A stretch of 64,000 nt of DNA, taken from assembly GCA_015231795.1 (NCBI GenBank), contig JADGAX010000002.1, positions 124,001 to 188,000 on the forward strand, written 5' to 3'. A program made the position numbers and the translations under genes. The DNA comes from Alphaproteobacteria bacterium. Lineage in GTDB: Bacteria > Pseudomonadota > Alphaproteobacteria > Rhodospirillales > WMHbin7. Positions 1 to 64,000 of the stretch are shown in pieces; position 1 is the first letter of the stretch; every line of letters begins with the position of its first letter. Below the pieces are notes generated by a model. That model worked only from the letters and a program-made list of their open reading frames with translations. It ran no database searches and was not told the origin of the DNA.

Positions 1-1
1 C

Positions 2-1234
2 CGCTACGGCTTGCCCAGCGAGGTCAAATTTTGCAAACACTGCGTCATTTCCAACCAGCGCCCCAACTCGGCGCCGGAATTCGCCCATACGCAAGACAGC
101 CAGAAGTCGACCATCAACTTCGACGCTGAGGGCGTGTGTGACGCCTGTCGCGCCGCCGAGCAAAAGGCGAAGATCGATTGGCTGGGGCGCGAGCAGGAGC
201 TGCGCGATCTTTGTGACCGCTATCGCAAGCATGACGGCTCGTATGATTGCATCGTTCCCGGCTCGGGCGGCAAGGACAGTTTCTACGCGGCTCATGTGCT
301 GAAGTATAAGTACGGCATGCATCCGCTGACTGTTACCTGGGCGCCCCACATCTATACAGACTGGGGCTGGCGCAACATGCAAAATTGGATTCATTCCGGT
401 TTCGACAATATGCTGTCCACGCCAAATGGTCGGGTTCACAAGCTGCTGACCCGTCTGGCCGTCGAGGTCCTGTTCCATCCATTTCAGCCCTTCATTCTGG
501 GGCAAAAGCAGATCGCCCCCAAGATGAGCGCGCTTTACGGCATTCCGCTGGTTTTCTACGGCGAGAACGAAGCAGAATACGGCAATCCGGTTTCCGACAA
601 CACGCAAGCCACGCGCGATTGGAGCTACTTTACCGCTGCCGACCCGGACAAAATCTATCTAAGCGGCGTTTCCGTCGCTGATTTGAAGAAGAGCTTCGGC
701 ATCGACGCCAACGACTTGTCCCCCTATATGCCTGCCGATCCAGAGGCCCTGAAGCGCACGAAGACAGAGGTGCATTATCTGGGCTATTACCTGAAATGGC
801 ATCCACAAAGCTGCTATTACTATTCGGTTGAACATGGCAATTTCGAAGCCAGCCCGGAACGCACGCCCGGCACCTATTCGAAATACAACTCCATCGACGA
901 CCGTGTAGACGACCTGCACTATTTCACCACGCATGTGAAGTTCGGCATTGGGCGCGCCACCTACGACGCCTCGCAGGAAATCCGCTCGGGCGACATTACC
1001 CGGGACGAAGGCGTGGCTTTGGTCAGGCGATATGACGGGGAGTTTCCCGAACGTTTCATCGACCAACTGATGGACTATCTGAGTTTGCCCGCCGAACAGT
1101 TTCCCGAGGCATCCAGTATGTTCGAACAGCCCGTCATGGACCGCGACTATTTTCTGCACCTAGCCGACCGCTTCCGCTCGCCGCATTTGTGGGCGAACGA
1201 AAATGGCGCTTGGCGACTGCGTCACAAGGTCTAG
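2..1234 (+). CDS. N-acetyl sugar amidotransferase (WbuX/PseA family), 5' end cut by window
   Basis: This ATP-dependent amidotransferase family uses ammonia from a HisH/HisF-like pair to turn an acetamido group of a nucleotide sugar or nonulosonic acid into an acetamidino group. Visible are the N-terminal zinc-type motif FCKHC, a second CxxC (VCDAC) and the PP-loop PGSGGKDS near base 260. The reading frame is open to base 2 (R-Y-G-L-P-S-E-V) and matches the residues just upstream of FCKHC in the paralogue at 25970 (F-G-L-P-R-E-V). The true start therefore lies left of the window, and the TTG at base 11 is not the start. The next gene follows after 6 bases. Family assignment is firm; the exact sugar substrate is unknown. 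Confidence 0.9.
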   Translation, partial: RYGLPSEVKFCKHCVISNQRPNSAPEFAHTQDSQKSTINFDAEGVCDACRAAEQKAKIDWLGREQELRDLCDRYRKHDGSYDCIVPGSGGKDSFYAAHVLKYKYGMHPLTVTWAPHIYTDWGWRNMQNWIHSGFDNMLSTPNGRVHKLLTRLAVEVLFHPFQPFILGQKQIAPKMSALYGIPLVFYGENEAEYGNPVSDNTQATRDWSYFTAADPDKIYLSGVSVADLKKSFGIDANDLSPYMPADPEALKRTKTEVHYLGYYLKWHPQSCYYYSVEHGNFEASPERTPGTYSKYNSIDDRVDDLHYFTTHVKFGIGRATYDASQEIRSGDITRDEGVALVRRYDGEFPERFIDQLMDYLSLPAEQFPEASSMFEQPVMDRDYFLHLADRFRSPHLWANENGAWRLRHKV

Positions 1235-1240
1235 CGTTAC

Positions 1241-1903
1241 ATGCGTTCCAGCCTGGATCGCGACTCGTTGGCCGCCTATACCGGACGACAGCTTGCGTAC
1301 TTCTTTCCCGATGATGCCCCGCCTCCTTCGGATTGGTCCATGTTGGTGGGCAAAGCGCTCGAGCGCGTAGAGACTTGCTTTCGAAACATCCGCCAGCGCT
1401 ACTATCGAGACGAAGACGGGCAGGCGCTGTTCAGTCACCTGAACACGGATCAATACGCCGCCTACCTTTATCTGCTTGGCAACACCATCTTTCGTGAATC
1501 GGGCGATGCGGCCTTGCCCGCCAAATTGTATGGACTGAACAAGGCGTTGCATGGCCTGGACATATTCTATGAAGTTGAGTTGCCCGAAATCTTCGCCTTC
1601 GTCCACCCCGTGGGCACGGTCGTCGGACGCGCCGTCTACGGCAACTTTTTCTGCATCTACCAAAATTGCACGGTCGGCGGCGATCTTGAGGGAAACCATC
1701 CTACGTTGGGCGAAGGCGTTGTGATGTTCGGCGGTTCGCGCATTATCGGCAAGGCAGACGTCGGCTCTAACTGCCTATTGTCGGCAGGGAGCATCGTTTT
1801 GGCTGAGCATATCCCCGACAACAGCGTTCTATTCGGCATTTCGCCGCATCTGGTGAGGAAGCAGACGACGCGCAGCGTCAAGGCCGACATGTTCGGCGCC
1901 TAG
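1241..1903 (+). CDS. Left-handed beta-helix O-acetyltransferase (serine acetyltransferase-like)
   Basis: A 220-residue protein with an N-terminal helical part and a C-terminal hexapeptide-repeat beta-helix from about residue 125 to 205 (turns such as VHPVGTVVGRAVYG, TVGGDLEGNHPTLGEG and IIGKADVGSNCLLSAGS). The layout resembles CysE-type acyl-CoA acyltransferases. Inside this locus a sugar O- or N-acetyltransferase is more likely than a role in cysteine synthesis, but that rests on context alone. It could supply an acetyl group for a nonulosonic acid. The gene starts 6 bases after the amidotransferase and ends 2 bases before the next gene. Confidence 0.75.
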   Translation: MRSSLDRDSLAAYTGRQLAYFFPDDAPPPSDWSMLVGKALERVETCFRNIRQRYYRDEDGQALFSHLNTDQYAAYLYLLGNTIFRESGDAALPAKLYGLNKALHGLDIFYEVELPEIFAFVHPVGTVVGRAVYGNFFCIYQNCTVGGDLEGNHPTLGEGVVMFGGSRIIGKADVGSNCLLSAGSIVLAEHIPDNSVLFGISPHLVRKQTTRSVKADMFGA

Positions 1904-1905
1904 CG

Positions 1906-3801
1906 ATGCAAGTCCCAGATCAAATTTTAAGTGTCCTGAGCCAGGACGCCTTTCCCCAAGACCCTTGCGACCGCCTCGTCCTGGCCTCGTCGAGCGAAGA
2001 GTTGACGGACCTTGATCCCCGCCAGCCAGGGCTGGTTGTTTTCATCACGGATTGGCTGGGTTGGTTGACATGGCGGCAAAATGGCGGCCAAGCCGTTCAT
2101 TACGAGAGTTATCTGTCCGAATGGCCGCAGGAGCTAGGTCCGCAGGAAAGTTTCCAACAGCGCGCCGTGACCTGGATGTATGACGACGGCACGGACGCGA
2201 CGCTGTTCGAGGGCGTCTCGCTGGGCAAGCAATTCAACTGGGAAGTGACCGGCGTTCGCTTGGCGGCTGGGCGAATACTGTTTTCATTGTCGCAGGCGAT
2301 TCAGCGAATGCAACCTCGCGAGATTGAGTATCGGGGCTTGAGGGCAGAATACGCATTCCTTGACGATTCCACACTTTTCGATCTGGCGAGCGCGGCGGCT
2401 GAACGCAAGAGCATGGCCTTGACTGATCGCAGAAGCCAAACAAGCGCTTTGCGCCGTCTTGATCCAGAACTGCCTTTCAATGGCGAGTTTTCGCCGCCGT
2501 CCCTGTCGCGTCGATTGACGCTACGCATGACGGAGCTGGTCACTGACGCCTTCTCTCGCCTATTTGGTCTCTTGCGCGGCCCAGCGCCGCGAATTTTCAT
2601 TTTGCACAATTTGCTGGTCGTCAAGAGCCTGATTGAGCATCTGCCTGTCGGCCAGGCGATCCCGGTTCTTGTCGCCAGAATTCATCCCAAGCGCCCTTCC
2701 TTTTTGATCGACGCTTGGCGCAAGGGCGTGCGGTTGGTGGCGCTTCCCTCGTTGTCGTTGGGTCCTCAGGCCAGACAGAGGCTAGAGGAAATTCGCGGAT
2801 GGATTGCCAAAGTCGCTGAGCGCGCAAATGCTTCGCCAGAGGATCGGGCCGTCAACGACTACCTGCGCCGTCATCTGATTTCCACTTCGACTCTTGAGGC
2901 CAAGGCCCATGAGGTCCTGCAGTTCAAGCGCCTGTTCGAAGCCGAACGGCCTTCGCGCATTCTGGTCGGCGACAGCGAGAACCATATGGTACGCATGGCC
3001 TGTGAGGTGGCGCAGGGGCTTGGCATCGGCGTTGACGAACTGCCCAACGGCATGTTCCTGACCGCCCAGCGCATGGACAGTCGTTCGGGCGATGGCGTGC
3101 GCGGCCCGGTGATCGATCGCTTTCTTGCCTGGGGCGAGGCCAATTTGCGCTGGGCCAAGCGTTCGAAGGTTGGCGTTGCAACGCTGCCCACAGGATATCC
3201 GGTGGCGGACAGTTTGCTGAATTGTCCAGCACCTGCTGCAACAGGATCGGGGCGCGCTCTTATTTTGCCGCTGCATGTGGACAAGACGGATCTGTGCGGA
3301 CTGTACAGCGAAGTGTTCGTCAATCTTGTTCGCGCCGTTCAAGCAGCGAGGGACGCAGGCTATGGCGACATCCGCATCAAGGTGCATCCCGGCTTCATCA
3401 ATCTCGACTATTACCAAGAAGTTGCGAAGCGCTTTGGCCTTGACGCGCTTGTCTTCAAGGATGGCTCATTGCTGCCTCACATCGAATGGGCGGATATCGT
3501 GATCGGACCCGTCAATTCCGGCGCCATGATCGAGGCGGCTGCTCTTGGCAGACCCTATCTTTCCGTGCTGAACCCACCCACCGCCATCGATCCCGATTTG
3601 ACCCTGCCCGCCAGACCCATTCTACCAAGCCAGATTGCCGATTCCTTAAGAAGCAGAAGCTATTGCAATCCTAAAAGCATTTTATCAGACATTGCTGGTT
3701 GCCAAGAAGACAGACCGAGCGGACACCGTGTTTGGCAGGCCGTGCTGAAGGGGAACGGAAAGAAGACCACATCCCTCTCACCACACTGTGAGGCCGCCTG
3801 A
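1906..3801 (+). CDS. Large surface-carbohydrate protein, GT-B/capsule-transferase-like C-terminus
   Basis: A 631-residue soluble protein whose N-terminal 250 residues I do not recognise. The C-terminal half has the look of a GT-B or CDP-glycerol-transferase-type fold: GRALILPLHVDKTD, IRIKVHPGF, and an acceptor/donor-site-like stretch IGPVNSGAMIEAAALGRPYLSV near residues 525-550, where such enzymes carry a Ser/Gly-rich loop and a conserved Glu. The likely role is a glycosyl- or glycerophosphotransferase in polysaccharide assembly. Proteins at 24221 and 39606 have a comparable C-terminal architecture. The stop codon lies inside a GC-rich hairpin, and the following gap (70 bases) is the longest inside the operon. 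Confidence 0.55.
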   Translation: MQVPDQILSVLSQDAFPQDPCDRLVLASSSEELTDLDPRQPGLVVFITDWLGWLTWRQNGGQAVHYESYLSEWPQELGPQESFQQRAVTWMYDDGTDATLFEGVSLGKQFNWEVTGVRLAAGRILFSLSQAIQRMQPREIEYRGLRAEYAFLDDSTLFDLASAAAERKSMALTDRRSQTSALRRLDPELPFNGEFSPPSLSRRLTLRMTELVTDAFSRLFGLLRGPAPRIFILHNLLVVKSLIEHLPVGQAIPVLVARIHPKRPSFLIDAWRKGVRLVALPSLSLGPQARQRLEEIRGWIAKVAERANASPEDRAVNDYLRRHLISTSTLEAKAHEVLQFKRLFEAERPSRILVGDSENHMVRMACEVAQGLGIGVDELPNGMFLTAQRMDSRSGDGVRGPVIDRFLAWGEANLRWAKRSKVGVATLPTGYPVADSLLNCPAPAATGSGRALILPLHVDKTDLCGLYSEVFVNLVRAVQAARDAGYGDIRIKVHPGFINLDYYQEVAKRFGLDALVFKDGSLLPHIEWADIVIGPVNSGAMIEAAALGRPYLSVLNPPTAIDPDLTLPARPILPSQIADSLRSRSYCNPKSILSDIAGCQEDRPSGHRVWQAVLKGNGKKTTSLSPHCEAA

Positions 3802-3811
3802 ACATGGCGGC
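3793..3811 (+). other. Perfect GC-rich stem-loop at the end of the 1906 gene
   Basis: GCCGCC (3793-3798) and GGCGGC (3806-3811) form a 6-bp perfect stem with a 7-base loop containing part of the TGA stop. No T-tract follows, so it is not a standard intrinsic terminator. It could pause ribosomes or protect a processed 3' end ahead of the operon's longest internal gap. Function is inference only. Confidence 0.35.
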
Positions 3812-3871
3812 AAGCAATGCTCAATTAATCTTCAATGCAGCGCAAGTCTTCAAACAGGACAAACTAGTCAC

Positions 3872-4861
3872 ATGACGCACCGCACAAATCCTTTCGCGCC
3901 GCTATACGCTCACTGCAATGCTGGCAATTCGAAGCAGAAGATCGCCAATCTTCCAGATTTTCCTTATATTATCGATATTGAGCTGACTAATTTGTGCAAT
4001 TTCCGCTGCTTGATGTGCCCAACAGGCAATCATTCGCAACAACGTCTGCAAGGCTTGATGGCGGAAGATGTTTTCTATCGGATCCTTGATGAAATTCGAG
4101 GCCGTCAATTAGGGTTGCGTTTTATCCGCTGGGGCGAACCTCTAATGCACCCGAACGTGATCGACTTTCTGAAGGCCGCGAAGAAAGATGGTCATCTTGT
4201 TCATCTTAACACCAACGGCAGTTTTTTAACCTCTGAGATGGCCGACCGCCTGCTGGAAGTGCCCATCGATTCCTTGAAATTCTCGGTTCAGGGCGTCGAC
4301 CGCGACAGTTACCGCGAAATGAGAAACATCGACTTCTTTGACAAGCTTCTCGAAACAGCGGCGATGCTGCATGAAAAGCGAGGCGCCAGGGCGCTGCCCT
4401 TTCTGCAAATCTCGACAACCGTCACATACGAAAGCAAGAAAACCCAGGATGCCTTCTTGGAACGAGTCAGCCATATCTGCGACGCCACCAACATCGGCGC
4501 CACCAACTTCGATTGGCTGGATCTGAATGCCGTGCGGCTGAAGCCTGCCGAAATAGATCTCTTGCGGACGTTGGCTAAGCAAGATTCCGTTCAGCGCATT
4601 CACCCCGAGTGCCCCGAAGTGTTCGACAAACTGTCCTTTAATTGGGATGGAAAGGTTACCGCCTGCTGCATGGACAGCAATGATCTGATGGTGGTTGGCG
4701 ACATAAAGACGCAAGGTATTCAAGACATCTGGCGCTCTGATCGATTGAATGAATATCGCAGGATGTTGGCTGACATGCGCCATGACGATATCGAGTTGTG
4801 CAAGCATTGCTGGGATACCCATAACCTATTCGTGCCATCCCCTGACGATGCTGCCGAGTAG
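3872..4861 (+). CDS. Radical SAM protein with SPASM-type C-terminus
   Basis: Contains the radical SAM CxxxCxxC motif (LCNFRCLMC) about 45 residues from the start, which holds the 4Fe-4S cluster that cleaves S-adenosylmethionine. A C-terminal Cys-rich section (CPEVFDKLSFNWDGKVTACC, then LCKHCWD) is typical of SPASM/Twitch auxiliary-cluster domains. Family members modify peptides or dehydrogenate alcohols and amino sugars. The substrate here is unknown; a glycan or sugar-nucleotide modification is inferred from context. The frame is open upstream to a GTG at 3788, but ATG 3872 gives the normal family N-terminus (MTHRTNPFAPLY) and avoids overlap with the upstream gene. Length is 329 residues. 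Confidence 0.8.
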   Translation: MTHRTNPFAPLYAHCNAGNSKQKIANLPDFPYIIDIELTNLCNFRCLMCPTGNHSQQRLQGLMAEDVFYRILDEIRGRQLGLRFIRWGEPLMHPNVIDFLKAAKKDGHLVHLNTNGSFLTSEMADRLLEVPIDSLKFSVQGVDRDSYREMRNIDFFDKLLETAAMLHEKRGARALPFLQISTTVTYESKKTQDAFLERVSHICDATNIGATNFDWLDLNAVRLKPAEIDLLRTLAKQDSVQRIHPECPEVFDKLSFNWDGKVTACCMDSNDLMVVGDIKTQGIQDIWRSDRLNEYRRMLADMRHDDIELCKHCWDTHNLFVPSPDDAAE

Positions 4862-4880
4862 CCGATAGGGTTAGGCGTAC

Positions 4881-6557
4881 ATGTCGATATTCAAGAAACT
4901 TCTTTTGCGGGCAATCTATAGCCTGATCGGCTATCTGATTGCCAAACGCGATGCCCGCAGCTCATCCGCGAAGTGGTTTCCCAACTGTTTCGGAAAAAAT
5001 TTCCTATACAGCCCACTGTTTCCTCAAGCCGATGGCAAGGCTTATTGGGCGAAGTATCATGCCGAAAAGCTGGATAATCCGCTGACCGTAAACTTCAAGC
5101 GCTTCAAGGCGGATATCTTAAAGGGTCAGCTCTGTTGTGCGGGGAGCTGGCACGAATTGAACATTGATGTTCCGTCAGCGCTGCCATATGCCGTTACGGG
5201 CGTCCCCATTCATCAACTTGATCGCGAATATGAGGCGTTGCTCCGCTGCAGCGGCAGTACGATGAGGTTGGGCGGCTTGGCGGCTGATCGGTTCTATTAC
5301 CTGCCCATTCGTGAACCCGGTGAAGTCGCCCTGAAATCCGATCATAATTTGATCGTCGCCGAAGCTATCCCACTTCAACAGAAGAAGAAGCACCCTCTTC
5401 GCATGGTGATGACGGTTTTCATCGACAATTTCGGCTGGGACGTCCTTCACCACATCGATGTCGAAACATCACTTCCTAACATTTCCCGCTTTTTCTCGAA
5501 GGGGGCGGTTTTCGAGAACTGTTACAGCGCCTCGAACTGGACCCTGGCCGGCGTGGGATCCATCGTCTCCGGCAAGCTGTTGTCCTCGCACAATATGTTT
5601 CACTTTTCAAAAGACGACGTCCTTTTGGGAGACGGCTACAAGGTGTTGCCGGAATATTTTCAAGAGGACGGTTATCTAACGTTCCAGGTTTGCGGCAACA
5701 CACGCAAGTCGCCAGGGTACCGTTACGTCAAAGGGTATGACCGGACTGTCTATCGCAATGAAATGCCGCTATGCGAGAGTCTGGATGTTCTGTACGACCA
5801 TGTTCGCGCCTTTCCAGAACGCGATCATTTTGTTTGGCTTACGATTATGGACGCCCATCACACGCTGGCCGCCGAACCTGACGTTGCCAACCAACTTCAA
5901 GCGCATCTAATGGCGCAAGATTACGCCCGGCCCAAGGGAAAGTCTCCGATGCAGCTGGGATTCGATGCGCCTGTCCTTGCCCGATATGTCGAGGAATTGA
6001 AGCGGATCGATTTTCATCTAGGCATGCTCTTTTCCTTTCTTGAGGAACGCTACAGCGACGATGACATGGTTGTGGCGCTGGTCAGCGATCATGGCCCCGG
6101 ATGCCTTAGCAACGACCCTCACCCCCTTGCGCACCAGAAAACACATGTGGCTTATATGTTGCGTGGGCGGGGCGTTTCACCTGGGCGCATTCAAGAAATC
6201 ACCCATGTAACTGATATCTTGCCATCCTTGCTGAAGCTGGCCAGTTTGCCGCCGGCCAGTTCCATTGACGGGCGGCTCCCGGTAGCCTTGGGGGGAAATG
6301 AAGCCCGCAGTTTCGCAACGGCAGAGATAAAATATGCCGGGCTTCCCTACGAGGCGTCGATTAAGGATGCCGAGTTCGAGTTCTACCTGAAGACAAAGGC
6401 CCGCGTTGACGATAAGGGAAATGTCGATATCGCCGACCATGATGTTGAACTGTTCCCCAAGCTCGATTGGTCACGCGATGTAATTGCGGACCATCCAGAA
6501 TTGGCCGCAGGCTACACGGCACATGTTGCAAGCATTTTGGGTCAAAGCCGGTCATGA
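4881..6557 (+). CDS. Sulfatase/alkaline-phosphatase-fold enzyme with Thr at the nucleophile position
   Basis: A 558-residue protein with a short hydrophobic N-terminal segment (about residues 7-20), an uncharacterised 150-residue region, then a sulfatase-fold domain from about residue 175. Metal ligands are recognisable: Asp182 in FIDNFGWD, the DHG of VSDHGPG, and His in HPLAHQKTH. The catalytic position reads S-N-W-T (Thr221) instead of the C/S-x-P-S-R of true sulfatases. This resembles phosphoethanolamine or phosphoglycerol transferases, which use Thr. It may add or remove a phosphate-linked or sulfate group on the glycan; the chemistry is not settled by sequence. It sits 19 bases after the radical SAM gene. 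Confidence 0.7.
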   Translation: MSIFKKLLLRAIYSLIGYLIAKRDARSSSAKWFPNCFGKNFLYSPLFPQADGKAYWAKYHAEKLDNPLTVNFKRFKADILKGQLCCAGSWHELNIDVPSALPYAVTGVPIHQLDREYEALLRCSGSTMRLGGLAADRFYYLPIREPGEVALKSDHNLIVAEAIPLQQKKKHPLRMVMTVFIDNFGWDVLHHIDVETSLPNISRFFSKGAVFENCYSASNWTLAGVGSIVSGKLLSSHNMFHFSKDDVLLGDGYKVLPEYFQEDGYLTFQVCGNTRKSPGYRYVKGYDRTVYRNEMPLCESLDVLYDHVRAFPERDHFVWLTIMDAHHTLAAEPDVANQLQAHLMAQDYARPKGKSPMQLGFDAPVLARYVEELKRIDFHLGMLFSFLEERYSDDDMVVALVSDHGPGCLSNDPHPLAHQKTHVAYMLRGRGVSPGRIQEITHVTDILPSLLKLASLPPASSIDGRLPVALGGNEARSFATAEIKYAGLPYEASIKDAEFEFYLKTKARVDDKGNVDIADHDVELFPKLDWSRDVIADHPELAAGYTAHVASILGQSRS

Positions 6558-6585
6558 CTGCTTATTTTTCTGTCTGCGGCACATC

Positions 6586-7833
6586 ATGAACGACACCGAG
6601 CTTCTGCGCTTCTTGCTGGCGACAGTGGCGCTGCTGGGTTCGGCACATTTCACTGGATATCTTTTCCAGCGTTTTGGGCTTCCAAGAGTCGTCGGCGAGA
6701 TTTGCGGAGGCATTGTTCTTGGCAAGACGGGCCTGGGCTATGCCCTGCCAGACATACACGCTTGGTTGTTCGATGGCTTCGATGCCGAACCCAAACTTCT
6801 TGCCGCCTTTTATTGGCTTGGCCTCATTCTTCTGATGTTTACTTCGGGCTTCACCATGGAAAGTGGAAGGGCACGAACGAATTTGCGCTTGGTCGTGATT
6901 CTTGTGATTGGCTCAACCAGCCTGCCCTTCCTGGCCGGTTGGCTGGCAACGACAAGCGTTGATTTCTCTCCCTACCAAGGTTCGGCCAACAATGCCGCGG
7001 CACTTTCTTTGGTCGTAGCAATCGCCGTGGCCGTTACTTCGATACCTGTCATCTCACGCATATTTCTTGACCTTGGCATTGCCACCACTTCATTTGCTCG
7101 AAATGTTCTGGCAACAGCCGTCGCGCATGACATTATTTTGTGGGGTGTGCTGGCGGTGGCTACCAGCCTTGTCAGCGCTGGTTCAACTGACGGCTGGGCC
7201 ATCGTCTTCACCATTGTCAAAACCGTTGTCTTCTTCAGCCTTTCCATCTGGATCGGGCCGCGCCTTCTAGACTATCTGACCCGCTCACGCTACAACCTTG
7301 TCCGGAAAGGTTCGCCAATCGGCTGGGTTCTGATTATTTGCTTTCTGCTAGCGGCCCTGGCTAGCATCCTAAATGTCAACGTTATATTCGGAGCGCTTAT
7401 AGCAGGACTGCTATTCGGTTTGGCGCGCCACCCGGATATCGAGACTGTTCGCAGCCGGATCAGCGATTTTTCCTTTGCTTTCTTCGTGCCGTTCTATTTT
7501 GCCATGGTCGGCATGAAGCTTGACCTGATTGCCGAGTTCGACCCTCTCTTCACTTTGGCGTTCATCCTTTTCTGCACAGCCTGCCAAATGCTTGCGACCG
7601 TGGCCAGCGCTAAGCTGGCGCGGCGAGGCTGGGCTGAAGCATTTGATCTGGGCGTGGCGATGAATGCGCGCGGCGGCCCTGGCATCGTTCTCGCAACGGT
7701 CGCCCTGGAGTTTGGCATCATCAACGGCGTATTTTACACCACCCTGATTCTTCTGGCGATTTTGACTTCGCTTGCCGCTGGGTCTTGGTTCCGTCGCCAG
7801 TTGGTCTGCAATCGCCCCCCGCACCTCTACTAG
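6586..7833 (+). CDS. Kef/CPA2-type monovalent cation:proton antiporter
   Basis: A 415-residue, roughly 12-helix inner-membrane protein of the Na+/H+ or K+/H+ exchanger superfamily. Family signatures include FGLPRVVGEICGGIVLGKTGLG in the first helices, LILLMFTSGFTME, the AIAVAVTSIPVISRI discontinuous-helix segment, and an acidic residue in AVAHDIILW. No cytoplasmic TrkA-N/RCK domain follows the membrane part. I chose ATG 6586 (MNDTELLRFLL); a longer open frame to 6484 overlaps the upstream gene and gives an untypical N-terminus. An antiporter is unusual inside a glycan operon. It might manage charge or ions linked to export or sulfate use, but nothing in the sequence shows this. Confidence 0.85.
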   Translation: MNDTELLRFLLATVALLGSAHFTGYLFQRFGLPRVVGEICGGIVLGKTGLGYALPDIHAWLFDGFDAEPKLLAAFYWLGLILLMFTSGFTMESGRARTNLRLVVILVIGSTSLPFLAGWLATTSVDFSPYQGSANNAAALSLVVAIAVAVTSIPVISRIFLDLGIATTSFARNVLATAVAHDIILWGVLAVATSLVSAGSTDGWAIVFTIVKTVVFFSLSIWIGPRLLDYLTRSRYNLVRKGSPIGWVLIICFLLAALASILNVNVIFGALIAGLLFGLARHPDIETVRSRISDFSFAFFVPFYFAMVGMKLDLIAEFDPLFTLAFILFCTACQMLATVASAKLARRGWAEAFDLGVAMNARGGPGIVLATVALEFGIINGVFYTTLILLAILTSLAAGSWFRRQLVCNRPPHLY

Positions 7834-7845
7834 GGAAGTAATGGT

Positions 7846-9987
7846 ATGAGCACCGAAATACTGTGCACCTTAGGACCGGCCTCGATGAACGAACGCATCA
7901 TATCGCGCCTCGAGCATTTGGGCGTGTCGCTGTTTCGGGTCAATCTTTCGCATACAAAATTGGAAGACGTTGAATCAGTCATTCGGTTCATCCAAAGCCA
8001 CACCTCGGTTCCCGTTTGCCTTGACACTGAGGGTGCCCAGATACGCACGACGGCCTTAGTGGACGGACAAGTGACCTTGCGTGAGAACACCATGGTCACC
8101 TTGCACTCGCGGCTAGTTCCTGGCGATTCGTACAATATCGGCTTTTATCCACCCTCAACGATAGCGGAGTTGCAGGCTGGGGATTTTATCAGCATCGACT
8201 TTAATGCGGTGCTGGTTCAGGTCGTCGAGCCGGGACTTGAACGGGTCGCCGTTCGAATTGTCAGTGGCGGACAAATTGGTTCGAACAAGGCCGTCACGGT
8301 ACACCGACCAATTTTGATGCCAGTTCTTACAGACAAGGACAAGGCAGCCATCGCCATCGGACGACGCTTGGGCATACGACATGTGGCGCTTTCCTTCGCC
8401 AACCGGGCGGATGACGTGGATGAGGTTCGCAACCTGACCGGAGACGCATTCATCATATCGAAGATCGAATGCCGCAACGGCCTAGACAATCTGCGGGCCA
8501 TAGCGCAAAAGTCTGATGCAATCCTGATCGACCGCGGAGACTTGTCGCGGGAAATTCCCATTGAACGCATTCCATCGGCTCAGAAATACATCATCCGCAC
8601 AACCAAGGAAATTGGCCGCAAGGTTTACGTTGCAACAAACCTTCTGGAAACCATGGTTTCATCGCCGCTTCCTACGAGGGCGGAGGTAAACGATATCTTC
8701 AACACCTTGCAAGACGGTGCGGACGGCCTGGTTCTTGCCGCAGAAACAGCTGTCGGCAAATATCCGATCAACTGTGCCGCCATGGTGGTTAAGTTGCAAC
8801 GAGAGTTCAGCGAGGAAACCAAGGGTTTGCCGACGTCGGAAGTTTTCTCGCTGCTTCCGTCTCCGCATGGCGGAACTCTCAACATTGCCCTGTCCGGCGA
8901 GGAAGATAAGAACAGCATTCATGATTTGCGTCGAATTGCTGTCCCGGAGACCACTTTGAGGGATGCAGAACAAATCGCTCTTGGCGTCTATTCTCCTTTG
9001 TCAGGCTTTATGAATCGCGAAGAGCTTGAGGGCGTGCTGTCAAATTTCAGACTGCCTGACGGCGCAATCTGGACGATGCCGATTATTCTGCAACTGCCAC
9101 TCGGGCAAAGAAGTGTCTCGACGGGTGATCGCGTGGCGCTGACATCCGATTCTGGCGCCATCCACACCGTCATGGACGTTTCAGAGACGTTTGTGATGGA
9201 TCTGCACAAGCTGGCCGAGCGTTGGTTTGCAACCGATTCGCCCAAGCATCCGGGCGTGGCGCGCCTGCTTTCAGGAAGCGACGTCATGGTTGCCGGTAAA
9301 GTGCGGCTTTTTCAAAAATTGCCTTCGCCATGGCGGGCTTACGAGCTAACGCCCGAGCAGTGCCGTTTTATCTTTACGCAAAAGGGCTGGACACGGGTGG
9401 TCGGCTTCCACGGTCGCAATGTTCCGCATCGGGCGCATGAGCACATTCAGCAAGCGGCTCTTGACCTAACCCACGCCGACGGTCTTTTCATTAGCCCCGT
9501 CGTCGGGCCGCGCAAAAGCGGCGATTTCTTGCCGTCAGCCATTCTTAAGGCCTATGAGGCGCTGCTGGAATTCGGGATCTACCCCAAGGATCGCGCGGTG
9601 CTTGGCGCCTTTGCCAGCTACCCACGCTTTTCCGGCCCGCGCGAGGCGGTCTTTACCGCACTTTGCCGCAAGAATATGGGCTGTAGCCACTTCATCATCG
9701 GACGCGACCATGCGGGCGTCGGAAGTTTCTACGGCCCCAGCGACAACCGTCGTCTTTTCGAGAGTCTGGACGATCTAGGTATCGAACCGGTGTTTTTCGA
9801 TCCCATTGGTTGGGATGTCGAGGCCAACGCCTATACCACTTCACCTAATGCGCTCTCAATTAGCGGAACAGAGGTCCGCATGGCTTTTTCCTCGGGTCAA
9901 CCGCTCCCCAATTGGGCGATACGACCGATCGTGCAGGATGCGCTTAGGGCCGAAGTTGCTTTGGGTCGGGAGCTGTTTGAGCCGTGA
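7846..9987 (+). CDS. Fusion protein: pyruvate kinase (A/B domains) + ATP sulfurylase
   Basis: Residues 1-325 are a pyruvate kinase barrel with B domain. Seen are CTLGPAS, the Arg31/Asn33/Ser35/His36 site (FRVNLSH), DTEGAQIRT (60-68; the usual Lys62 is Glu), KIE (206-208), RGDL (230-233), ATNLLETM with Thr264, and ETAVGKYP. The allosteric C domain is absent. Residues about 360-713 are a complete ATP sulfurylase: SPLSGFMN, GRNVPHRAHEH (523-533), GPRKSGD, RFSGPRE (594-600), GRDHAG (619-624) and ISGTEVR. The second half makes APS and pyrophosphate from ATP and sulfate. The kinase half could make ATP from PEP and ADP, including the ADP released by the APS kinase encoded next (4-base overlap). AGGGAAG lies well placed before ATG 7846. 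Domain calls are firm; the coupling idea is inference. Confidence 0.9.
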   Translation: MSTEILCTLGPASMNERIISRLEHLGVSLFRVNLSHTKLEDVESVIRFIQSHTSVPVCLDTEGAQIRTTALVDGQVTLRENTMVTLHSRLVPGDSYNIGFYPPSTIAELQAGDFISIDFNAVLVQVVEPGLERVAVRIVSGGQIGSNKAVTVHRPILMPVLTDKDKAAIAIGRRLGIRHVALSFANRADDVDEVRNLTGDAFIISKIECRNGLDNLRAIAQKSDAILIDRGDLSREIPIERIPSAQKYIIRTTKEIGRKVYVATNLLETMVSSPLPTRAEVNDIFNTLQDGADGLVLAAETAVGKYPINCAAMVVKLQREFSEETKGLPTSEVFSLLPSPHGGTLNIALSGEEDKNSIHDLRRIAVPETTLRDAEQIALGVYSPLSGFMNREELEGVLSNFRLPDGAIWTMPIILQLPLGQRSVSTGDRVALTSDSGAIHTVMDVSETFVMDLHKLAERWFATDSPKHPGVARLLSGSDVMVAGKVRLFQKLPSPWRAYELTPEQCRFIFTQKGWTRVVGFHGRNVPHRAHEHIQQAALDLTHADGLFISPVVGPRKSGDFLPSAILKAYEALLEFGIYPKDRAVLGAFASYPRFSGPREAVFTALCRKNMGCSHFIIGRDHAGVGSFYGPSDNRRLFESLDDLGIEPVFFDPIGWDVEANAYTTSPNALSISGTEVRMAFSSGQPLPNWAIRPIVQDALRAEVALGRELFEP

Positions 9988-10520
9988 GCGAAAGAGGATT
10001 GGTATTCTGGTTCACCGGTTTGTCAGGAGCTGGGAAGTCCACGGTGGCGCAATTGTCGAAGACAAGGCTTTGCGAATGCGGAATTTCCACGCTGGTGTTG
10101 GATGGCGACGATCTGCGCGCCGCAATTAGCCGCGATCTTGGTTTCGACAGGGAGAGCGTACGAGAAAACAACCGGCGAGTTGCCACTTATTGCGCAGAAC
10201 GCCGATGGGACGCCAATGCCGTTCTCGTGCCGATAATATCGCCTTTCGAATCAGATCGCGCCATGGTCCGCGAAATATTGGAACCAGGTTTCTTCGAGAT
10301 TTGGTTGGCGGCCGATATCAAGGCTGTTGTGACCCGCGACCCAAAGGGGCTTTATGCCAAGGCCAGATCCGGTGAAATTACCAACATGATCGGCTACGCG
10401 CCCGATTATCCCTACGAAGCGCCAAAGCGCGCCGACCTAGTAATCCAAAGCGATCAAGAGGAACCAGAAGTTTCGGCAGGAAAGCTGACGGCCTTTATCC
10501 TGGAAAGGTGCAAGACATGA
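9984..10520 (+). CDS. cysC: Adenylylsulfate (APS) kinase
   Basis: A 178-residue APS kinase that phosphorylates APS to PAPS with ATP. It shows the P-loop GLSGAGKST (12-20), DGDDLR (40-45), the RENNRR segment corresponding to the REENIRR lid motif, RDPKGLYAKA, and DYPYEAP near the substrate loop, in the normal order and at normal length. GTG 9984 overlaps the stop of the ATP sulfurylase fusion by 4 bases, so the two products are almost certainly made together, as in CysC/Sat or PAPS-synthetase pairs. PAPS would serve sulfotransferases or a PAPS reductase; neither is recognisable in this window. Confidence 0.95.
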   Translation: MSERGLVFWFTGLSGAGKSTVAQLSKTRLCECGISTLVLDGDDLRAAISRDLGFDRESVRENNRRVATYCAERRWDANAVLVPIISPFESDRAMVREILEPGFFEIWLAADIKAVVTRDPKGLYAKARSGEITNMIGYAPDYPYEAPKRADLVIQSDQEEPEVSAGKLTAFILERCKT

Positions 10521-10542
10521 CTAGGGACGAGAGCAGACATTT

Positions 10543-12342
10543 ATGCTGAGATCGCTAGCCCAACTTTATGCGTTGTTCAACGGTCAAACACGCCGTCGAC
10601 TGCTAATGCTCTTTTTGGCCATGCTGCTTGGTGGACTGTTGGAAATGGGAGGCATCGGCCTGATCCTTCCGTTCCTGCAAGCCATTGTGCAGCCCGAGAA
10701 GTTGATTCAATTGTCGGGTAAAATTGGTATGGCGGAGTTTTTGGCAGAAATTGAGCCGCCGGCGCTGATAGTAGGACTCGCCTTGGTTCTGTTCGCGTTC
10801 TACTTTGTGAAAAACGTTTATTTGTATCTGCTGAATCGCTATTCCCTGTTCGTGACGTTTCAAGCCGAGGAGGCAATGAAGCTGCGCTTGCTTGGCGCTT
10901 ACCTCGCCCTGCCCTATGCCGAGCGCTTGACTTACAATACCGCGCAGTTTTCCCGGACCATCATTCATTCGACCCACGTCGTCTGTAAAGGCTCCTTGAA
11001 CGCAATGCTGATCCTGGCCATGGAGGGAATTCTTGCCCTGGCGGCGGTTTCTGTGCTGCTGCTAGCTGCGCCGGTTGGCGGGCTTGCTTCTGGCATATTG
11101 CTGCTGGCCTTGATGGCAGGTCTTTATCTTCCTTTGCGACGCAAGCTGGCGAATGGCGGACATGAAGCCAATCAACAGCAAGCGAAGATTTTTCTGTGGT
11201 TGAATCAAAGTTTTGGCGCCGTCAAGGAAACCATTCTCCTCAAGCGCGAAGCATTTTTTCTGGATCGATTCGGACACGAGACCGGTCGACTGGCGCAGAT
11301 CATGGCGCGCAATCAAAGCATGATGCAGTTACCGCGCTTCATCGCCGAATTGGTCGTGCTCGGCGCCATTCTGGCCTATCTGGCCAGTTCGGTCGTCGTC
11401 AATCCTCAAGGCCTGGAAGACGCTTTGCCGATTCTGGGCGTTATCGCCGCTGCTGCTCTGCGCCTGCTACCTTCGGCAACCCGCATTGTGACCCAGCTGA
11501 ACACTATTCGCCATGGAAGCTCTGCTTTGACGGCCGTCAGCGACGATATAGGGAAGCTGCCAAGCAGGGCGAAAATTGCGTCTGGCGGGGAAGGCGATAA
11601 AGTGACTTTTCAGTTCCGAATCCAACTGGAAGGCGTGGGCTTTCGCTATCCCGCCACTTCTGACAACGCCTTGAGCGACATTGAATTCTCCATTACTCGC
11701 GGCGAGGCCGTCGCGTTGGTAGGGCCTTCGGGATCTGGCAAGACAACTCTGGCAGATATCGTTCTTGGCCTGCTTTCGCCCAGCGCAGGACGCATTCTGG
11801 TAGACGGCAAGGACATTCAAGGCGATCTTAATGGCTGGCAGGACAAATTAGGTTACGTTCCTCAGCACATTTACCTGCTGGACGACACTGTGTTTCGCAA
11901 CGTGGCCTTCGCCCTGCGCGACGAGGAGATTGACCCTGAACTCGTAAGAACGGCGCTGGCCAAAGTGCGCCTCCTGGAATATTTCGAGGGTCTGCCCGAT
12001 GGCCTTGAGACGAGGCTGGGCGAGCACGGATCACGCCTTTCGGGCGGGCAGCGTCAGCGCATCGGCATCGCACGCGCGCTTTACCACAATCCAGATCTGC
12101 TTGTTTTCGACGAGGCGACCAGCGCCCTGGACAGCGGCACAGAGCGTGACGTTATTGAAGCCATCGACGCCCTGCGCGGCACGATGACTATGATCGTCAT
12201 CGCGCACCGCATGAGTACCGTGCGCCATTGTGATCGCATCGTTGTGCTTGACAAAGGCCGCATCGAACTAATTGGGACTTATGACGAGCTTCAGGCGGCC
12301 AGTCCATTGTTTCAGAACTTGACCCAGCAACCGGCGGCCTAG
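10543..12342 (+). CDS. ABC transporter, fused membrane and ATPase domains (MsbA/PglK-like flippase)
   Basis: A 599-residue half-transporter. Residues 1-330 carry about six membrane helices (for example LLMLFLAMLLGG, ALIVGLALVLFAFYFV). The C-terminal ATPase has Walker A GPSGSGKTT, Q-loop VPQHIYLLDD, signature LSGGQRQRIGIARAL, Walker B LLVFDEATSALD and the H-loop His in VIAHRMS. Homodimers of this type flip lipid A core, undecaprenyl-PP-oligosaccharides (PglK) or peptides. In a glycan locus without a recognisable Wzx, it is the best candidate for moving the lipid-linked glycan across the inner membrane; that role is inferred. Confidence 0.88.
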   Translation: MLRSLAQLYALFNGQTRRRLLMLFLAMLLGGLLEMGGIGLILPFLQAIVQPEKLIQLSGKIGMAEFLAEIEPPALIVGLALVLFAFYFVKNVYLYLLNRYSLFVTFQAEEAMKLRLLGAYLALPYAERLTYNTAQFSRTIIHSTHVVCKGSLNAMLILAMEGILALAAVSVLLLAAPVGGLASGILLLALMAGLYLPLRRKLANGGHEANQQQAKIFLWLNQSFGAVKETILLKREAFFLDRFGHETGRLAQIMARNQSMMQLPRFIAELVVLGAILAYLASSVVVNPQGLEDALPILGVIAAAALRLLPSATRIVTQLNTIRHGSSALTAVSDDIGKLPSRAKIASGGEGDKVTFQFRIQLEGVGFRYPATSDNALSDIEFSITRGEAVALVGPSGSGKTTLADIVLGLLSPSAGRILVDGKDIQGDLNGWQDKLGYVPQHIYLLDDTVFRNVAFALRDEEIDPELVRTALAKVRLLEYFEGLPDGLETRLGEHGSRLSGGQRQRIGIARALYHNPDLLVFDEATSALDSGTERDVIEAIDALRGTMTMIVIAHRMSTVRHCDRIVVLDKGRIELIGTYDELQAASPLFQNLTQQPAA

Positions 12343-12343
12343 C

Positions 12344-13042
12344 ATGACTAATGCGCTAGCCGTCATTTGTGGACGCGGCGGGTCGAAGGGCCTGCCCCGC
12401 AAGAACGTGCTGGAACTGGGCGGCAAACCCCTTGTTGCTTGGAGTGTGGCGGCGGCGCTTGGCGCCAAATCGATCGGCCGAACTATTCTTTCTACTGACG
12501 ACGATGAAATTGCAGCTGCCGCCAGACAGGCTGGCTGCGACGTGCCCTTCATGCGCCCTCCCGAACTGGCCAGCGACACGGCTTCGATCTATGACGTTCT
12601 TTTCCATGCGTTGGACAATGCTGGGCAGACCTATGACATGGTCGTTCTCCTGCAAGCCACGTCCCCACTACGGACATCGCGGGACATTGACGCTTGCATT
12701 GACCTGTGTGTCTCGACGAACGCGCCATCATGCATATCGGTGACGGTTGCAGCAAAGCCGCCCCATTGGATGTATGTGCAAGACAGCAATGGTTGTCTGC
12801 TGCCCGCGCTTCCCAGTGAAAGTCAGCTCGATAGGCGTCAGGACGCGCCCGTCTATTACCTACCCAACGGAGCGGTCTACGTGGCGCGAACCGATTGGCT
12901 AAGGCAGAACAATAGTTTCGTCGGCCATGGGACCAGGGCATATCTCATGCCCAACTGGCGGTCTGTTGATGTCGACAGTTATCTCGATTTGGTATATGCC
13001 CGCGCCATACTGGCCGAACTTGAGAAAGGGAACCTCATATGA
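12344..13042 (+). CDS. neuA: Acylneuraminate-type cytidylyltransferase (first of two)
   Basis: A 232-residue CMP-sugar synthetase of the NeuA/PseF/LegF family, which activates a nonulosonic acid with CTP. The nucleotide-binding N-terminus ICGRGGSKGLPRKN, the TDDDEI segment and LLQATSPLR match the family pattern. The C-terminus ends in the usual VDVDSYLDLVYA substrate/metal region with conserved Asp. It begins 1 base after the ABC transporter and overlaps a small coupled gene at its 3' end. Which nonulosonic acid it uses cannot be read from the sequence. Confidence 0.9.
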   Translation: MTNALAVICGRGGSKGLPRKNVLELGGKPLVAWSVAAALGAKSIGRTILSTDDDEIAAAARQAGCDVPFMRPPELASDTASIYDVLFHALDNAGQTYDMVVLLQATSPLRTSRDIDACIDLCVSTNAPSCISVTVAAKPPHWMYVQDSNGCLLPALPSESQLDRRQDAPVYYLPNGAVYVARTDWLRQNNSFVGHGTRAYLMPNWRSVDVDSYLDLVYARAILAELEKGNLI

Positions 13043-13215
13043 GCAGCGTTCTTAAAGGCAACTTCCAGACGGCTAAATCCGTTGAGGCGAAAAAGGTCCT
13101 GGAGCCTGATGACCTTGATTCGCGCTTTGAGCGCGAAGCGATGAAGAAGCTGGGCGGGTCGATCGCCTACGTCGCCAAAAAGAAGGTGAAGTGGGCCGAG
13201 GAAGACAGCAAGTGA
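13039..13215 (+). CDS. 58-residue protein of unknown function
   Basis: A short gene coupled on both sides: its ATG overlaps the stop of the cytidylyltransferase (ATGA), and its stop overlaps the GTG of the DUF115 gene (GTGA). The product begins MSSVLKGNFQTAKSVEAKKV and is rich in Lys (11) and acidic residues, with an aromatic/basic stretch AYVAKKKVKWAEE near the C-terminus. There is no signal peptide, Cys or membrane segment. I do not recognise the family. The perfect double coupling in a gap-free operon is the evidence that it is translated; it could be a partner of the DUF115 protein. Confidence 0.6.
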   Translation: MSSVLKGNFQTAKSVEAKKVLEPDDLDSRFEREAMKKLGGSIAYVAKKKVKWAEEDSK

Positions 13216-14237
13216 ACAACCCCCAAGGATCGCTTGGTCTCCAACTGGTAGCCAAGATGGAGGAACTGACGTGGGACCGCCACGGCCCCATGGGCGTGGC
13301 CAATGCCAAACGCAACAATGCCTTCAAGGACAAGGGCAAATCTCTGGCGGCCCTTCGGCGCGAAAGCGTGGGAGACGGCAATTCTGCCGTGGTCATCGCC
13401 GCCGGACCTAGCCTGAAGCGTCAAGATCCCGCCAAATTGCTGCTGGAGCGTAGTTACAAAGGCGCCGTCGTTACCACTGAAAGCGCACTGCTTTACTGCC
13501 TACGCCAAGGCTTGGTGCCGGACCTTACCGTGACCTTGGACCCGCACGCCACGCGCATCGTCCGCTGGTTCGGCGATCCGCATCTTAGCCACGACTCGCT
13601 TAAAGCTGACGATTACTTCTCGCGCCAGGATATGGACAAGGCCTTCGCCGATGAAATGGCCGCCAACAAGGAAATTCTGAGCCTTCTGGATCAGTACGGT
13701 CCGCGCATCCGCATCGCCTTATCGACTTCGGCGTCAGAGGCGGTTGTCAACCGCGTGTTAGAAACCGGCATGCAGGTTTACTGGTGGAATCCCATGTTTG
13801 ACGATCCCGATGCACCCGGCAGCATCACCGGTGAATTGCAGGCTATGAATAAATTTCCCTGCGTCAATGCCGGAGGCAATGTTGGCACCACCGCCTGGAT
13901 GATGGCTGGGGAAGTTTTGGGGAAATCGCGCGTGGCGCTAACCGGCGTCGACTTCTCCTATTACGACGAGACGCCATACCGCAATACGCAATATTACAAG
14001 GAAGCGCTGGCTCTGGTTGGCGAGGAAAACCTCGACAGCATTTACATTCGCCTGTTCAATCCGCATGTTGAGGCATGGTTCTATACCGACCCGGCCTATA
14101 TGTGGTATCGCGAGGCTTTCATGGAAATGGCAAAGGATGCCGATTTCCAAACTTTCAACTGCACGGGCGGCGGCATCGTCTTTGGAGACCCTGTCATTGT
14201 CTGCCCATTGGCGGAATTTTTGGATAAGCACGTCTGA
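13212..14237 (+). CDS. DUF115 / Maf-like (6-hydroxymethylpterin pyrophosphokinase MptE-like) protein
   Basis: A 341-residue protein with the DUF115 hallmark AVVIAAGPSLKRQD followed by ESALLYCLRQGLVPDLTVTLDPH, and a later GGNVGTTAWMMAGEVLGKSRVALTGVDFSY. This fold is shared by MptE-like enzymes and by Maf motility-accessory proteins that transfer nonulosonic acids to flagellin in Campylobacter, Helicobacter and Magnetospirillum. Its place between a CMP-nonulosonate synthetase and a 2-epimerase fits a nonulosonate transferase, though the target (protein or glycan) is unknown. GTG 13212 is chosen because it overlaps the preceding stop by 4 bases; the open frame reaches back to 13191. Confidence 0.75.
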   Translation: MNNPQGSLGLQLVAKMEELTWDRHGPMGVANAKRNNAFKDKGKSLAALRRESVGDGNSAVVIAAGPSLKRQDPAKLLLERSYKGAVVTTESALLYCLRQGLVPDLTVTLDPHATRIVRWFGDPHLSHDSLKADDYFSRQDMDKAFADEMAANKEILSLLDQYGPRIRIALSTSASEAVVNRVLETGMQVYWWNPMFDDPDAPGSITGELQAMNKFPCVNAGGNVGTTAWMMAGEVLGKSRVALTGVDFSYYDETPYRNTQYYKEALALVGEENLDSIYIRLFNPHVEAWFYTDPAYMWYREAFMEMAKDADFQTFNCTGGGIVFGDPVIVCPLAEFLDKHV

Positions 14238-15751
14238 TGTCAAAGGTCCTCTTCATTAATCCCGTTGTGCGCGAGGAAGACGTTCCCCGCCATGTTCCTT
14301 ATGGCATTGCGCTTTTGGCCGCCATCGCCATAGACAAGGGCCATCAAGTCCAGGTTTACGACGCCAATGCTTGGCGATTGGGAGAGGAGACATTGCGCGA
14401 GGTGCTGGCCGCAGATGATTGGCAGGCGATTGCGCTTGGCGGCATCACCACGGCGTATGGCTCAATAAAGCATACAATTAAAGTGGCCAGGGAAGTGTGC
14501 CCAAACGCCGTCATCATGCTGGGCGGCGGCGTGCTGACCAGCCTGCCCCAAGATATGATGCGCTGGTTGCCGGAGGTCGATGTTGGGTGCGTCGGCGAAG
14601 GTTTTGTCACCTTCCCAGAAATGCTGTCCATGATCGACAGCGGTCGGCGAGACTGGCAACAAATTCCCGGCACCATCTCGCGCGACGGCGCGGGAAATCC
14701 TGTTTTGTCCGCACAGCGCGCCTTGCTCGAAGATCTTGATTCCCTGCCCTATCCGGCCTGGGACCTCTTTCCGTTGGAAGAAGTATATTTCAAAAACAGT
14801 CAAATGCTTTATTCGCCGGAAGGCATGATGGCCCAAAGACGCCTCGACATCAATGTCAGCTACGGCTGTTCAATGATCTGCCGGTACTGTTACCATCTTG
14901 GCATCGCAGGCGACATGCGCTATGCCACCGGCGTGAACGGAGAAACGACGGTCGAATTTGACCAGCCCGGCAATTACACCAGATCCATTCGTTATCACAG
15001 TCCAGAATATATCGTGCGCATGGTTAAGCACATGCAAGATGCATACGCCGTCGATTACGTGCTGTTCCTAGATGAGAATCTGATGACGATGGATCAGCAT
15101 TCCGGTCGCACCTGGATGAAGGAAATCTGCCGCCTCTGGCACGAGAACGGCCTTGCTCCAGTGCCGCGTCTTGATGAAGCGGGCATGATGACGGGCTGGA
15201 CGGGCATTCATTGGTCAGGCACAAGCCACGCCACCCTTTGCACCAGGGAGGTATTGCAGATCATGCGGGCAGCCGGATGCTCGCATTTGGTCTATGGCTA
15301 TGAGAGCTTTGCGCCGCATGTCTTAAAAACAGTTGGCAAGGGTTCGACCCCCGCCACCAACGAGCGCAGCTTTTACTGGACGCTGGAATCAGGCATCCGT
15401 CCAGTTCCAAATGTCATCATCGGATTCCCAAACGAGGATTTTGAATCCATTCGAGATAATATGGCCGCCTTCGAAAGGCTGGGCATTCAAGTCAGGCCGC
15501 ATTTTGCAACCGCCTATCCAGGTTCGGAATGGTTTACCGTGTACCGCAAAAGCCTGGAAGAGCAGTATGGCGGCGATCTTGAGGCCTATATTCTCGATCT
15601 AGGCGATGCCACCAAGATCACAGGCATCATCTGCGAGAATTTCACGGCCGTTGAACTGATTGGTTTGCGCGAGCTGATGTGCGACGGCAACCATCGACTG
15701 ATCGACGCCTATGAGCAAGCCTGGCTCCAGCGTCGAGGGCATAAGCCATGA
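14237..15751 (+). CDS. B12-binding-domain radical SAM protein (first of two)
   Basis: A 504-residue protein: an N-terminal Rossmann B12-binding-like domain (residues 1-130; HVPYGIALLAAIAIDKGH, IMLGGGVLTSLP) followed by a radical SAM barrel with CxxxCxxC in YGCSMICRYC, about residue 212. The domain order is that of the BchE/methylthiotransferase-like class, in which cobalamin-dependent methylation, cyclisation and oxidation occur. The N-terminal domain lacks an obvious DxHxxG, so cobalamin may be bound base-off without His or not at all. The gene overlaps its neighbours by 1 base upstream and 4 downstream. The substrate is unknown. Confidence 0.8.
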   Translation: MSKVLFINPVVREEDVPRHVPYGIALLAAIAIDKGHQVQVYDANAWRLGEETLREVLAADDWQAIALGGITTAYGSIKHTIKVAREVCPNAVIMLGGGVLTSLPQDMMRWLPEVDVGCVGEGFVTFPEMLSMIDSGRRDWQQIPGTISRDGAGNPVLSAQRALLEDLDSLPYPAWDLFPLEEVYFKNSQMLYSPEGMMAQRRLDINVSYGCSMICRYCYHLGIAGDMRYATGVNGETTVEFDQPGNYTRSIRYHSPEYIVRMVKHMQDAYAVDYVLFLDENLMTMDQHSGRTWMKEICRLWHENGLAPVPRLDEAGMMTGWTGIHWSGTSHATLCTREVLQIMRAAGCSHLVYGYESFAPHVLKTVGKGSTPATNERSFYWTLESGIRPVPNVIIGFPNEDFESIRDNMAAFERLGIQVRPHFATAYPGSEWFTVYRKSLEEQYGGDLEAYILDLGDATKITGIICENFTAVELIGLRELMCDGNHRLIDAYEQAWLQRRGHKP

Positions 15752-16899
15752 CGGCGGCCCGCAAAGTTTTCGTCCTTACGGGAAAGCGCGGCGGCTTCGG
15801 AGCCATGAAACCGATGCTTCGCCTGCTGCGCGACCGTGCCAACTTCCACCTGCAGCTTGTCGTCACCGATCAGCATGTCAGCGATAAGTTTGGCCGCACT
15901 ATTCAGGAGGTCGAGCGCGAATTCAGCGTGGCGGCGGCAGTCGATATGGAGCAGAGTGACGATTCGCCAAAGGCGCGCGCCAAAGCTCTGGGCGTATGTC
16001 TTCAGCGCATGACCGACACCTTGACGGAATTAAAGCCGGATATATGCGTATTGTACGGAGACAGAGGCGAAGTGCTAGCCACAGCGACGGCAGCCACCAT
16101 TCTCGGCATTCCCATTGCGCATTTGCAGGGCGGCGACGTTTCGGGATCACTGGATGAGCAAATGCGCCATGCCGTGACAAAATTATCGCATCTGCATTTT
16201 CCATCCACACAAGAGAGCGCCAACCGTATCTTGAAGATGGGCGAAGAGGATTGGCGGGTTCATGTGGTGGGTGACAATCACATCGACTTGATCGTTGCCG
16301 GTGATTATGCAAAACCCGACGAGGTTGAAGCTGAACTGGGCCTCGATTTGTCAAAGCCCGTCATCGTCGTTCTGCAGCATTCGGAAACGACGCAGCCCTC
16401 TGCTGCCTACAGCCAGATGGCGGAAACGCTGAAAGCGGTGGCCTCAACCGGGCATCAAGCAGTGGTGGTGCATCCTTGTTCGGATCAGGGATATGAAGGC
16501 ATTTTGCGAGCCATTGACGAATTTGCCCCCTCCCCGCAATTCACGGTTCGGGTGAATCTGGACGCGCACTTATTCTGGGGTCTCTTGTCCGTGGCGTCGG
16601 TTATGGTCGGCAACTCCTCAGCGGGGCTGATCGAAACGCCCACTTTCCGCCTGCCCGCAATTAATGTCGGTCGCAGGCAGATAGGCAGGCTATGCGCCGA
16701 GAACGTCATCCATGCGCCTCACGAAGAGGACGCGATATCCAAGGCCCTGAGCGTTGCTCTGAGTGACGCCGCGTTTTTGCAACAAGTCAAGGCTTGCCGC
16801 CAACCCTTTGGCGACGGAACGGCGGGCATTCGCATCGTCGAGCTGCTGGGCAACATTCCTCTCGATCAGACACTGCTTGTCAAACGGATGACCTATTGA
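15748..16899 (+). CDS. neuC: UDP-N-acetylglucosamine 2-epimerase, hydrolysing type (NeuC/LegG-like)
   Basis: A 383-residue GT-B-fold epimerase. In the NeuC/LegG branch it releases UDP from UDP-HexNAc while inverting C2, giving ManNAc or a 2,4-diacetamido-6-deoxymannose that NeuB condenses with PEP. Recognisable are FVLTGKRGGFGAMKPML, the Asp-rich DICVLYGDRGEVLA, GGDVSGSLDEQMRHAVTKLSH and the nucleotide-binding VMVGNSSAGLIE, all family-typical. Whether the product is ManNAc or the legionaminic precursor depends on a dehydratase and aminotransferase not seen in this window. Confidence 0.85.
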   Translation: MTAARKVFVLTGKRGGFGAMKPMLRLLRDRANFHLQLVVTDQHVSDKFGRTIQEVEREFSVAAAVDMEQSDDSPKARAKALGVCLQRMTDTLTELKPDICVLYGDRGEVLATATAATILGIPIAHLQGGDVSGSLDEQMRHAVTKLSHLHFPSTQESANRILKMGEEDWRVHVVGDNHIDLIVAGDYAKPDEVEAELGLDLSKPVIVVLQHSETTQPSAAYSQMAETLKAVASTGHQAVVVHPCSDQGYEGILRAIDEFAPSPQFTVRVNLDAHLFWGLLSVASVMVGNSSAGLIETPTFRLPAINVGRRQIGRLCAENVIHAPHEEDAISKALSVALSDAAFLQQVKACRQPFGDGTAGIRIVELLGNIPLDQTLLVKRMTY

Positions 16900-17852
16900 A
16901 ACCCAGGGCCCTTTATTATAGCTGCTTGGCCTATCAGCCTGGGCCGCTGACGTTGGTTCACACAGCATTTGACGTTGTCGAACTGGAGGATCCGCGTTGC
17001 GACAAGGATGATATCCTGGCAGAGATAGACGTGCTGTTCGCTCCCCTGGGGTTTCCGGTCGATTCGTCTAGGATGAACCGCTGCAAGAGATTGCGTGCCA
17101 TCGTCTCAAATACAACCGGCGTGCCGCATATCGACATGCAGGAAGCCAAAAGGCGCGGCATAGTCGTTTGTGCCTTGCATGATGAGCAGGCCTTTCTTGA
17201 CACCATCACACCAACTGCGGAACACACGATAGGACTGATGATGGCCGCTTGGCGGCGCATTCCAGCCTGTCATGCCGCCGCTTGCGGTGGCGCGTGGGAC
17301 CGCTTTCCCTGGGGTGCGCCCCGTATGCTCTCGCGCATGCGTTTAGGCTTGGTGGGCTATGGCCGCTTGGGGCGCAAGGTAGCTCAAATCGCCAAGGCCA
17401 TGGGCATGGACGTCGCCTATTACGATCCTTTCGTGCCGGGCGGCATGACAGAGCTGCTTGCCCTGGCCAAGCGTTCGGACGTGCTAAGCTTGCATGCGCC
17501 AGCCACGGTGGAAACCAAGGGGTTGGTGCATCGAGAAATTCTGCAAGCCCTGCCTCAAGGCGCCATGGTCGTCAACACGGCAAGGGGAGAGTTGTTGGAT
17601 AGTGAGGCGCTGCTCGACCTTCTGGAGGCAGGACACCTGTTTGCGGCGGCGCTCGACACGATCGACGGCGAGTATGACCCCGGATTCTCCAAATCCTTTG
17701 CCTCGTCACGTTTAGCCCGCTACGCCCGTGAGCATGACAATCTGGTGCTGACGCCCCATATCGGCGGCTCGACTGTCGATGCTTGGAGCGAAACCCAAAC
17801 CCACGCAGTGATGAAGGCCGTCCGCGTCCTGGGATTGGAGATCGGACGATGA
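16896..17852 (+). CDS. D-2-hydroxyacid dehydrogenase family protein (first of two)
   Basis: A 318-residue NAD(P)-dependent dehydrogenase of the SerA/D-lactate dehydrogenase family. It has the dinucleotide motif GLVGYGRLGRKV, the substrate/catalytic Arg region VVNTARGELLD, a Glu-containing TIDGEYDP, and the catalytic His in LTPHIGGST. I chose TTG 16896, which overlaps the upstream stop as TTGA, the same arrangement used at 33610 and 44648; the longer open frame to 16794 lies inside the epimerase gene. It may oxidise or reduce a C1-acid sugar intermediate, but the substrate is not evident. Confidence 0.82.
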   Translation: MKPRALYYSCLAYQPGPLTLVHTAFDVVELEDPRCDKDDILAEIDVLFAPLGFPVDSSRMNRCKRLRAIVSNTTGVPHIDMQEAKRRGIVVCALHDEQAFLDTITPTAEHTIGLMMAAWRRIPACHAAACGGAWDRFPWGAPRMLSRMRLGLVGYGRLGRKVAQIAKAMGMDVAYYDPFVPGGMTELLALAKRSDVLSLHAPATVETKGLVHREILQALPQGAMVVNTARGELLDSEALLDLLEAGHLFAAALDTIDGEYDPGFSKSFASSRLARYAREHDNLVLTPHIGGSTVDAWSETQTHAVMKAVRVLGLEIGR

Positions 17853-18571
17853 TCGCCTGGGGGTTGGTGCCCGCCCGCGGCGGGTCAAAAAGCATTCCAT
17901 ACAAGAATTTGGTGCCCGTTGCGGGAATTCCTCTGCTGGATTACGGCGCTTTGGCCGCGCAGTCGTCTGGGGTCCTTGATAGGATTGTTTGCTCGACTGA
18001 CGACGACATGATTGCAGGGCGCGCGCGCCACCTTGGAATCGAGGTCGACCGGCGACCTGATCACTTGGCTACTGACGATGCGGCTGTAGCCGACGTCGCG
18101 CGAGATTTCTTGAGTCGGCAACCGGTTGGCAACCGACCAGACGTCATCGTTCTCATTCAGCCAACCAGTCCATTTTTGTTGCCGCAGCACGTTCGAATGC
18201 TGGTCAAGGCTTTGGAATCGGATTTGACGGCCAATTCCGCCCAAACGGTAACGACGGTTCCACATAACCATCATGCCTGGAACCAGCGCGTGGTCGATGG
18301 CGATTATGTTTCTTTTCACTTCGAGGCAGAAAGAGCCATCGCCTACAACAAACAGAAAAAGCCCAAACTGTACATTTTCGGCAATCTCGTCGCAGCGCGC
18401 AGCCGCGCCCTATTGGCAGGCGAATCCTTTTTCGCAAAACCGTCGGTCTTCAAGGAAATCCCTTGGCCCTACGACCTTGATCTTGACTCGCCGCAAGATC
18501 TGAAATTGGCAGAGGCGATGCTAAGCGCTGGATTGGTCGATCTTCCACACATAATAAAGACTGAACCATGA
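17849..18571 (+). CDS. Acylneuraminate-type cytidylyltransferase (second)
   Basis: A 240-residue CMP-sugar synthetase-like protein. The N-terminal VPARGGSKSIPYKN, STDDDMI and LIQPTSPFLLP mark the NeuA family. The C-terminus has DLDLDSPQDLKLAE, equivalent to the metal-binding end of the fold. The sequence is clearly different from the one at 12344, so the locus probably activates two distinct sugars, or this member uses another sugar or polyol acid. ATG 17849 is set by the 4-base overlap with the dehydrogenase stop. Confidence 0.82.
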   Translation: MIAWGLVPARGGSKSIPYKNLVPVAGIPLLDYGALAAQSSGVLDRIVCSTDDDMIAGRARHLGIEVDRRPDHLATDDAAVADVARDFLSRQPVGNRPDVIVLIQPTSPFLLPQHVRMLVKALESDLTANSAQTVTTVPHNHHAWNQRVVDGDYVSFHFEAERAIAYNKQKKPKLYIFGNLVAARSRALLAGESFFAKPSVFKEIPWPYDLDLDSPQDLKLAEAMLSAGLVDLPHIIKTEP

Positions 18572-19926
18572 GACTGTTTGACCGCGTCATATCCTTTGCC
18601 GTTGTGGCTTGCCTCCTTTTGTCAGTCGGGGTGCTGGCCTTTAGCACCTATCACTTTGGAAACGGCGCCCTGACCTGGCAAAAGGGATTGGTCGGTTTTG
18701 TCATTCCATCTGCAACCGCCCTGGGCGCGTGGATGACGCTGCGGGTTAGCCTTGCCGCGCGCAGGTTGATAGCGCTTTACGCGTTTTGCTGCGCCATTTC
18801 TGTTTACGCCGCACAAGCCTTTCTTTTATTTCGGCCGGCAGAAATGGAGAATTCTGCTGCCGCCCTTGGACAAAAGCTTGGCTTGCCCGTCGACCCTCGC
18901 ACGAAGCGCGAAGTCATTGACGATTTGCGAAGCCAGGGCAAGGACGCTTGGCCTGCAGTCGTCACCACCAAATATCTGACCTCGCCGATTGAACATGATG
19001 GAAGGTCCATCTTGCCGCTTTCGGGCATCAGCCGCGTCCTGTCGGTCAATTGCAATGAATTCGGCACTTGGATGATCTATCCCGCCGATGAGCACGGCTT
19101 TAACAATCCTCTTGGTTTATGGCAAAGGCAGGTTCACATTCTTGCCATTGGCGATTCATTCGTGCATGGCGCCTGCGAACCGCCCGGCAAAGACCTTGTC
19201 TCTGTGCTGCGTGAAAGTGAACCCGCCACATTGAACATTGGCATCGGTGGCCGCGGTCCCTTAATGGAGCTGGCAACATTCATCGAGTACGCGCCGACGG
19301 TGCGCCCCGCACTGACCTTATGGTTCTATTACGATGGCAACGACCTTGTGAACCTAGCCGACGAGCGGAATCGGGAAATTCTGATGCGCTACCTGCGCCA
19401 GGATTTCAGCCAAGGGCTCATCAACCAACAAGATGCCATCGATACAGCACTCAAGCAGCTCGTCAATCAGGCCGCATCAGGAGATTTTCGCAAGTCTGCG
19501 AGAGCGGCAATCGTTGACTTCATCTTGCTGCGCCCGCTTCGCGCTACGCTTGGCCTGAATGCAACCGGCACCGTCGAAGTCCTGACTACAGTTGAGGATT
19601 ATCTGTCCTTAATTCCCTTGTTCAAAGAAACCATGACCAAGGCCGTAAAGCTGGCGCAGAGCTGGAACGGCAAGATCGTGTTCGTATATTTGCCGTCTCT
19701 CGAAATGCTGGTAGATCCCAAACATATTGACACGCGGCAGGCCGTGCTTAACGCGGCACGGGACAGCGGCCTTGAAATCTTGGACCTCACCGCCGCCTTT
19801 AAGGCAGAGGATGCCGCTGCTACAAGATTTTGGTACGGCCCGGGAACCCATTATTCGGCGGAAGGGTACCGGTTCGTCGCTGAATCGGTTTCGCGCTCCA
19901 TCGCCCAGACCAAGGACCTCCGATGA
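18568..19926 (+). CDS. Membrane-anchored SGNH-fold hydrolase/acyltransferase
   Basis: A 452-residue protein with about three N-terminal hydrophobic segments (residues 8-25, 40-60, 67-88) and a large, probably periplasmic SGNH domain. The block I nucleophile motif GDSFVHG (Ser197), a block III-like YYDGNDL, and the terminal catalytic His in GTHYSAEGY are all present. Related domains de-O-acetylate or O-acetylate exopolysaccharides (AlgJ/AlgX, PatB-type). It probably edits acyl groups on the exported glycan. It is followed by a second, altered SGNH gene overlapping by 4 bases. Confidence 0.72.
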   Translation: MRLFDRVISFAVVACLLLSVGVLAFSTYHFGNGALTWQKGLVGFVIPSATALGAWMTLRVSLAARRLIALYAFCCAISVYAAQAFLLFRPAEMENSAAALGQKLGLPVDPRTKREVIDDLRSQGKDAWPAVVTTKYLTSPIEHDGRSILPLSGISRVLSVNCNEFGTWMIYPADEHGFNNPLGLWQRQVHILAIGDSFVHGACEPPGKDLVSVLRESEPATLNIGIGGRGPLMELATFIEYAPTVRPALTLWFYYDGNDLVNLADERNREILMRYLRQDFSQGLINQQDAIDTALKQLVNQAASGDFRKSARAAIVDFILLRPLRATLGLNATGTVEVLTTVEDYLSLIPLFKETMTKAVKLAQSWNGKIVFVYLPSLEMLVDPKHIDTRQAVLNAARDSGLEILDLTAAFKAEDAAATRFWYGPGTHYSAEGYRFVAESVSRSIAQTKDLR

Positions 19927-20930
19927 GACGCGTAAAGTGCGCCTCCTCTCTTGGCTTTGGCGCGTTTCTTTGCTTTCTTTTTCTGCTCGCGGATCTCGCT
20001 GTGTCTGTTACCGCCTTGCGCGATAGACCCGGCATTCCAGCCGGCCTTTACGTTCAAGATCAAGATCGCCCCTATGCCATGGCCCAAAATGTCGCCATCT
20101 CCATTGACGAAGGAGTTGCCTATACGGTCCGCACGAATGAGCGAGGATATCGGGATGATGCCTGGACGCTGAATGCCACCATACGTGTTCTTGTTCTTGG
20201 TGACGGCATGGCGACGGGTGCGGGCGGTCCAAGCGAGGATGCCTTTCCCGCAAAGGCGGGCCGCCTTCTAGAAAGGGCCAATGTCAGGCTCTACAATGCA
20301 GCGGTAGGCGGTTACGGGCTGCACGAGAACTTGGCGACGTTGAAGCGCGAGTGTGCATTTCTTAGGCCGACACTTGTCCTCACGGCATATTGGTATGATG
20401 ACATGCTGCCTGTCGCTAGCGCGCCGTCAACTGTTGCTGCGCAAACGGACAAACCGATTTCAAGCTATTTCAAGCTGGCGCATCTAAGGGCCTGGCTTTC
20501 GTACTACGGCTGGCACCCGACGCAAATTGCTGAGCGTATTTGGGGCCTAGCTGATCTTGATGCCTCCTATTTGGCGCGATACCTGAAGACCGGACATGGC
20601 GACTTTCTGAAGAAGGAACGGGCAGAAGCGGCTGCTGACATTGTTCTCAAGATGCAGGCCGAGGCAAATGCATGCGGCAGCGGTTTTGCCCTGGCAGTTT
20701 TACCGACCTTTGCCGAAGCCTATTACGGGCTTCGCGAACCTGCGACGCAAAATTTGTTGGCCGCAATTGGTTCAAGCGTCAATGTGCTGGACATAAGGAA
20801 CCACATTCCGCTCGGCAGCCGCCTGATGTCAGGCCTTGACAATCACTACGACAGATTTGGCAATGAAATGATTGCTGGCATTCTAGCGGATTTCGTCGGC
20901 AATTCCTTGGCGTTGTCTAACAAGCCATGA
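19923..20930 (+). CDS. SGNH-like protein lacking the nucleophilic serine
   Basis: A 335-residue protein with one N-terminal signal-anchor (about residues 10-31) and an SGNH-like domain. The block I motif reads VLGDGMATGAGG: the usual catalytic Ser is Gly95. Other blocks persist: NAAVGGYGLHEN, YWYDDML, and the terminal Asp/His pair in DNHYDRFGNEM. It therefore looks like a non-hydrolytic partner or an enzyme with a relocated nucleophile. It directly follows the intact SGNH gene, so the two may form a complex. A 37-base gap follows. Confidence 0.65.
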   Translation: MRRVKCASSLGFGAFLCFLFLLADLAVSVTALRDRPGIPAGLYVQDQDRPYAMAQNVAISIDEGVAYTVRTNERGYRDDAWTLNATIRVLVLGDGMATGAGGPSEDAFPAKAGRLLERANVRLYNAAVGGYGLHENLATLKRECAFLRPTLVLTAYWYDDMLPVASAPSTVAAQTDKPISSYFKLAHLRAWLSYYGWHPTQIAERIWGLADLDASYLARYLKTGHGDFLKKERAEAAADIVLKMQAEANACGSGFALAVLPTFAEAYYGLREPATQNLLAAIGSSVNVLDIRNHIPLGSRLMSGLDNHYDRFGNEMIAGILADFVGNSLALSNKP

Positions 20931-20967
20931 AGTATCGAGTCCGCCTTCACTTGATGGGTTATCATTG

Positions 20968-23031
20968 ATGCCTTTATCCGTATATTTGGTTGATCTTACC
21001 TATACCCAGCAGACTGTCGCCGCCGATGTCATGCCTGCCGGCGTTGGGTGCCTAGCGACTTATGCAGAGGCGCATGGCGCCGCAACTGATCGCATTCGCC
21101 TGTTTAAATATCCCGAAAAGCTGATCGAAGCTCTAGAGGTCGATTCCTTTCCAAACGTCATTGGGTTCTCGAATTATATTTGGAACGGAACACTAGCCTA
21201 CGAATTCGCCAAGACGATCAAGCGCCAGAACCCTGAAACGATCATCGTTTTCGGCGGCCCCAACTATCCGCTTGAACCTGCGCCTCAAATAGCGTGGCTC
21301 AAGGAACATCCAGCCGTCGATTTTTATGTCGCCAAGGAAGGAGAATTGGCCTTCCTACGTCTCCTGCATGCGCTGGCGCAAGGTGACGTCGATGCAGTAA
21401 AGCGCCAAAGCATTCCCTCTGTGCATGCCATCGCAAGCGACGGACAGGCCTTCATCTCCCCCCTAGGCGAACGAGTCGCCGAACTTGATGAGATTCCATC
21501 CCCCTACTCAACTGGCCGCTTGGATGAATTCTTCGATGGGACCTTGCTGCCCATTGTACAGACGAACCGCGGTTGCCCCTTCACCTGCACTTTCTGCATT
21601 GAGGGAGACAGCTTCTTCTCGAAGGTTTATCGCAACTCTGCAGACAAGATTGGCGAAGAGCTAAGCTATATCGGACGCAAGATGCAGGACGTGCGGAGCA
21701 GGGGTGGCCGCAACGACTTGTTCATCGCCGATTCAAATTTTGGCATGTACGTAAACGATCTTGATACGTGTCGCGCTCTAGCGCAGACCCGCCTCGACTT
21801 CGGATGGCCTGAGTACATCAATGTCGCTACCGGCAAAAACCAAAAGGAGCGCGTGCTGGAGGCATCGAAGATCATCGACGGCGCCTTGCGTCTTTCCGGC
21901 TCGGTGCAAAGCCTGACGCCAGAGGTGCTGGACAATATCAAGCGCAAAAATATTTCACCAGACGACATCATGGACCTGGCGCTGAAGGCCAGTGAAACTG
22001 GCGCGAACACCTACAGCGAAATCATTATGGCCTTGCCAGGAGAGACCAGAGCCACTCATCTCGAGACTATCCGCACGGTAATGGATGCAGGCTTCACAAA
22101 TCTTTATCTTTTTCAGCTGATGATGCTTCCTGGCACAGAGTTGTCGGCGCCGCATACGCGGGAGAGGTTCTCCATGCAGGGACGGTTTCGCGTTCTTCCG
22201 CGCTGCTACGGCCACTTCAAGCTGGGCGGGGATGAAGTGCTGGCGGCAGAGATCGAGGAAATCTGCGTGGAAACCAGCACATTTTCCTTCGACGACTATG
22301 TCGTCTGTCGGCGATTCCATCTATTGGTGACGCTGTTTTACAACGATGGCGTTTTTGGCACGCTGCTGAAGCTGCTGCGCCTACTTAAGCTCTCGGTCTT
22401 TCGCTGGGTAGAGTGCATCGCCGAGACAAAGATGTCACCGCGCCTGCAAGGGCTGATCGACGCGTTCGATCAAGCGACGCAAGACGAACTTTGGACATCG
22501 CGAGAAGACCTTGAAGCCTTTACGAAAGCCCCGGGTTCAGTCGAGCGCTATATCGCAGGGGAGCTAGGCAACAATCTTCTGTATGTACATAAGACCCTGG
22601 CTATCACACAGTATGTTGACGAACTCGTCTTACTCTCCAGGGACAGCATGAGGAAGGTTTTGTCAGAGGGCGGGCTTGACACTCCCTCGCATTTAGCCTT
22701 CGTCGACGATGCTTTGACATACCACCGTTCTCGCCTGTTTGATCTCTTTTCTGATCTGGATCGCAAGGTGGAAGTGATGCAAGAATTTGACATCGCGGCC
22801 TTCGAAAGCGATCCGCAAGCTGCTGACATCGACAGTTATCGCCTTGAGACGCCGACTATGTATGTCTTCCAACTTGCAGACGAGCAAAAGGAGCTGATTC
22901 GCCGCAATCTTGGCATTTACGGCTCGACCCCGGTCGGCATAGGTCGCATCCTGTCGAAAGTTTACGTCAAGCGCATTTTGCGCCATTCCAAACCGCAGGC
23001 TGGCAAGGCCTGCACACTTCCTTCCCTATAA
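20968..23031 (+). CDS. B12-binding-domain radical SAM protein (second)
   Basis: A 687-residue protein with an N-terminal B12-binding-like Rossmann domain (VMPAGVGCLATYAEAHG, IIVFGGPNYPLEPA), then the radical SAM motif in NRGCPFTCTFC near residue 205, and about 250 further residues of unknown role containing a hydrophobic stretch. It is much longer than the protein at 14237 and is not a recent copy of it. TTG 20965 and ATG 20968 are adjacent; ATG is preferred. It immediately precedes UDP-sulfoquinovose synthase, so a role in making or modifying the same sugar is possible but unproven. Confidence 0.78.
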   Translation: MPLSVYLVDLTYTQQTVAADVMPAGVGCLATYAEAHGAATDRIRLFKYPEKLIEALEVDSFPNVIGFSNYIWNGTLAYEFAKTIKRQNPETIIVFGGPNYPLEPAPQIAWLKEHPAVDFYVAKEGELAFLRLLHALAQGDVDAVKRQSIPSVHAIASDGQAFISPLGERVAELDEIPSPYSTGRLDEFFDGTLLPIVQTNRGCPFTCTFCIEGDSFFSKVYRNSADKIGEELSYIGRKMQDVRSRGGRNDLFIADSNFGMYVNDLDTCRALAQTRLDFGWPEYINVATGKNQKERVLEASKIIDGALRLSGSVQSLTPEVLDNIKRKNISPDDIMDLALKASETGANTYSEIIMALPGETRATHLETIRTVMDAGFTNLYLFQLMMLPGTELSAPHTRERFSMQGRFRVLPRCYGHFKLGGDEVLAAEIEEICVETSTFSFDDYVVCRRFHLLVTLFYNDGVFGTLLKLLRLLKLSVFRWVECIAETKMSPRLQGLIDAFDQATQDELWTSREDLEAFTKAPGSVERYIAGELGNNLLYVHKTLAITQYVDELVLLSRDSMRKVLSEGGLDTPSHLAFVDDALTYHRSRLFDLFSDLDRKVEVMQEFDIAAFESDPQAADIDSYRLETPTMYVFQLADEQKELIRRNLGIYGSTPVGIGRILSKVYVKRILRHSKPQAGKACTLPSL

Positions 23032-23050
23032 GACTAGAAGAGGTTCTTCC

Positions 23051-24208
23051 ATGCGCATTATGATTTTGGGCGGTGACGGTTACCTTGGCTGGCCGACGGC
23101 TATGTACTTTTCTAAGCAAGGACACGACGTCGCGATCGTCGATAGCCTTAGCAAGCGCTATTGGGAGGCTGAAGTCGGTGCCGAGCCTTTGGTGCCTATC
23201 CGCACCCTTCAGGCCCGCGTGCGACGCTGGCAGGAGCTGACCGGGCGCAGCATAGACTTGTTCGTTGGCGACATCGCAGCCAACCACCGCTTTACCTACA
23301 ACGTGCTGGAGAGTTTCAATCCAGAAGCAATCATTCACTATGCCGAGCAGCCCTCGGCGCCATATTCGATGCAGGATCGCGCCAGTTGTGTCAGCACGCA
23401 GCACAACAACGTCGTCGGCACACTGAATGTCATGTTCGCCATGCAGCACACCTGCCCTAAGGCCCACATGGTCAAGCTGGGCACGATGGGCGAGTACGGC
23501 ACGCCCAACATTGACATTGAAGAGGGATGGCTGGAAGTCGAGCATAAGGGCAGAAAGGATCGTATGCTCTACCCCAAGAAACCAGGCTCCTTCTACCATC
23601 TCTCCAAGGTCCATGACTCGAACAATCTGGAATTCGCCTGCCGCGTTTGGGGTATGCGCGTGACCGATTTGAATCAGGGAGTGGTCTATGGCATAGACAC
23701 CGATGAAACGACGCTGCATGCCGACTGCAATACGAGTTTTCACTACGACGCCGTCTTCGGTACTGTTCTCAACCGCTTTATCGTGCAGGCGGTATTTGGC
23801 GCGCCGCTGACTGTTTACGGCAAGGGCGGGCAGACGCGCGGCTTCCTTAACGTCCGCGACACACTGCGCTGTGTCGAACTGGCCGTTCAGAATCCCGCCG
23901 GGGAGGGTGAGTTTAGGGTCTTTAACCAGTTCACCGAGCAATTCTCGGTGATGGACTTAGCGCTGTTGGTTGAGAAAGCAGGCGCTACGGCAGGGCTTAA
24001 GGTCAAGATTGACCATATTGTCAATCCGCGAGTTGAGCAGGAGGAGCACTATTACAACGCCGTCCACACCGGCCTGCCAAAACTTGGACTTAAGCCGCAC
24101 CTGCTTAACCAGGAACTGTTGCTGTCCATGATTGCCTATGTGCAAAAGCACAAGGAGCGCATTGATCCCAATCTCATTCAACCGACTGTTCGCTGGAAGT
24201 TGCGCTGA
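23051..24208 (+). CDS. sqdB: UDP-sulfoquinovose synthase
   Basis: A 385-residue NAD-dependent SDR-type enzyme that replaces the C6 hydroxyl of UDP-glucose with sulfonate from sulfite, giving UDP-sulfoquinovose. It matches the plant SQD1/bacterial SqdB pattern closely: GGDGYLGW (7-14), STQHNNVVGTLNV, LGTMGEYGTPNIDIEEG (Thr145, Glu148), SFYHLSKVHDS (Tyr182, Lys186), TDLNQGVVYG and VYGKGGQTRGFLNVRDT. Such conservation is specific to SqdB and not to generic epimerases. An AGAGG ribosome-binding site precedes ATG 23051. SqdB normally serves the sulfolipid SQDG, but no sqdC/sqdD partner is seen here; the glycan context suggests a sulfoquinovose-containing polysaccharide. Confidence 0.93.
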   Translation: MRIMILGGDGYLGWPTAMYFSKQGHDVAIVDSLSKRYWEAEVGAEPLVPIRTLQARVRRWQELTGRSIDLFVGDIAANHRFTYNVLESFNPEAIIHYAEQPSAPYSMQDRASCVSTQHNNVVGTLNVMFAMQHTCPKAHMVKLGTMGEYGTPNIDIEEGWLEVEHKGRKDRMLYPKKPGSFYHLSKVHDSNNLEFACRVWGMRVTDLNQGVVYGIDTDETTLHADCNTSFHYDAVFGTVLNRFIVQAVFGAPLTVYGKGGQTRGFLNVRDTLRCVELAVQNPAGEGEFRVFNQFTEQFSVMDLALLVEKAGATAGLKVKIDHIVNPRVEQEEHYYNAVHTGLPKLGLKPHLLNQELLLSMIAYVQKHKERIDPNLIQPTVRWKLR

Positions 24209-24220
24209 GCGAGACTTGTC

Positions 24221-25966
24221 GTGGCCTCGGTCGATCTCGTCTTTCTGAACGGCTGGACTTTTGTTCCTGCAGTTCTTAAGGCGGCGACCGGGCGCCCGGT
24301 TGCCATCCTGGGGCGCAACTTCGCTTTTAGGCCGTTCAGGCCTTTGTTGAACAAGCTGGCAGATGTCGCCGAAAATTCTGGGCTGTTCCGTCCGCTTTAC
24401 GACTTATGCCCAGAGCTGGCCTATTACCGCGAATTTCTGGGCTATGCGGACCGCACAGACCTATTCGCCCGCACCCTGAACGCTCAGCGGCAACTATACG
24501 GCTTCTCGGTCTTCGACAGTCATGCGCCGGATTATGCCATCGCCGCCAAGCACGCCGCCTGCAACAATACGCGACTTTTAGCGCTGACCCCATTCTTGCT
24601 GCAAGCCTTGGAGGCACGCCGCGATGAAGGAGACACACGAGTCTCCGGCGTTGACCAGGACGCGCTAGCTCTGCATGAGGCTTACTTCGGGAAAGGCCCC
24701 GCGTTTTCCGTCGAAGCAAGACGAGAGATGCGCATCCTGACAAACGCACTGCATGCTCTTATGATGCTGGCTTATGGTTGCCTTTGGATATTGTCTCGCA
24801 TACGGATGAACGCAAATCATGACGCGCGCCGCCGACTTGGTGTCGATTTTTCCGGAGCCGACGACAGGCGCGGTTTTCAGTTGGTTCGCGAAATTGTTTC
24901 CAGCCCTGGCGACGTGCTCTACGTCTTTCGTCGCCCAAATCCGCCGCCCCAAGATGTCTTGGCTGTCGCCGGTTATGCTTGCGCAGCCATCGGAGATGGA
25001 TACTTCACGCCCAAAGCGGCGCTCGCGGCCATTAAGCTGCTGATTAACGACACGCTGCGTTTGGCGCGCCTAGCCATCAATTTGTCGCCGGAACTGTTCA
25101 CGCAAGTCACCGCCATGCCCGTGCGCAGGCTTGCCTACCGCGCCTTTTTCAACCGCCACCCGTGCGACTACTTTCTAGCCCGCGACGATTACAACAGCGA
25201 GCACAGCTTGCGTTCTCAGGAACTAAGGCGGATCGGCGGCCGTTCGCTTGGCATCATGCACGCCATTCCGTCCGACAATGACGAGGAACCCAGCATGTGG
25301 TTCGTCGATTTTGATTATTACTACTGCTTCGGCAGGCGGATCGTTAAACACCACCCCGAGTGGCCCAAGCACATGACGGTTAGGCTGGAAGGCGCCTGGG
25401 CCATGTCAAGCCAGCAACTTGAGCGGCTGCATGATCCCAGACCCAACGATTTCATCTTCTACGGCCGGGGCGGTCTGCGAGAAGGTGCAATGATTGACGT
25501 CGTGCGCAAGCTGGCTGTGCACTTTAAGGATCGCACTGTCTATATCAAGCTGAAGGCTGGAAGCCGACGTTATCCACCAAACATGCAGGAATTGATGAAG
25601 GACCTGCCAAGGAACGTCTCTGTTATAGACCCCGCTGCAGATACCTACGACCTAATGTTCAAGGCGCAGTACGCTTTCAGCTCTGGCTCGACTGTCATTG
25701 CAGAGGCGCTGCAATATGGCTTAAAGGTCTTTGTGTTCGATCTGCATCCAGAGCTGCCCTTTGTATTCCGCAACTTTCCGGGCTTGATCGTCGGTTCGGC
25801 TGAAGAAATGATTAAGCGGATAGAGAGGATGGAAAGCGGGCAAGAAACATACGATGCCGCCAGATTCAGCGATCTGATAGAGATCGGTTCTCGGAACATA
25901 TTCAAGGTCATTCGCAGCGATATGAGCCAGCCGCCCAATAAGGCGCCTAACTCTCAACCGAGGTAG
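24221..25966 (+). CDS. Large surface-carbohydrate protein, capsule GT-B-like
   Basis: A 581-residue protein. Residues 1-200 are unassigned. The C-terminal half resembles capsule/CDP-glycerol-type transferases: NDFIFYGRGGLREG, TVYIKLKAGSRRYP, and the donor-site-like FSSGSTVIAEALQYGLKVFVFD (about residues 486-507). GTG 24221 is the first plausible start and lies 12 bases after sqdB. Position next to sqdB makes it a candidate sulfoquinovosyltransferase, purely by adjacency. It ends 3 bases before the amidotransferase gene. Confidence 0.55.
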   Translation: MASVDLVFLNGWTFVPAVLKAATGRPVAILGRNFAFRPFRPLLNKLADVAENSGLFRPLYDLCPELAYYREFLGYADRTDLFARTLNAQRQLYGFSVFDSHAPDYAIAAKHAACNNTRLLALTPFLLQALEARRDEGDTRVSGVDQDALALHEAYFGKGPAFSVEARREMRILTNALHALMMLAYGCLWILSRIRMNANHDARRRLGVDFSGADDRRGFQLVREIVSSPGDVLYVFRRPNPPPQDVLAVAGYACAAIGDGYFTPKAALAAIKLLINDTLRLARLAINLSPELFTQVTAMPVRRLAYRAFFNRHPCDYFLARDDYNSEHSLRSQELRRIGGRSLGIMHAIPSDNDEEPSMWFVDFDYYYCFGRRIVKHHPEWPKHMTVRLEGAWAMSSQQLERLHDPRPNDFIFYGRGGLREGAMIDVVRKLAVHFKDRTVYIKLKAGSRRYPPNMQELMKDLPRNVSVIDPAADTYDLMFKAQYAFSSGSTVIAEALQYGLKVFVFDLHPELPFVFRNFPGLIVGSAEEMIKRIERMESGQETYDAARFSDLIEIGSRNIFKVIRSDMSQPPNKAPNSQPR

Positions 25967-25969
25967 ATT

Positions 25970-27187
25970 ATGCAGCAACAGACGCAAACGCCAACCGACG
26001 ATGTATTGTTTGGTCTTCCCCGCGAAGTCAGATTCTGCAAGCACTGCATCATCTCGAACCAACGTCCTTCATCAACCGTGGAATTCAAGAACGAGAACAA
26101 GAAGGAGACGATTGGCTTCGACGAGGATGGCGTATGCTCGGCTTGTCGCTTTCATGAGCGAAAGTGGAGCGAAATCGATTGGGAGGCGCGCCACCGTCAG
26201 TTTCTTGAACTTCTTGACCGCCACCGCAGCAAGGACGGCAGTTACGACGTTGTCGTGCCGGGTTCAGGGGGCAAGGACAGCGTCTATGCTTCTCATGTTC
26301 TGAAGCATAAGTATGGCATGCATCCGCTAACTGTTACGTGGCCGCCGCACATGTATACCGACATTGGGCGCCACAATTTCGAGGCCTGGATCGCTAGCGG
26401 CTTTGACAATATTAGTGTGCATCCCAATGGCAAGGTGCATCGCTTGCTAACCCGCCTAGCCTTCCTGCGACTCTTGCACCCATTTCAGCCTTTCATTCTG
26501 GGCCAAAAGCAAGTGGGACCTAGGATCGCCCTTAAATACGGCGTTAAGCTTGTAATGTACGGCGAGAGCCAGGCCGAAGGCGGCACCAAGGTTGACGATG
26601 ATGGGCGTGTCATGCCCAGGCATTTTTATTCGGCGCCATCCACCGAGAGGCTAAATGTCAAACTGGGCGGCACCAGCATTCCAGAATTGATGGGCATGGG
26701 CATCGATCTGTCTGAACTGCACCCCTACCTGCCGCTGGATATCAACGACGTCGCTAAAGCCGGAATCGAGGTCCATCACATGGGCTATTACGAACATTGG
26801 CGCCAGCAGGAAAAGTACTATTATGCCGTCGATAATTGCGGCTTTAAGCCCAATCCCGAGCGTCTGGAAGGCACTTACCAAAAGTATTCCAGTCTCGACG
26901 ACAAGTTGGATAGCTTCCACTACTACACGACTTTCGTTAAGTTCGGCATTGGTAGAGCCAGCTATGATGCCGCCCAGGAAATCCGCAACCGCCACATTAC
27001 CCGAGAAGAAGGCGTCGCTCTGGTTCAGCGCTATGACGGCGAATTTCCGAAGAAGTATTTTCCGGAATTTCTGGAATATACTGGCCTCGACGAGGAAGCT
27101 TTCTGGGCAAGGATTGACGCTAACCGCTCGCCTCACTTATGGACGAAGAAGGGCAACGAGTGGGTTCTGCGCCATCAGGTAAGCTAG
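25970..27187 (+). CDS. N-acetyl sugar amidotransferase (WbuX/PseA family), complete copy
   Basis: A 405-residue ATP-dependent amidotransferase with paired CxxC motifs (Cys23/26 in FCKHC, Cys56/59 in VCSAC) and the PP-loop PGSGGKDS (97-104). It closely resembles the truncated gene at the left edge, including SNQRP, KYGMHPLTVTW and HPFQPFILGQKQ. In Pseudomonas and E. coli O-antigen systems WbuX works with HisH- and HisF-like proteins to form acetamidino sugars; here neuB and the hisF/hisH pair follow directly. GAGG 6 bases before ATG 25970 supports the start. Confidence 0.92.
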   Translation: MQQQTQTPTDDVLFGLPREVRFCKHCIISNQRPSSTVEFKNENKKETIGFDEDGVCSACRFHERKWSEIDWEARHRQFLELLDRHRSKDGSYDVVVPGSGGKDSVYASHVLKHKYGMHPLTVTWPPHMYTDIGRHNFEAWIASGFDNISVHPNGKVHRLLTRLAFLRLLHPFQPFILGQKQVGPRIALKYGVKLVMYGESQAEGGTKVDDDGRVMPRHFYSAPSTERLNVKLGGTSIPELMGMGIDLSELHPYLPLDINDVAKAGIEVHHMGYYEHWRQQEKYYYAVDNCGFKPNPERLEGTYQKYSSLDDKLDSFHYYTTFVKFGIGRASYDAAQEIRNRHITREEGVALVQRYDGEFPKKYFPEFLEYTGLDEEAFWARIDANRSPHLWTKKGNEWVLRHQVS

Positions 27188-27196
27188 GGATCAGAC

Positions 27197-28228
27197 ATGG
27201 AGCACTTCGCATCCTGCTTTGCCATTGGCGACCGGCGCATCGGACCTATGCACCCTTGTTTCGTTATTGCCGAAGCGGGGGTCAATCATTTCGGCAGTAT
27301 GGAGAAGGCATGCGCCCTGATTGACCTTTCGGTACGGGCAGGTGCCGATGCCGTCAAGTTCCAACACTTCAAAACGGATCGGCTGGTCGGAGCCAGCGCC
27401 CCGGATTGGCGCGAACGCCTGCGAAGCAAGGAACTGCCTGATGACGACATACTGCGCCTTCGTGATTACGCGAAGGGACAGGGCATTATGTTTCTATGCA
27501 CAGGCCATGATGAGGAAGCACTTGATTTTCTCGATAGAACGGTCGGCGTCCCGGCTTTCAAGATCGGTTCGGGCGAGGTTGGCAACTGGCCTTGGCTGAA
27601 GGAGATCGCCAAAAGAGGAAAGCCAATCATTCTGTCCACTGGAATGTATGGGATCGAGGATGTAAATGCAGCCACACGCGCAATTGCAGAGGGGGGTGAA
27701 TCGCGATTGTCCTTGCTGCATTGCGTGACAAGTTACCCAACCGACCCCAAGGACGCAAATTTGTCGGCTATTGCACAATTAAAAGCGATTTTCAACGGCC
27801 CAGTCGGTTATTCAGATCATACCGTCGGCACAGCAGTGCCGTTGGCCGCGGTCGCATTGGGGGCCAGAGTAATCGAAAAACATATCACGCTTGATCGCGA
27901 CGTCCCCAACGCCCAGGATTGGAAGGTTTCTTGTGACGCCGAAAGCTTTCCTCGCTTCGTAACTGAGATCAGGGAAGTCGAAGCTGCGCTTGGCGGCGCC
28001 GTGAAGGCGCCAACGCAAGCTGAGAGAAAGTCCGTCGCCTGGGCCAGGAAAAGTTTGTCTGCGCGCAGCGACATTCCTGCCGGCACTGTTCTGACGCAAG
28101 GCCATCTGCTGGCGCAGCGCCCCGGCAACGGCATCCCACCCAGCCAGGAATCCAGTCTGATCGGCCGAAAGGTCCGCTTTGATATTTCCGAGGGTACGCA
28201 ATTGACATTCGAAATGCTTGAGTCATGA
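27197..28228 (+). CDS. neuB: N-acetylneuraminate/legionaminate synthase family (NeuB)
   Basis: A 343-residue nonulosonic acid synthase that condenses PEP with a six-carbon amino sugar. The TIM-barrel N-terminus shows FVIAEAGVNHFGSM, DAVKFQHFKTDRL, FKIGSGEVGNWPWL, ILSTGMY and YSDHTVGTAVPLAAVALGARVIEKHIT. The C-terminal SAF (antifreeze-like) domain starts at about residue 278 (RKSLSARSDIPAGTVLT). AGGGA sits before ATG 27197. Flanking amidotransferase and HisF/HisH genes favour a legionaminic-type acid with an acetamidino group, but motifs do not separate sialic from legionaminic synthases with certainty. Confidence 0.92.
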   Translation: MEHFASCFAIGDRRIGPMHPCFVIAEAGVNHFGSMEKACALIDLSVRAGADAVKFQHFKTDRLVGASAPDWRERLRSKELPDDDILRLRDYAKGQGIMFLCTGHDEEALDFLDRTVGVPAFKIGSGEVGNWPWLKEIAKRGKPIILSTGMYGIEDVNAATRAIAEGGESRLSLLHCVTSYPTDPKDANLSAIAQLKAIFNGPVGYSDHTVGTAVPLAAVALGARVIEKHITLDRDVPNAQDWKVSCDAESFPRFVTEIREVEAALGGAVKAPTQAERKSVAWARKSLSARSDIPAGTVLTQGHLLAQRPGNGIPPSQESSLIGRKVRFDISEGTQLTFEMLES

Positions 28229-28986
28229 ACAATCTGCGGCTAATCGCTAGGCTTGACATCAAAGGACCTAATCTGGTTAAGACCGTTCAGCTTGAGGGAC
28301 TTCGTGTGGTCGGAGACCCCCAGGAACACGCGACGCGCTACTATCAATTGGGCGCCGATGAATTCATCTACATGGACATCGTCGCCAGCCTTTACGGGCG
28401 TAACAACCTGCAAGACATCGTCCGGCGAACGGCTGAGAAGGTTTTCGTACCCGTCACCGTCGGAGGCGGATTGCGCTCCGTCGAAGACGTGCGCTCGATC
28501 CTACTTGCAGGCGCCGACAAGGCGGCAATCAACACCGCCGCTATCGCTCGACCGCAACTGATCAGCGAAACGGCGGAGCAGTTCGGTTCGCAATGCATGG
28601 TCCTGTCGATTGAAGCCAAGCAAATTGCCCCTAGCAAGTGGGAGTGCTACACCGACAACGGACGTGAACGAACCGGGCGCGACGTTGTCGAATGGGCCAA
28701 GCACGGCGAAAGCCTGGGTGCTGGAGAAATTCTCATTACTTCAGTCGACCGCGAGGGAACGCGCAAGGGATTCGACATGGATCTGATTAAATCCGTTACC
28801 AATGCCGTCGGCATACCGGTCATTGCTTCCGGAGGACTTGGCAGTTCCGAGGACCTCATCAAAGTGGCAAGGGAGACCGAAGTCAGCGCAGTGGCAATGG
28901 CCGATATTCTTCATTTCAAACGAAAGACTTTGCCCGAAATCCGCCAGGCCGCCATTAGCGCTGGCCTTTCCGTGCGGAGAATATGA
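28225..28986 (+). CDS. hisF: HisF-like cyclase paralogue for sugar amidination (WbuZ type)
   Basis: A 253-residue TIM-barrel of the imidazole glycerol phosphate synthase cyclase family. Asp11 (ARLDIKG) is kept, but the second catalytic acid, Asp130 in Thermotoga HisF (IDAKR), is Glu130 here (IEAKQ). Phosphate-binding stretches VGGGLRS and IASGGLGSSEDL remain. With the adjacent HisH and the amidotransferase at 25970, it should deliver ammonia for acetamidino-sugar synthesis and need not make histidine. It overlaps both neuB and hisH by 4 bases. Confidence 0.88.
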   Translation: MNNLRLIARLDIKGPNLVKTVQLEGLRVVGDPQEHATRYYQLGADEFIYMDIVASLYGRNNLQDIVRRTAEKVFVPVTVGGGLRSVEDVRSILLAGADKAAINTAAIARPQLISETAEQFGSQCMVLSIEAKQIAPSKWECYTDNGRERTGRDVVEWAKHGESLGAGEILITSVDREGTRKGFDMDLIKSVTNAVGIPVIASGGLGSSEDLIKVARETEVSAVAMADILHFKRKTLPEIRQAAISAGLSVRRI

Positions 28987-29630
28987 TGACCACTGTGACT
29001 GTAATCGATTATGGCGTCGGCAATCTTTTGAGCGTGGCGCGCGCATTAAGTCAGATCGGCGCTACGCCCGTCGTGACGGACGATTTGAATCTAATTGCCA
29101 GTGCACAGCATCTAGTTCTGCCTGGCGTCGGCGCCTTTGCCCACGGCATGCAGGGCCTATCCAAGCGCGGCATGGACAAGTTGGCCATCGCCCACGCTCA
29201 AGCAGGAAAGCCGTTGCTGGGGATTTGCCTTGGCATGCAGATGCTGTTGGATGAGAGCGGCGAATTCGGTGTGCATGCGGGACTTGGCTTGATTTCCGGC
29301 AAAGTGTCGGCAATTCCCAACACCGACGCCCAGGGCAAACCGCACCGCATTCCGCATATTGGATGGAACGCTCTGAGGCCGCCGCAGGGGAGGGACTGGA
29401 GAGGCACGTTGCTGGAGAGTACCCCTGACGGCGCCTGCGTATATTTCGTGCATTCCTTTGCCGCCAACCCATCGCATGCCGCCGACAATTTGGCCGAGGT
29501 TGACTATAATGGACTTAAAATCTGCGCCGCCGTTCAAAGAGATAATGTCATGGGCTGTCAATTCCATCCCGAAAAGAGCGGAGACGTCGGTCTGTCCATT
29601 TTGAAGCGCTTCACGGAACTTTCGCAATGA
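28983..29630 (+). CDS. hisH: HisH-like glutamine amidotransferase (WbuY type)
   Basis: A 215-residue class I glutaminase that hydrolyses glutamine and channels ammonia through its HisF partner. The catalytic triad is intact: Cys82 in GICLGMQ, and His195/Glu197 in CQFHPEKSG. PGVGAFAHGM matches the oxyanion/interface region. It sits directly after the HisF paralogue, so the pair forms the ammonia source for the sugar amidotransferase. The start is ATG 28983 (4-base overlap); ATG 28986 is equally possible. Confidence 0.92.
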   Translation: MMTTVTVIDYGVGNLLSVARALSQIGATPVVTDDLNLIASAQHLVLPGVGAFAHGMQGLSKRGMDKLAIAHAQAGKPLLGICLGMQMLLDESGEFGVHAGLGLISGKVSAIPNTDAQGKPHRIPHIGWNALRPPQGRDWRGTLLESTPDGACVYFVHSFAANPSHAADNLAEVDYNGLKICAAVQRDNVMGCQFHPEKSGDVGLSILKRFTELSQ

Positions 29631-30703
29631 CCGTCCCCCGTCCCTCTGTTGCCGATCCGGCGCTTTCGCGACCCGACTGGACGAAGGCCCAGCCCCGCGA
29701 CCCGACCAAATTGTGGCTCGACAAGAACGAGAATTGCGACCCAGAACTGTCGCGAATCGTGACCGCGGTCATGCGCTCGCTGCCGCCCGAAGCCTACTTT
29801 ACCTATCCCGACAATGCGCCGCTCTATGCAAAGCTGGCCGACAGTTTGGAGCTGTTTCCCGAGCAGTTAATCTTGACCGCGGGATCCGACGGCGCCATCC
29901 GCGCCGTCTTCGAGGCCTATATTTCGCCGGGCGACGTGGTTCTGCACACCAATCCCACCTTCGCCATGTACAGCGTCTATTCGCGCATGTATGGCGCCAA
30001 AGCCATTGCGCTTGATTACCAGCCCTCAGACGATGGCCCGCAATTGCTGTCGGCACAAATTATCGAGGCGATTGCCAAGCAACGCCCGAAGCTGGTCTGC
30101 CTGCCCAATCCCGACAGCCCCACCGGCACCGTTTTTCCCATTCGAGAGATGGAGCTGATCATCCGGGCGGCAGGGCGCGTTGGCGCGCTGATCCTGATCG
30201 ACGAAGCCTATTTCCCCTTCCACGCCGAAAGCTGCATCGCCTGGACGCGCCGCTTCGAGCACCTAGTGGTGGCGCGCTCGACCGGCAAGGCCTGGGGTTT
30301 GGCGGGCCTTCGCATCGGCTATGCCGCCGCCTCGCCAGAAGTCGCAAAGGTATTGCACAAGGTGCGCCCCATGTATGAGGTGAACACCGTCGCCGTGCAC
30401 GCTTTCGAACGCATGCTGGACCATGCGGGGGATATGCTGCAATCGGTAAGGCGCTTGCAAGCAGGCAAGGACTTGTTCCTTTCAGAAATGACAAGGCTTG
30501 GCTATCGCACCTTGAAGGGGCAGGGCAATTTCTTGCATGTCGCCTTCGCGGCCAACGCCGACAAGGTGCATGCAGCGCTTGAGTCTTTGGCCTATTACCG
30601 CAAGGACTTCAACGAGCCTTGCCTTAAAGGCTATTCGCGCTTTTCGGCCACCACGGCCCAATTGTTCCAGCCCCTGATTGATCGCATCTCGGAGGTATCG
30701 TGA
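29627..30703 (+). CDS. Class I/II PLP aminotransferase, HisC-like
   Basis: A 358-residue fold-type I aminotransferase resembling histidinol-phosphate aminotransferase and threonine-phosphate decarboxylase. Seen are LDKNEN near the N-terminus, ILTAGSDGAIRAVFEAY, LPNPDSPTGTV, LILIDEAYFPF, and the probable PLP lysine in ARSTGKAWGLAGLRIGY. It is the first gene of a tightly coupled, visibly G+C-richer block. Its substrate may be a keto-sugar, or an amino acid to be attached to the glycan; the sequence does not decide. Confidence 0.8.
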   Translation: MTVPRPSVADPALSRPDWTKAQPRDPTKLWLDKNENCDPELSRIVTAVMRSLPPEAYFTYPDNAPLYAKLADSLELFPEQLILTAGSDGAIRAVFEAYISPGDVVLHTNPTFAMYSVYSRMYGAKAIALDYQPSDDGPQLLSAQIIEAIAKQRPKLVCLPNPDSPTGTVFPIREMELIIRAAGRVGALILIDEAYFPFHAESCIAWTRRFEHLVVARSTGKAWGLAGLRIGYAAASPEVAKVLHKVRPMYEVNTVAVHAFERMLDHAGDMLQSVRRLQAGKDLFLSEMTRLGYRTLKGQGNFLHVAFAANADKVHAALESLAYYRKDFNEPCLKGYSRFSATTAQLFQPLIDRISEVS

Positions 30704-31797
30704 CGCCCAACGCCATTCATGTAGCGGTTATCGGCTGCGGCAGGATCGCAGGCCATCATTGCCGTTCGATCGCCGGAATGCCCGGCGTGAAGCTGGCCGC
30801 CGTCTGCGATTTGGTTCCGGAGAAGGCCAAGGCTTACGGCGACGAGTTCGCCGTTCCCTTCTACACCGATTATCGAAAGCTGCTGACGCAGCATCCGGAA
30901 ATCAGCGTGGTGGCGGTGATCACCCCATCTGGCATGCATCACGAACATGCGCTTGAGATGATCGAACGTTGGGGCAAGCATGTGGTGGTGGAAAAGCCCA
31001 CTTTCATGAAGCCCAGTCAGTTGACCGACGCCTCCGAAAGAGCGCAAAAGGCTGGCGTGCAACTTTTTCCAGTTTTTCAAAACCGGCACAATCTGGCGGT
31101 CAAGCGCGTGAAGAAGGCCATCGATACTGGCGAATTGGGCGAGATTCGCATTATGGCGGTGCGTACGCGCTGGTGTCGCCCGCAGCGTTACTATGACATG
31201 GCCCCGTGGCGCGGCACTTTCGCCCAGGATGGCGGCTGCCTGACCAACCAGGGCATTCATCATGTCGATCTGCTGCGCCATCTGGGCGGCGAGGTCAAGC
31301 GCGTCTCGGCAACCATGCGCACGCTGGGGGCTTCAATCGAGGTGGAGGACACGGTTGTCGCTACCGTGACCTATGGCGATTCCAAGGTCGGCACGCTGGA
31401 AGTGACGACGGCGGCAAGGCCGATCGACTATGAAGCGTCGCTGTCCATCGTGGGGTCGGAAGGCTTGGCGCAGATCGGCGGCATCGCCGTCAACGAGCTT
31501 CAGGTTTTCACCCCCGATCCTTCCGCCTGTGCTGCCAATTCGGAAGATTTCTCCGGCTGCGTCTATGGCGAGGGGCACAAAGTGATCTACCAGGACATTG
31601 CGGCTTTCTTCAATGAAGGCAGGCCTTATCCCGTGACGCAGGAAGACGCTTTCGCCTCGATACGCCTGCTCAATTCCTTTTATCGCTCCGACGAGGCGAA
31701 TGGCGGCTGGATTGACGTGATGGACGGCGGCGAATCGACCCGTCTGGGCCGCTACAGCGAGGAACTGGCCAATCTATACCGGACGGTCGAAGCATGA
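30700..31797 (+). CDS. Gfo/Idh/MocA-family oxidoreductase (first of three)
   Basis: A 365-residue NAD(P)-dependent sugar oxidoreductase. The N-terminal Rossmann motif is VIGCGRIAGHH, followed by VVVEKPTFM, the EKP motif with catalytic Lys, at about residues 97-105, and a C-terminal beta-sheet domain with GGCLTNQGIHHVDLLRHLGG. Enzymes of this family oxidise UDP-HexNAc or reduce keto-sugars (WlbA/WbpB type), or form 2-keto-inositols. GTG 30700 overlaps the aminotransferase stop. Together with the next gene it may do an oxidation-reduction pair flanking transamination. Confidence 0.85.
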   Translation: MTPNAIHVAVIGCGRIAGHHCRSIAGMPGVKLAAVCDLVPEKAKAYGDEFAVPFYTDYRKLLTQHPEISVVAVITPSGMHHEHALEMIERWGKHVVVEKPTFMKPSQLTDASERAQKAGVQLFPVFQNRHNLAVKRVKKAIDTGELGEIRIMAVRTRWCRPQRYYDMAPWRGTFAQDGGCLTNQGIHHVDLLRHLGGEVKRVSATMRTLGASIEVEDTVVATVTYGDSKVGTLEVTTAARPIDYEASLSIVGSEGLAQIGGIAVNELQVFTPDPSACAANSEDFSGCVYGEGHKVIYQDIAAFFNEGRPYPVTQEDAFASIRLLNSFYRSDEANGGWIDVMDGGESTRLGRYSEELANLYRTVEA

Positions 31798-32846
31798 TGC
31801 GGGTTGGCATTGCGGGCTATGGCGTCGTCGGCAAACGCCGTCGCCACTTCATCGATCTGCGCGACGACATGCAGACGGTCGCCGTCTGCGACCGCAACTT
31901 CGCCCAGGAAGGCGCGTTCGAGGATGGCGTCCGACATTACCAGACGCCCCAACGCCTGTTGGAGGCCGAGGATCTCGACGCCCTGTTCGTCTGCCTGACC
32001 AACGACGTGGCCGCCAACGTCACCATTGCCGGATTCGAGAAGGGCCTACATGTCTTTTGCGAAAAGCCGCCGGGGCGCGATCTGGCCGATATCGCGCGTG
32101 TGATCGAAGCCGAGCGGAAGCATCCGAAGCTGGTCTTGAAATACGGCTTCAATCACCGCTATCACGATTCGGTGCGCGACGCGCTGTCCATCATGCGCTC
32201 GGGCGAGCTGGGACGCGCCGTCAATCTGCGCGGCGTCTACGGCAAGTCCAAGTTCGTGAGCTTCGGAGCGCATTCCGACTGGCGCACCAAGCGCGAGCAA
32301 TCGGGCGGCGGCATCTTGCTCGACCAAGGCATCCATATGGTGGATTTGATGCGCCTGTTCGCAGGCGAATTCACCGAGGTGAAAAGTTTCGTCGACAATC
32401 GTTTCTGGGGCCACGACATCGAGGACAACGCCTACGCGCTGATGCGCACGCATGACGGCGTGGTGGCGATGCTGCATTCCACCGCCACTCAATGGCGCCA
32501 CCGCTTCAGTCTTGAGATAACGTTGGAGAAGGGCGCCCTGATCCTGTCCGGCATTCTTTCCGGCTCGAAAAGCTATGGCGCCGAGACGCTGACTGTGCTG
32601 TGGGCCGACGCCGAGGACGATTCAGGCGATCCCAGGGAACAAACCACGCGTTACCGCAAGGACCCGTCCTGGGCTGACGAGGTGGGCGAATTCGCCAACG
32701 CCGTCTTGCGGGGCGGAAAGATCGAAGCCGGCTCGTCGCTGGATGCCTGGAATACGATGCAGCTGGTCTATCGCATTTACTGCGCCGATCCGGCATGGCA
32801 AGCCAAGTGGAACCTGTTTGACAGCGTGGAGAACTTCATCCCATGA
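31794..32846 (+). CDS. Gfo/Idh/MocA-family oxidoreductase (second)
   Basis: A 350-residue relative of the preceding gene, with GIAGYGVVGKRRR at the N-terminus, VFCEKPPGRD carrying the EKP Lys, NHRYHDSV, and GGGILLDQGIHMVDLMR in the C-terminal domain. The two proteins are clearly diverged, so they probably act at different steps of one pathway and are not a recent duplication. It overlaps both neighbours by 4 bases. Confidence 0.85.
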   Translation: MMRVGIAGYGVVGKRRRHFIDLRDDMQTVAVCDRNFAQEGAFEDGVRHYQTPQRLLEAEDLDALFVCLTNDVAANVTIAGFEKGLHVFCEKPPGRDLADIARVIEAERKHPKLVLKYGFNHRYHDSVRDALSIMRSGELGRAVNLRGVYGKSKFVSFGAHSDWRTKREQSGGGILLDQGIHMVDLMRLFAGEFTEVKSFVDNRFWGHDIEDNAYALMRTHDGVVAMLHSTATQWRHRFSLEITLEKGALILSGILSGSKSYGAETLTVLWADAEDDSGDPREQTTRYRKDPSWADEVGEFANAVLRGGKIEAGSSLDAWNTMQLVYRIYCADPAWQAKWNLFDSVENFIP

Positions 32847-33613
32847 CGCGCATTATCGGACTCGTCCCCGCCCGCATGGCGGCCAGCCGATTTCCCGGCA
32901 AGCCCCTGTTTCCTATCTTTGGGCGACCCATGCTGGAACATGTGTTCGAACGCGCCAAGATGTTCAAGCGCTGGGACGCCTTGGCCATCTGCACCTGCGA
33001 CGAAGAGATCAAATCCTTTGCCGACGCCAGGGGCTATCCGGTCATCATGACGCGATCAGATCACGTGCGCGCCCTGGACCGCGTGGCGGAAGCCGCGACC
33101 AAATGCGGATTTGACATCCAAGATGGCGACATCGTGCTCAACGTGCAAGGCGACGAGCCGATGATGCACCCCGACATGATCGCCGCTACCATCGCACCGA
33201 TGGAAGATCGCCCCCAGGAAGTGCAAGGCACGATCCTGGCCATGGATATCGTCGATGAGGCGCAGTACCGCAACCCGGACGCCCTGAAGATCATCTGGGA
33301 CCTGAAGGGCAAGGTGCTTTACACGTCGCGAGCACCTCTGCCCTATTGCAAAAGTTTTTCTCCAGATTTGGGGGCCAGGCGCATCTACGGCATTTTCGGC
33401 TTTCGCTGGCATTTTCTGAAATTGTTCACCCAGTTGGAACCCTCGCCGCTGGAAGTCAAGGAAGCCTGCGACAGCAACCGTCTGTATGATCACGGCTACC
33501 ACCAGCACATAGCGCCTTATCCCTATCGGCCCAGCTTTTCCGTGGACAGCCCGCACGACATCGCCACCGTCGAGGCGGCGATGGCGCAAGATCCCCTGTG
33601 GGGCAGCTATTGA
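32843..33613 (+). CDS. kdsB: KdsB-like CMP-ulosonate cytidylyltransferase, variant
   Basis: A 256-residue protein aligned with 3-deoxy-manno-octulosonate cytidylyltransferase: VPARMAASRFPGKPL (8-22), TRSDH (70-74), LNVQGDEPM (99-107), YGIFGFRW and PSPLEVKEACDSNR. In E. coli KdsB the motif after TRADH is QSGTERLAE; here it is VRALDRVAE, so Ser-Gly-Thr is replaced by Arg76-Ala77-Leu78. That segment lies in the sugar site, which hints at a substrate other than plain Kdo. Neighbouring oxidoreductase, aminotransferase and cyclase-like genes fit a modified ulosonic acid. Confidence 0.85.
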   Translation: MTRIIGLVPARMAASRFPGKPLFPIFGRPMLEHVFERAKMFKRWDALAICTCDEEIKSFADARGYPVIMTRSDHVRALDRVAEAATKCGFDIQDGDIVLNVQGDEPMMHPDMIAATIAPMEDRPQEVQGTILAMDIVDEAQYRNPDALKIIWDLKGKVLYTSRAPLPYCKSFSPDLGARRIYGIFGFRWHFLKLFTQLEPSPLEVKEACDSNRLYDHGYHQHIAPYPYRPSFSVDSPHDIATVEAAMAQDPLWGSY

Positions 33614-34653
33614 CCGAGCATCTTCGTTGCCCGGCCTGCCATGCCCACCCGCTGCAGTCGGGGGACGCTGGCCTTTCCTGCCCCGCCTGCGGCAAATCCT
33701 TTCCCATCGATCCGAATTTGGGGATCGTTCAGTTTCTTGCCCCCGAAGAAGCGGGATCCAACAAGGGAAACATCCAGGCATGGTGGAGCGACCTCTACCG
33801 CCAGCTCTACGAGCCAACCGACCGCGCCCTGACCCGAGAATCATTTGCCTGCAAGCTGGCGCAGACCGAAGACCTGTTTCGCAAGCGCCGATTGCTTCCG
33901 GTCGTCGAGATGCCGCTTTCATCCCTCGCTGGCAAGCAGGTACTTGAAATTGGGCCGGGCGGCGGGGCGCATTCCTGTCTCTTCGCCCAATACGGAGCCA
34001 AGGTCACGGCACTGGACATTACCCCGCCGCGCGCCGCCTCGACCAACAGGAAGCTGAAACTGATTGGCGACGGATCGGGACAAGCCTATCAGGGTGACGG
34101 CGAGAATCTGCCCTTCCAGGACGCCAGCTTTGATATCGTCTATTCCAATGGCGTTCTTCACCATTCGGAGAATACGAAGCGCTGTCTGGCCGAAGTCTTC
34201 AGGGTTCTAAAACCGGGCGGCAAGGCCGTGCTCATGCTTTACGCCCGCCACTCGGCGATTTTCTGGTGCAACATCGTGCCGCGCGGATTGTTCACTGGCG
34301 AGATGTTCCGCTGGCCAGAAGCCGAATGGATCGGGCGCGTCACCGAGGGCAAGCCCAAATTCGGCCAGACCAAGAACCCCTATACCCGCGTTTACAGCGA
34401 AGCCGAACTGAGGCGCGAACTTCAAATCTTCAAGATCACAAGCCTTAGAAAATCAAGTTTCCAGTGGGACAATTTCGCCATCCCGCGTCTGACGCAGTTT
34501 CGAAACTGGATTCTCATGCGGCTGGGGCGCAAGCCGCACCCTGGCGGCGAACTGGTCTATGGCGCGCCCTTCGTCGCTGAAACAGGGTGCGAGCTTTCGC
34601 TGGGCAAATATATCGGTTTTGCATGGAACATCGTGGCGGAGAAAGCGCAATGA
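33610..34653 (+). CDS. SAM methyltransferase with N-terminal zinc ribbon
   Basis: A 347-residue protein. Residues 1-35 form a Trm112-like zinc ribbon (RCPAC ... SCPACGKSFPID), followed by a class I methyltransferase with motif I VLEIGPGGGAHSCLFA and a post-motif FDIVYSNGVLHHSENTKRCL. The C-terminal 130 residues are not recognised. TTG 33610 overlaps the KdsB stop as TTGA, giving the shortest sensible N-terminus; GTG 33598 is the in-frame alternative. Likely a sugar or lipid-sugar methyltransferase. Confidence 0.78.
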   Translation: MTEHLRCPACHAHPLQSGDAGLSCPACGKSFPIDPNLGIVQFLAPEEAGSNKGNIQAWWSDLYRQLYEPTDRALTRESFACKLAQTEDLFRKRRLLPVVEMPLSSLAGKQVLEIGPGGGAHSCLFAQYGAKVTALDITPPRAASTNRKLKLIGDGSGQAYQGDGENLPFQDASFDIVYSNGVLHHSENTKRCLAEVFRVLKPGGKAVLMLYARHSAIFWCNIVPRGLFTGEMFRWPEAEWIGRVTEGKPKFGQTKNPYTRVYSEAELRRELQIFKITSLRKSSFQWDNFAIPRLTQFRNWILMRLGRKPHPGGELVYGAPFVAETGCELSLGKYIGFAWNIVAEKAQ

Positions 34654-35357
34654 GCGACAAAACGGCCCTGGTGACGGGCGGCACGCGCGGCATCGGCAGG
34701 GCCATCGCCGAGGCGCTGCACAAGCGGGGCGAGCGTGTCATCGTGACGGGAACGAAGCCGGACGGGCTTGCCCCCGACGGCTGCCAATATGAGGCGATCG
34801 ACTTTGCCGATGGTCAGGCGACAGCCGAATTTGCCAGGCGCGTCGCGGCCATGGGCATCGACATCCTGATCAACAATGCGGGCATCAATAAAATCGCCCC
34901 CTTCGCCGAAATCGATCCTGGCGACTTCGCGGCCATTCAAGCCGTCAACGTCACGGCGCCCTTTCTGCTGGCGCGCGCCGTTTTGGGACACATGAAAACG
35001 TCCGGCTGGGGGCGCATCGTGAACGTCTCCTCGATCTGGGGAAAAATATCGCGCGCGCAGCGCGGCGCCTATTCCACCAGCAAATTCGCGCTGGACGGCA
35101 TGACGGCGGCCCTGGCCGCCGAAGTTGCCGCCGATGGCATTCTGGTCAACTGCATAGCACCCGGCTTCATCGATACCGAACTGACAAGACGGGTGCTGGG
35201 GCCGGAAGGTTTTGCGAAGGTGGTTGCCGACATTCCAATCGGTCGGCTGGGCAAGCCAAACGAAATCGCCACCTTTGCCGCTTGGCTTGCCAGCCCGGAA
35301 AATACCTACATTTCCGGCCAGAACATAGCCATCGACGGGGGCTTCACACGTGTTTGA
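34650..35357 (+). CDS. Short-chain dehydrogenase/reductase (FabG-like)
   Basis: A 235-residue classical SDR with TGGTRGIGRAIAE (cofactor), NNAGINKIAP, catalytic Ser in NVSSIWGK, YSTSKFAL (Tyr/Lys) and an intact C-terminus SGQNIAIDGGF. Sequence is FabG-like, but the operon position suggests reduction of a keto-sugar or ulosonic acid intermediate. ATG 34650 overlaps the methyltransferase stop; its 3' end overlaps the cyclase gene by 8 bases. Confidence 0.87.
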   Translation: MSDKTALVTGGTRGIGRAIAEALHKRGERVIVTGTKPDGLAPDGCQYEAIDFADGQATAEFARRVAAMGIDILINNAGINKIAPFAEIDPGDFAAIQAVNVTAPFLLARAVLGHMKTSGWGRIVNVSSIWGKISRAQRGAYSTSKFALDGMTAALAAEVAADGILVNCIAPGFIDTELTRRVLGPEGFAKVVADIPIGRLGKPNEIATFAAWLASPENTYISGQNIAIDGGFTRV

Positions 35358-36423
35358 GCCTTTGGTCATACAGTCGCACAAGGGGCCTTACGAGGTTCAC
35401 TTTATCGAGGGCGCTCTTGAACAGCTGAACCAATCCGACCTGTCGAAGTCGCATCTGATCATTGATCGTCGCGTGGCTGAACTTTACGCAGGCCAGATGG
35501 ATCGCCTGCTGGCTCACCCTTCGCTGCTTCTGATCGACGCCACGGAAGACGCCAAATCGCTGGAACGCTTCCCTGGCTACGTGTCTCACCTCGTGGCCAA
35601 GGGCGTTAAGCGCGGCCATATGCTGGTCGCCATCGGCGGCGGCATCTTGCAAGACATCACCTGCTTTCTGGCGGCCACCATGTTGCGCGGCCTTGATTGG
35701 CGCTTTCTGCCGACCACGCTGTTGGCCCAGGCCGATTCCTGCATCGGCTCGAAAAGTTCCATCAATTGCGCCGACGCCAAGAATATTCTGGGCACCTTTA
35801 CCCCGCCCAGGCGCATCGATCTGTCGACCCGTTTTCTCGATACCTTGGACGAGCGCGACGTGCGCTCGGGCATCGGCGAAATGCTGAAGGTGCACGCCAT
35901 CGACGGACCGGCCTCGTTCCAAGCCATCGCTCTCGACTACCACGCCATGTTGAGCGAGCGCTCCGTCATGCTGCGCTATCTCAGGGCCAGCTTGGAGGTC
36001 AAGAAGCGCTATATCGAGCAAGACGAGTTCGATCAAGGGCCGCGCAACATCTTCAATTACGGCCATAGTTTTGGCCATGCCATCGAGGCCGCTACCCAGT
36101 TCGCTGTGCCGCACGGCATCGCCGTCACCATCGGACTGGACATGGCCAATCACATGGCGGCGTGGCTGGGGCTATGCGACCCCGGCTTGGCCGAGGCCAG
36201 GCGTTACGTCTTGAAGGAAAACTACAAAGGATTCGAGCGCGTCGCCGTTCCCTTCGACGCCTTCATGGCCGCCTTGGCCAAGGACAAAAAGAATGAAGGA
36301 GCAGGTTCGGTGACGGTTATCCTTCCCCATGGCGATGGACGCATCGAGAGACGAACCCTTGACGTGGACCAAACATTCCGGGCACTGGCTCAAGACTTTC
36401 TGGAATCGGTGCGCGCCCAATGA
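35350..36423 (+). CDS. 3-Dehydroquinate synthase-like sugar cyclase/dehydrogenase
   Basis: A 357-residue member of the DHQ synthase superfamily. NAD-binding AIGGGILQDITCF, the substrate/metal region LLAQADSCIGSKSSIN and KNILGTFTPP, SGIGEMLKVH and the zinc-binding NYGHSFGHAIEA are all present. AroB proper has SVGGKTGVN where this protein has CIGSKSSIN, so it is not an ordinary shikimate enzyme. Relatives in antibiotic and O-antigen clusters cyclise sugar phosphates or oxidise polyols. Its place among KdsB-like, SDR and 2-hydroxyacid dehydrogenase genes suggests a step in an unusual ulosonic or cyclitol sugar. GTG 35350 is the best start. Confidence 0.8.
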   Translation: MFEPLVIQSHKGPYEVHFIEGALEQLNQSDLSKSHLIIDRRVAELYAGQMDRLLAHPSLLLIDATEDAKSLERFPGYVSHLVAKGVKRGHMLVAIGGGILQDITCFLAATMLRGLDWRFLPTTLLAQADSCIGSKSSINCADAKNILGTFTPPRRIDLSTRFLDTLDERDVRSGIGEMLKVHAIDGPASFQAIALDYHAMLSERSVMLRYLRASLEVKKRYIEQDEFDQGPRNIFNYGHSFGHAIEAATQFAVPHGIAVTIGLDMANHMAAWLGLCDPGLAEARRYVLKENYKGFERVAVPFDAFMAALAKDKKNEGAGSVTVILPHGDGRIERRTLDVDQTFRALAQDFLESVRAQ

Positions 36424-37361
36424 TTAAAGTCGCCGTCGCCTCGCGCTCATTTTCCAAACATCCTGTCTTGCGCGCCGAACTGCTGGCCCGCTACCCATCG
36501 ACCACCTTCAACGACGAGGGTAAGTCGCTGGCTGGCGACGAACTGGCGGCCTTTCTGCAAGGCCATGAGAAGATCGTCACGGCGCTTGAAAGACTGGATG
36601 ACGCTTTGTTCGACCGCCTGCCCGGTCTGAAGGTGGTGGCGAAATACGGCGTCGGCCTGGACATGATCGACCTTGAAGCGATGCAGCGGCGCGGGCTTCA
36701 ACTTGGCTGGACGGGCGGCGTCAATCGCCGTTCGGTTTCGGAACTGGTCATCAGCTATGCGGTGGCCCTGCTGCGCCATGTTCCGCAGGGACATGCGCAG
36801 GTTCTGGGCGGCGGATGGAAACAGTTGATGGGCCGCCAGTTGTCTGACCGCACGGTTGGCATTGTCGGTCTTGGCCATATCGGCAAGGATTTGACGCAAT
36901 TGCTAAAGCCCTGGGGCTGTCGCGTCATCGCCCACGACATCAAGCCGATGCCAGATTTCTGCGCCCAGTGGGGCGTCGATATGATGGAGCTTGAGGCGTT
37001 GCTGCGCCAAGCCGACGTCATCACATTGCATTTGCCGCTGGATGACAGTACCCGCAACATTCTAAGCGCCGAACGGATGCGCTTGATGCGCTCAGACGCC
37101 ATCTTGATCAACGCCGCGCGCGGCGGCCTGCTAGACGAAGCCGAGCTGAAGGCGATGCTGATGGAAGGCAGACTGGCGGGAGCGGCGCTGGATGTTTTCG
37201 CGGTCGAGCCGCCCACGGACATGGAACTGATCAAACTGCCCAACTTTCTGGTAACCCCGCATATCGGCGGATCGGCCGAGGAAGCGGTTCTGGCCATGGG
37301 GCGCGCCGCCATCGAGGGCTTGGACAGGTTTGGCGATCCGCTCAAGGTGGCGCAGTCATGA
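36420..37361 (+). CDS. D-2-hydroxyacid dehydrogenase family protein (second)
   Basis: A 313-residue phosphoglycerate-dehydrogenase-like enzyme with GIVGLGHIGKDL, catalytic Arg in LINAARGGLLDE, DVFAVEPP with Glu, and the His of VTPHIGGSAEEAV. It is diverged from the copy at 16896. ATGA overlap couples it to the cyclase upstream. Substrate unknown; a 2-hydroxy/2-keto acid sugar is plausible. Confidence 0.83.
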   Translation: MIKVAVASRSFSKHPVLRAELLARYPSTTFNDEGKSLAGDELAAFLQGHEKIVTALERLDDALFDRLPGLKVVAKYGVGLDMIDLEAMQRRGLQLGWTGGVNRRSVSELVISYAVALLRHVPQGHAQVLGGGWKQLMGRQLSDRTVGIVGLGHIGKDLTQLLKPWGCRVIAHDIKPMPDFCAQWGVDMMELEALLRQADVITLHLPLDDSTRNILSAERMRLMRSDAILINAARGGLLDEAELKAMLMEGRLAGAALDVFAVEPPTDMELIKLPNFLVTPHIGGSAEEAVLAMGRAAIEGLDRFGDPLKVAQS

Positions 37362-38029
37362 GCCACGCCCAATCCTGGAGCCAGCCGGGCGTGCTTGATT
37401 TCTTTTCCAAGGAACGCGGCACGACAAGCGATGTTTATCCGTCGGAATGGTTCTTTCTGAAAGATCGCCTGAAGGAGGGCATGCGCGTCCTGGACATCGG
37501 CTGCGCACAGGGCGGCTTCGCTTCGGTCTTAGGCGAGCATCTGAAGTCCTTCAGCTATACGGGCGTCGACATCAGCGAGGACATGATCGCCAAAGCCAAG
37601 CTGCGCCATCCTGGACAACGGTTCCTTTGCTGCCCCGAGGGCGATCTGTCCGCGCTGGGCGACGAAACATTCGATTTGGTTCTAGTCCTGGGCATTCTGC
37701 ACCTGCACGAAAGCTGGCGGGCGACGCTTGCAAGCGCTTGGAAGCGCACGGGCGGGGCCTTGCTGTTCGATCTGCGAGAATCGGAAGGAGCCTCGTTGGA
37801 AGACAAGTCCGTTTCCTGGTTCGGCATGGATTTTTCGGGCGATGCCGAGCGGCCTGAATTGCGTTTGCCCTATATCGTTCTCAATGCCGGCGACGCCTTG
37901 GGCGAAGCCGTGCGCCTGACCGAGGGTGCTGCCAGACTTTCGCGCTATGGCTACCGCCATCCGCCATCAAGGGCTGCGCGCACGCCCCTGTCCATGATCA
38001 TGACCTCAGCCTATCTGGCGGAAAGATGA
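37358..38029 (+). CDS. Class I SAM methyltransferase
   Basis: A 223-residue methyltransferase with VLDIGCAQGGFASVLGEHL (motif I, about residues 46-64), a TGVDISEDMIAKAK acidic loop and LVLVLGILHLHESW. There is no additional domain. It overlaps both neighbours by 4 bases and is followed by a second, unrelated methyltransferase. Probably methylates a sugar hydroxyl or carboxyl of the product of this block. Confidence 0.8.
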   Translation: MSHAQSWSQPGVLDFFSKERGTTSDVYPSEWFFLKDRLKEGMRVLDIGCAQGGFASVLGEHLKSFSYTGVDISEDMIAKAKLRHPGQRFLCCPEGDLSALGDETFDLVLVLGILHLHESWRATLASAWKRTGGALLFDLRESEGASLEDKSVSWFGMDFSGDAERPELRLPYIVLNAGDALGEAVRLTEGAARLSRYGYRHPPSRAARTPLSMIMTSAYLAER

Positions 38030-38889
38030 CCCTTATAAAAATCGCAAAATCGCTGGGCCTGGATACGCGGGCCCTGTACCACAAGCTCTCGGCGGCATCA
38101 TTGGATGCTGCGGCCCAAGAGCAGGGCTTGGCCGAATTGCGCGAGAAATTGCGCCAAATTCTGCCCGACATTCGCGACCAGTACAGCGCCAAGCTGGATG
38201 AAGACGAGTATCTGCGCTTCTGGGAACGCAAGATGCGCACGCTGCACGCCTTTCAGGTGCGCATGGCGCAAGACGCCATCGCCCATGTCGGCGGCGACAA
38301 CCTCGTTCTGGCCGATATCGGCGATTCGTCGGGCAATCACAGCACCTACATCAAGGCGCTTGAACCCAGGGTGTCGCGCGTGATCAGCGTCAATCTCGAT
38401 CCCATCGCCGTCGACAAGGTAAAGTCCAAAGGCGGAGACGCCCTGCTGGCCAGGGCGGAAGAAATGGACCTGGAGGGCGTCGCCCCCGACATGTTCATGT
38501 CATTCGAGATGGTCGAACATTTAAGCGATCCCATCCGTTTTTTGCACCGTCTGGCAGAGCGCGGAAAATCGCCCTGGCTCTTGATGTCGGTTCCCTATGT
38601 AAGGCGGAGCCGCTTCGGCGGGCGCGAGCTTGACATGCCGCTAGAAGACCTGCCCGCGCAAATGACCGCCGAGGAATTGCATCTCTTCGAACTGTCGCCC
38701 CATGATTGGCTGCGGCTTGCCAGAATCTCGGGATTTATGCCCGTATTCTCGCGCACCTACCGGCAATATCCCCTGAAGCACCCCCTTGTCCTGACCCAGC
38801 CTCTATGGTCGCGCCTGGATTTCGAGGGCTTCTTTGCCGTCTTCTTGAAGCGCGACTTGTCGCTCGCCAACCGCTACACCGCATGGTAA
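38026..38889 (+). CDS. Class I SAM methyltransferase-like protein
   Basis: A 287-residue protein with a helical N-terminus (residues 1-75) and a SAM-fold domain: VLADIGDSSGNHSTYIKAL as a modified motif I, VISVNLDPIAVDKVKSKGG and FMSFEMVEHLSDPIRFLH. The Gly-rich loop is D-S-S-G-N, unlike the usual GxGxG, so cofactor binding should be checked. Likely acts on the same glycan as the methyltransferase upstream. Confidence 0.7.
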   Translation: MTLIKIAKSLGLDTRALYHKLSAASLDAAAQEQGLAELREKLRQILPDIRDQYSAKLDEDEYLRFWERKMRTLHAFQVRMAQDAIAHVGGDNLVLADIGDSSGNHSTYIKALEPRVSRVISVNLDPIAVDKVKSKGGDALLARAEEMDLEGVAPDMFMSFEMVEHLSDPIRFLHRLAERGKSPWLLMSVPYVRRSRFGGRELDMPLEDLPAQMTAEELHLFELSPHDWLRLARISGFMPVFSRTYRQYPLKHPLVLTQPLWSRLDFEGFFAVFLKRDLSLANRYTAW

Positions 38890-38897
38890 GGCAAACT

Positions 38898-39599
38898 ATG
38901 ATCAAAATCAGCGTGCTTATCCCGGTTTACAACGAGCAGGCCACCATCCTGGCTTGCCTTGAGCGCGTGCGCGCGCAAAGTGTGCCGGGCGTCGAGTTTG
39001 AAATCGTCGTCGTCAACGACGGATCGAAGGATGCGACGGTCGAACGCTTGAAATCGCGACCTGATCTTTACGACCGGCTGATCGATCGGCCGGCCAACGG
39101 CGGCAAGGGCGCTGCGGTGCAAGATGGACTGCGCCAGGCCAGCGGCGATTATGTCTTGTTTCAAGACGCCGATCTGGAATACGACCCCGGCGACTATGCC
39201 GCCCTTCTGGCCCCCATCGTCGATCATCAGGCGGAAGTGGTGATGGGCAGCCGCTTCGTAGCGCCCAAGCAAACGCGCGTTTTCTATTTCTGGCACCGTC
39301 TGGGAAACAGCATGATCACGCTGCTGTTCAATCTGGTCAACAACACTACCTTTACCGACATTTATTCATGCTATCTGGCCTTCAAGCGCGATCTGATTGA
39401 TCCTTCGCGCTTGACCACATTCGGCTGGGAGCAGCAGGCAGAAATCCTGACCAAAGCAGTCAAGGCCAGTCGGGTCTGGTACGAAGTGCCGATCAATTAT
39501 CATGGCCGCAGCTATGCCGAGGGCAAGAAGATTCGCGCCCATCACGCCATTCCGGTTTTTCTGACCATCCTAAGCCAAGGCTTGCTGCCCAAGCGCTGA
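38898..39599 (+). CDS. Family 2 glycosyltransferase, polyprenyl-phosphate sugar type (DPM1-like)
   Basis: A 233-residue GT2 with ISVLIPVYNEQATILACL, VVVNDGSKDATVE, GKGAAVQDGL and the DXD-type QDADLEYDPGDY. A conserved LFNLVNNTTFTDIYSCYLAFKRD follows. The order matches dolichyl/undecaprenyl-phosphate mannose or glucose synthases lacking membrane helices. ATG 38898 has AAGG 6 bases upstream; ATG 38883 is an in-frame alternative that overlaps the previous gene. A close counterpart lies at 54402. Such donors feed GT-C enzymes such as those at 45640 and 48758. Confidence 0.87.
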   Translation: MIKISVLIPVYNEQATILACLERVRAQSVPGVEFEIVVVNDGSKDATVERLKSRPDLYDRLIDRPANGGKGAAVQDGLRQASGDYVLFQDADLEYDPGDYAALLAPIVDHQAEVVMGSRFVAPKQTRVFYFWHRLGNSMITLLFNLVNNTTFTDIYSCYLAFKRDLIDPSRLTTFGWEQQAEILTKAVKASRVWYEVPINYHGRSYAEGKKIRAHHAIPVFLTILSQGLLPKR

Positions 39600-39605
39600 T
39601 GATCC

Positions 39606-41189
39606 ATGACCGTTCTTCTTAGCCGCTCCGCCCGCCCCCCAAAGTCGGGCTTTGATCGCTGGTGCGCCATTGCAGGAGCGCCGGGTCCTGCGGCTTTGCA
39701 TCCCGCGATGAAGGCGCTTGACTTGGCACAGAAGCTGGAAGGCGCTTATGACGCTGCGGTCGAGGAATGGTGGAGTCTAGCGCAGGCGCTGGGACAGGAA
39801 GCGTCCAGCGTCCTGGCGCACACACCCGCTTGCGCCGCCAACATATCGGATTTCGGCCTGATGCTTGCCTGGACGCGCCTCGTCGACGAATGGGCAGCCG
39901 GTCCTGAAACCGTTCTGGTCATCTGCGACGATCCCTGGCTGTTTCGACATTTGGCGCAGCGCCAAGGGGTCAATCGCATCGCGTCCGCTCCGCCCTTGCT
40001 GCTGGCCGAGACCCTCCTTAAGTTGCGCGGCCTGTTAGCGCGCCTTGCCGCAAGTCGGCGTTTTGCTTCCTGGGCGCGAAAGCTGCAAGCGCACAGCCAG
40101 AAATGCCCCAAGGAAAGGCCTGCCCTTCTGGTCTATGCGCATCCGTCCAGTAACGCCGAGGGCTATGACGCCTATTTTGGCAAGCTGATGACGGATGTAC
40201 CTGACCTCGTGCGCCTGATTCACGTTGATGGCACGCCCGACAAGGTGGCCCCCTTATGCAGTGATGGCCGCAGTTTCAGCCTGCATGGCTTCGGCGATCC
40301 GGCTTTTGCGCGTCGTTTGTGGAAATTTCAATGGCAACCGGTGATAACCGACAACTGGCTGGTGCGACGAGCCGCCGTCCTGGAAGGCTCGACCGCGCAG
40401 TCGGTCGCCATCGCTTGGCAGATTCATTGCGTCGTCGCCTGGATGGACAAGGCGAAGCCAAAAACCATCGCTTGGCCCTGGGAAAACCATTCCTGGGAGC
40501 GCGCCATGGTTCGCGCCGCCAAAGCCCGACGCGTTCGAACCATTGGCTATCAGCACGCCACGGTCGGCTGGCGCGAATGGAATTACGCGCCGCATTCCAA
40601 TCCCGACGGTTCGGCCAGCTTACCCGACAGCATCCTGGCCGTGGGGCCTTCCGATCTGGCAAGGCTGATGCGCTATGGCTGCCCGCGCCATATTCTAAGC
40701 GTGGGCGGCGCTTTGCGCTTTCCCAAACTTCCGACCCCCAGGCAGGACACAACCGCCCCCGTCTTCGTGGCCTTGCCGTTCGACGCCGATATTTCCGTCC
40801 AGATGCTGGATGCCATCCGCCCCTTGGCCGCCGACGGCTATCGCTTCCTGGTCAAGGATCATCCGATGAATCCCTTTCAGATTGAGCCAAGGCCCGGCAT
40901 CGAACCCACCGGCCAGCGATTGAGCGACATCGACGCAGTATCGGGCGTTCTTTACTGTCTGACCACGGTGGGGCTGGAAGCGGTGCTGGCGGGCCTGCCA
41001 ACCTTGCGCTTCATTCCACAAGGCAAGGTGCCGGTCGACGTCATGCCGGACGGCGTGAAAATTCCAGCTGCCGATGCGAATTCCTTGAAGCGGGAACTGG
41101 CGCAGCTGGCTGCCCCGCCCGCCATCGATGCGCAGCAGGTCTTTGCGCAAGCAGACCCCGAATTCTGGGTCAAGGCGCTGTCGGCGTGA
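39606..41189 (+). CDS. Surface-carbohydrate protein of unknown function, GT-B-like C-terminus
   Basis: A 527-residue soluble protein. N-terminal residues 1-190 are unassigned. The C-terminal half shows IGYQHATVGWREWNYAP, VFVALPFDADISVQML, FLVKDHPMNPF and the loop CLTTVGLEAVLAGLPTLRF, a pattern of the capsule/GT-B group also seen at 1906 and 24221. Probably a glycosyltransferase. It precedes the first heparinase/asparagine synthase module and overlaps it by 4 bases. Confidence 0.55.
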   Translation: MTVLLSRSARPPKSGFDRWCAIAGAPGPAALHPAMKALDLAQKLEGAYDAAVEEWWSLAQALGQEASSVLAHTPACAANISDFGLMLAWTRLVDEWAAGPETVLVICDDPWLFRHLAQRQGVNRIASAPPLLLAETLLKLRGLLARLAASRRFASWARKLQAHSQKCPKERPALLVYAHPSSNAEGYDAYFGKLMTDVPDLVRLIHVDGTPDKVAPLCSDGRSFSLHGFGDPAFARRLWKFQWQPVITDNWLVRRAAVLEGSTAQSVAIAWQIHCVVAWMDKAKPKTIAWPWENHSWERAMVRAAKARRVRTIGYQHATVGWREWNYAPHSNPDGSASLPDSILAVGPSDLARLMRYGCPRHILSVGGALRFPKLPTPRQDTTAPVFVALPFDADISVQMLDAIRPLAADGYRFLVKDHPMNPFQIEPRPGIEPTGQRLSDIDAVSGVLYCLTTVGLEAVLAGLPTLRFIPQGKVPVDVMPDGVKIPAADANSLKRELAQLAAPPAIDAQQVFAQADPEFWVKALSA

Positions 41190-42790
41190 CCTCTGCCTCT
41201 ATTCGTAAACTTCGCCAACTTGCCAGTGACCAAACTTTGCAAAGCTGGCTATGGGCGCGACTGATTGGCCGCGAAGCGGCGCCTCCCACCTTCACGGCGC
41301 ACCGCCCGCCCTATCTGGACGATTTGGACCTGGGCGCGCCGCCCCCGCCGACCGATTCCTTTGCCGCGCTCCGTGCTGCACCGCCAACCGGTCCCCTTCG
41401 TCTTGACTTGGCAGGCTTGGCGATTGATCTGCGCCCCGGCCAGGAAGCGGCGCTGTTCGACCACAAGTTCGACGATATCGAACAGCTGCTGGCCCTGCAT
41501 CGATTCGCCTGGATCGATGAGACAACCGACCCCGCCTGGATCGCCGTCATCTGGAACACTTGGCGTCAGCGCTTTCAAACGCCGGATGCCGACTGGCCCT
41601 GGCATCCCTACACGGCGGCCGAGCGGGCCATCAATCTTCTGTCCTTCGCCAAGCGGCATGGCTTGGTGGAACCCTATGCCGACAGTTGGCGCACCCTGGC
41701 GGCGCACGCGCCCGCCATCGCCGCCAAGCTGGAATATTTCGGCCCCCATTACACCGGCAATCATCTGGCCAATAATGGGCGCGGCCTTTACTGCCTGGGC
41801 GTTCATCTGGGCTGGGAGCAGGCGGCAAGACTTGGCGGAACCATTCTGCTTCATGAGGCCAAACGGATTTTCAGCGCCAGCGGCCTGTTGATTGAAGGTT
41901 CAGCGCACTACCATTGTCTGCTGACCAGAAACTATGAGCTGGCGGCGCAGTGGGCCAGGGAGGCACAGCGCCCCGAAGCCGCCGCATTGGCTGAGATCGC
42001 TGCGAAGGCGCGCCATGCCGCGGGCGGATTGCTGCTGGCGGGCGGCCTGCCTTTGATCGGCGACATCTCCCCAGATCTGGCGCCTGCGCGTCTGACTTCG
42101 CATTTCAGCCGGACCGCAGCCGATCTGACCGCCGATGGCTGGCATCGCTTCGAGCATGGCGACTGGTCGATGCTGCTGTACGCGCCGCCCGACGGCTGGC
42201 CGCCGATGCCGGGACATGGACATCAGGATCTTGGCGGTTTCGAGCTGCACTGGAAGGGCATTGCGTTGATTGTCGATCCGGGGCGCGGACGTTACGGGGA
42301 AGATGGCGAGGCGGCACTTTATCGCAGCGCCGCCGTCCATAGCGGCATCACGCTTTCGCGGCAGGATCCCAGGCCCGCCAATCGGCCCTATTATTCGGAT
42401 GCGTTCAGACGCCGGGCAGGTGGCGCGCCTCCCAAGGCAACGGCTTCGTCAAACGCCCTGACCTTGCAGTACGGCATTGGCAGGGCGAACGTCGCGCGCG
42501 TCTTCGCCGCCGACCTTGGCCGCTTTTCCATCAAGGACAATGTCGACGGATGTGGACGTTTTGAGATCGAGCGCGGTTTGGTGATCCCTTTGCCGGTTGA
42601 CATTCAAGGAAACCAGGCCAGCATTCGCACGCCAGCGGGCGATGTTCGCCTGATCGCGGATGCGCCGCTGTCGGCCAGCCAGATCACGCGCTGGACGCGC
42701 TATGGCCAGGGACAGCCCGCCACGCGGATCAGCATCAAACAGGAGGCGCGCCTGCCCTGGCAAGGCCGCCTAAGCCTGGGGGCCGCCTGA
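41186..42790 (+). CDS. Heparinase II/III family protein (first of two)
   Basis: A 534-residue protein with an alpha/alpha-toroid N-terminus (GNHLANNGRGLYCLG, SAHYHCLLTRNYELAAQW) and a C-terminal beta-sandwich (GHGHQDLGGFEL, LIVDPGRGRYG, AAVHSGITL). Heparinase II/III proteins are uronate lyases. Copies in biosynthetic loci, almost always beside asparagine synthase homologues, are thought to act in assembly or length control of uronic-acid glycans. No clear signal peptide is seen, so it may be cytoplasmic. GTG 41186 overlaps the upstream stop. Confidence 0.85.
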   Translation: MTSASIRKLRQLASDQTLQSWLWARLIGREAAPPTFTAHRPPYLDDLDLGAPPPPTDSFAALRAAPPTGPLRLDLAGLAIDLRPGQEAALFDHKFDDIEQLLALHRFAWIDETTDPAWIAVIWNTWRQRFQTPDADWPWHPYTAAERAINLLSFAKRHGLVEPYADSWRTLAAHAPAIAAKLEYFGPHYTGNHLANNGRGLYCLGVHLGWEQAARLGGTILLHEAKRIFSASGLLIEGSAHYHCLLTRNYELAAQWAREAQRPEAAALAEIAAKARHAAGGLLLAGGLPLIGDISPDLAPARLTSHFSRTAADLTADGWHRFEHGDWSMLLYAPPDGWPPMPGHGHQDLGGFELHWKGIALIVDPGRGRYGEDGEAALYRSAAVHSGITLSRQDPRPANRPYYSDAFRRRAGGAPPKATASSNALTLQYGIGRANVARVFAADLGRFSIKDNVDGCGRFEIERGLVIPLPVDIQGNQASIRTPAGDVRLIADAPLSASQITRWTRYGQGQPATRISIKQEARLPWQGRLSLGAA

Positions 42791-42791
42791 C

Positions 42792-44651
42792 ATGTGCGGT
42801 TTGGCCGGTCTGTTCCTGCCCTTGGGCGTTGCGCCAGTCGCGGCGAACATGGACGCCATGCTGGGCGTTCTGGCCCATCGCGGCCCAGATGGCGAAGGGC
42901 GTTACACCAGCCCGGATCATCGCTTCCAGGCGGGTTTTCGCCGTCTGGCCATCATCGATCTGGCGACCGGCCAGCAACCCCTGACCGCCCAGGGGCGCGT
43001 CTTGATGGGCAATGGCGAAATCTACAATTACCGCGAATTGCGCCAGCGTTTTTCCTCGTACGCCTACACGACGGAAGGCGACATGGAAACCGCCCTGGCG
43101 GCCTATGACGCCTTAGGCGGCGCATTCGTTCACGAACTTAACGGCATGTACGGCATCGCCCTTTACGACCGGGGGCGACTGCTGCTGCTGCGTGATCGGC
43201 TGGGCATCAAGCCGCTTTATTGGACCAGACTGTCGAATGGCGGCATTCTGTTCGCGTCGGAACCCAAGGCCCTGTTCGCCTCGGGCCTTCTGTCGCCAGA
43301 AGTCGATGAATCAAGCGTTACCGCCTATCTCGCGCATGGCTATGTGCCCGCCCCGGCCACCTTGTACAAGGGGATCTACAAACTGCCGCCCGCCACTTTG
43401 ATGACGGTGGAGCAGAATGGGGAAATCCGTTTTGAGCGCTATTGGCGGGCCAAGCCCAGCCAGCCGCCCCAGGAGGCCAAGAGCGAATTGCTGGCCTTGC
43501 TCGATGAAGCGGTGCGGCTGCAATTGCGCAGCGACGTGCCGGTGGGAGCGCTTTTGTCGGGCGGCATCGATTCCGGCCTGCTGGTCGCCCTGGCGGCCCG
43601 TCAGTCCGAGCGCCAGCTTAAAACCTATACCGTGCGCTTCGCGGGCGCTTCCTACGACGAATCGCCCCTGGCCGCCAAGGTAGCCGAAAGATACGGCACG
43701 CAACATCATTTGATCGATGTGGAAGCGGGCGACGTCGCCAAGTCCTTGCCTCGTCTGGCTTGGCATTGCGATGAGCCGCTGGCCGACGCCAGCTTGCTGC
43801 CCAACCAGATGATCGAGGATGTTCTGGGCCGCGAGATACGGGTGGCGCTGAACGGAACCGGCGGCGACGAGCTGTTCGCAGGCTACGGACGCTATTTCCA
43901 ACTGCCGGTCGAACGGCGCTATCTGAAACTGCCCACCGTTCTGCGCAAGGGCATGATCGAACCCATAACCGGACTTCTTGATCCGCATCTGGCCTTTCGC
44001 CTGAAGCGAGCCGGTTTGATCGGTAAGAATCCGGGGAAATATCTGTGGGCGCATTCCACCCAGTTTCCGTCGCACTTTCTAGAACTGATCGGCCATGCCC
44101 GCTCGTTGCCTGCCCCGGCGCACTCGGCCTTCGCCGACGAGTGGGAAGGTGATGCGCAGGCAGGTTTGCTGTGGGCCGACATCAACACCTATCTGCCGGA
44201 AGATTTGCTGTTGCTGTTGGACCGTACCAGCATGGCAGCCAGCGTGGAAGGGCGCGTGCCCTATCTGGATCACCGGCTAGTCGAGATGGCGCTGTCGCTA
44301 CCGCAAAGCCTGCGCACGCCGGGTGGGCGGCAAAAGGGCCTGGAACGCGCCATGGCCGAAGGTTTGTTGCCTGCTGAAATCATCGATGCGCCCAAGCAGG
44401 GCTTTGCGTCGCCGGTGCCAAAATGGATGGCGGGACCCTTGGGCGCAACCGCCCAAAAATTGTTGACGCGTAAAAGAAGCCTGGAGCGCGGCTGGTGGAC
44501 GGCGATGGGGATCGAGCGTCTTTGCGCCGAACCCGCGCGTCACGCCTTTCGCATCTATCAGCTTTTGATGTTGGAACTGGCCGTGCGACTGCATGTGGAA
44601 GCGCCTTGTCTGGATGCGCCGGATTTCGGACTTGAGGAGTTGATCGGTTGA
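42792..44651 (+). CDS. asnB: Asparagine synthase (glutamine-hydrolysing) homologue (first of two)
   Basis: A 619-residue AsnB-type enzyme. Cys2 (MCGLAG) is the class II glutaminase nucleophile, with HRGPDGEGRY and GEIYNYREL in the N-terminal domain. The synthetase domain has the PP-loop LLSGGIDSGLL at about residue 256 and GTGGDELFAGYGRY. In glycan loci these proteins probably amidate a uronic or ulosonic acid carboxyl and do not serve asparagine supply. It begins 1 base after the heparinase gene; the paralogue at 55148 is beside the second heparinase. Confidence 0.9.
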   Translation: MCGLAGLFLPLGVAPVAANMDAMLGVLAHRGPDGEGRYTSPDHRFQAGFRRLAIIDLATGQQPLTAQGRVLMGNGEIYNYRELRQRFSSYAYTTEGDMETALAAYDALGGAFVHELNGMYGIALYDRGRLLLLRDRLGIKPLYWTRLSNGGILFASEPKALFASGLLSPEVDESSVTAYLAHGYVPAPATLYKGIYKLPPATLMTVEQNGEIRFERYWRAKPSQPPQEAKSELLALLDEAVRLQLRSDVPVGALLSGGIDSGLLVALAARQSERQLKTYTVRFAGASYDESPLAAKVAERYGTQHHLIDVEAGDVAKSLPRLAWHCDEPLADASLLPNQMIEDVLGREIRVALNGTGGDELFAGYGRYFQLPVERRYLKLPTVLRKGMIEPITGLLDPHLAFRLKRAGLIGKNPGKYLWAHSTQFPSHFLELIGHARSLPAPAHSAFADEWEGDAQAGLLWADINTYLPEDLLLLLDRTSMAASVEGRVPYLDHRLVEMALSLPQSLRTPGGRQKGLERAMAEGLLPAEIIDAPKQGFASPVPKWMAGPLGATAQKLLTRKRSLERGWWTAMGIERLCAEPARHAFRIYQLLMLELAVRLHVEAPCLDAPDFGLEELIG

Positions 44652-45637
44652 GCCAAACGGTAAGCGTCATCATTCCCGCCTGGCGATCCGCCGCCACAAT
44701 CGGGCGCGCTTTGCGATCGGTCGCCGCTCAGACGGTCAAGCCTTTGGAAGTCATCGTCATCGACGACGGATCGGACGACGGCTCCTTCGAGGCGGCCGAG
44801 GCCTGCCGCGAGATGATGAACGGCATCCATCTTGTGGTGATCCGCCAAGACAACAAGGGAGCGGGAGCGGCCCGCAACGCCGGGGTGCGGGCTGCGAAGG
44901 GCGAATGGCTGGCCTTCCTCGACGCCGATGACGAATGGCTGCCAAACAAGTTGGAGCGCTCGCTGGCGCATGCCGAAGGGGCCAGCCTGATCGCGCACGA
45001 CTATATCGAGGTCAAGGGCGGACATGAGACGCCTATGGATTGCACGCGCCATTTTAGGGCCGCAGAGGATCCCTTTGCGGCGCTGATGTTGCGCGGATTC
45101 ATTCCTTCAATCACCGTTCTGGCCAGACGCGCCGATGTGCTGGCGGTCGGCGGCTTCGAAGAAAGCCTGCCCGCCGCCCAGGATTACGATTTGTGGTTGA
45201 AGCTGCTTTCATTGCCGGATGCGCGCCTCGCCATGTTTCCCGAAGCCTTGGCGCGCTATTACGTATCGGGAACCGGAATCACCAGCCAGGTCGAGCAGCG
45301 CAGACGTTGCTCAATGCGGGTTCTGATGAGGCACCTGGAGCAACTGTCGTCGCGCCCCAACGCCTTGCTCACGGCCTGGCGGCGCGTGATGATCATCCAT
45401 TACGAAGCCTTGGCGGCGCACAGGGAGCAAGGCAAGCGCTTAGCCGCCCTTATTTCTCTACGCCACCTTCCCATAAGCATGATTCGACCTTTATTGGCGT
45501 TGCGCGGCGCAGAGCTGGCACTGGTTCACGGGTTGGCCGTTACGACGGCCTATCTTTGGTTTAGCCGTGGTTACTATATGGAAAAGCTGTCGGTTTTTTC
45601 GCAGTTCCTGCTTCCAAAGATGACTGGGTTTTTCTGA
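44648..45637 (+). CDS. Family 2 glycosyltransferase
   Basis: A 329-residue GT2 with VSVIIPAWRSAATIGRAL, VIDDGSDDGSFE, GAGAARNAGVRAAKGEW and the DXD motif FLDADDEW. The C-terminal GGFEESLPAAQDYDLWLKL is typical of inverting transferases of O-antigen loci. TTG 44648 overlaps the asnB stop. Donor and acceptor unknown. It closes the first heparinase/AsnB module and is followed by the membrane GT-C pair. Confidence 0.9.
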   Translation: MSQTVSVIIPAWRSAATIGRALRSVAAQTVKPLEVIVIDDGSDDGSFEAAEACREMMNGIHLVVIRQDNKGAGAARNAGVRAAKGEWLAFLDADDEWLPNKLERSLAHAEGASLIAHDYIEVKGGHETPMDCTRHFRAAEDPFAALMLRGFIPSITVLARRADVLAVGGFEESLPAAQDYDLWLKLLSLPDARLAMFPEALARYYVSGTGITSQVEQRRRCSMRVLMRHLEQLSSRPNALLTAWRRVMIIHYEALAAHREQGKRLAALISLRHLPISMIRPLLALRGAELALVHGLAVTTAYLWFSRGYYMEKLSVFSQFLLPKMTGFF

Positions 45638-45639
45638 TC

Positions 45640-47565
45640 ATGATCGCAACCATTTTCACTCTGACTTGCGCATGCGTTTTTCTTGGCCTTGGCTGGCCTA
45701 TCGCGACACGGCTTGACCCAGAAAGGCGCCTAACGCCGACCGAACGCGCGCTCTCCGGTTTTTTAATAGGCGTTTTGATACTTAGCCTGTTGGTTGGCGT
45801 TACGGGACGCTTCCGTCTGGATGCCCTCAGCATGGGCGGGCTTGGCGCCTGTTTGTCGCTGCTTTCCTTGCCTGGACTAAGGGCTCTTCCCTGGAAACAT
45901 TTCGTCCACGAGCTTGGCAAGGGATCGCGCTGGCTCACCCTTCTTCTCTTGCTGGTCTGTCTGTCTTCATTCCTGCAAGGCCTAGCTCCGCCCAATGACT
46001 ACGATAGTTTGATGTATCACCTCGCAGTTCCAAAATCAGACATCGAGCGTGGCTTCATCGCCCCAGACTGGGCAAGAGGAATGCCTCATGCCATGTTCCC
46101 CGATCTGGTCGGAAACTTGTCGCGTTTCGCGCTGGCTCTTGCGGGCGAGCAGGCTGCACAGCCTATGGCGGCTCTTTTGGGCATGGCGGCAACTTGCGGA
46201 GCCGGCCTGTTAGCCATCAGGGTTGGACTCAGCACGAATGGCGCGCTGCTGGCCGCTCTGATTTTCGCTTCGGTGCGAGCGGTCGTCTGGGAAATGGGGA
46301 CCGTCGAGGTCGACGTTCCTTTGGCAGCCAGCGCCGCCGCCGCCCTGATCGTGCTGCTCGCAAGCCGACCACACCCAAAGCTGGGTCTAATGCTTCTGCT
46401 GGGGATCATGCTAGGCATAGGTTTCAACACCAAGTATCAGGGCGGCCTGGTCGCCGTGGCGTTGGCCCTGATCCCCGTCTATGACTGGATGCAGCGAAAG
46501 ACGTCCTTTGCAGCGCTGGTCGTCATGGGCGCAAGCGCGTTGGTGGTTTTCGCTCCACACATGTACGCCAATTGGAGCATCACCGGAAATCCTGTCTTTC
46601 CGATGGTCAACAAAATTTTCGTGCCAGATGGCGTCGCCTTCTACCAGGATTACAATCTGACCTACGGAACAGGGCGCAACTTTGTCGATTTCCTTATGGC
46701 GCCCTGGACATTGTCGATCGCTCCCATGCAATTGTTCGATGGCATGGTTTTAGGCGCGCCGGTCTTCATGGCGCTGATGCCTGGCCTTTTGGCGTCGCGC
46801 AAGCAGTTGACGAATTTGGGGCCAATATTCGCTTTTGTCGTCGGCTATTTTGCGCTCTGGTTCTACGTTCAGCCACAGCAAGTTCGCTTTTTGATTCCAG
46901 CGACGCCAGCCCTGTCTGCCCTGGCGGGAGCAGGAGCGCTTTGTCTGTGGCAAGCCTCAAAGACCTCTGCGGCCAAGCGGCTGGGTGTCATTTGCGTATT
47001 TTTGCTTCTTGGCCTCAATGAGGCGATGTTCGTCGGCATCTATAGTCTGCTTCGCCTGCCGGCGGCACTTGGATTTGTAAGCCCTCTTGATTATCACGCC
47101 AAGACGCCGACCCTGCAAGGCGCCAACTATGCCACCTGCGTGTACATTACGGAGAATTTGAAGCCTGGCGAACGTTATCTGTCGCTTCTGGGACCCCATT
47201 CTTATTATTGTCCGCAGATCCAAACGCAGTTGCGCTATTTTAAGGACGAAGAACGTGACTGGCTGTGGGACAAACCTCGCCACAAGATTGGCTTTACAGA
47301 CTTTCTGGCTAGGCTGGAAAAACAGGACATCCGTTTTGTTATCGTACCGGTGGCTGGCGAGAACCGTCGCAACGACACAGGCGCCCCGGTTTCTGTAGCC
47401 ATCGATTTCAACGAATCTAGATTTGGCCCTTTCATTGAACCCGCAATCAGACGCTTGACCCCAGTTGCGACGGAGCGCTTTTCCGCCGTCTACGACGGTG
47501 CGCAGGTGCTGAAAGCCATGCGCGACATGCATTCAAGCGGCGATTATGCAGGCGAAGCCAGATGA
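45640..47565 (+). CDS. Multi-pass membrane GT-C-type glycosyltransferase (first of two)
   Basis: A 641-residue integral membrane protein with about ten hydrophobic segments. After the second or third helix comes LAPPNDYDSLMYHLAVPK (about residues 111-128), an acidic periplasmic-loop motif seen in GT-C enzymes that use polyprenyl-phosphate sugars. A 170-residue periplasmic C-terminus follows. The paralogue at 48758 carries LAPPADGDSMAYHFARIK at the same place. These probably decorate the glycan or a protein on the periplasmic side, using sugars loaded by the DPM1-like GT2s at 38898 or 54402. Confidence 0.75.
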   Translation: MIATIFTLTCACVFLGLGWPIATRLDPERRLTPTERALSGFLIGVLILSLLVGVTGRFRLDALSMGGLGACLSLLSLPGLRALPWKHFVHELGKGSRWLTLLLLLVCLSSFLQGLAPPNDYDSLMYHLAVPKSDIERGFIAPDWARGMPHAMFPDLVGNLSRFALALAGEQAAQPMAALLGMAATCGAGLLAIRVGLSTNGALLAALIFASVRAVVWEMGTVEVDVPLAASAAAALIVLLASRPHPKLGLMLLLGIMLGIGFNTKYQGGLVAVALALIPVYDWMQRKTSFAALVVMGASALVVFAPHMYANWSITGNPVFPMVNKIFVPDGVAFYQDYNLTYGTGRNFVDFLMAPWTLSIAPMQLFDGMVLGAPVFMALMPGLLASRKQLTNLGPIFAFVVGYFALWFYVQPQQVRFLIPATPALSALAGAGALCLWQASKTSAAKRLGVICVFLLLGLNEAMFVGIYSLLRLPAALGFVSPLDYHAKTPTLQGANYATCVYITENLKPGERYLSLLGPHSYYCPQIQTQLRYFKDEERDWLWDKPRHKIGFTDFLARLEKQDIRFVIVPVAGENRRNDTGAPVSVAIDFNESRFGPFIEPAIRRLTPVATERFSAVYDGAQVLKAMRDMHSSGDYAGEAR

Positions 47566-48761
47566 AACAACCCTGCCGCATCCTCGTCAACGCGCTGCAC
47601 GCCAAGACCGGCGGCGGCATAACCTATCTTCAAGCCATGCTGCCCAGACTGGCGGCAAGAAGCGATATTGAACTGCATCTGGCGATCCATGAAAGCCAGC
47701 TGGAGCAGTTTCCCGATAACCTGCCCAACGTGAAGCGTCACATTTCAATATTCAAGGATGGCTTTCTCCGCCGATTGATGTGGGAGCAATTCGTTCTGCC
47801 TGCTATTGCCTGGCAACAGGCGGATGTTACTTTCTCGCCTGCCAATTTCGGCCCGTTGTTCGCGCCCAGGCCCGTCGTGCTGCTCCGCAATGCCTTGGGC
47901 GTGGCCGATCATGATAAGCGCTTCGTAAAGCAGATGTATTGGAAGGCGCTAGGCGCTGTGACTTGGCTGTCGCTGGCCTTGGCGCCAAAAGCGATCGCCG
48001 TGTCGGCCTATGCAAAGCGACATTTGGCCTTTGGCTTCGCAAGCAAGGTGTCGGTCGTGCATCACGGCGTTGATGCGGGCCAGTTCATGCCGCCAGAAAG
48101 CAGCCGCCAAGACTATATCCTTGCCGTGGGCGATTTGACGGTGCAGAAGAATTTTCATACGCTGATCGAAGCCGTCGCACAGCTTCCCGGTCAGCGCTTA
48201 CTGATCGCTGGCAAGATGATCGATCTTGTCTATGCCCGCCAGATTGAGGATCAGATCAAGCGCCTGGGGCTGAACGACAGAGTAATCCTGCTGGGCGGCG
48301 TATCGCGCGAGAGGCTGGCAGAGCTTTACGGGGAATGCAAAGCGTTCGCCTTTTCCTCGACGGTTGAGACCTTTGGCAATCCACTTCTAGAGGCCATGGC
48401 TAGCGGCTGTCCCATCCTTTGCTCGAACGCGGCCGCCATGCCAGAGATCCTGGGGGGAGCGGGTCTGCTGGTAGAAGCCCAGGATGCAAAAGCCTGGGAG
48501 CAGGCCCTTGCAAGGCTATTCGCCGATCCCGGGCTTTCTACAAGGCTGTCTTTGATGGCCCTGGCTCGCGCCAAGGACTTTTCCTGGGACGTGACCGCCC
48601 TACAAACAGCCTCTCTCCTGGCGGAGGCCAAAGGCGCTGGGTCGCCGCGTGACAAAATTGAGTTTGCGGCCTGGCTGTGGGTGGTGTTTATGCTGGGCGC
48701 TTATTTGTCGCAATTCCTGAATTTTCTACCGGCTATCAGCGCGGCGTTATCTGTTTCATGA
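47562..48761 (+). CDS. Family 4 (GT-B) glycosyltransferase
   Basis: A 399-residue GT4: N-terminal NALHAKTGGGITYLQAML, central SAYAKRHLAF and VVHHGVDAGQF, and the donor-binding GGVSRERLAELY then SSTVETFGNPLLEAMASGCPILCSN with the EX7E-type glutamates. A hydrophobic stretch near the C-terminus (WLWVVFMLGAYLSQFLNF) may tether it to the membrane. It lies between the two GT-C paralogues and overlaps both. Confidence 0.88.
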   Translation: MKQPCRILVNALHAKTGGGITYLQAMLPRLAARSDIELHLAIHESQLEQFPDNLPNVKRHISIFKDGFLRRLMWEQFVLPAIAWQQADVTFSPANFGPLFAPRPVVLLRNALGVADHDKRFVKQMYWKALGAVTWLSLALAPKAIAVSAYAKRHLAFGFASKVSVVHHGVDAGQFMPPESSRQDYILAVGDLTVQKNFHTLIEAVAQLPGQRLLIAGKMIDLVYARQIEDQIKRLGLNDRVILLGGVSRERLAELYGECKAFAFSSTVETFGNPLLEAMASGCPILCSNAAAMPEILGGAGLLVEAQDAKAWEQALARLFADPGLSTRLSLMALARAKDFSWDVTALQTASLLAEAKGAGSPRDKIEFAAWLWVVFMLGAYLSQFLNFLPAISAALSVS

Positions 48762-50731
48762 TTCTTTCGGGACTGACGGTTGGCCTGGAAATGTTATCCT
48801 GTGTCGGGCTAGGCGCACTGGCCTTGAGGCTGATGGGATTGCAAGCATCCATTCCCTCAATCGAGAGGCTGTCCTGGACTTTTGCGCTTGGCTTCGGCCT
48901 TTTATCCTTGTTGGTCTTTCCCCTGGCGCTACTTGGATGGATCAGTCAGGGGCATTTGATTTTATTGCTCGCTGGTTGCGCAGCTGGCTTGCCCTTTCTT
49001 TCTCATTCCTTCTGGTTGCGCCCTCATCTCGGCGGGAATCCGCTTTCTCTTTTTCTTGCAGCCCTCCTTGTGCTGGTGCTGGTCTTACATCTAGTCGGCG
49101 GGTTAGCCCCGCCAGCAGATGGCGACAGCATGGCTTACCACTTCGCCCGCATCAAGCAGACGGCGCTTCAGGGCCAATTGGTCTTTCTGCCGCAAGCGGT
49201 CGAGGGTGCGGCGCCGATGATGGCCCACATGACCTACCTGCCCGCCTACATTCTTGGCGGCGAACGGGCTATGACCCTTTGGACCACCGCCAGCGGGCTG
49301 ATGACCAGCCTGTTCTTTTATGCCGTCGTCAGACGCTGGCTTACCCCACCACTTTCTTTGCTGTTGACGCTTATATTGCTGACGACGCCCGCCGTTGTCT
49401 TCGGCACTTCGTCGGGTCAGGTGGAAATTCGCAACGCCCAGTTCGTGATGCTGAGCGCGCTGGCAGTTATGCAATCGAGAAGTGATCGTCGATGGCATTG
49501 GCTGGTTCTTGCTGGGCTAAGCGCTGGGTTCTTCGCCGGGTCCAAAGTATTTGGATTGTTGTGGGTTGGAGCCGCAGGTTTAACGATCATCTGGCGGCGC
49601 GATTGGCTGAAGGCAGGAACGATCTTCGGCCTTTCGGCCCTGTTGTCCGCCTGCCCGTGGTATTTATGGAACGTCTTTGAAGCTGGAGACCCCCTGTTTC
49701 CGATGCTTTATCGGATTCTGGGCATGCCGGACGGACCCTATTGGACGGCTGGCCACCTAAATGATCTGCTGACCCATTTGCGGGCCACTGAACAACCAGC
49801 GCCACCCACTTTGGGCTGGTTCCTGGCCTACCCCTTTCTGGCGACGTTAAAGGGATTTCAGGTTTGGGAGTCTGGGCGCACGGGATTGGGCGTTTTCTGC
49901 CTGCTGGCTCTGCCCTTTTCGCTAGCTGGGGCATGGTTTCGCCTTGCCAGGCCTGGGCAAAGCCCTTTATGGACCATTGCTTGGCTTGTCCTCTTGTTCT
50001 ACGCGCTGTGGTTCTTTTTCGGCACTGCGCAGCGGATCCGGCACCTTCTGCCTCTTTACCCTCTGCTGCTTCTTATTATGGGCGTCGCCGCCTTTCACTA
50101 CGCCAACAATCTTCGTCCATACAAACCGCTTCTGGGAGCGACATTGGCGGTTATTGCCATTCAGACAGGCGGGTTAATCCTATTTGCCCTGTCGCCATTG
50201 AAATATCAATTGTCGAACGAACCACGTTCGGCTTTCCTTGAACGCTCGATTTCCTTTTACGGGATCGTCCCTTGGATCAATGAAAATCTTGCGTCAAGCG
50301 ACCGGTTGCTGATCGATCAGCGCCAATTGCTCTATCATCTGAACATTCCCTATTTCTTCGCCCACCCACTCCATCAAGCCAGAATAGACCTGCGGCCAGA
50401 TCAGCCGAATAACCCCGAGGCGCGCTGGCGTGAAATGCAGGGCTTGGGGATTACACATGCCCTGATAACGCCGTCCTTGTCCCAAAACGGCGCCAATTCC
50501 TCTATTCACCGCGCTTTTGCGACTTTCACTGAGTCCGGCTGCGCCAGTCTAATGCATGCCGAAGACGGCTATACCTTTGCTTCTAGAACGCTTTCCGGCC
50601 TCGTCAAATGGCAAGAGCGCTTAGAGATTTATCGCCTGACCCCACTTTCCTGCCCTATTGAGGCAAACTTGCAAAAATTGCCCGATACCGCTACAAACTC
50701 CCTGATTCCCAACGAAGAGAGCCGCAAATGA
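48758..50731 (+). CDS. Multi-pass membrane GT-C-type glycosyltransferase (second)
   Basis: A 657-residue membrane protein with about a dozen hydrophobic segments and a soluble C-terminus. The GT-C acidic loop reads LAPPADGDSMAYHFARIK. The overall layout parallels the protein at 45640. The open frame extends to 48677, but ATG 48758 gives the standard 4-base overlap with the GT4 stop and a hydrophobic N-terminus (MILSGLTVGLEMLSCVGLG). Alternative: a polymerase-like protein, although the DXD-like loop favours GT-C. Confidence 0.72.
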   Translation: MILSGLTVGLEMLSCVGLGALALRLMGLQASIPSIERLSWTFALGFGLLSLLVFPLALLGWISQGHLILLLAGCAAGLPFLSHSFWLRPHLGGNPLSLFLAALLVLVLVLHLVGGLAPPADGDSMAYHFARIKQTALQGQLVFLPQAVEGAAPMMAHMTYLPAYILGGERAMTLWTTASGLMTSLFFYAVVRRWLTPPLSLLLTLILLTTPAVVFGTSSGQVEIRNAQFVMLSALAVMQSRSDRRWHWLVLAGLSAGFFAGSKVFGLLWVGAAGLTIIWRRDWLKAGTIFGLSALLSACPWYLWNVFEAGDPLFPMLYRILGMPDGPYWTAGHLNDLLTHLRATEQPAPPTLGWFLAYPFLATLKGFQVWESGRTGLGVFCLLALPFSLAGAWFRLARPGQSPLWTIAWLVLLFYALWFFFGTAQRIRHLLPLYPLLLLIMGVAAFHYANNLRPYKPLLGATLAVIAIQTGGLILFALSPLKYQLSNEPRSAFLERSISFYGIVPWINENLASSDRLLIDQRQLLYHLNIPYFFAHPLHQARIDLRPDQPNNPEARWREMQGLGITHALITPSLSQNGANSSIHRAFATFTESGCASLMHAEDGYTFASRTLSGLVKWQERLEIYRLTPLSCPIEANLQKLPDTATNSLIPNEESRK

Positions 50732-51159
50732 CCGTACATCTCCGCCCCGTTACCCCAGAAGAGCGCGCAGGCTGGCCCAAGGACGTCATCGTTCCCTTGG
50801 AAAAGCCCTTCGTTGACGACCGCGGCGCCATTCAGCCGCTGGTCGACGTGCCGATGGAAAGCTGCGTGCTGATCCAGTCCAAAAAGGGCACGGTCAGGGC
50901 CAACCACGTCCACACCACCGACTGGCATTACTGCTATGTGCTGGACGGCGAGATCGACTATTACCATCGTCCGCACGGTTCCAGCGAAACGCCCGAGAAG
51001 ATCACCATCGTCAAGGGCCAGATGTTCTTCACCCCGCCCGAAGTGGACCATGCCATGGTTTTCACCAAGGACACCTCGTTCCTGACCTGGGGCCGCAATT
51101 CCCGCGCCCAGGAAGTGTATGAGGCCGACATCCGGCGCATTCCGCCCATCAATCCGTGA
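50728..51159 (+). CDS. Cupin-domain sugar-nucleotide epimerase/isomerase-like protein
   Basis: A 143-residue single cupin. RANHVHTTDWHYCYVLDGEIDYY carries the paired His/Glu-type metal motif, and TPPEVDHAMVF the second motif. Similar small cupins (RmlC/FdtA-like or WxcM-like) epimerise or isomerise keto-sugar nucleotides. It precedes a sugar C-methyltransferase and an epimerase/decarboxylase and overlaps each neighbour by 4 bases, so it very likely belongs to one deoxysugar pathway. Confidence 0.75.
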   Translation: MTVHLRPVTPEERAGWPKDVIVPLEKPFVDDRGAIQPLVDVPMESCVLIQSKKGTVRANHVHTTDWHYCYVLDGEIDYYHRPHGSSETPEKITIVKGQMFFTPPEVDHAMVFTKDTSFLTWGRNSRAQEVYEADIRRIPPINP

Positions 51160-52412
51160 CCGTCTCAGCGAACGAACTTTGCCATCGCAGAACGGGCTGC
51201 CGCCTGTGCGGCTCGGACCGCCTGAGCCTTGTGCTGAAGCTGGCGCCGACACCGCCCGCCAACGCCTTTGTTCCGGCAAAAGAACTGGCCGTCGCGCAAC
51301 CTTGCTTTCCCCTGGATGTCTTCTTCTGCGAGGACTGCAAGCACGTTCAGTTGCTAGACGTCGTCGATCCCAGGCATCTGTTTGAAAAGTACGTTTACGT
51401 TTCGGGCACCTCGCCGGTTTTCGTCAAGCATTTCGAGGACTATGCCGCCGATCTGTGCCAACGCTTCAAGCCCAGCGACGGCGCGCTGGCCTTCGATATC
51501 GGATCGAATGACGGCACGCTGCTGAGGGCTTTCAAGGCGCAAGGGCTTAGGGTGCTGGGCATCGATCCGGCCATCGAGATCGCCAAGCGCGCGACCGGTG
51601 CTGGCATCGAGACCATCGCGGGATTCTTTACGCCCGAGCAGGCGCAAGAAATCCGCAGCCAGCATGGCCCGGCGACTATGATCACCGCCAACAACGTCTT
51701 CGCCCATATCGACGATCTGGGCGGCGTGGCGGATGGAATCGCCACCTTGCTGGCGCCCGACGGCGTCTTCGCCTTCGAAGTCTCCTATCTGAAGGACGTC
51801 GTCGAAAAGACGCTGTTTGACACCATCTATCACGAACATCTGGATTACCACTCGGTCATTCCCCTGATCGGCTTCTTGAAGCGCCATGGATTGGAGCTGA
51901 TCGAGGCGCTGCCAGTCGATTCGCACGGCGGTTCCTTGCGCGGCATCGCCAAACTGGCGGGCGGATCGTGGCCGGTCGGCGGATCGGTCGCCAAAGCGAT
52001 TGCGCAAGAAAGCGCTATGGGGCTGGACAAGGCCGAGACCTTCCGCCAGTTCGCGGCCGATATCGAAGCCAAGAAGCAAAAGTTGAACGCGGTTCTGAAG
52101 GGCTTCAAGGCCGAAGGCAAGAAAATCGCCGCCTTTGGCGCCCCGGCCAAAGCCACCACCTTGATGTATCATTTCGGCATCGGCGCCGATCTGGTTGACT
52201 TCATCATCGACGACAGCCCGTTGAAGCAAGGTCTTTTCTCGCCGGGCATGCATATCCCCGTCCTGCCGGGCAGCGCCATCGTAGAAAAAAAGCCTGATAT
52301 CCTGGTCATCTTGGCCTGGAATTTCGCCGCACCAATCATCGCCAAGAATCAGTCCTTCCGCGAAGCGGGCGGACGGTTCGTGATCCCCCTTCCCGAAGTC
52401 GAGGTCGTATAA
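51156..52412 (+). CDS. NDP-hexose C-methyltransferase (TylCIII/TcaB9-like)
   Basis: A 418-residue, three-part enzyme: N-terminal zinc domain (CRLCGSDRLSL, CEDCKHVQLLD), a SAM-binding domain with AFDIGSNDGTLLRAF, the catalytic-loop motif IYHEHLDYHS (Tyr/His/Glu/His), and a C-terminal Rossmann-like domain (AAFGAPAKATTLMYHF). The layout is that of C3-methyltransferases acting on TDP/UDP-4-keto-sugars. It implies a branched C-methyl sugar in the glycan. GTG 51156 overlaps the cupin stop; it ends overlapping the next ATG by 1 base. Confidence 0.88.
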   Translation: MTVSANELCHRRTGCRLCGSDRLSLVLKLAPTPPANAFVPAKELAVAQPCFPLDVFFCEDCKHVQLLDVVDPRHLFEKYVYVSGTSPVFVKHFEDYAADLCQRFKPSDGALAFDIGSNDGTLLRAFKAQGLRVLGIDPAIEIAKRATGAGIETIAGFFTPEQAQEIRSQHGPATMITANNVFAHIDDLGGVADGIATLLAPDGVFAFEVSYLKDVVEKTLFDTIYHEHLDYHSVIPLIGFLKRHGLELIEALPVDSHGGSLRGIAKLAGGSWPVGGSVAKAIAQESAMGLDKAETFRQFAADIEAKKQKLNAVLKGFKAEGKKIAAFGAPAKATTLMYHFGIGADLVDFIIDDSPLKQGLFSPGMHIPVLPGSAIVEKKPDILVILAWNFAAPIIAKNQSFREAGGRFVIPLPEVEVV

Positions 52413-53470
52413 TGGAAGAGTTTCTCTTAAAGTCGGACGTGCAGGAAATCGCCGAGCGTCTGCGTGGACCCGCCCAGGATTTCGCGGGCAAGACGGTGCT
52501 GCTGACCGGCGGACGCGGCTTTCTTGGCCGCTACTTCATGGAAGTCTTTGCCGAAATGAACAAGTACCTGCCAAAGCCGGTGACTTTGGTGGCCCTTGAC
52601 AATCTGATCACGGCAGGCAAGGAAGGTGCGAAGGTGGCCGAGTACCCGCACACCACCTTCTTCCAGCACGACGTCATCAAGCCCTATAAGTGGAAGGGCC
52701 CGCTGCATTACGTGATCCAGGCGGCGGGCATCGCCAGCCCCTTCTATTATCGCGCCTATCCGCTGGAGACGCTTGACGTCGCCATCAACGGCACGCGCAA
52801 CATGCTGGAGCTGGCAGAGAAGCATCAGGCGCGCTTCACCTTCTTCTCGTCATCCGAAATTTATGGCGATCCCGATCCCAAAAGCGTTCCGACGCAAGAA
52901 TCCTATCGCGGTTACGTTTCGTGCCAAGGTCCGCGTTCTTGCTATGACGAAAGCAAGCGCGTCGGCGAAACCCTGTGCTACATCTTCCATGAAAAGCACG
53001 GCACCCATACGAACTGCATCCGCCCCTTCAACGTGTTCGGTCCCGGGATGCAGGAAACCGACTATCGCGTATTGCCCAACTTCGGCAATCACATCAAGGG
53101 CAATCGCCCGGTCAGCGTTTACGGCAGCGGCAATCAGACGCGCACCTTCTGCTACATCACCGACGCCATGGTGGGCTTCTTGCTGACCATCCTGAAGGGC
53201 GTGCCGGGCGAGTCCTACAACATCGGCAATCCAAAGCCGGAAATCTCCATGCTGGAGCTGGTCAAGCATATCGAAACCGTGCTGGAACGCCCCGTGCCCT
53301 GCAACGTCATCGAGTATCCCGACAGCTATCCGGCAGACGAACCCAACCGGCGCTGCCCGGACATCAGAAAGGCCCGCCTGCAGTTGGGCTATGAGCCTTC
53401 GGTCGATCTGAACGAGGGGCTAAAGCGCTTCTTCACCTGGTCGAACCGCGTTTACACCGGCGAGCCGTGA
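52412..53470 (+). CDS. NAD-dependent epimerase/dehydratase, UDP-glucuronate decarboxylase-like
   Basis: A 352-residue extended SDR: TGGRGFLGRYF (NAD site), FFSSSEIYGDP (Ser), and QGPRSCYDESKRVGETLCY carrying YxxxK. The last stretch is typical of UDP-xylose synthase and related 4,6-dehydratases; PNFGNHI and GSGNQTRTFCYITD follow as usual. It most likely gives a 4-keto or pentose nucleotide sugar used by the neighbouring C-methyltransferase and cupin. The exact reaction is not certain. Confidence 0.85.
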   Translation: MEEFLLKSDVQEIAERLRGPAQDFAGKTVLLTGGRGFLGRYFMEVFAEMNKYLPKPVTLVALDNLITAGKEGAKVAEYPHTTFFQHDVIKPYKWKGPLHYVIQAAGIASPFYYRAYPLETLDVAINGTRNMLELAEKHQARFTFFSSSEIYGDPDPKSVPTQESYRGYVSCQGPRSCYDESKRVGETLCYIFHEKHGTHTNCIRPFNVFGPGMQETDYRVLPNFGNHIKGNRPVSVYGSGNQTRTFCYITDAMVGFLLTILKGVPGESYNIGNPKPEISMLELVKHIETVLERPVPCNVIEYPDSYPADEPNRRCPDIRKARLQLGYEPSVDLNEGLKRFFTWSNRVYTGEP

Positions 53471-54405
53471 TTAAACTTGGCCTGATCGGGGCGGGCCGCT
53501 GGGGCCGCAATTACATCCGCACCATTGCGGCGATGCAGGGCGTGCGTCTTGATCTGGTGGCTAGCCAGAATCCGGAAACGGCGGCCCTGGTTCCCGAAGG
53601 CTGCCGCGTGGTTCCCGATTGGCAGAGCGTGGCCCAAGCACCCGGCATCCAAGGGCTGATCGTGGCGACGCCACCCGCCCTGCATGCCGAGATGGCGACG
53701 GTGGCGATCGAAGTGGGCCTGCCTGTCCTGATCGAAAAGCCGCTGACGCTTTCGCTGGCCGAGGCCTCGAAGCTGCGCGGTCTGGCCGCCGAGCGCTCCA
53801 GCTTCGTCATGGTCGATCATACGCATCTTTACAATCCGGCCTTCCGAGCACTCGGCGAGCTTGGCCTGCATCTGGGCCGCCTGAAAGCCATGTGGGGCGA
53901 GGCGGGAAATTACGGGCCGTTTCGCAAGGATGCGGATGTCTTGTGGGATTGGGGCTGCCATGACGTGGCGATGTGCCTCAACCTCGCTGGACGAATGCCG
54001 GACAAGGTTGCCGCCAAGCGACTTCAAGACAAGGCGATCGAAGGCGGCATTGCTCAGGATATCGAGCTTTCCTTGGCTTTTCCCCAGGAGATCGAAGCCA
54101 GGATCGAGCTGTCGAATCTGCGGGCCGAGAAGCGTCGGCGTTTCACCGCCTATTTCGATTTGGCGACGTTGCTTTTCGACGATCTCGCCCCCAATAAATT
54201 GGTTCTGCATCCCCCGTCCGACTCGTTCGCGCGTCCCGAGGGAGAGGGCGAAGCCATCGACATCGCGCCGACCTCTCCGCTGGAACTGGTGGTCCGCGAA
54301 TTCACGGACGCCATCAAGTTCGAGCGCGAGGATTTGCACAATCTGGATCATGCCGTCGCGGTCGTCGCCGTGCTGGAAGAGGCCCAAAGGCGGATGAAAT
54401 CATGA
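53467..54405 (+). CDS. Gfo/Idh/MocA-family oxidoreductase (third)
   Basis: A 312-residue oxidoreductase with GLIGAGRWGRNYIRT, VLIEKPLTLS with the EKP Lys at about residue 96, and a shorter C-terminal domain than the pair at 30700-32846 (VLWDWGCHDVAMCLNLAG). It probably reduces the 4-keto-sugar made by the preceding genes. GTG 53467 is set by the 4-base overlap. Confidence 0.85.
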   Translation: MIKLGLIGAGRWGRNYIRTIAAMQGVRLDLVASQNPETAALVPEGCRVVPDWQSVAQAPGIQGLIVATPPALHAEMATVAIEVGLPVLIEKPLTLSLAEASKLRGLAAERSSFVMVDHTHLYNPAFRALGELGLHLGRLKAMWGEAGNYGPFRKDADVLWDWGCHDVAMCLNLAGRMPDKVAAKRLQDKAIEGGIAQDIELSLAFPQEIEARIELSNLRAEKRRRFTAYFDLATLLFDDLAPNKLVLHPPSDSFARPEGEGEAIDIAPTSPLELVVREFTDAIKFEREDLHNLDHAVAVVAVLEEAQRRMKS

Positions 54406-55124
54406 CGGAAACACCCATGCGCAAATTGTCCATCGTTATTCCCTGTTACAACGAAGAGGCGACGCTGGAAGCCATTGTCCAGCGCGTGTTTGCAGCTGAC
54501 GTGTCGGGCATGGAGCGCGAACTGCTGATCGTCGATGATGGTTCGCGCGATAGGTCTGTCGCCATCGCCAAGCAATTAGCCGCCAAGCATCCTGAAATTC
54601 GCGTGCTTGAGCACGGCGCAAACCAGGGCAAGGGCGCCGCGCTGCGCACTGGTTTCGCACAGGCTAGCGGCGACGTGGTTCTGGTGCAGGATGCCGATTT
54701 GGAATATAACCCGGCGGAATATCCCCGGCTTTTGAAGCCCATCCTGGATGGCAGAGCGGATGTCGTCTTTGGCTCGCGTTTCAGATCCAGCGAGGAAATG
54801 CGCGTTCTATACTTCTGGCACTATGTCGCCAATATGGGCCTGACCCTGGCATCGAACATGCTGACTAATCTCAACCTGACCGACATGGAAACTTGCTACA
54901 AGTTATTCCGCCGCGAGATTATTCAGGGCATCCATATCAAGGAAAACCGCTTCGGTTTCGAGCCGGAAATCACCGCCAAGATCGCGCATCTCGATCCTCA
55001 ACCCCGCATCTACGAAGTGGGTATCAGCTATTCAGGCCGCACCTACAAGGAAGGCAAGAAGATCGGCTGGAAAGATGGCGTGCGCGCCCTGTGGTGCATT
55101 TTCTACTACAATCTTTTCCGCTGA
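54402..55124 (+). CDS. Family 2 glycosyltransferase, polyprenyl-phosphate sugar type (DPM1-like, second)
   Basis: A 240-residue GT2 with LSIVIPCYNEEATLEAIV, IVDDGSRDRS, GKGAALRTGF and QDADLEYNPAEYP, then TNLNLTDMETCYKLFRRE. It is the standard soluble undecaprenyl-phosphate sugar synthase layout and the close relative of 38898. Both copies lie upstream of a heparinase/AsnB pair. A 23-base gap separates it from the second asnB. Confidence 0.9.
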   Translation: MTETPMRKLSIVIPCYNEEATLEAIVQRVFAADVSGMERELLIVDDGSRDRSVAIAKQLAAKHPEIRVLEHGANQGKGAALRTGFAQASGDVVLVQDADLEYNPAEYPRLLKPILDGRADVVFGSRFRSSEEMRVLYFWHYVANMGLTLASNMLTNLNLTDMETCYKLFRREIIQGIHIKENRFGFEPEITAKIAHLDPQPRIYEVGISYSGRTYKEGKKIGWKDGVRALWCIFYYNLFR

Positions 55125-55147
55125 CATATCCATAAGCGCCCCCTGAC

Positions 55148-56995
55148 ATGTGCGGCATAGCCGGACTTTCAAACGCAACGCCCTCTTTGCTAAAGGAGAT
55201 GGTCGAGCGGTTGGCGCATCGCGGCCCCGACGGCGACGGCGTCTGGACGGATTCGCAATCCGGCCTGGGTCTGATTCATACGCGCTTGGCCATCATCGAT
55301 CTGTCGCACGGCGGCGCGCAGCCCATGCATTCGCCCTGCCAGCGCTATGTGATCGTCTTCAACGGCGAAATCTATAACCACAAGGAATTGCGCGGCGAGC
55401 TGGAACGCCAAGGCGAAGTCTTTTCATCGACCAGCGACACCGAGGTTTTGCTGCGCCTGATGATGCGGGAAGGCAAGCAGGCCCTTTCCAAGCTGGTCGG
55501 CATGTTCGCCTTTGCCTTATGGGACAATGAAGCCCGCGAACTGTTTCTGGCCCGCGACGCTCTCGGCATCAAGCCGCTGCTCTATGCTGCCTTGCCAAAG
55601 GGCGGCCTTGCCTTCGCCTCGGAACTGCTGGCTTTGGTGCATGTTCCAGGGGTCGACATCTCAATCGACCGACAAGCGCTCAGCGAATATCTGGCCTGCC
55701 TTTATGTGCCAGCGCCACGCACGATCTATGCAGGCATCAAGAAATTGCCGCCCGGTTGCTGGCTAAGCTGGAAGCCGGGCCAAGAACCGGCAACGGGGAC
55801 ATGGTGGCGACCGGGCTTTTCTGGCGACTCCCATATCCGATCCGTCGCCGACGCCACCGAACATTTGATGCCGCATCTTCGCCGCGCCGTTCGGGGTTGC
55901 CTGGTTTCGGATGTCGAGGTTGGTTGCTTCCTATCGGGCGGCATCGATAGTGGCGTCATCGCCGCCCTGATGGCCGAGGCCGCCCAGGAAAGGCAGGCCC
56001 CGCCGCCCCGCTCCTTCACCATGACCTTCGAGGAAGGCTTGTATGACGAGCGTGAGGCGGCGGCGCTGACCGCCAAGCATGTCGGCACGCGCCATCAGGA
56101 GCTTCCAGCACTACCCCGCGCAGCCGACTCCTTGCCCGCCATGGTGCGCGCTTTTGGCGAACCCTTTGGCAATCCAACCGCCCTGCTGATCTACGAATTG
56201 TCGCGCCGCGCGCGCTCGGAAGTCAGCGTCGCCCTGGTCGGCGATGGGGGCGATGAAGTCTTTGCAGGCTATCCCCGCCATCAAGGCGCTTTGCTGGCGG
56301 ACGACACCCTTAAATTCATCCCCGAGTTTTTGCGCCGAAACATTGCGGCGCTGATTCCCGAAAGCCAATCCGGGCTGCATGCATTAAGAAGGGCGCGCGA
56401 GTTTCTCTCATCACCGGCCGATCCGGCGCAGCGCTATGCCTCGTGGGTCGAATATTTCTCGCCCCTGGAAAGACAGCAATTGCTGGGGCTGGATGAAACG
56501 CCCACGCGCCCCATTGCCGATCTCTATCGATCGCTGCCGCAGAAGCCGCTTCTCGATTGCGTACAGGCCACCGATTTACTGTCCTTCCTGCCGGGAAACC
56601 TTCTCGCTTACGGCGACGCCATGAGCATGGCGCATGCCTTGGAGCTGCGCTTGCCGCTGCTTGATCATCGCCTTGTCGAGGCGGTCAGCGCCATCCCCGC
56701 GAAATTGCGCTTCGCCAACGGCAAGAAGACGCTTTTGAAGGCCTGCGCTCAATCGCTGCTTCCCGGCGAGATCGTCAATCGGCCCAAACTTGGCTTCAAT
56801 CCGCCGATGGCCAAATGGCTACGAACCGACTTGCGACCGCTGGTTCGCACTTATTTGACCCCAGAACGCATGGAACGCCTCGGCATCAATTGGGAGCCGG
56901 TGCGCGCTCTGTTGCACGAGCGCGTCCGCGACAATTCGCTTAAAATATGGGCCTTGCTTGTCCTGTCGGCCTGGCAGGAGACCTTCGACCGGTGA
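55148..56995 (+). CDS. asnB: Asparagine synthase (glutamine-hydrolysing) homologue (second)
   Basis: A 615-residue AsnB-type protein with Cys2 (MCGIAG), HRGPDGDGVW, NGEIYNHKEL, the PP-loop FLSGGIDSGVIAAL and VGDGGDEVFAGYPRH. Both domains are complete. It is clearly diverged from the 42792 copy, so they probably amidate different substrates. Gene order here is asnB then heparinase, the reverse of the first module. GTG of the next gene overlaps its stop. Confidence 0.9.
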   Translation: MCGIAGLSNATPSLLKEMVERLAHRGPDGDGVWTDSQSGLGLIHTRLAIIDLSHGGAQPMHSPCQRYVIVFNGEIYNHKELRGELERQGEVFSSTSDTEVLLRLMMREGKQALSKLVGMFAFALWDNEARELFLARDALGIKPLLYAALPKGGLAFASELLALVHVPGVDISIDRQALSEYLACLYVPAPRTIYAGIKKLPPGCWLSWKPGQEPATGTWWRPGFSGDSHIRSVADATEHLMPHLRRAVRGCLVSDVEVGCFLSGGIDSGVIAALMAEAAQERQAPPPRSFTMTFEEGLYDEREAAALTAKHVGTRHQELPALPRAADSLPAMVRAFGEPFGNPTALLIYELSRRARSEVSVALVGDGGDEVFAGYPRHQGALLADDTLKFIPEFLRRNIAALIPESQSGLHALRRAREFLSSPADPAQRYASWVEYFSPLERQQLLGLDETPTRPIADLYRSLPQKPLLDCVQATDLLSFLPGNLLAYGDAMSMAHALELRLPLLDHRLVEAVSAIPAKLRFANGKKTLLKACAQSLLPGEIVNRPKLGFNPPMAKWLRTDLRPLVRTYLTPERMERLGINWEPVRALLHERVRDNSLKIWALLVLSAWQETFDR

Positions 56996-58581
56996 GCATC
57001 GGCCAGACGCTGCGTTGGGCCGTCCATCTTAGGCCCAGCCAAATTTTCTGGCGTCTACTGCGCAGGACGCAGCGGCGTTTCTTGAAGATGCCGAGCGGTC
57101 ATGCGGAGATGCCGGTTTGCTTTCCCGCCGACCCCTGGCCGGGCAATGCCGAAAACGGCAAGCGCATTGCCGACGATGGCGTGATTCGGCTTCTCAATCT
57201 AGAACATGCCCTGGCGGCGCCCATCGACTGGACGCCACAGGATAAGGACGCGCTGTGGCGTTTTACCCTGAATTATTTTGAATGGCTGGCCGATCTCAAG
57301 GCGGCGGACAGGCCGCAAACGGCGCGGGATATGATCTTGGATTGGATCGCGGGCAACCGCGACCCACGCAAGGAGACATGGCATCCCTATCCTTTGTCCT
57401 TGCGTCTTTTCGCTTGGTTGAGATTCGCGCCATGGATACTCGAAGGTTCTGATCAGAAGTTTGAACGGTCCTTTCTGTCAAGCCTCGACGCCCATGCCGA
57501 TTTGCTGGCGCGTATGATCGAATATGACGTCGGCGGCAATCATCTGATCAAGAATCTGAAAGGGTTGATCGCAGCGGCAGCTTGCCTGCCATCGCATGCG
57601 CATCTGCGTGATCGCTGGATGACGGCGCTAAAGGAACAGATCGACGAGCAAATTCTGCCTGATGGCTTTCATTACGAACGCTCGCCCTCGTACCATCTTC
57701 AGGTGCTGATCGATCTGATCGACATTTCAGATCTTCTGGATGCTCCGCCTGCCTGGCTTTCCGACGCCATCTTGCGCATGTTGCCTGCGCTGTCCACCAT
57801 GCGCCACCCGGATGGCGGCTTAGCCTTGTTCAATGACGGCGATGTGGGCGACCCCAAATTGCTGGGCGCGCTGGACAGCCGCTTTGGCAAACCCGCCCCG
57901 CATCCCATGCTGCCCGACGCCGGGTATGCAAGGCTTGAAGTGGGCGATATGGTTGTCATTTTCGACGCAGGACTTTGCTGCCCAGACCATTTAACGGCGC
58001 ATGCGCATGCAGATACTTTGTCTTTTGAGATGTCGGTCGGCAAGGAGCGCGTGATCGTCAATGGCGGCACCTATGCTTATCAAGACCCCTTACGCAATCA
58101 CTTTCGCGGCACGGCGGCGCATTCGACCATTATGGTCAACAACGAGGATTGCGCGGAAGTGTTCGGAACCTTCCGGCTGGGACGACGGCCAAAGAAAGCC
58201 GAGCTGTTTTGGGATGGCGACTGGCTCGTCGGTCGCCATGACGGCTATCGGCATCTGGGGGTCACGGTTGAACGTCGTTTGCGGCTGACCGAAGAGGGGT
58301 TGGAAGGGAGAGATCGATTGCTGGGAAACAACCTCCTTCATTTCGGTTCGGCATTTATATCAATGCATAATACTAATTTTGAAAATCACAGTATGTATTC
58401 GCTAGCATTAAAACATAATGGCGGGTTCGTGCAGCACAAATGTAAGCTGGCGCCAACCTTTTTTAATATAATAGATTCAGAGGCGTTGTTGGTTTACTTA
58501 AATTATAAGCCGGTCTTAGCCGACAATAATCCAGAAGGCGTCGAAGCGCATGTCCTTCGCTGGACCTGGAGCAGGGGTTAG
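56992..58581 (+). CDS. Heparinase II/III family protein (second)
   Basis: A 529-residue protein: toroid domain (YDVGGNHLIKNLKGLIAA, DGFHYERSPSYHLQVL) and beta-sandwich (HLTAHAHADTLSFEMSV, IVNGGTYAYQD, AAHSTIMVNNEDCAEVF). Tyr/His residues used by heparinase lyases are kept. GTG 56992 overlaps the asnB stop; the open frame back to 56947 is inside asnB. The last 80 codons are strikingly A+T-rich (about 37-40% G+C in the two 60-base lines at 58381 and 58441, against 60% at 58141), as if the 3' end came from elsewhere. Confidence 0.85.
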   Translation: MSIGQTLRWAVHLRPSQIFWRLLRRTQRRFLKMPSGHAEMPVCFPADPWPGNAENGKRIADDGVIRLLNLEHALAAPIDWTPQDKDALWRFTLNYFEWLADLKAADRPQTARDMILDWIAGNRDPRKETWHPYPLSLRLFAWLRFAPWILEGSDQKFERSFLSSLDAHADLLARMIEYDVGGNHLIKNLKGLIAAAACLPSHAHLRDRWMTALKEQIDEQILPDGFHYERSPSYHLQVLIDLIDISDLLDAPPAWLSDAILRMLPALSTMRHPDGGLALFNDGDVGDPKLLGALDSRFGKPAPHPMLPDAGYARLEVGDMVVIFDAGLCCPDHLTAHAHADTLSFEMSVGKERVIVNGGTYAYQDPLRNHFRGTAAHSTIMVNNEDCAEVFGTFRLGRRPKKAELFWDGDWLVGRHDGYRHLGVTVERRLRLTEEGLEGRDRLLGNNLLHFGSAFISMHNTNFENHSMYSLALKHNGGFVQHKCKLAPTFFNIIDSEALLVYLNYKPVLADNNPEGVEAHVLRWTWSRG

Positions 58582-58613
58582 CGGCCGCCCACATGGCGAC
58601 GCCACGATTTGGT

Positions 58614-58625
58614 TATCGCGCGATA
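58614..58625. promoter_or_regulatory. Perfect 12-bp palindrome, candidate operator
   Basis: TATCGCGCGATA is a perfect inverted repeat in the 81-base gap before the regulator gene, ending 12 bases upstream of a TTGACA hexamer. Its size and position suit a dimeric winged-helix regulator, possibly the one encoded directly downstream. No experimental support is available from sequence alone. Confidence 0.35.
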
Positions 58626-58637
58626 TATATTCCCTCT

Positions 58638-58667
58638 TTGACAATCAAGGCTTGAGTGAATTATGGT
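58638..58667 (+). promoter_or_regulatory. Candidate sigma-70-type promoter for the regulator gene
   Basis: TTGACA (58638-58643) followed after 18 bases by TATGGT (58662-58667, four of six matches to TATAAT). The predicted start point falls near 58674, at ATG 58675, implying a leaderless message if this is the promoter. It is the only convincing -35 hexamer I noticed at a gene boundary in the window. Confidence 0.35.
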
Positions 58668-59349
58668 TCACGGCATGAATGAATCGGCGAGCGCCTCCAC
58701 TGGCCTTTCTTTTCCCACCGGGTCGGATGGTTCGTCCGGAGCGGACGCCGCCACCACGGTTCACCTGTTTTCCGAAATCGAGCAAGGCGGCACAATTTCC
58801 CAAGAGTCGATCGCCACCAAGCTGGGCATCGCCGTCGGCCTAACCAACGCCTACATCAAGAAATGCGTGCGCAAGGGCTACATCAAGATGCAGAGGGTCC
58901 CTGCGCGCCGGTATGCCTATTTCTTGACGCCTGCCGGTTTTGCGGAAAAGGCCTCGCTTACGGCAGAGTATCTGTCGCATTCCTTCAGTTTTTTTCGTCG
59001 CGCGCGCAGCCAATGTCAAGAGCAACTGGCCTACTGCGCAAGGCGGGGCTGGAACAGGGTGCTGCTGGCTGGCACCGGCGAACTGGCCGAGGTGGCGGTG
59101 CTGTCGGCGATGGAAATTCCAGAAGTCCGCCTTACCGGCATTTTGGCACCGGGCAAGAACATCGGCCACTTCGCTGGCCTGCCGGTTTTGTCCTCGGCGG
59201 GAGGCGATTTCGACGCTGTTCTCATCACTGACACGGCGCGCCCCCATGTAACTTATGAAAATCTGCGGCAGCAGATGAATGATGATCGCATCCTGCTGGT
59301 TCCTCTGCTGCACATTGTGCGCAAGGACTGTTCGGCGGCGGAACGCTAG
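58663..59349 (+). CDS. MarR-EPS-like winged-helix regulator with C-terminal Rossmann-like domain
   Basis: A 228-residue protein (224 if ATG 58675 is used). Residues about 30-100 form a winged helix: EIEQGGTISQESIATKLGI, a recognition helix with YIKKCVRKGYIKM, then YAYFLTPAGFAEKASLTAEYL, which resembles the EPS-associated MarR-like regulators found in polysaccharide loci. Residues about 118-215 look like a Rossmann domain of the PglD N-terminal type (VLLAGTGELAEVAVLSAMEI, GILAPGKNIGHFAGLPVL), which could sense a nucleotide sugar. It has its own apparent promoter and terminator between the 58-kb operon and four more glycan genes. Confidence 0.75.
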   Translation: MVHGMNESASASTGLSFPTGSDGSSGADAATTVHLFSEIEQGGTISQESIATKLGIAVGLTNAYIKKCVRKGYIKMQRVPARRYAYFLTPAGFAEKASLTAEYLSHSFSFFRRARSQCQEQLAYCARRGWNRVLLAGTGELAEVAVLSAMEIPEVRLTGILAPGKNIGHFAGLPVLSSAGGDFDAVLITDTARPHVTYENLRQQMNDDRILLVPLLHIVRKDCSAAER

Positions 59350-59367
59350 TTCCGCCTTTTTCTTTTT
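59337..59367 (+). terminator. Intrinsic (rho-independent) terminator
   Basis: GGCGGAAC (59337-59344) and GTTCCGCC (59349-59356) form a perfect 8-bp stem with a 4-base loop GCTA, followed by TTTTTCTTTTT. The regulator's TAG stop ends at the first base of the right arm, so the hairpin overlaps the end of the gene. It is the only classical terminator I found in the window. Confidence 0.9.
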
Positions 59368-59395
59368 GCGCTTCGGATGTTTTCACCCGAAGTGC
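59368..59395. other. Second inverted repeat downstream of the terminator
   Basis: GCGCTTCGG (59368-59376) pairs with CCGAAGTGC (59387-59395) with one G-T wobble and a 10-base loop. No T-tract follows. It lies in the 72-base gap before the next glycosyltransferase and may be a leader structure or a protein site. Confidence 0.35.
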
Positions 59396-59421
59396 GGTAG
59401 CGCGCCTGCTTTCGAACAAGG

Positions 59422-60432
59422 ATGATGAACGCAAGTCCCAAGGTCAGCATCGTCATGGCGGTCAGGGACGGGGCCTCCTATTTGCAGAGCACGCTAGAGA
59501 GCCTGCGTGCCCAAACCCTGCCGGATTACGAGTTGATTGCGGTCGACGATGGCTCCCAGGACGCCACTCCGGCCATTCTGGACGGCTGGCCGGACAGGCG
59601 AATGATCCGGATACGCAATCCTAGCCCGCTTGGCTTGGCGGCTTCTCTTAACCGCGGACTTGAAATTGCGCGCGCAGACTATGTCGCCAGACAAGATGCG
59701 GATGACTTGGCAAGGCCGGATCGACTGGCTGAGCAGGTTTCTTTTCTTGACGCCCATTCTTCTGTTGTCCTTCTCGGCTCGTCCTATCATCTGATCGACG
59801 AAGCGGGGCGAAACATCGGCATTCAGCGCCAGCCTTGCGACGATGACGCCATCCGCTGGCAGATGCTGTTTCACAACGCTTTCTGTCACAGTTCAGTCAT
59901 GGCGCGCCGAAGCTGTATCGAGAAAAGCGGCTTTTACGACCCTTCTCTGACCTTCGCTCAAGATTACGACCTCTGGTCGCGTTGTCTTAAGTTTGGCCAG
60001 GGCGCCAATCTGGATGCGCCATTGATTTCCCTGCGTCAGCATATGTCCAGCATGTCGGCGGTGGCAAAGCAGGAGCAACAGCGAACCGCCGGCAAAATTG
60101 CTCTCTCCAACATGAAGGACGCCTTGGGTTGCGAGCCGGACGACACGTCGGCAGCTCTTTTGCGATCATGGTATTATGGTCTGCCCGAGCAATTGCCTGC
60201 AGGGGGCGCAGCGGCAATTTTGCTGATGCGAGATTTGCTGAAGCGCAGAGGCACCGACAGGGCCAAAGTGCAATGGGCCAGGCGCCTATTGCGACATCCT
60301 GACGCGCCGGTTGGGCCAACGATTCGCTATTTTATTGGCCAAGCCCCGCGGGCAGCCATGATTTCCTTGCTTTTGCGCCTGTTGGGGCGTACCGCCACAA
60401 GACCAGATCGCGTGCGCAAGATCGCCCAATGA
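59422..60432 (+). CDS. Family 2 glycosyltransferase
   Basis: A 336-residue GT2: VSIVMAVRDGASYLQSTL, VDDGSQDATPAIL, AASLNRGLEIARADYVARQDADD with the DXD motif, and SGFYDPSLTFAQDYDLW. First gene of the block after the terminator, so it must have its own promoter nearby or be read through. Two adjacent ATGs (59422, 59425) follow AAGG very closely, so ribosome binding looks poor. Confidence 0.88.
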   Translation: MMNASPKVSIVMAVRDGASYLQSTLESLRAQTLPDYELIAVDDGSQDATPAILDGWPDRRMIRIRNPSPLGLAASLNRGLEIARADYVARQDADDLARPDRLAEQVSFLDAHSSVVLLGSSYHLIDEAGRNIGIQRQPCDDDAIRWQMLFHNAFCHSSVMARRSCIEKSGFYDPSLTFAQDYDLWSRCLKFGQGANLDAPLISLRQHMSSMSAVAKQEQQRTAGKIALSNMKDALGCEPDDTSAALLRSWYYGLPEQLPAGGAAAILLMRDLLKRRGTDRAKVQWARRLLRHPDAPVGPTIRYFIGQAPRAAMISLLLRLLGRTATRPDRVRKIAQ

Positions 60433-61631
60433 ACAATCCAAAACGGCGGGTGGCAGTGGTTGCCGCAGCATTCCCGCCAGCCGTTGGCGGAGGCGTCGCG
60501 GCGGCGCATCATCAGTTGGCAGGCCTTCTGCAGAAGGCGGGCGCCGAGGTGCGTAGATTCTCTTTTCTTGATTCGTTGCCCTCGGAGCAGGGCACCATTC
60601 GCCGCGACAGCCCACTGGTCTGGAAGCGTATCTCCCGGCGGGTCTGCGCTCTGGCCTTTCGCCTGCTTGATCCTTCCGGGCGCGCCTATCAGACGGCCGA
60701 TATCCTGGAATGCTGGCCCGGCGCATATAAATTAAAGTCGGAAATTTCGGCTTTTGCGCCCGATGAAATCATCCTACCCGATCACGGCTGTCCGGGCTTG
60801 GCTCTGGGCAAATGGCCGAAATCCGCACGGGTGACATTGGTCTCTCATCACAACCCCATGCGCTTCGTGAACCAGGCCGGACTGAATGCCCATTCTAGGC
60901 TGGACGCGCGAAGCGCCGTCCTTCTTGAAAGCCTGTCTCTTCGCCATGTCGACCGGGTTGTTGCGCCTTGCCTTTACATGGCTGACTGCTTCAAATCCAC
61001 TTATCGATTCTCCGGTCCCGTCGATGTCATTCCCAATCTTATCGACTTTGAAAGCCTTGATGACGTCATCAGTCATGATCCAAGACCCGAGATGGGCTTG
61101 GCGCCGGATGCAAAGCTGGTCTACGTTCCGTCGGCAGGCAGCGTCTTTAAGGGAAGCAAGATACTGCCCGAACTGCTGGCCCGCTTATGCAAACTTGTTT
61201 CCGAACCTTTTGGCGTCTTCTTGTCTGGCTCGATGACAGTTGAACAGTTGGGCAAATTGCCGGTCGGTCTGCCTGTGCATGCGCCTGGCTACCTTTCGGT
61301 TTGCGACAATTTGGCTCGCGTCAAATCGTGCAATCTAGCGCTGTCTCCCACGCTCATTGAGAACTTCAGCATGGCGCTTTTGGAAGCGCAGCTATTGGGT
61401 CTGCCGGTGGCCTCGTTCGATGTAGGCGGAAATGCAGAACTGATAGAGGAAGGCGTTACGGGAAGGCTGGCAAAGCCGGGTGATGTTGAGGCGCTGGCTC
61501 GCTTGGCGTCAACCCTGTTGCCCGAGGCCCTTGGCGACCGCCTAAGCAATATCCGCTATCGCAGCCGATTGCGGTTTGACCCTGATCGCTGGCTTTCCGC
61601 CTGGGCAGGACAGGATGCGCAATCAACATGA
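60429..61631 (+). CDS. Family 4 (GT-B) glycosyltransferase
   Basis: A 400-residue GT4 with AAAFPPAVGGGVAAAHHQLA at the N-terminus, VVAPCLYMADCFKS and VIPNLIDFESL at the domain junction, then SPTLIENFSMALLEAQLLGLPVAS and GGNAELIEEGVTGRL in the donor domain, with the two conserved Glu. Coupled by ATGA to the GT2 upstream and to the FkbM gene downstream. Confidence 0.88.
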   Translation: MNNPKRRVAVVAAAFPPAVGGGVAAAHHQLAGLLQKAGAEVRRFSFLDSLPSEQGTIRRDSPLVWKRISRRVCALAFRLLDPSGRAYQTADILECWPGAYKLKSEISAFAPDEIILPDHGCPGLALGKWPKSARVTLVSHHNPMRFVNQAGLNAHSRLDARSAVLLESLSLRHVDRVVAPCLYMADCFKSTYRFSGPVDVIPNLIDFESLDDVISHDPRPEMGLAPDAKLVYVPSAGSVFKGSKILPELLARLCKLVSEPFGVFLSGSMTVEQLGKLPVGLPVHAPGYLSVCDNLARVKSCNLALSPTLIENFSMALLEAQLLGLPVASFDVGGNAELIEEGVTGRLAKPGDVEALARLASTLLPEALGDRLSNIRYRSRLRFDPDRWLSAWAGQDAQST

Positions 61632-62392
61632 TAAAATGTTTGATTCTAGGCTTGCTGCGCCAGCTTGGTTACGAGCTTGTTTCCATAGAAGGTCGAGGGA
61701 CGCTTGAAGGCGTTCTTGCCAATGCCAAGCGCTGCGGCCTCAAGCCCGATCTGGTGATCGACGTAGGCGCAGGGCGCGGAGATTTCGCCAAAAGGGCCGC
61801 GGCAATATTTCCCGATGCCGCCTTGCTGCTCGTCGAGCCATTGTCCGAATTTACTCAGGCCCTGAATGATTTGTGCGCCACACTGCCTCAGGCGCGGTGG
61901 ATAGCTGCCGTCGCTTCTGACCAAACCAGCTCCATGACACTCAATGTTCATCCCGATCTTTTCGGCTCTTCCCTGCTGCTTGAGGATGAGTGTACGAACG
62001 TTAACGGAACGCCACGTTCTGTGTCTTCGATCACGCTCGATTCGCAAATTATCGAGGCCCACGCGATTGTTTTAAAAATCGACGTCCAGGGCGCCGAGTT
62101 GAAAGTGCTTGCGGGTGCCGCAGACGTCCTGAAGCGCGCCGAACTCGTGATCCTTGAAACCTCGTTCTTTCACTTCTTTCCGCAAGGCCCGCTTTTCGAC
62201 CAAGTCGTCAGCTTCATGCTTGATCAGGGCTTTGTCCTTTATGATCTTTTCGGTCTTTCTCACCGACCTCTCGATGGAGCCTTGGCCCAAGTTGACGCGG
62301 TTTTTGCCAAAAGGGAGGGCACTCTGCGCAGCCTTCACCATTACGCGACTCCAGAGCAGCGCGCAAAGTTAACTAGGCGGCTTCGAAGCTGA
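61628..62392 (+). CDS. FkbM-family SAM methyltransferase
   Basis: A 254-residue methyltransferase with LVIDVGAGRGDFAKRA (motif I) and the FkbM hallmark VLKIDVQGAELKVLAGA. FkbM enzymes O-methylate sugars and polyketides and are common in glycan loci. Overlaps its neighbours by 4 and 1 bases, so it belongs to the same transcript as the flanking glycosyltransferases. Confidence 0.88.
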   Translation: MIKCLILGLLRQLGYELVSIEGRGTLEGVLANAKRCGLKPDLVIDVGAGRGDFAKRAAAIFPDAALLLVEPLSEFTQALNDLCATLPQARWIAAVASDQTSSMTLNVHPDLFGSSLLLEDECTNVNGTPRSVSSITLDSQIIEAHAIVLKIDVQGAELKVLAGAADVLKRAELVILETSFFHFFPQGPLFDQVVSFMLDQGFVLYDLFGLSHRPLDGALAQVDAVFAKREGTLRSLHHYATPEQRAKLTRRLRS

Positions 62393-63219
62393 TGCGCATT
62401 TCTCTGGTAACTCCCAGCTTCAACAAGGCGGCATTCCTTGAGGCTTCACTTCGTTCGGTTCTTGACCAGCGACATCCCAATCTGGAATACGGCGTTGTAG
62501 ACGGCGCATCGACAGATGCCACCCATGACATTCTGGCCCGCTACAAAGATAGGCTTTCCTTCTGCATATCAGAACCCGATCAGGGCATGTACGATGCCGT
62601 GGCAAAGGGTTTTGCCCGGACTAGCGGCGAGATCATGGGATATTTGGGTGCAGACGATCTGCATATGCCGTGGACGCTTTCAGTCGTGGAGGAAATTTTC
62701 AGCTCGTTTCCCAGCATCCAATGGATTACCTCGGCCTATCCTATGACGACCGATGCAAAGGGGCGCGTTCTGAAAGCTCGCCGTCTCATCCCGCCCACTG
62801 CCGCGTCATTCTGGCGCGGCGAAAATCTGCCAGGCTTTTCTTGGTGGTCGGCGGGTTGGATACAGCAAGAATCGACCTTCTGGCGACGCAGTCTTTGGGA
62901 GAAGGCGGGGGGGCTGGATTCTTCCTTAAAATTTGCAGGCGATTTTGATTTATGGTGCCGCTTTATGCACTTGGCTGATCCAGCAACCGTTGAAACGCCA
63001 TTAGCAGCCTTTCGCAGGCACGGCCAACAAATTACCGGCACGCATGCACAGGCCTATGCCAAGGAAGCCAAGGAAGCTTTGACAAGGCATGGCGGGTGTC
63101 CGGCTGGCCGCTATGCCTCTAGATTTCGGGCATTGCTTTGCCGGGCTGGCCTTGCCCGCCGCGGAAGCACGCTCACCTATGATTTCGCAAGGCAGACCTG
63201 GGTCCGTCTTGCGTCATAG
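62392..63219 (+). CDS. Family 2 glycosyltransferase (WcaA/amsE-like)
   Basis: A 275-residue GT2 with ISLVTPSFNKAAFLEASL, GVVDGASTDATHDIL, SEPDQGMYDAVAKGF and LGADDLH as the DXD equivalent, then AGDFDLWCRFM. This set is characteristic of colanic-acid-type GT2s. A run of seven G (62927-62933) lies in the reading frame. It ends 22 bases before a convergent gene. Confidence 0.88.
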   Translation: MRISLVTPSFNKAAFLEASLRSVLDQRHPNLEYGVVDGASTDATHDILARYKDRLSFCISEPDQGMYDAVAKGFARTSGEIMGYLGADDLHMPWTLSVVEEIFSSFPSIQWITSAYPMTTDAKGRVLKARRLIPPTAASFWRGENLPGFSWWSAGWIQQESTFWRRSLWEKAGGLDSSLKFAGDFDLWCRFMHLADPATVETPLAAFRRHGQQITGTHAQAYAKEAKEALTRHGGCPAGRYASRFRALLCRAGLARRGSTLTYDFARQTWVRLAS

Positions 63220-63241
63220 GGCTTTGTTGCCGCCGCCTTCT

Positions 63242-64000
63242 CTAAAGCGGCAGCTGCGTTAACAGCCAATAGAGCAGCAGCCGAAGCGGTTTGCGGGACT
63301 GAATCAGTTTATCTCGCTGTCCCATCAGCTCCTCGAACAGCGCCAGATAGTTCGCACACATGTCGTCAGCGCTATGTCTATAGTCGGAAAGCGCCTCGAG
63401 ATGCCTGTCGTAGCCATCTATAAGCCGCAGCAGCGACTCTTCGACATCGTGGGGTCCTGCGAACATTTCGCCAAATCCATCGCAATATTCCGGCAGGGCG
63501 CCGCTGTTGCGGTAAAGTAGCGGCAAGCCGCAAAGCGCACCTTCGATATGATGCATGCCCGCAGGTTCGTTAATAGATGCCGTTATGTAGGCATGGTGAC
63601 GTTTCAACTCCTGGGCCAGATCTTCGCCATCCAGCGGAGACACAAGTCGCACATTGCGAAAGCGGACTGTCTTAGGAATGTTGCCAATATACGTGAAAGC
63701 AAAGGTGCCTCTCCACTTTGGCTCATCAAGCAAGCTATCTAGTCGTTCATAAACGTCAAACCCCTTGAGGGCATGGGCGCCCCAATGGTGAGTAACCAAT
63801 TTGATTGGCCCGGTTTTCGACCATGGGACATGACCGTTGCGATTGAATATGCGCGCGTCGGCTCCGTTCAGAACGACACTGTGTCCGGAATGTCTGTGCC
63901 ATACCTCAAGCGTACGAAGCCAGTGGCCGATGAATACCGTGTGATCGGCAAGAGAGTTGGCCACTCGCAGCCTGAAGTTCATCGTTCGCGTTCCCTTGCG
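63242..64000 (-). CDS. Family 4 glycosyltransferase, C-terminal fragment (5' end beyond window)
   Basis: The minus-strand frame is open to the window edge (R-K-G-T-R-T before M-N-F-R-L). The visible 252 codons look like the C-terminal two thirds of a GT-B enzyme: RVANSLADHTVFIGHWLRTL, VVLNGADARIFN, VTHHWGAHALKGFDVYERL, FTYIGNIPKT, and the donor-site ITASINEPAGMHHIEGALCGLPLLYRN, shown here in pieces. ATG at 63982 is internal to the fold and unlikely to be the true start. It is the only minus-strand gene in the window and converges on the GT2 at 62392. Confidence 0.75.
   Translation of the reverse strand, partial: RKGTRTMNFRLRVANSLADHTVFIGHWLRTLEVWHRHSGHSVVLNGADARIFNRNGHVPWSKTGPIKLVTHHWGAHALKGFDVYERLDSLLDEPKWRGTFAFTYIGNIPKTVRFRNVRLVSPLDGEDLAQELKRHHAYITASINEPAGMHHIEGALCGLPLLYRNSGALPEYCDGFGEMFAGPHDVEESLLRLIDGYDRHLEALSDYRHSADDMCANYLALFEELMGQRDKLIQSRKPLRLLLYWLLTQLPL

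Follow-up and report, generated by a model that had tools for sequence, protein, structure and literature searches.

The window analysed here is a stretch of 64,000 nucleotides from Alphaproteobacteria bacterium (order Rhodospirillales; assembly GCA_015231795.1, contig JADGAX010000002.1, positions 124,001 to 188,000 of the forward strand). It contains a single 713-residue frame, in which a pyruvate kinase (PK) barrel is followed by a whole ATP sulfurylase and which overlaps the next gene, coding for an APS kinase (CysC), by 4 bases. The features of the locus are reported in Table 1.

Table 1. Features of the PK–ATP sulfurylase locus (positions in the window; Pfam scores of the window proteins).
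Position (strand)	Feature	Residues	Evidence and remarks
7846..9987 (+)	PK–ATP sulfurylase fusion gene	713 aa	Domain search, homologous loci, predicted structure
7849..8772 (+)	Pyruvate kinase barrel with B domain, no C domain listed	2-309	PF00224, E 6e-67, 226 bits against a cut-off of 30; catalytic positions; structure comparison
8860..9315 (+)	PUA_2 domain, N-terminal part of ATP sulfurylase	339-490	PF14306, E 4e-37, 128 bits against 27
9337..9948 (+)	ATP sulfurylase catalytic domain, motifs HGRNVPHRAH, GRDHAG, ISGTEVR	498-701	PF01747, E 4e-62, 210 bits against 24.3; solved relatives
9984..10520 (+)	APS kinase (CysC), 178 aa	4-155	APS_kinase, E 2e-43; TIGR00455, 160 bits against 139; the only clear APS kinase found in the host genome (a weak match, E 8.5e-4, lies inside a 594-aa frame)
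6484..7833 (+)	CPA2-type cation/proton antiporter, recurrent partner gene		PF00999; listed from a TTG, likely start ATG at 6586 (by eye); homologue within 1.5 kb in 14 of 75 fusion loci
10543..12342 (+)	ABC exporter/flippase-like gene downstream of cysC		PF00005; homologue within 4 kb in 14 of 75 loci
4881..6557 (+)	Sulfatase-fold protein in the same gene run (transferase or hydrolase)		PF00884; phmmer homologue in only 2 of 75 loci

Structure and conservation of the fusion protein

The observation made in the initial annotation, i.e., a PK catalytic core without the C domain fused to a full ATP sulfurylase and overlapping cysC inside a glycan operon, was confirmed. All the residues that it named (R31, N33, S35, K206, E208, D232, T264, and E62) are present. 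As for the glycan operon, the WbuX and NeuC models pass their cut-offs, whereas a PseF-like frame is below its own. Moreover, the AlphaFold model of the protein (mean pLDDT 90.5) matches solved ATP sulfurylases over residues 336-713 (8a8g, Z 48.9, 1.8 A) and pyruvate kinases over residues 1-329 (best Z 37.7).

The possibility that the frame is an assembly artefact joining two genes had been set as a test of the observation; thus, we checked the presence of the fusion in other genomes. Twelve out of 297 genomes of the order, the window's own included, match both halves, two of them being cut short (165-713 and 1-654). Furthermore, 90 of 93 further loci examined carry the full fusion, 83 of these 90 being distinct; they are distributed across many phyla and include Mesorhizobium amorphae CCNWGS0123, titled as a complete genome (locus L066 of our set), and two rhizobial plasmid records titled as complete sequences (L035 and L036). 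In this search, the best 80 of 202 relatives were retained; three partial loci (L041, L087, and L123) and exact-core duplicates were left out.

In the PK half, R31, N33, H36, D60, R67, K206, E208, and T264 are kept in 84 of 84 rows, and S35 and D232 in 83. The nine catalytic positions checked (rabbit R72, N74, S76, D112, R119, K269, E271, D295, and T327) are all present in the window protein, and only one row of 84 deviates (L128, D232E), accepting an Ala at S35 in one row. On the other hand, the full-length model TIGR01064, which includes the C domain, scored 264 bits against a cut-off of 306, with a match ending at profile position 339 of 476.

The PK half belongs to a branch separate from 16 ordinary PKs (SH-aLRT 100, quick tree) and harbors a private signature (DxEGAQ, LIDRGDLSR, ATN), with the invariant residues A64, Q65, D229, R235, and N265 lying around the hinge and the PEP loop. 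The ordinary PKs used for this comparison are nearly all of the Lys117 type, so that the signature was set against Glu117-type PKs only through the solved sequences. Neither the K+-dependent (T113/K114/E117/T120) nor the K+-independent (L113/Q114/K117) signature was recovered, the 43 PK-like rows having mostly T/S, E, Q, and T/N at these positions; the two signatures cover 80% and 77% of their respective clusters, not all (PMC8835810).

The sulfurylase half scored below the cut-offs of TIGR00339 (276 against 323 bits) and PRK04149 (343 against 387 bits). Of the catalytic motifs QxRN, HxxH, and GRDH, the window protein has HGRN, HRAH, and GRDHAG, the Q of QxRN being H in 77 of 84 rows. Its checked catalytic positions are changed more often than those of the PK half, in 15 against 1 of 84 rows, five of the 15 by D621N alone; the PK, therefore, cannot serve only the fused sulfurylase.

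Genomic context of the fusion and of standalone copies

The neighborhoods were analyzed in 75 fusion loci below 90% identity (8 loci at 90% or more were excluded). An APS-kinase homologue lies within 1.5 kb in 38 of them and a sulfotransferase in 32, and 59 of 75 have one or the other within 4 kb. The hits per 100 kb in successive 2-kb steps are 13.6, 0, 1.7, and 0 for APS kinase and 12.1, 0.8, 1.7, and 0.9 for sulfotransferase. As a further control, 16 ordinary-PK loci showed no CysC or sulfotransferase hit, although this control is weak since they hold only about 1.4 to 4 kb each; the fall with distance is the better one.

A Pfam search of the neighboring genes, based on our own gene calls, gave APS_kinase in 33, Sulfotransfer_1 in 12, and Sulfotransfer_3 in 11 of 69 nearest downstream genes, and Sulfotransfer_3 in 10 of 66 nearest upstream and 13 of 68 second downstream genes. 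These counts leave out neighbors over 800 or under 90 aa, one short upstream neighbor (L084, 90 aa), and the whole set of 66 second-upstream genes. One locus (L145) encodes a 1069-aa frame with the architecture Sulfotransfer_3–PK–PUA_2–ATP-sulfurylase.

The same PK also occurs alone: 7 of 14 standalone copies sit beside an APS-kinase homologue without sulfurylase, and one beside a separate sulfurylase (L147). The standalone rows form one clade (SH-aLRT 92) drawn inside the fusions, but this is a quick tree without bootstrap, whose deep forks do not decide whether the fusion or the PK came first.

Not all the data fit a simple story. Sixteen of 75 loci, some on short contigs, have neither CysC nor sulfotransferase within 4 kb, and L099, L107, L124, and L128, which are among the rows with changed sulfurylase positions, sit beside a sulfotransferase with no CysC near. 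The glycan genes of the window are rare around other fusions, with homologues of its NeuB in 7, PseF in 7, WbuX in 4, and NeuC in 3 of 75 loci.

Concerning the host, no match to Sulfotransfer_1 or Sulfotransfer_3, the two families searched, was retrieved from the genome, which also counts against a simple story. Within the window, no sulfotransferase was found with 11 seed sequences, with a motif scan (patterns not validated on known enzymes) of the first 80 residues of frames of 150 aa or more, or among 10 further proteins scanned with Pfam, a scan that did not cover every window gene. A 369-aa gene after cysC in locus L038 looks like a sulfotransferase by eye, but it matched no Pfam model and no other locus of the set or window frame.

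The host genome also harbors a separate, ordinary PK (494-aa frame) and a separate Sat (399-aa frame), which rules out that the fusion is the housekeeping PK or Sat of this organism. That Sat passes TIGR00339 and lies beside Hdr/Qmo-like genes that are below their model cut-offs; hence, it may be dissimilatory. No PF01507 match (CysH/CysD family) was found in the genome, so PAPS is unlikely to serve the usual assimilatory reduction leading to cysteine through CysH.

A possible PAPS-making module with its own ATP supply

These data suggest that the locus is most likely a PAPS-making module for sulfation. In the explanation that we favor, with moderate confidence, the fusion and CysC are dedicated to sulfating a surface glycan: the sulfurylase would make APS from ATP and sulfate, CysC would phosphorylate APS to PAPS leaving ADP, and the PK-like domain would turn that ADP back to ATP with PEP. 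This, in turn, would supply the next round, pull the APS kinase step, and clear the ADP that locks APS kinase in its E·ADP·APS dead-end complex (PMC3734648). The fusion, the gene linkage, and the conservation of the catalytic residues are shown by the sequences, whereas the rest is inferred: PK activity and a glycan as the acceptor are both likely, and the recycling of ADP as the purpose of the domain is somewhat more likely than not. It must be considered that the host has an ordinary PK, so that bulk ADP could be recycled anyway, and that ADP recycling has no obvious local source at the four loci with a sulfotransferase but no CysC.

The interpretation given in the initial annotation was only partly supported. 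It had proposed that a PEP-driven kinase next to APS kinase could recycle ADP and pull the sulfurylase reaction, replacing the GTPase (CysN) or the pyrophosphatase pull. PK, sulfurylase, and APS kinase form a recurrent predicted functional unit, and the persistence of PK and an APS-kinase homologue together without sulfurylase is what ADP recycling predicts. However, PK cannot replace a pyrophosphatase, because it does not act on PPi. The annotation had also warned that Glu62, in place of the usual Lys, left kinase activity not guaranteed. This worry weakens, since the position lies in a loop between the A and B domains, E is conserved there in 81 of 84 rows, and K114Q rabbit PK keeps full kcat with Km about doubled (PMC8835810), although Lys to Glu was not among the mutants that we saw in that work.

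Among the alternatives, the PK-like domain might catalyze a new reaction in sulfonucleotide metabolism, using PEP or ATP with another acceptor (APS, PAP, or a sugar or nucleotide of the sulfation pathway) instead of plain ADP. Its separate branch, its private invariant positions, with D229 next to the R-G-D catalytic loop, and its persistence beside sulfotransferases where the sulfurylase half is degenerate (L099, L107, L124, and L128) leave room for another substrate. However, this appears unlikely, as the classical phosphotransfer and metal residues are kept, as expected for PEP-to-ADP transfer; moreover, Gln at position 117 occurs in a Crenarchaeal PK branch whose characterized members (with Ser, Arg, or Val there) work without K+ (PMC4374775).

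It is about as unlikely that the domain is a sensor or scaffold that binds PEP or ADP and gates or clusters sulfurylase, APS kinase, and sulfotransferase with little or no catalysis. Fusion and gene linkage would suit a scaffold, and the fungal APS-kinase domain of ATP sulfurylase is regulatory rather than catalytic (PMC2275785), but the near-perfect conservation of catalytic residues over many phyla, also in the 14 standalone copies, is not expected of a non-catalytic domain.

A glycolytic isozyme fused by chance, with no link to sulfation, is very improbable. The PK half is the only PF00224 match in 8 of 33 host genomes, whose completeness is not given, so there it might also serve glycolysis; the other 25 have another PF00224 match (in one, genome G720, a 21-bit fragment below the cut-off). 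In addition, standalone relatives keep the link to an APS-kinase homologue, a triple fusion with a sulfotransferase exists, and the neighborhood counts are far above those of the distant flank, which refutes this reading. We also considered a MeOPN-type CDP-phosphoramidate pathway, whose kinase is a CysC homologue, because of CysC-like kinases with GPTSxGKT P-loops; it was not supported, since rhizobial copies of that kinase lie beside fusions with an intact sulfurylase. Lastly, nothing was found in favor of an assembly artefact, which is refuted by the 83 further distinct loci.

It remains possible, although tentative, that a previously undescribed PK subfamily is dedicated to sulfation across bacteria, occurring as fusion, split pair, or triple fusion with sulfotransferase, and that its private active-site residues either discriminate ADP from the look-alike APS or catalyze a new PEP-dependent step on a sulfonucleotide.

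Comparison with known sulfate-activating systems

We found no paper describing this fusion. PAPS synthesis is energetically uphill, and the known solutions pull on PPi or use GTP; a PEP-fuelled version encoded in one protein would be a further solution. It would give a ready-made enzyme for making sulfated sugars and a gene marker for unrecognised sulfated glycans in rhizobia, Planctomycetes, Patescibacteria, and others. Since the NCBI models for full pyruvate kinase and sulfurylase do not reach their curated cut-offs on it, the protein is easily misnamed.

The closest systems are the ATP sulfurylase–inorganic pyrophosphatase fusions, with or without APS kinase, of diatoms, an oomycete, and haptophytes, in which a thermodynamic helper enzyme is likewise fused to ATP sulfurylase to pull sulfate activation (PMC2275785; PMC3734648). 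There, the helper removes PPi; here, it is a PK that would act on the ADP of the next step, in bacteria and mostly in sulfation neighborhoods. The bifunctional PAPS synthases (PRK05537) hold together the same two chemical steps, but in our case APS kinase is a separate adjacent gene and the fused partner is a PK; the window protein scores 221 against the PRK05537 cut-off of 669. In the CysDN/CysNC system, sulfate activation is energetically helped by a second enzyme on the complex, a GTPase, and the sulfurylase belongs to an unrelated family; a GTPase-type sulfate-activating class is mentioned in PMC3734648. The present fusion has no GTPase, and the host shows no PF01507 match.

Ordinary pyruvate kinases (PykA/PykF) share the barrel, the B domain, and the catalytic residues, the best solved sequence match being 7oo1, the second PK isozyme of Pseudomonas aeruginosa; they differ from the PK half in the C domain, the private signature, and the branch. 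Finally, enzyme cascades that make PAPS in vitro combine sulfurylase, APS kinase, and an ATP-regenerating kinase; those are man-made mixtures, whereas here the corresponding predicted components are encoded in one protein plus its neighbor.

Domain structure and distribution of the fusion

The window holds a 713-residue frame followed, with a 4-base overlap, by a 178-residue APS kinase; the Pfam domains of this frame and the other features located in this work are reported in the table. The observation of the initial annotation, i.e., a pyruvate kinase (PK) joined in one frame to an ATP sulfurylase, holds, and the residues that it named are correct. An AlphaFold model of the window protein, built from an alignment of 30 window and locus sequences, has a mean pLDDT of 90.5 and a pTM of 0.80. 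Solved ATP sulfurylases align with this model over residues 336-713 (8a8g, Z 48.9, rmsd 1.8, 370 residues) and solved PKs over about residues 1-329 (9hib, Z 37.7, rmsd 3.2, 324 residues).

Features located in the window and at related loci (L, examined locus; G000, the genome of the window's host)
Record	Position	Feature	Remarks
Window	7846-9987	PK–ATP sulfurylase fusion frame	713 residues
Window	residues 2-309 of the fusion	PK barrel	Pfam
Window	residues 339-490 of the fusion	PUA_2	Pfam
Window	residues 498-701 of the fusion	ATP-sulfurylase	Pfam
Window		APS kinase	178 residues
Window	4881-6557	Sulfatase-fold protein	PF00884
Window	6484-7833	CPA2-type antiporter
L028 (standalone PK locus)	2691-3338	HAD-type hydrolase	near a PK-like gene
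L103	11065-11643	HAD-type hydrolase	near a PK-like gene
L062	6914-7846	FlbT-type flagellar gene beside the closest relative of the fusion	relative 70% identical to the fusion
L038	10720-11829	Gene after cysC with sulfotransferase-like motifs by eye	369 aa; no Pfam match
G000 C1, L061	3474-9682	Second Sat of the host together with the Hdr/Qmo-like genes beside it
L059	7746-9355	Sulfurylase without PK, directly after an APS-kinase homologue

In order to check how widespread the fusion is, 297 genomes of the same order were searched; 25 of them match at E 1e-70 or better, of which 12 match both halves (the window's own included, two others cut short), 11 match the PK half only, and 2 the sulfurylase half only. 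The other four genomes of the same family searched (three of the same genus, completeness 81 to 99) matched the halves only apart, so the fusion is an accessory trait. A scan of the genome collection returned 202 relatives, and the best 80 of these were retained. Of 93 loci examined for a complete fusion, 90 have one, and, together with the window, 84 distinct rows were aligned. According to the titles of their records, these sequences come from Alpha-, Beta-, and Gammaproteobacteria, Verrucomicrobia, Omnitrophota, Chloroflexi, Planctomycetes, Actinomycetes, Gemmatimonadetes, Nitrospina, Acidobacteria, Elusimicrobia, KSB1, Bdellovibrio relatives, and Patescibacteria. Many are MAGs, but isolates occur too (Mesorhizobium amorphae, with a complete genome, Sinorhizobium saheli, Methyloversatilis universalis, Thauera sp. 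2A1, and Salsipaludibacter albus). One Chloroflexota, one Planctomycetota, and one Actinomycetota copy form a clade with an SH-aLRT of 100, which suggests horizontal transfer.

A separate branch of pyruvate kinases

Standalone proteins of 329-360 residues share the PK half. In a quick tree of 59 rows, the fusions (29) and the standalone copies (14) are parted from 16 ordinary PKs by a long branch with an SH-aLRT of 100. The classical catalytic residues are shared by both groups; on the other hand, A64, Q65, D229, S234, R235, N265, and A298 are invariant in all 43 PK-like rows and position 62 is E in 42 of them, while the 16 ordinary PKs carry other residues at these places (one of 16 shares A298). 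Those ordinary PKs are nearly all of the Lys117 type; the solved E. coli enzyme reads DTKGPEIRT and ARGDLGVE at the same places. In the 84 fusions, position 62 is E in 81 and Q in 3. Part of this pattern is explained by the literature: positions 114-118 are a loop between the A and B domains, and rabbit K114Q keeps its kcat (690-805 against 691-703 per second) with a Km about doubled (PMC8835810); Crenarchaeal PKs with Ser, Gln, and others at 117 form a branch whose characterised members work without K+ (PMC4374775). These data suggest that the domain is likely an active phosphotransferase, as inferred from sequence alone, but with an unusual hinge and PEP loop.

Gene neighbourhoods, split genes and a triple fusion

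The neighbourhood was analysed after reducing 83 loci to 75 under 90% identity. An APS-kinase homologue lies within 1.5 kb in 38 of them, a sulfotransferase in 32, a CPA2 antiporter in 14, and a TauE/SafE-type transporter in 5; 59 of 75 have an APS kinase or a sulfotransferase within 4 kb, and 16 have neither. The hits per 100 kb in successive 2-kb steps are 13.6, 0, 1.7, and 0 for APS kinase and 12.1, 0.8, 1.7, and 0.9 for sulfotransferase. Since the sulfotransferase set was grown by iterative phmmer from 11 seeds chosen by eye, it was checked with Pfam on genes called by a codon-score script of our own, which misses some genes: APS_kinase was found in 33 of 69 nearest downstream genes, and Sulfotransfer_3 in 11 of 69 nearest downstream, 10 of 66 nearest upstream, and 13 of 68 second downstream genes. 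The gene after cysC in L038 may represent an unrecognised sulfotransferase family.

The CPA2-type antiporter was not found further out in the flanks, and its role, if any, in sulfation might perhaps be ion balance or anion transport. TauE/SafE-type transporters also lie beside the PK-like genes of the standalone loci L049, L050, and L051 (with a Pfam match in L049 and L051, and by eye only, without a Pfam match, in L050), possibly for sulfate or sulfite transport. The HAD-type hydrolases of the two distant loci L028 and L103 are alike by eye, and they might remove PAP or another phosphate. The flagellar gene in L062 hints at flagellin glycan sulfation. The other glycan genes of the window are not general partners of the fusion, homologues of NeuB being found in 7, of PseF in 7, of WbuX in 4, of NeuC in 3, and of the sulfatase-fold gene in 2 of 75 loci. 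By eye, the last protein has Thr where sulfatases carry the Cys/Ser that is turned into formylglycine, and it may be a transferase rather than a sulfatase. In L059, the sulfurylase lies in a cluster with NeuB-, WbuX-, and radical-SAM-like genes similar to the window's, i.e., the same kind of cluster with the ordinary arrangement.

The APS-kinase homologues are mainly of the GLSG type or (in rhizobia and beside most standalone PKs) of the GPTSxGKT type, with a GLPCSGKST type upstream in Nitrospina. Two GPTSxGKT-type proteins that were scanned score just under the TIGR00455 cut-off (133 and 129 against 139), so their substrate is less sure.

Concerning the organization of the genes, one 1069-residue frame (locus L145) reads Sulfotransfer_3, PK, PUA_2, and ATP-sulfurylase; it is a single case, in a bin labelled KSB1 of 10.3 Mb, which may be mixed. 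In L147, a standalone PK is followed after 112 bases by a standalone sulfurylase. In 7 of 14 standalone loci (L028, L048, L050, L052, L057, L058, and L154), the PK sits next to an APS-kinase homologue with no sulfurylase seen beside it, although the kinase frame of L058 is only 100 aa and L028 is a 3.6-kb contig. Of the rest, L049, L053, and L055 show neither gene next to the PK, L051 and L054 lie at a contig edge, though on the upstream side, and L056 has a Sulfotransfer_3 match, barely over its cut-off, two genes downstream. These arrangements tie the PK to PAPS synthesis and use, not merely to the sulfurylase.

Hosts, possible mechanism and related systems

Other data do not fit a simple scenario. 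Seven sulfurylase positions (R524, N525, H528, H531, R620, D621, and H622) were checked in the 84 rows; 69 keep all of them and 15 do not, and in five of the 15 only D621 is changed to N. Among nine PK positions (A also accepted at S35), only one row (L128, D232E) deviates. Several degenerate sulfurylases sit beside a sulfotransferase with no APS kinase near, so there the PK has no obvious local ADP source. In the window's own genome (completeness 100, 23 contigs), we found one clear APS kinase, which is the one described here (a second match, at E 8.5e-4, lies in a 594-aa frame), no PF01507, and no Sulfotransfer_1 or Sulfotransfer_3. PAPS is unlikely to serve the usual assimilatory reduction in this organism, although these searches did not identify its user.

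In 33 host genomes, whose completeness is not given, the fusion is the only PF00224 match in 8, and there is a single PF01747 match, that of the fusion, in 27. The window's host has a separate PK and a separate Sat, and the genes adjacent to the latter suggest dissimilatory sulfur metabolism.

The most likely mechanism is that the sulfurylase makes APS, CysC makes PAPS and ADP, and the PK-like domain returns ADP to ATP with PEP. APS kinase is inhibited through an E·ADP·APS dead-end complex and sulfurylase by APS (PMC3734648), so local removal of ADP would help both steps. While the fusion, the conservation of its residues, and the neighbourhood are read directly from the sequences, the kinase activity is inferred from them, and the benefit of ADP removal is likewise an inference. 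The interpretation of the initial annotation, according to which a PEP-driven kinase next to the APS kinase could recycle ADP and replace the GTPase (CysN) or pyrophosphatase pull, is partly supported, since ADP recycling remains the most likely reading but PK does not touch PPi, so the pyrophosphatase pull is still needed. The alternative that we take most seriously is a new acceptor for the PK-like domain.

Full-text literature searches, with little coverage of subscription papers and none of preprints, listed no paper that, by its title or the start of its abstract, describes this fusion. The nearest described arrangement is the sulfurylase–pyrophosphatase fusion of stramenopiles and haptophytes (PMC2275785); in the present protein, the partner of the sulfurylase is a PK.
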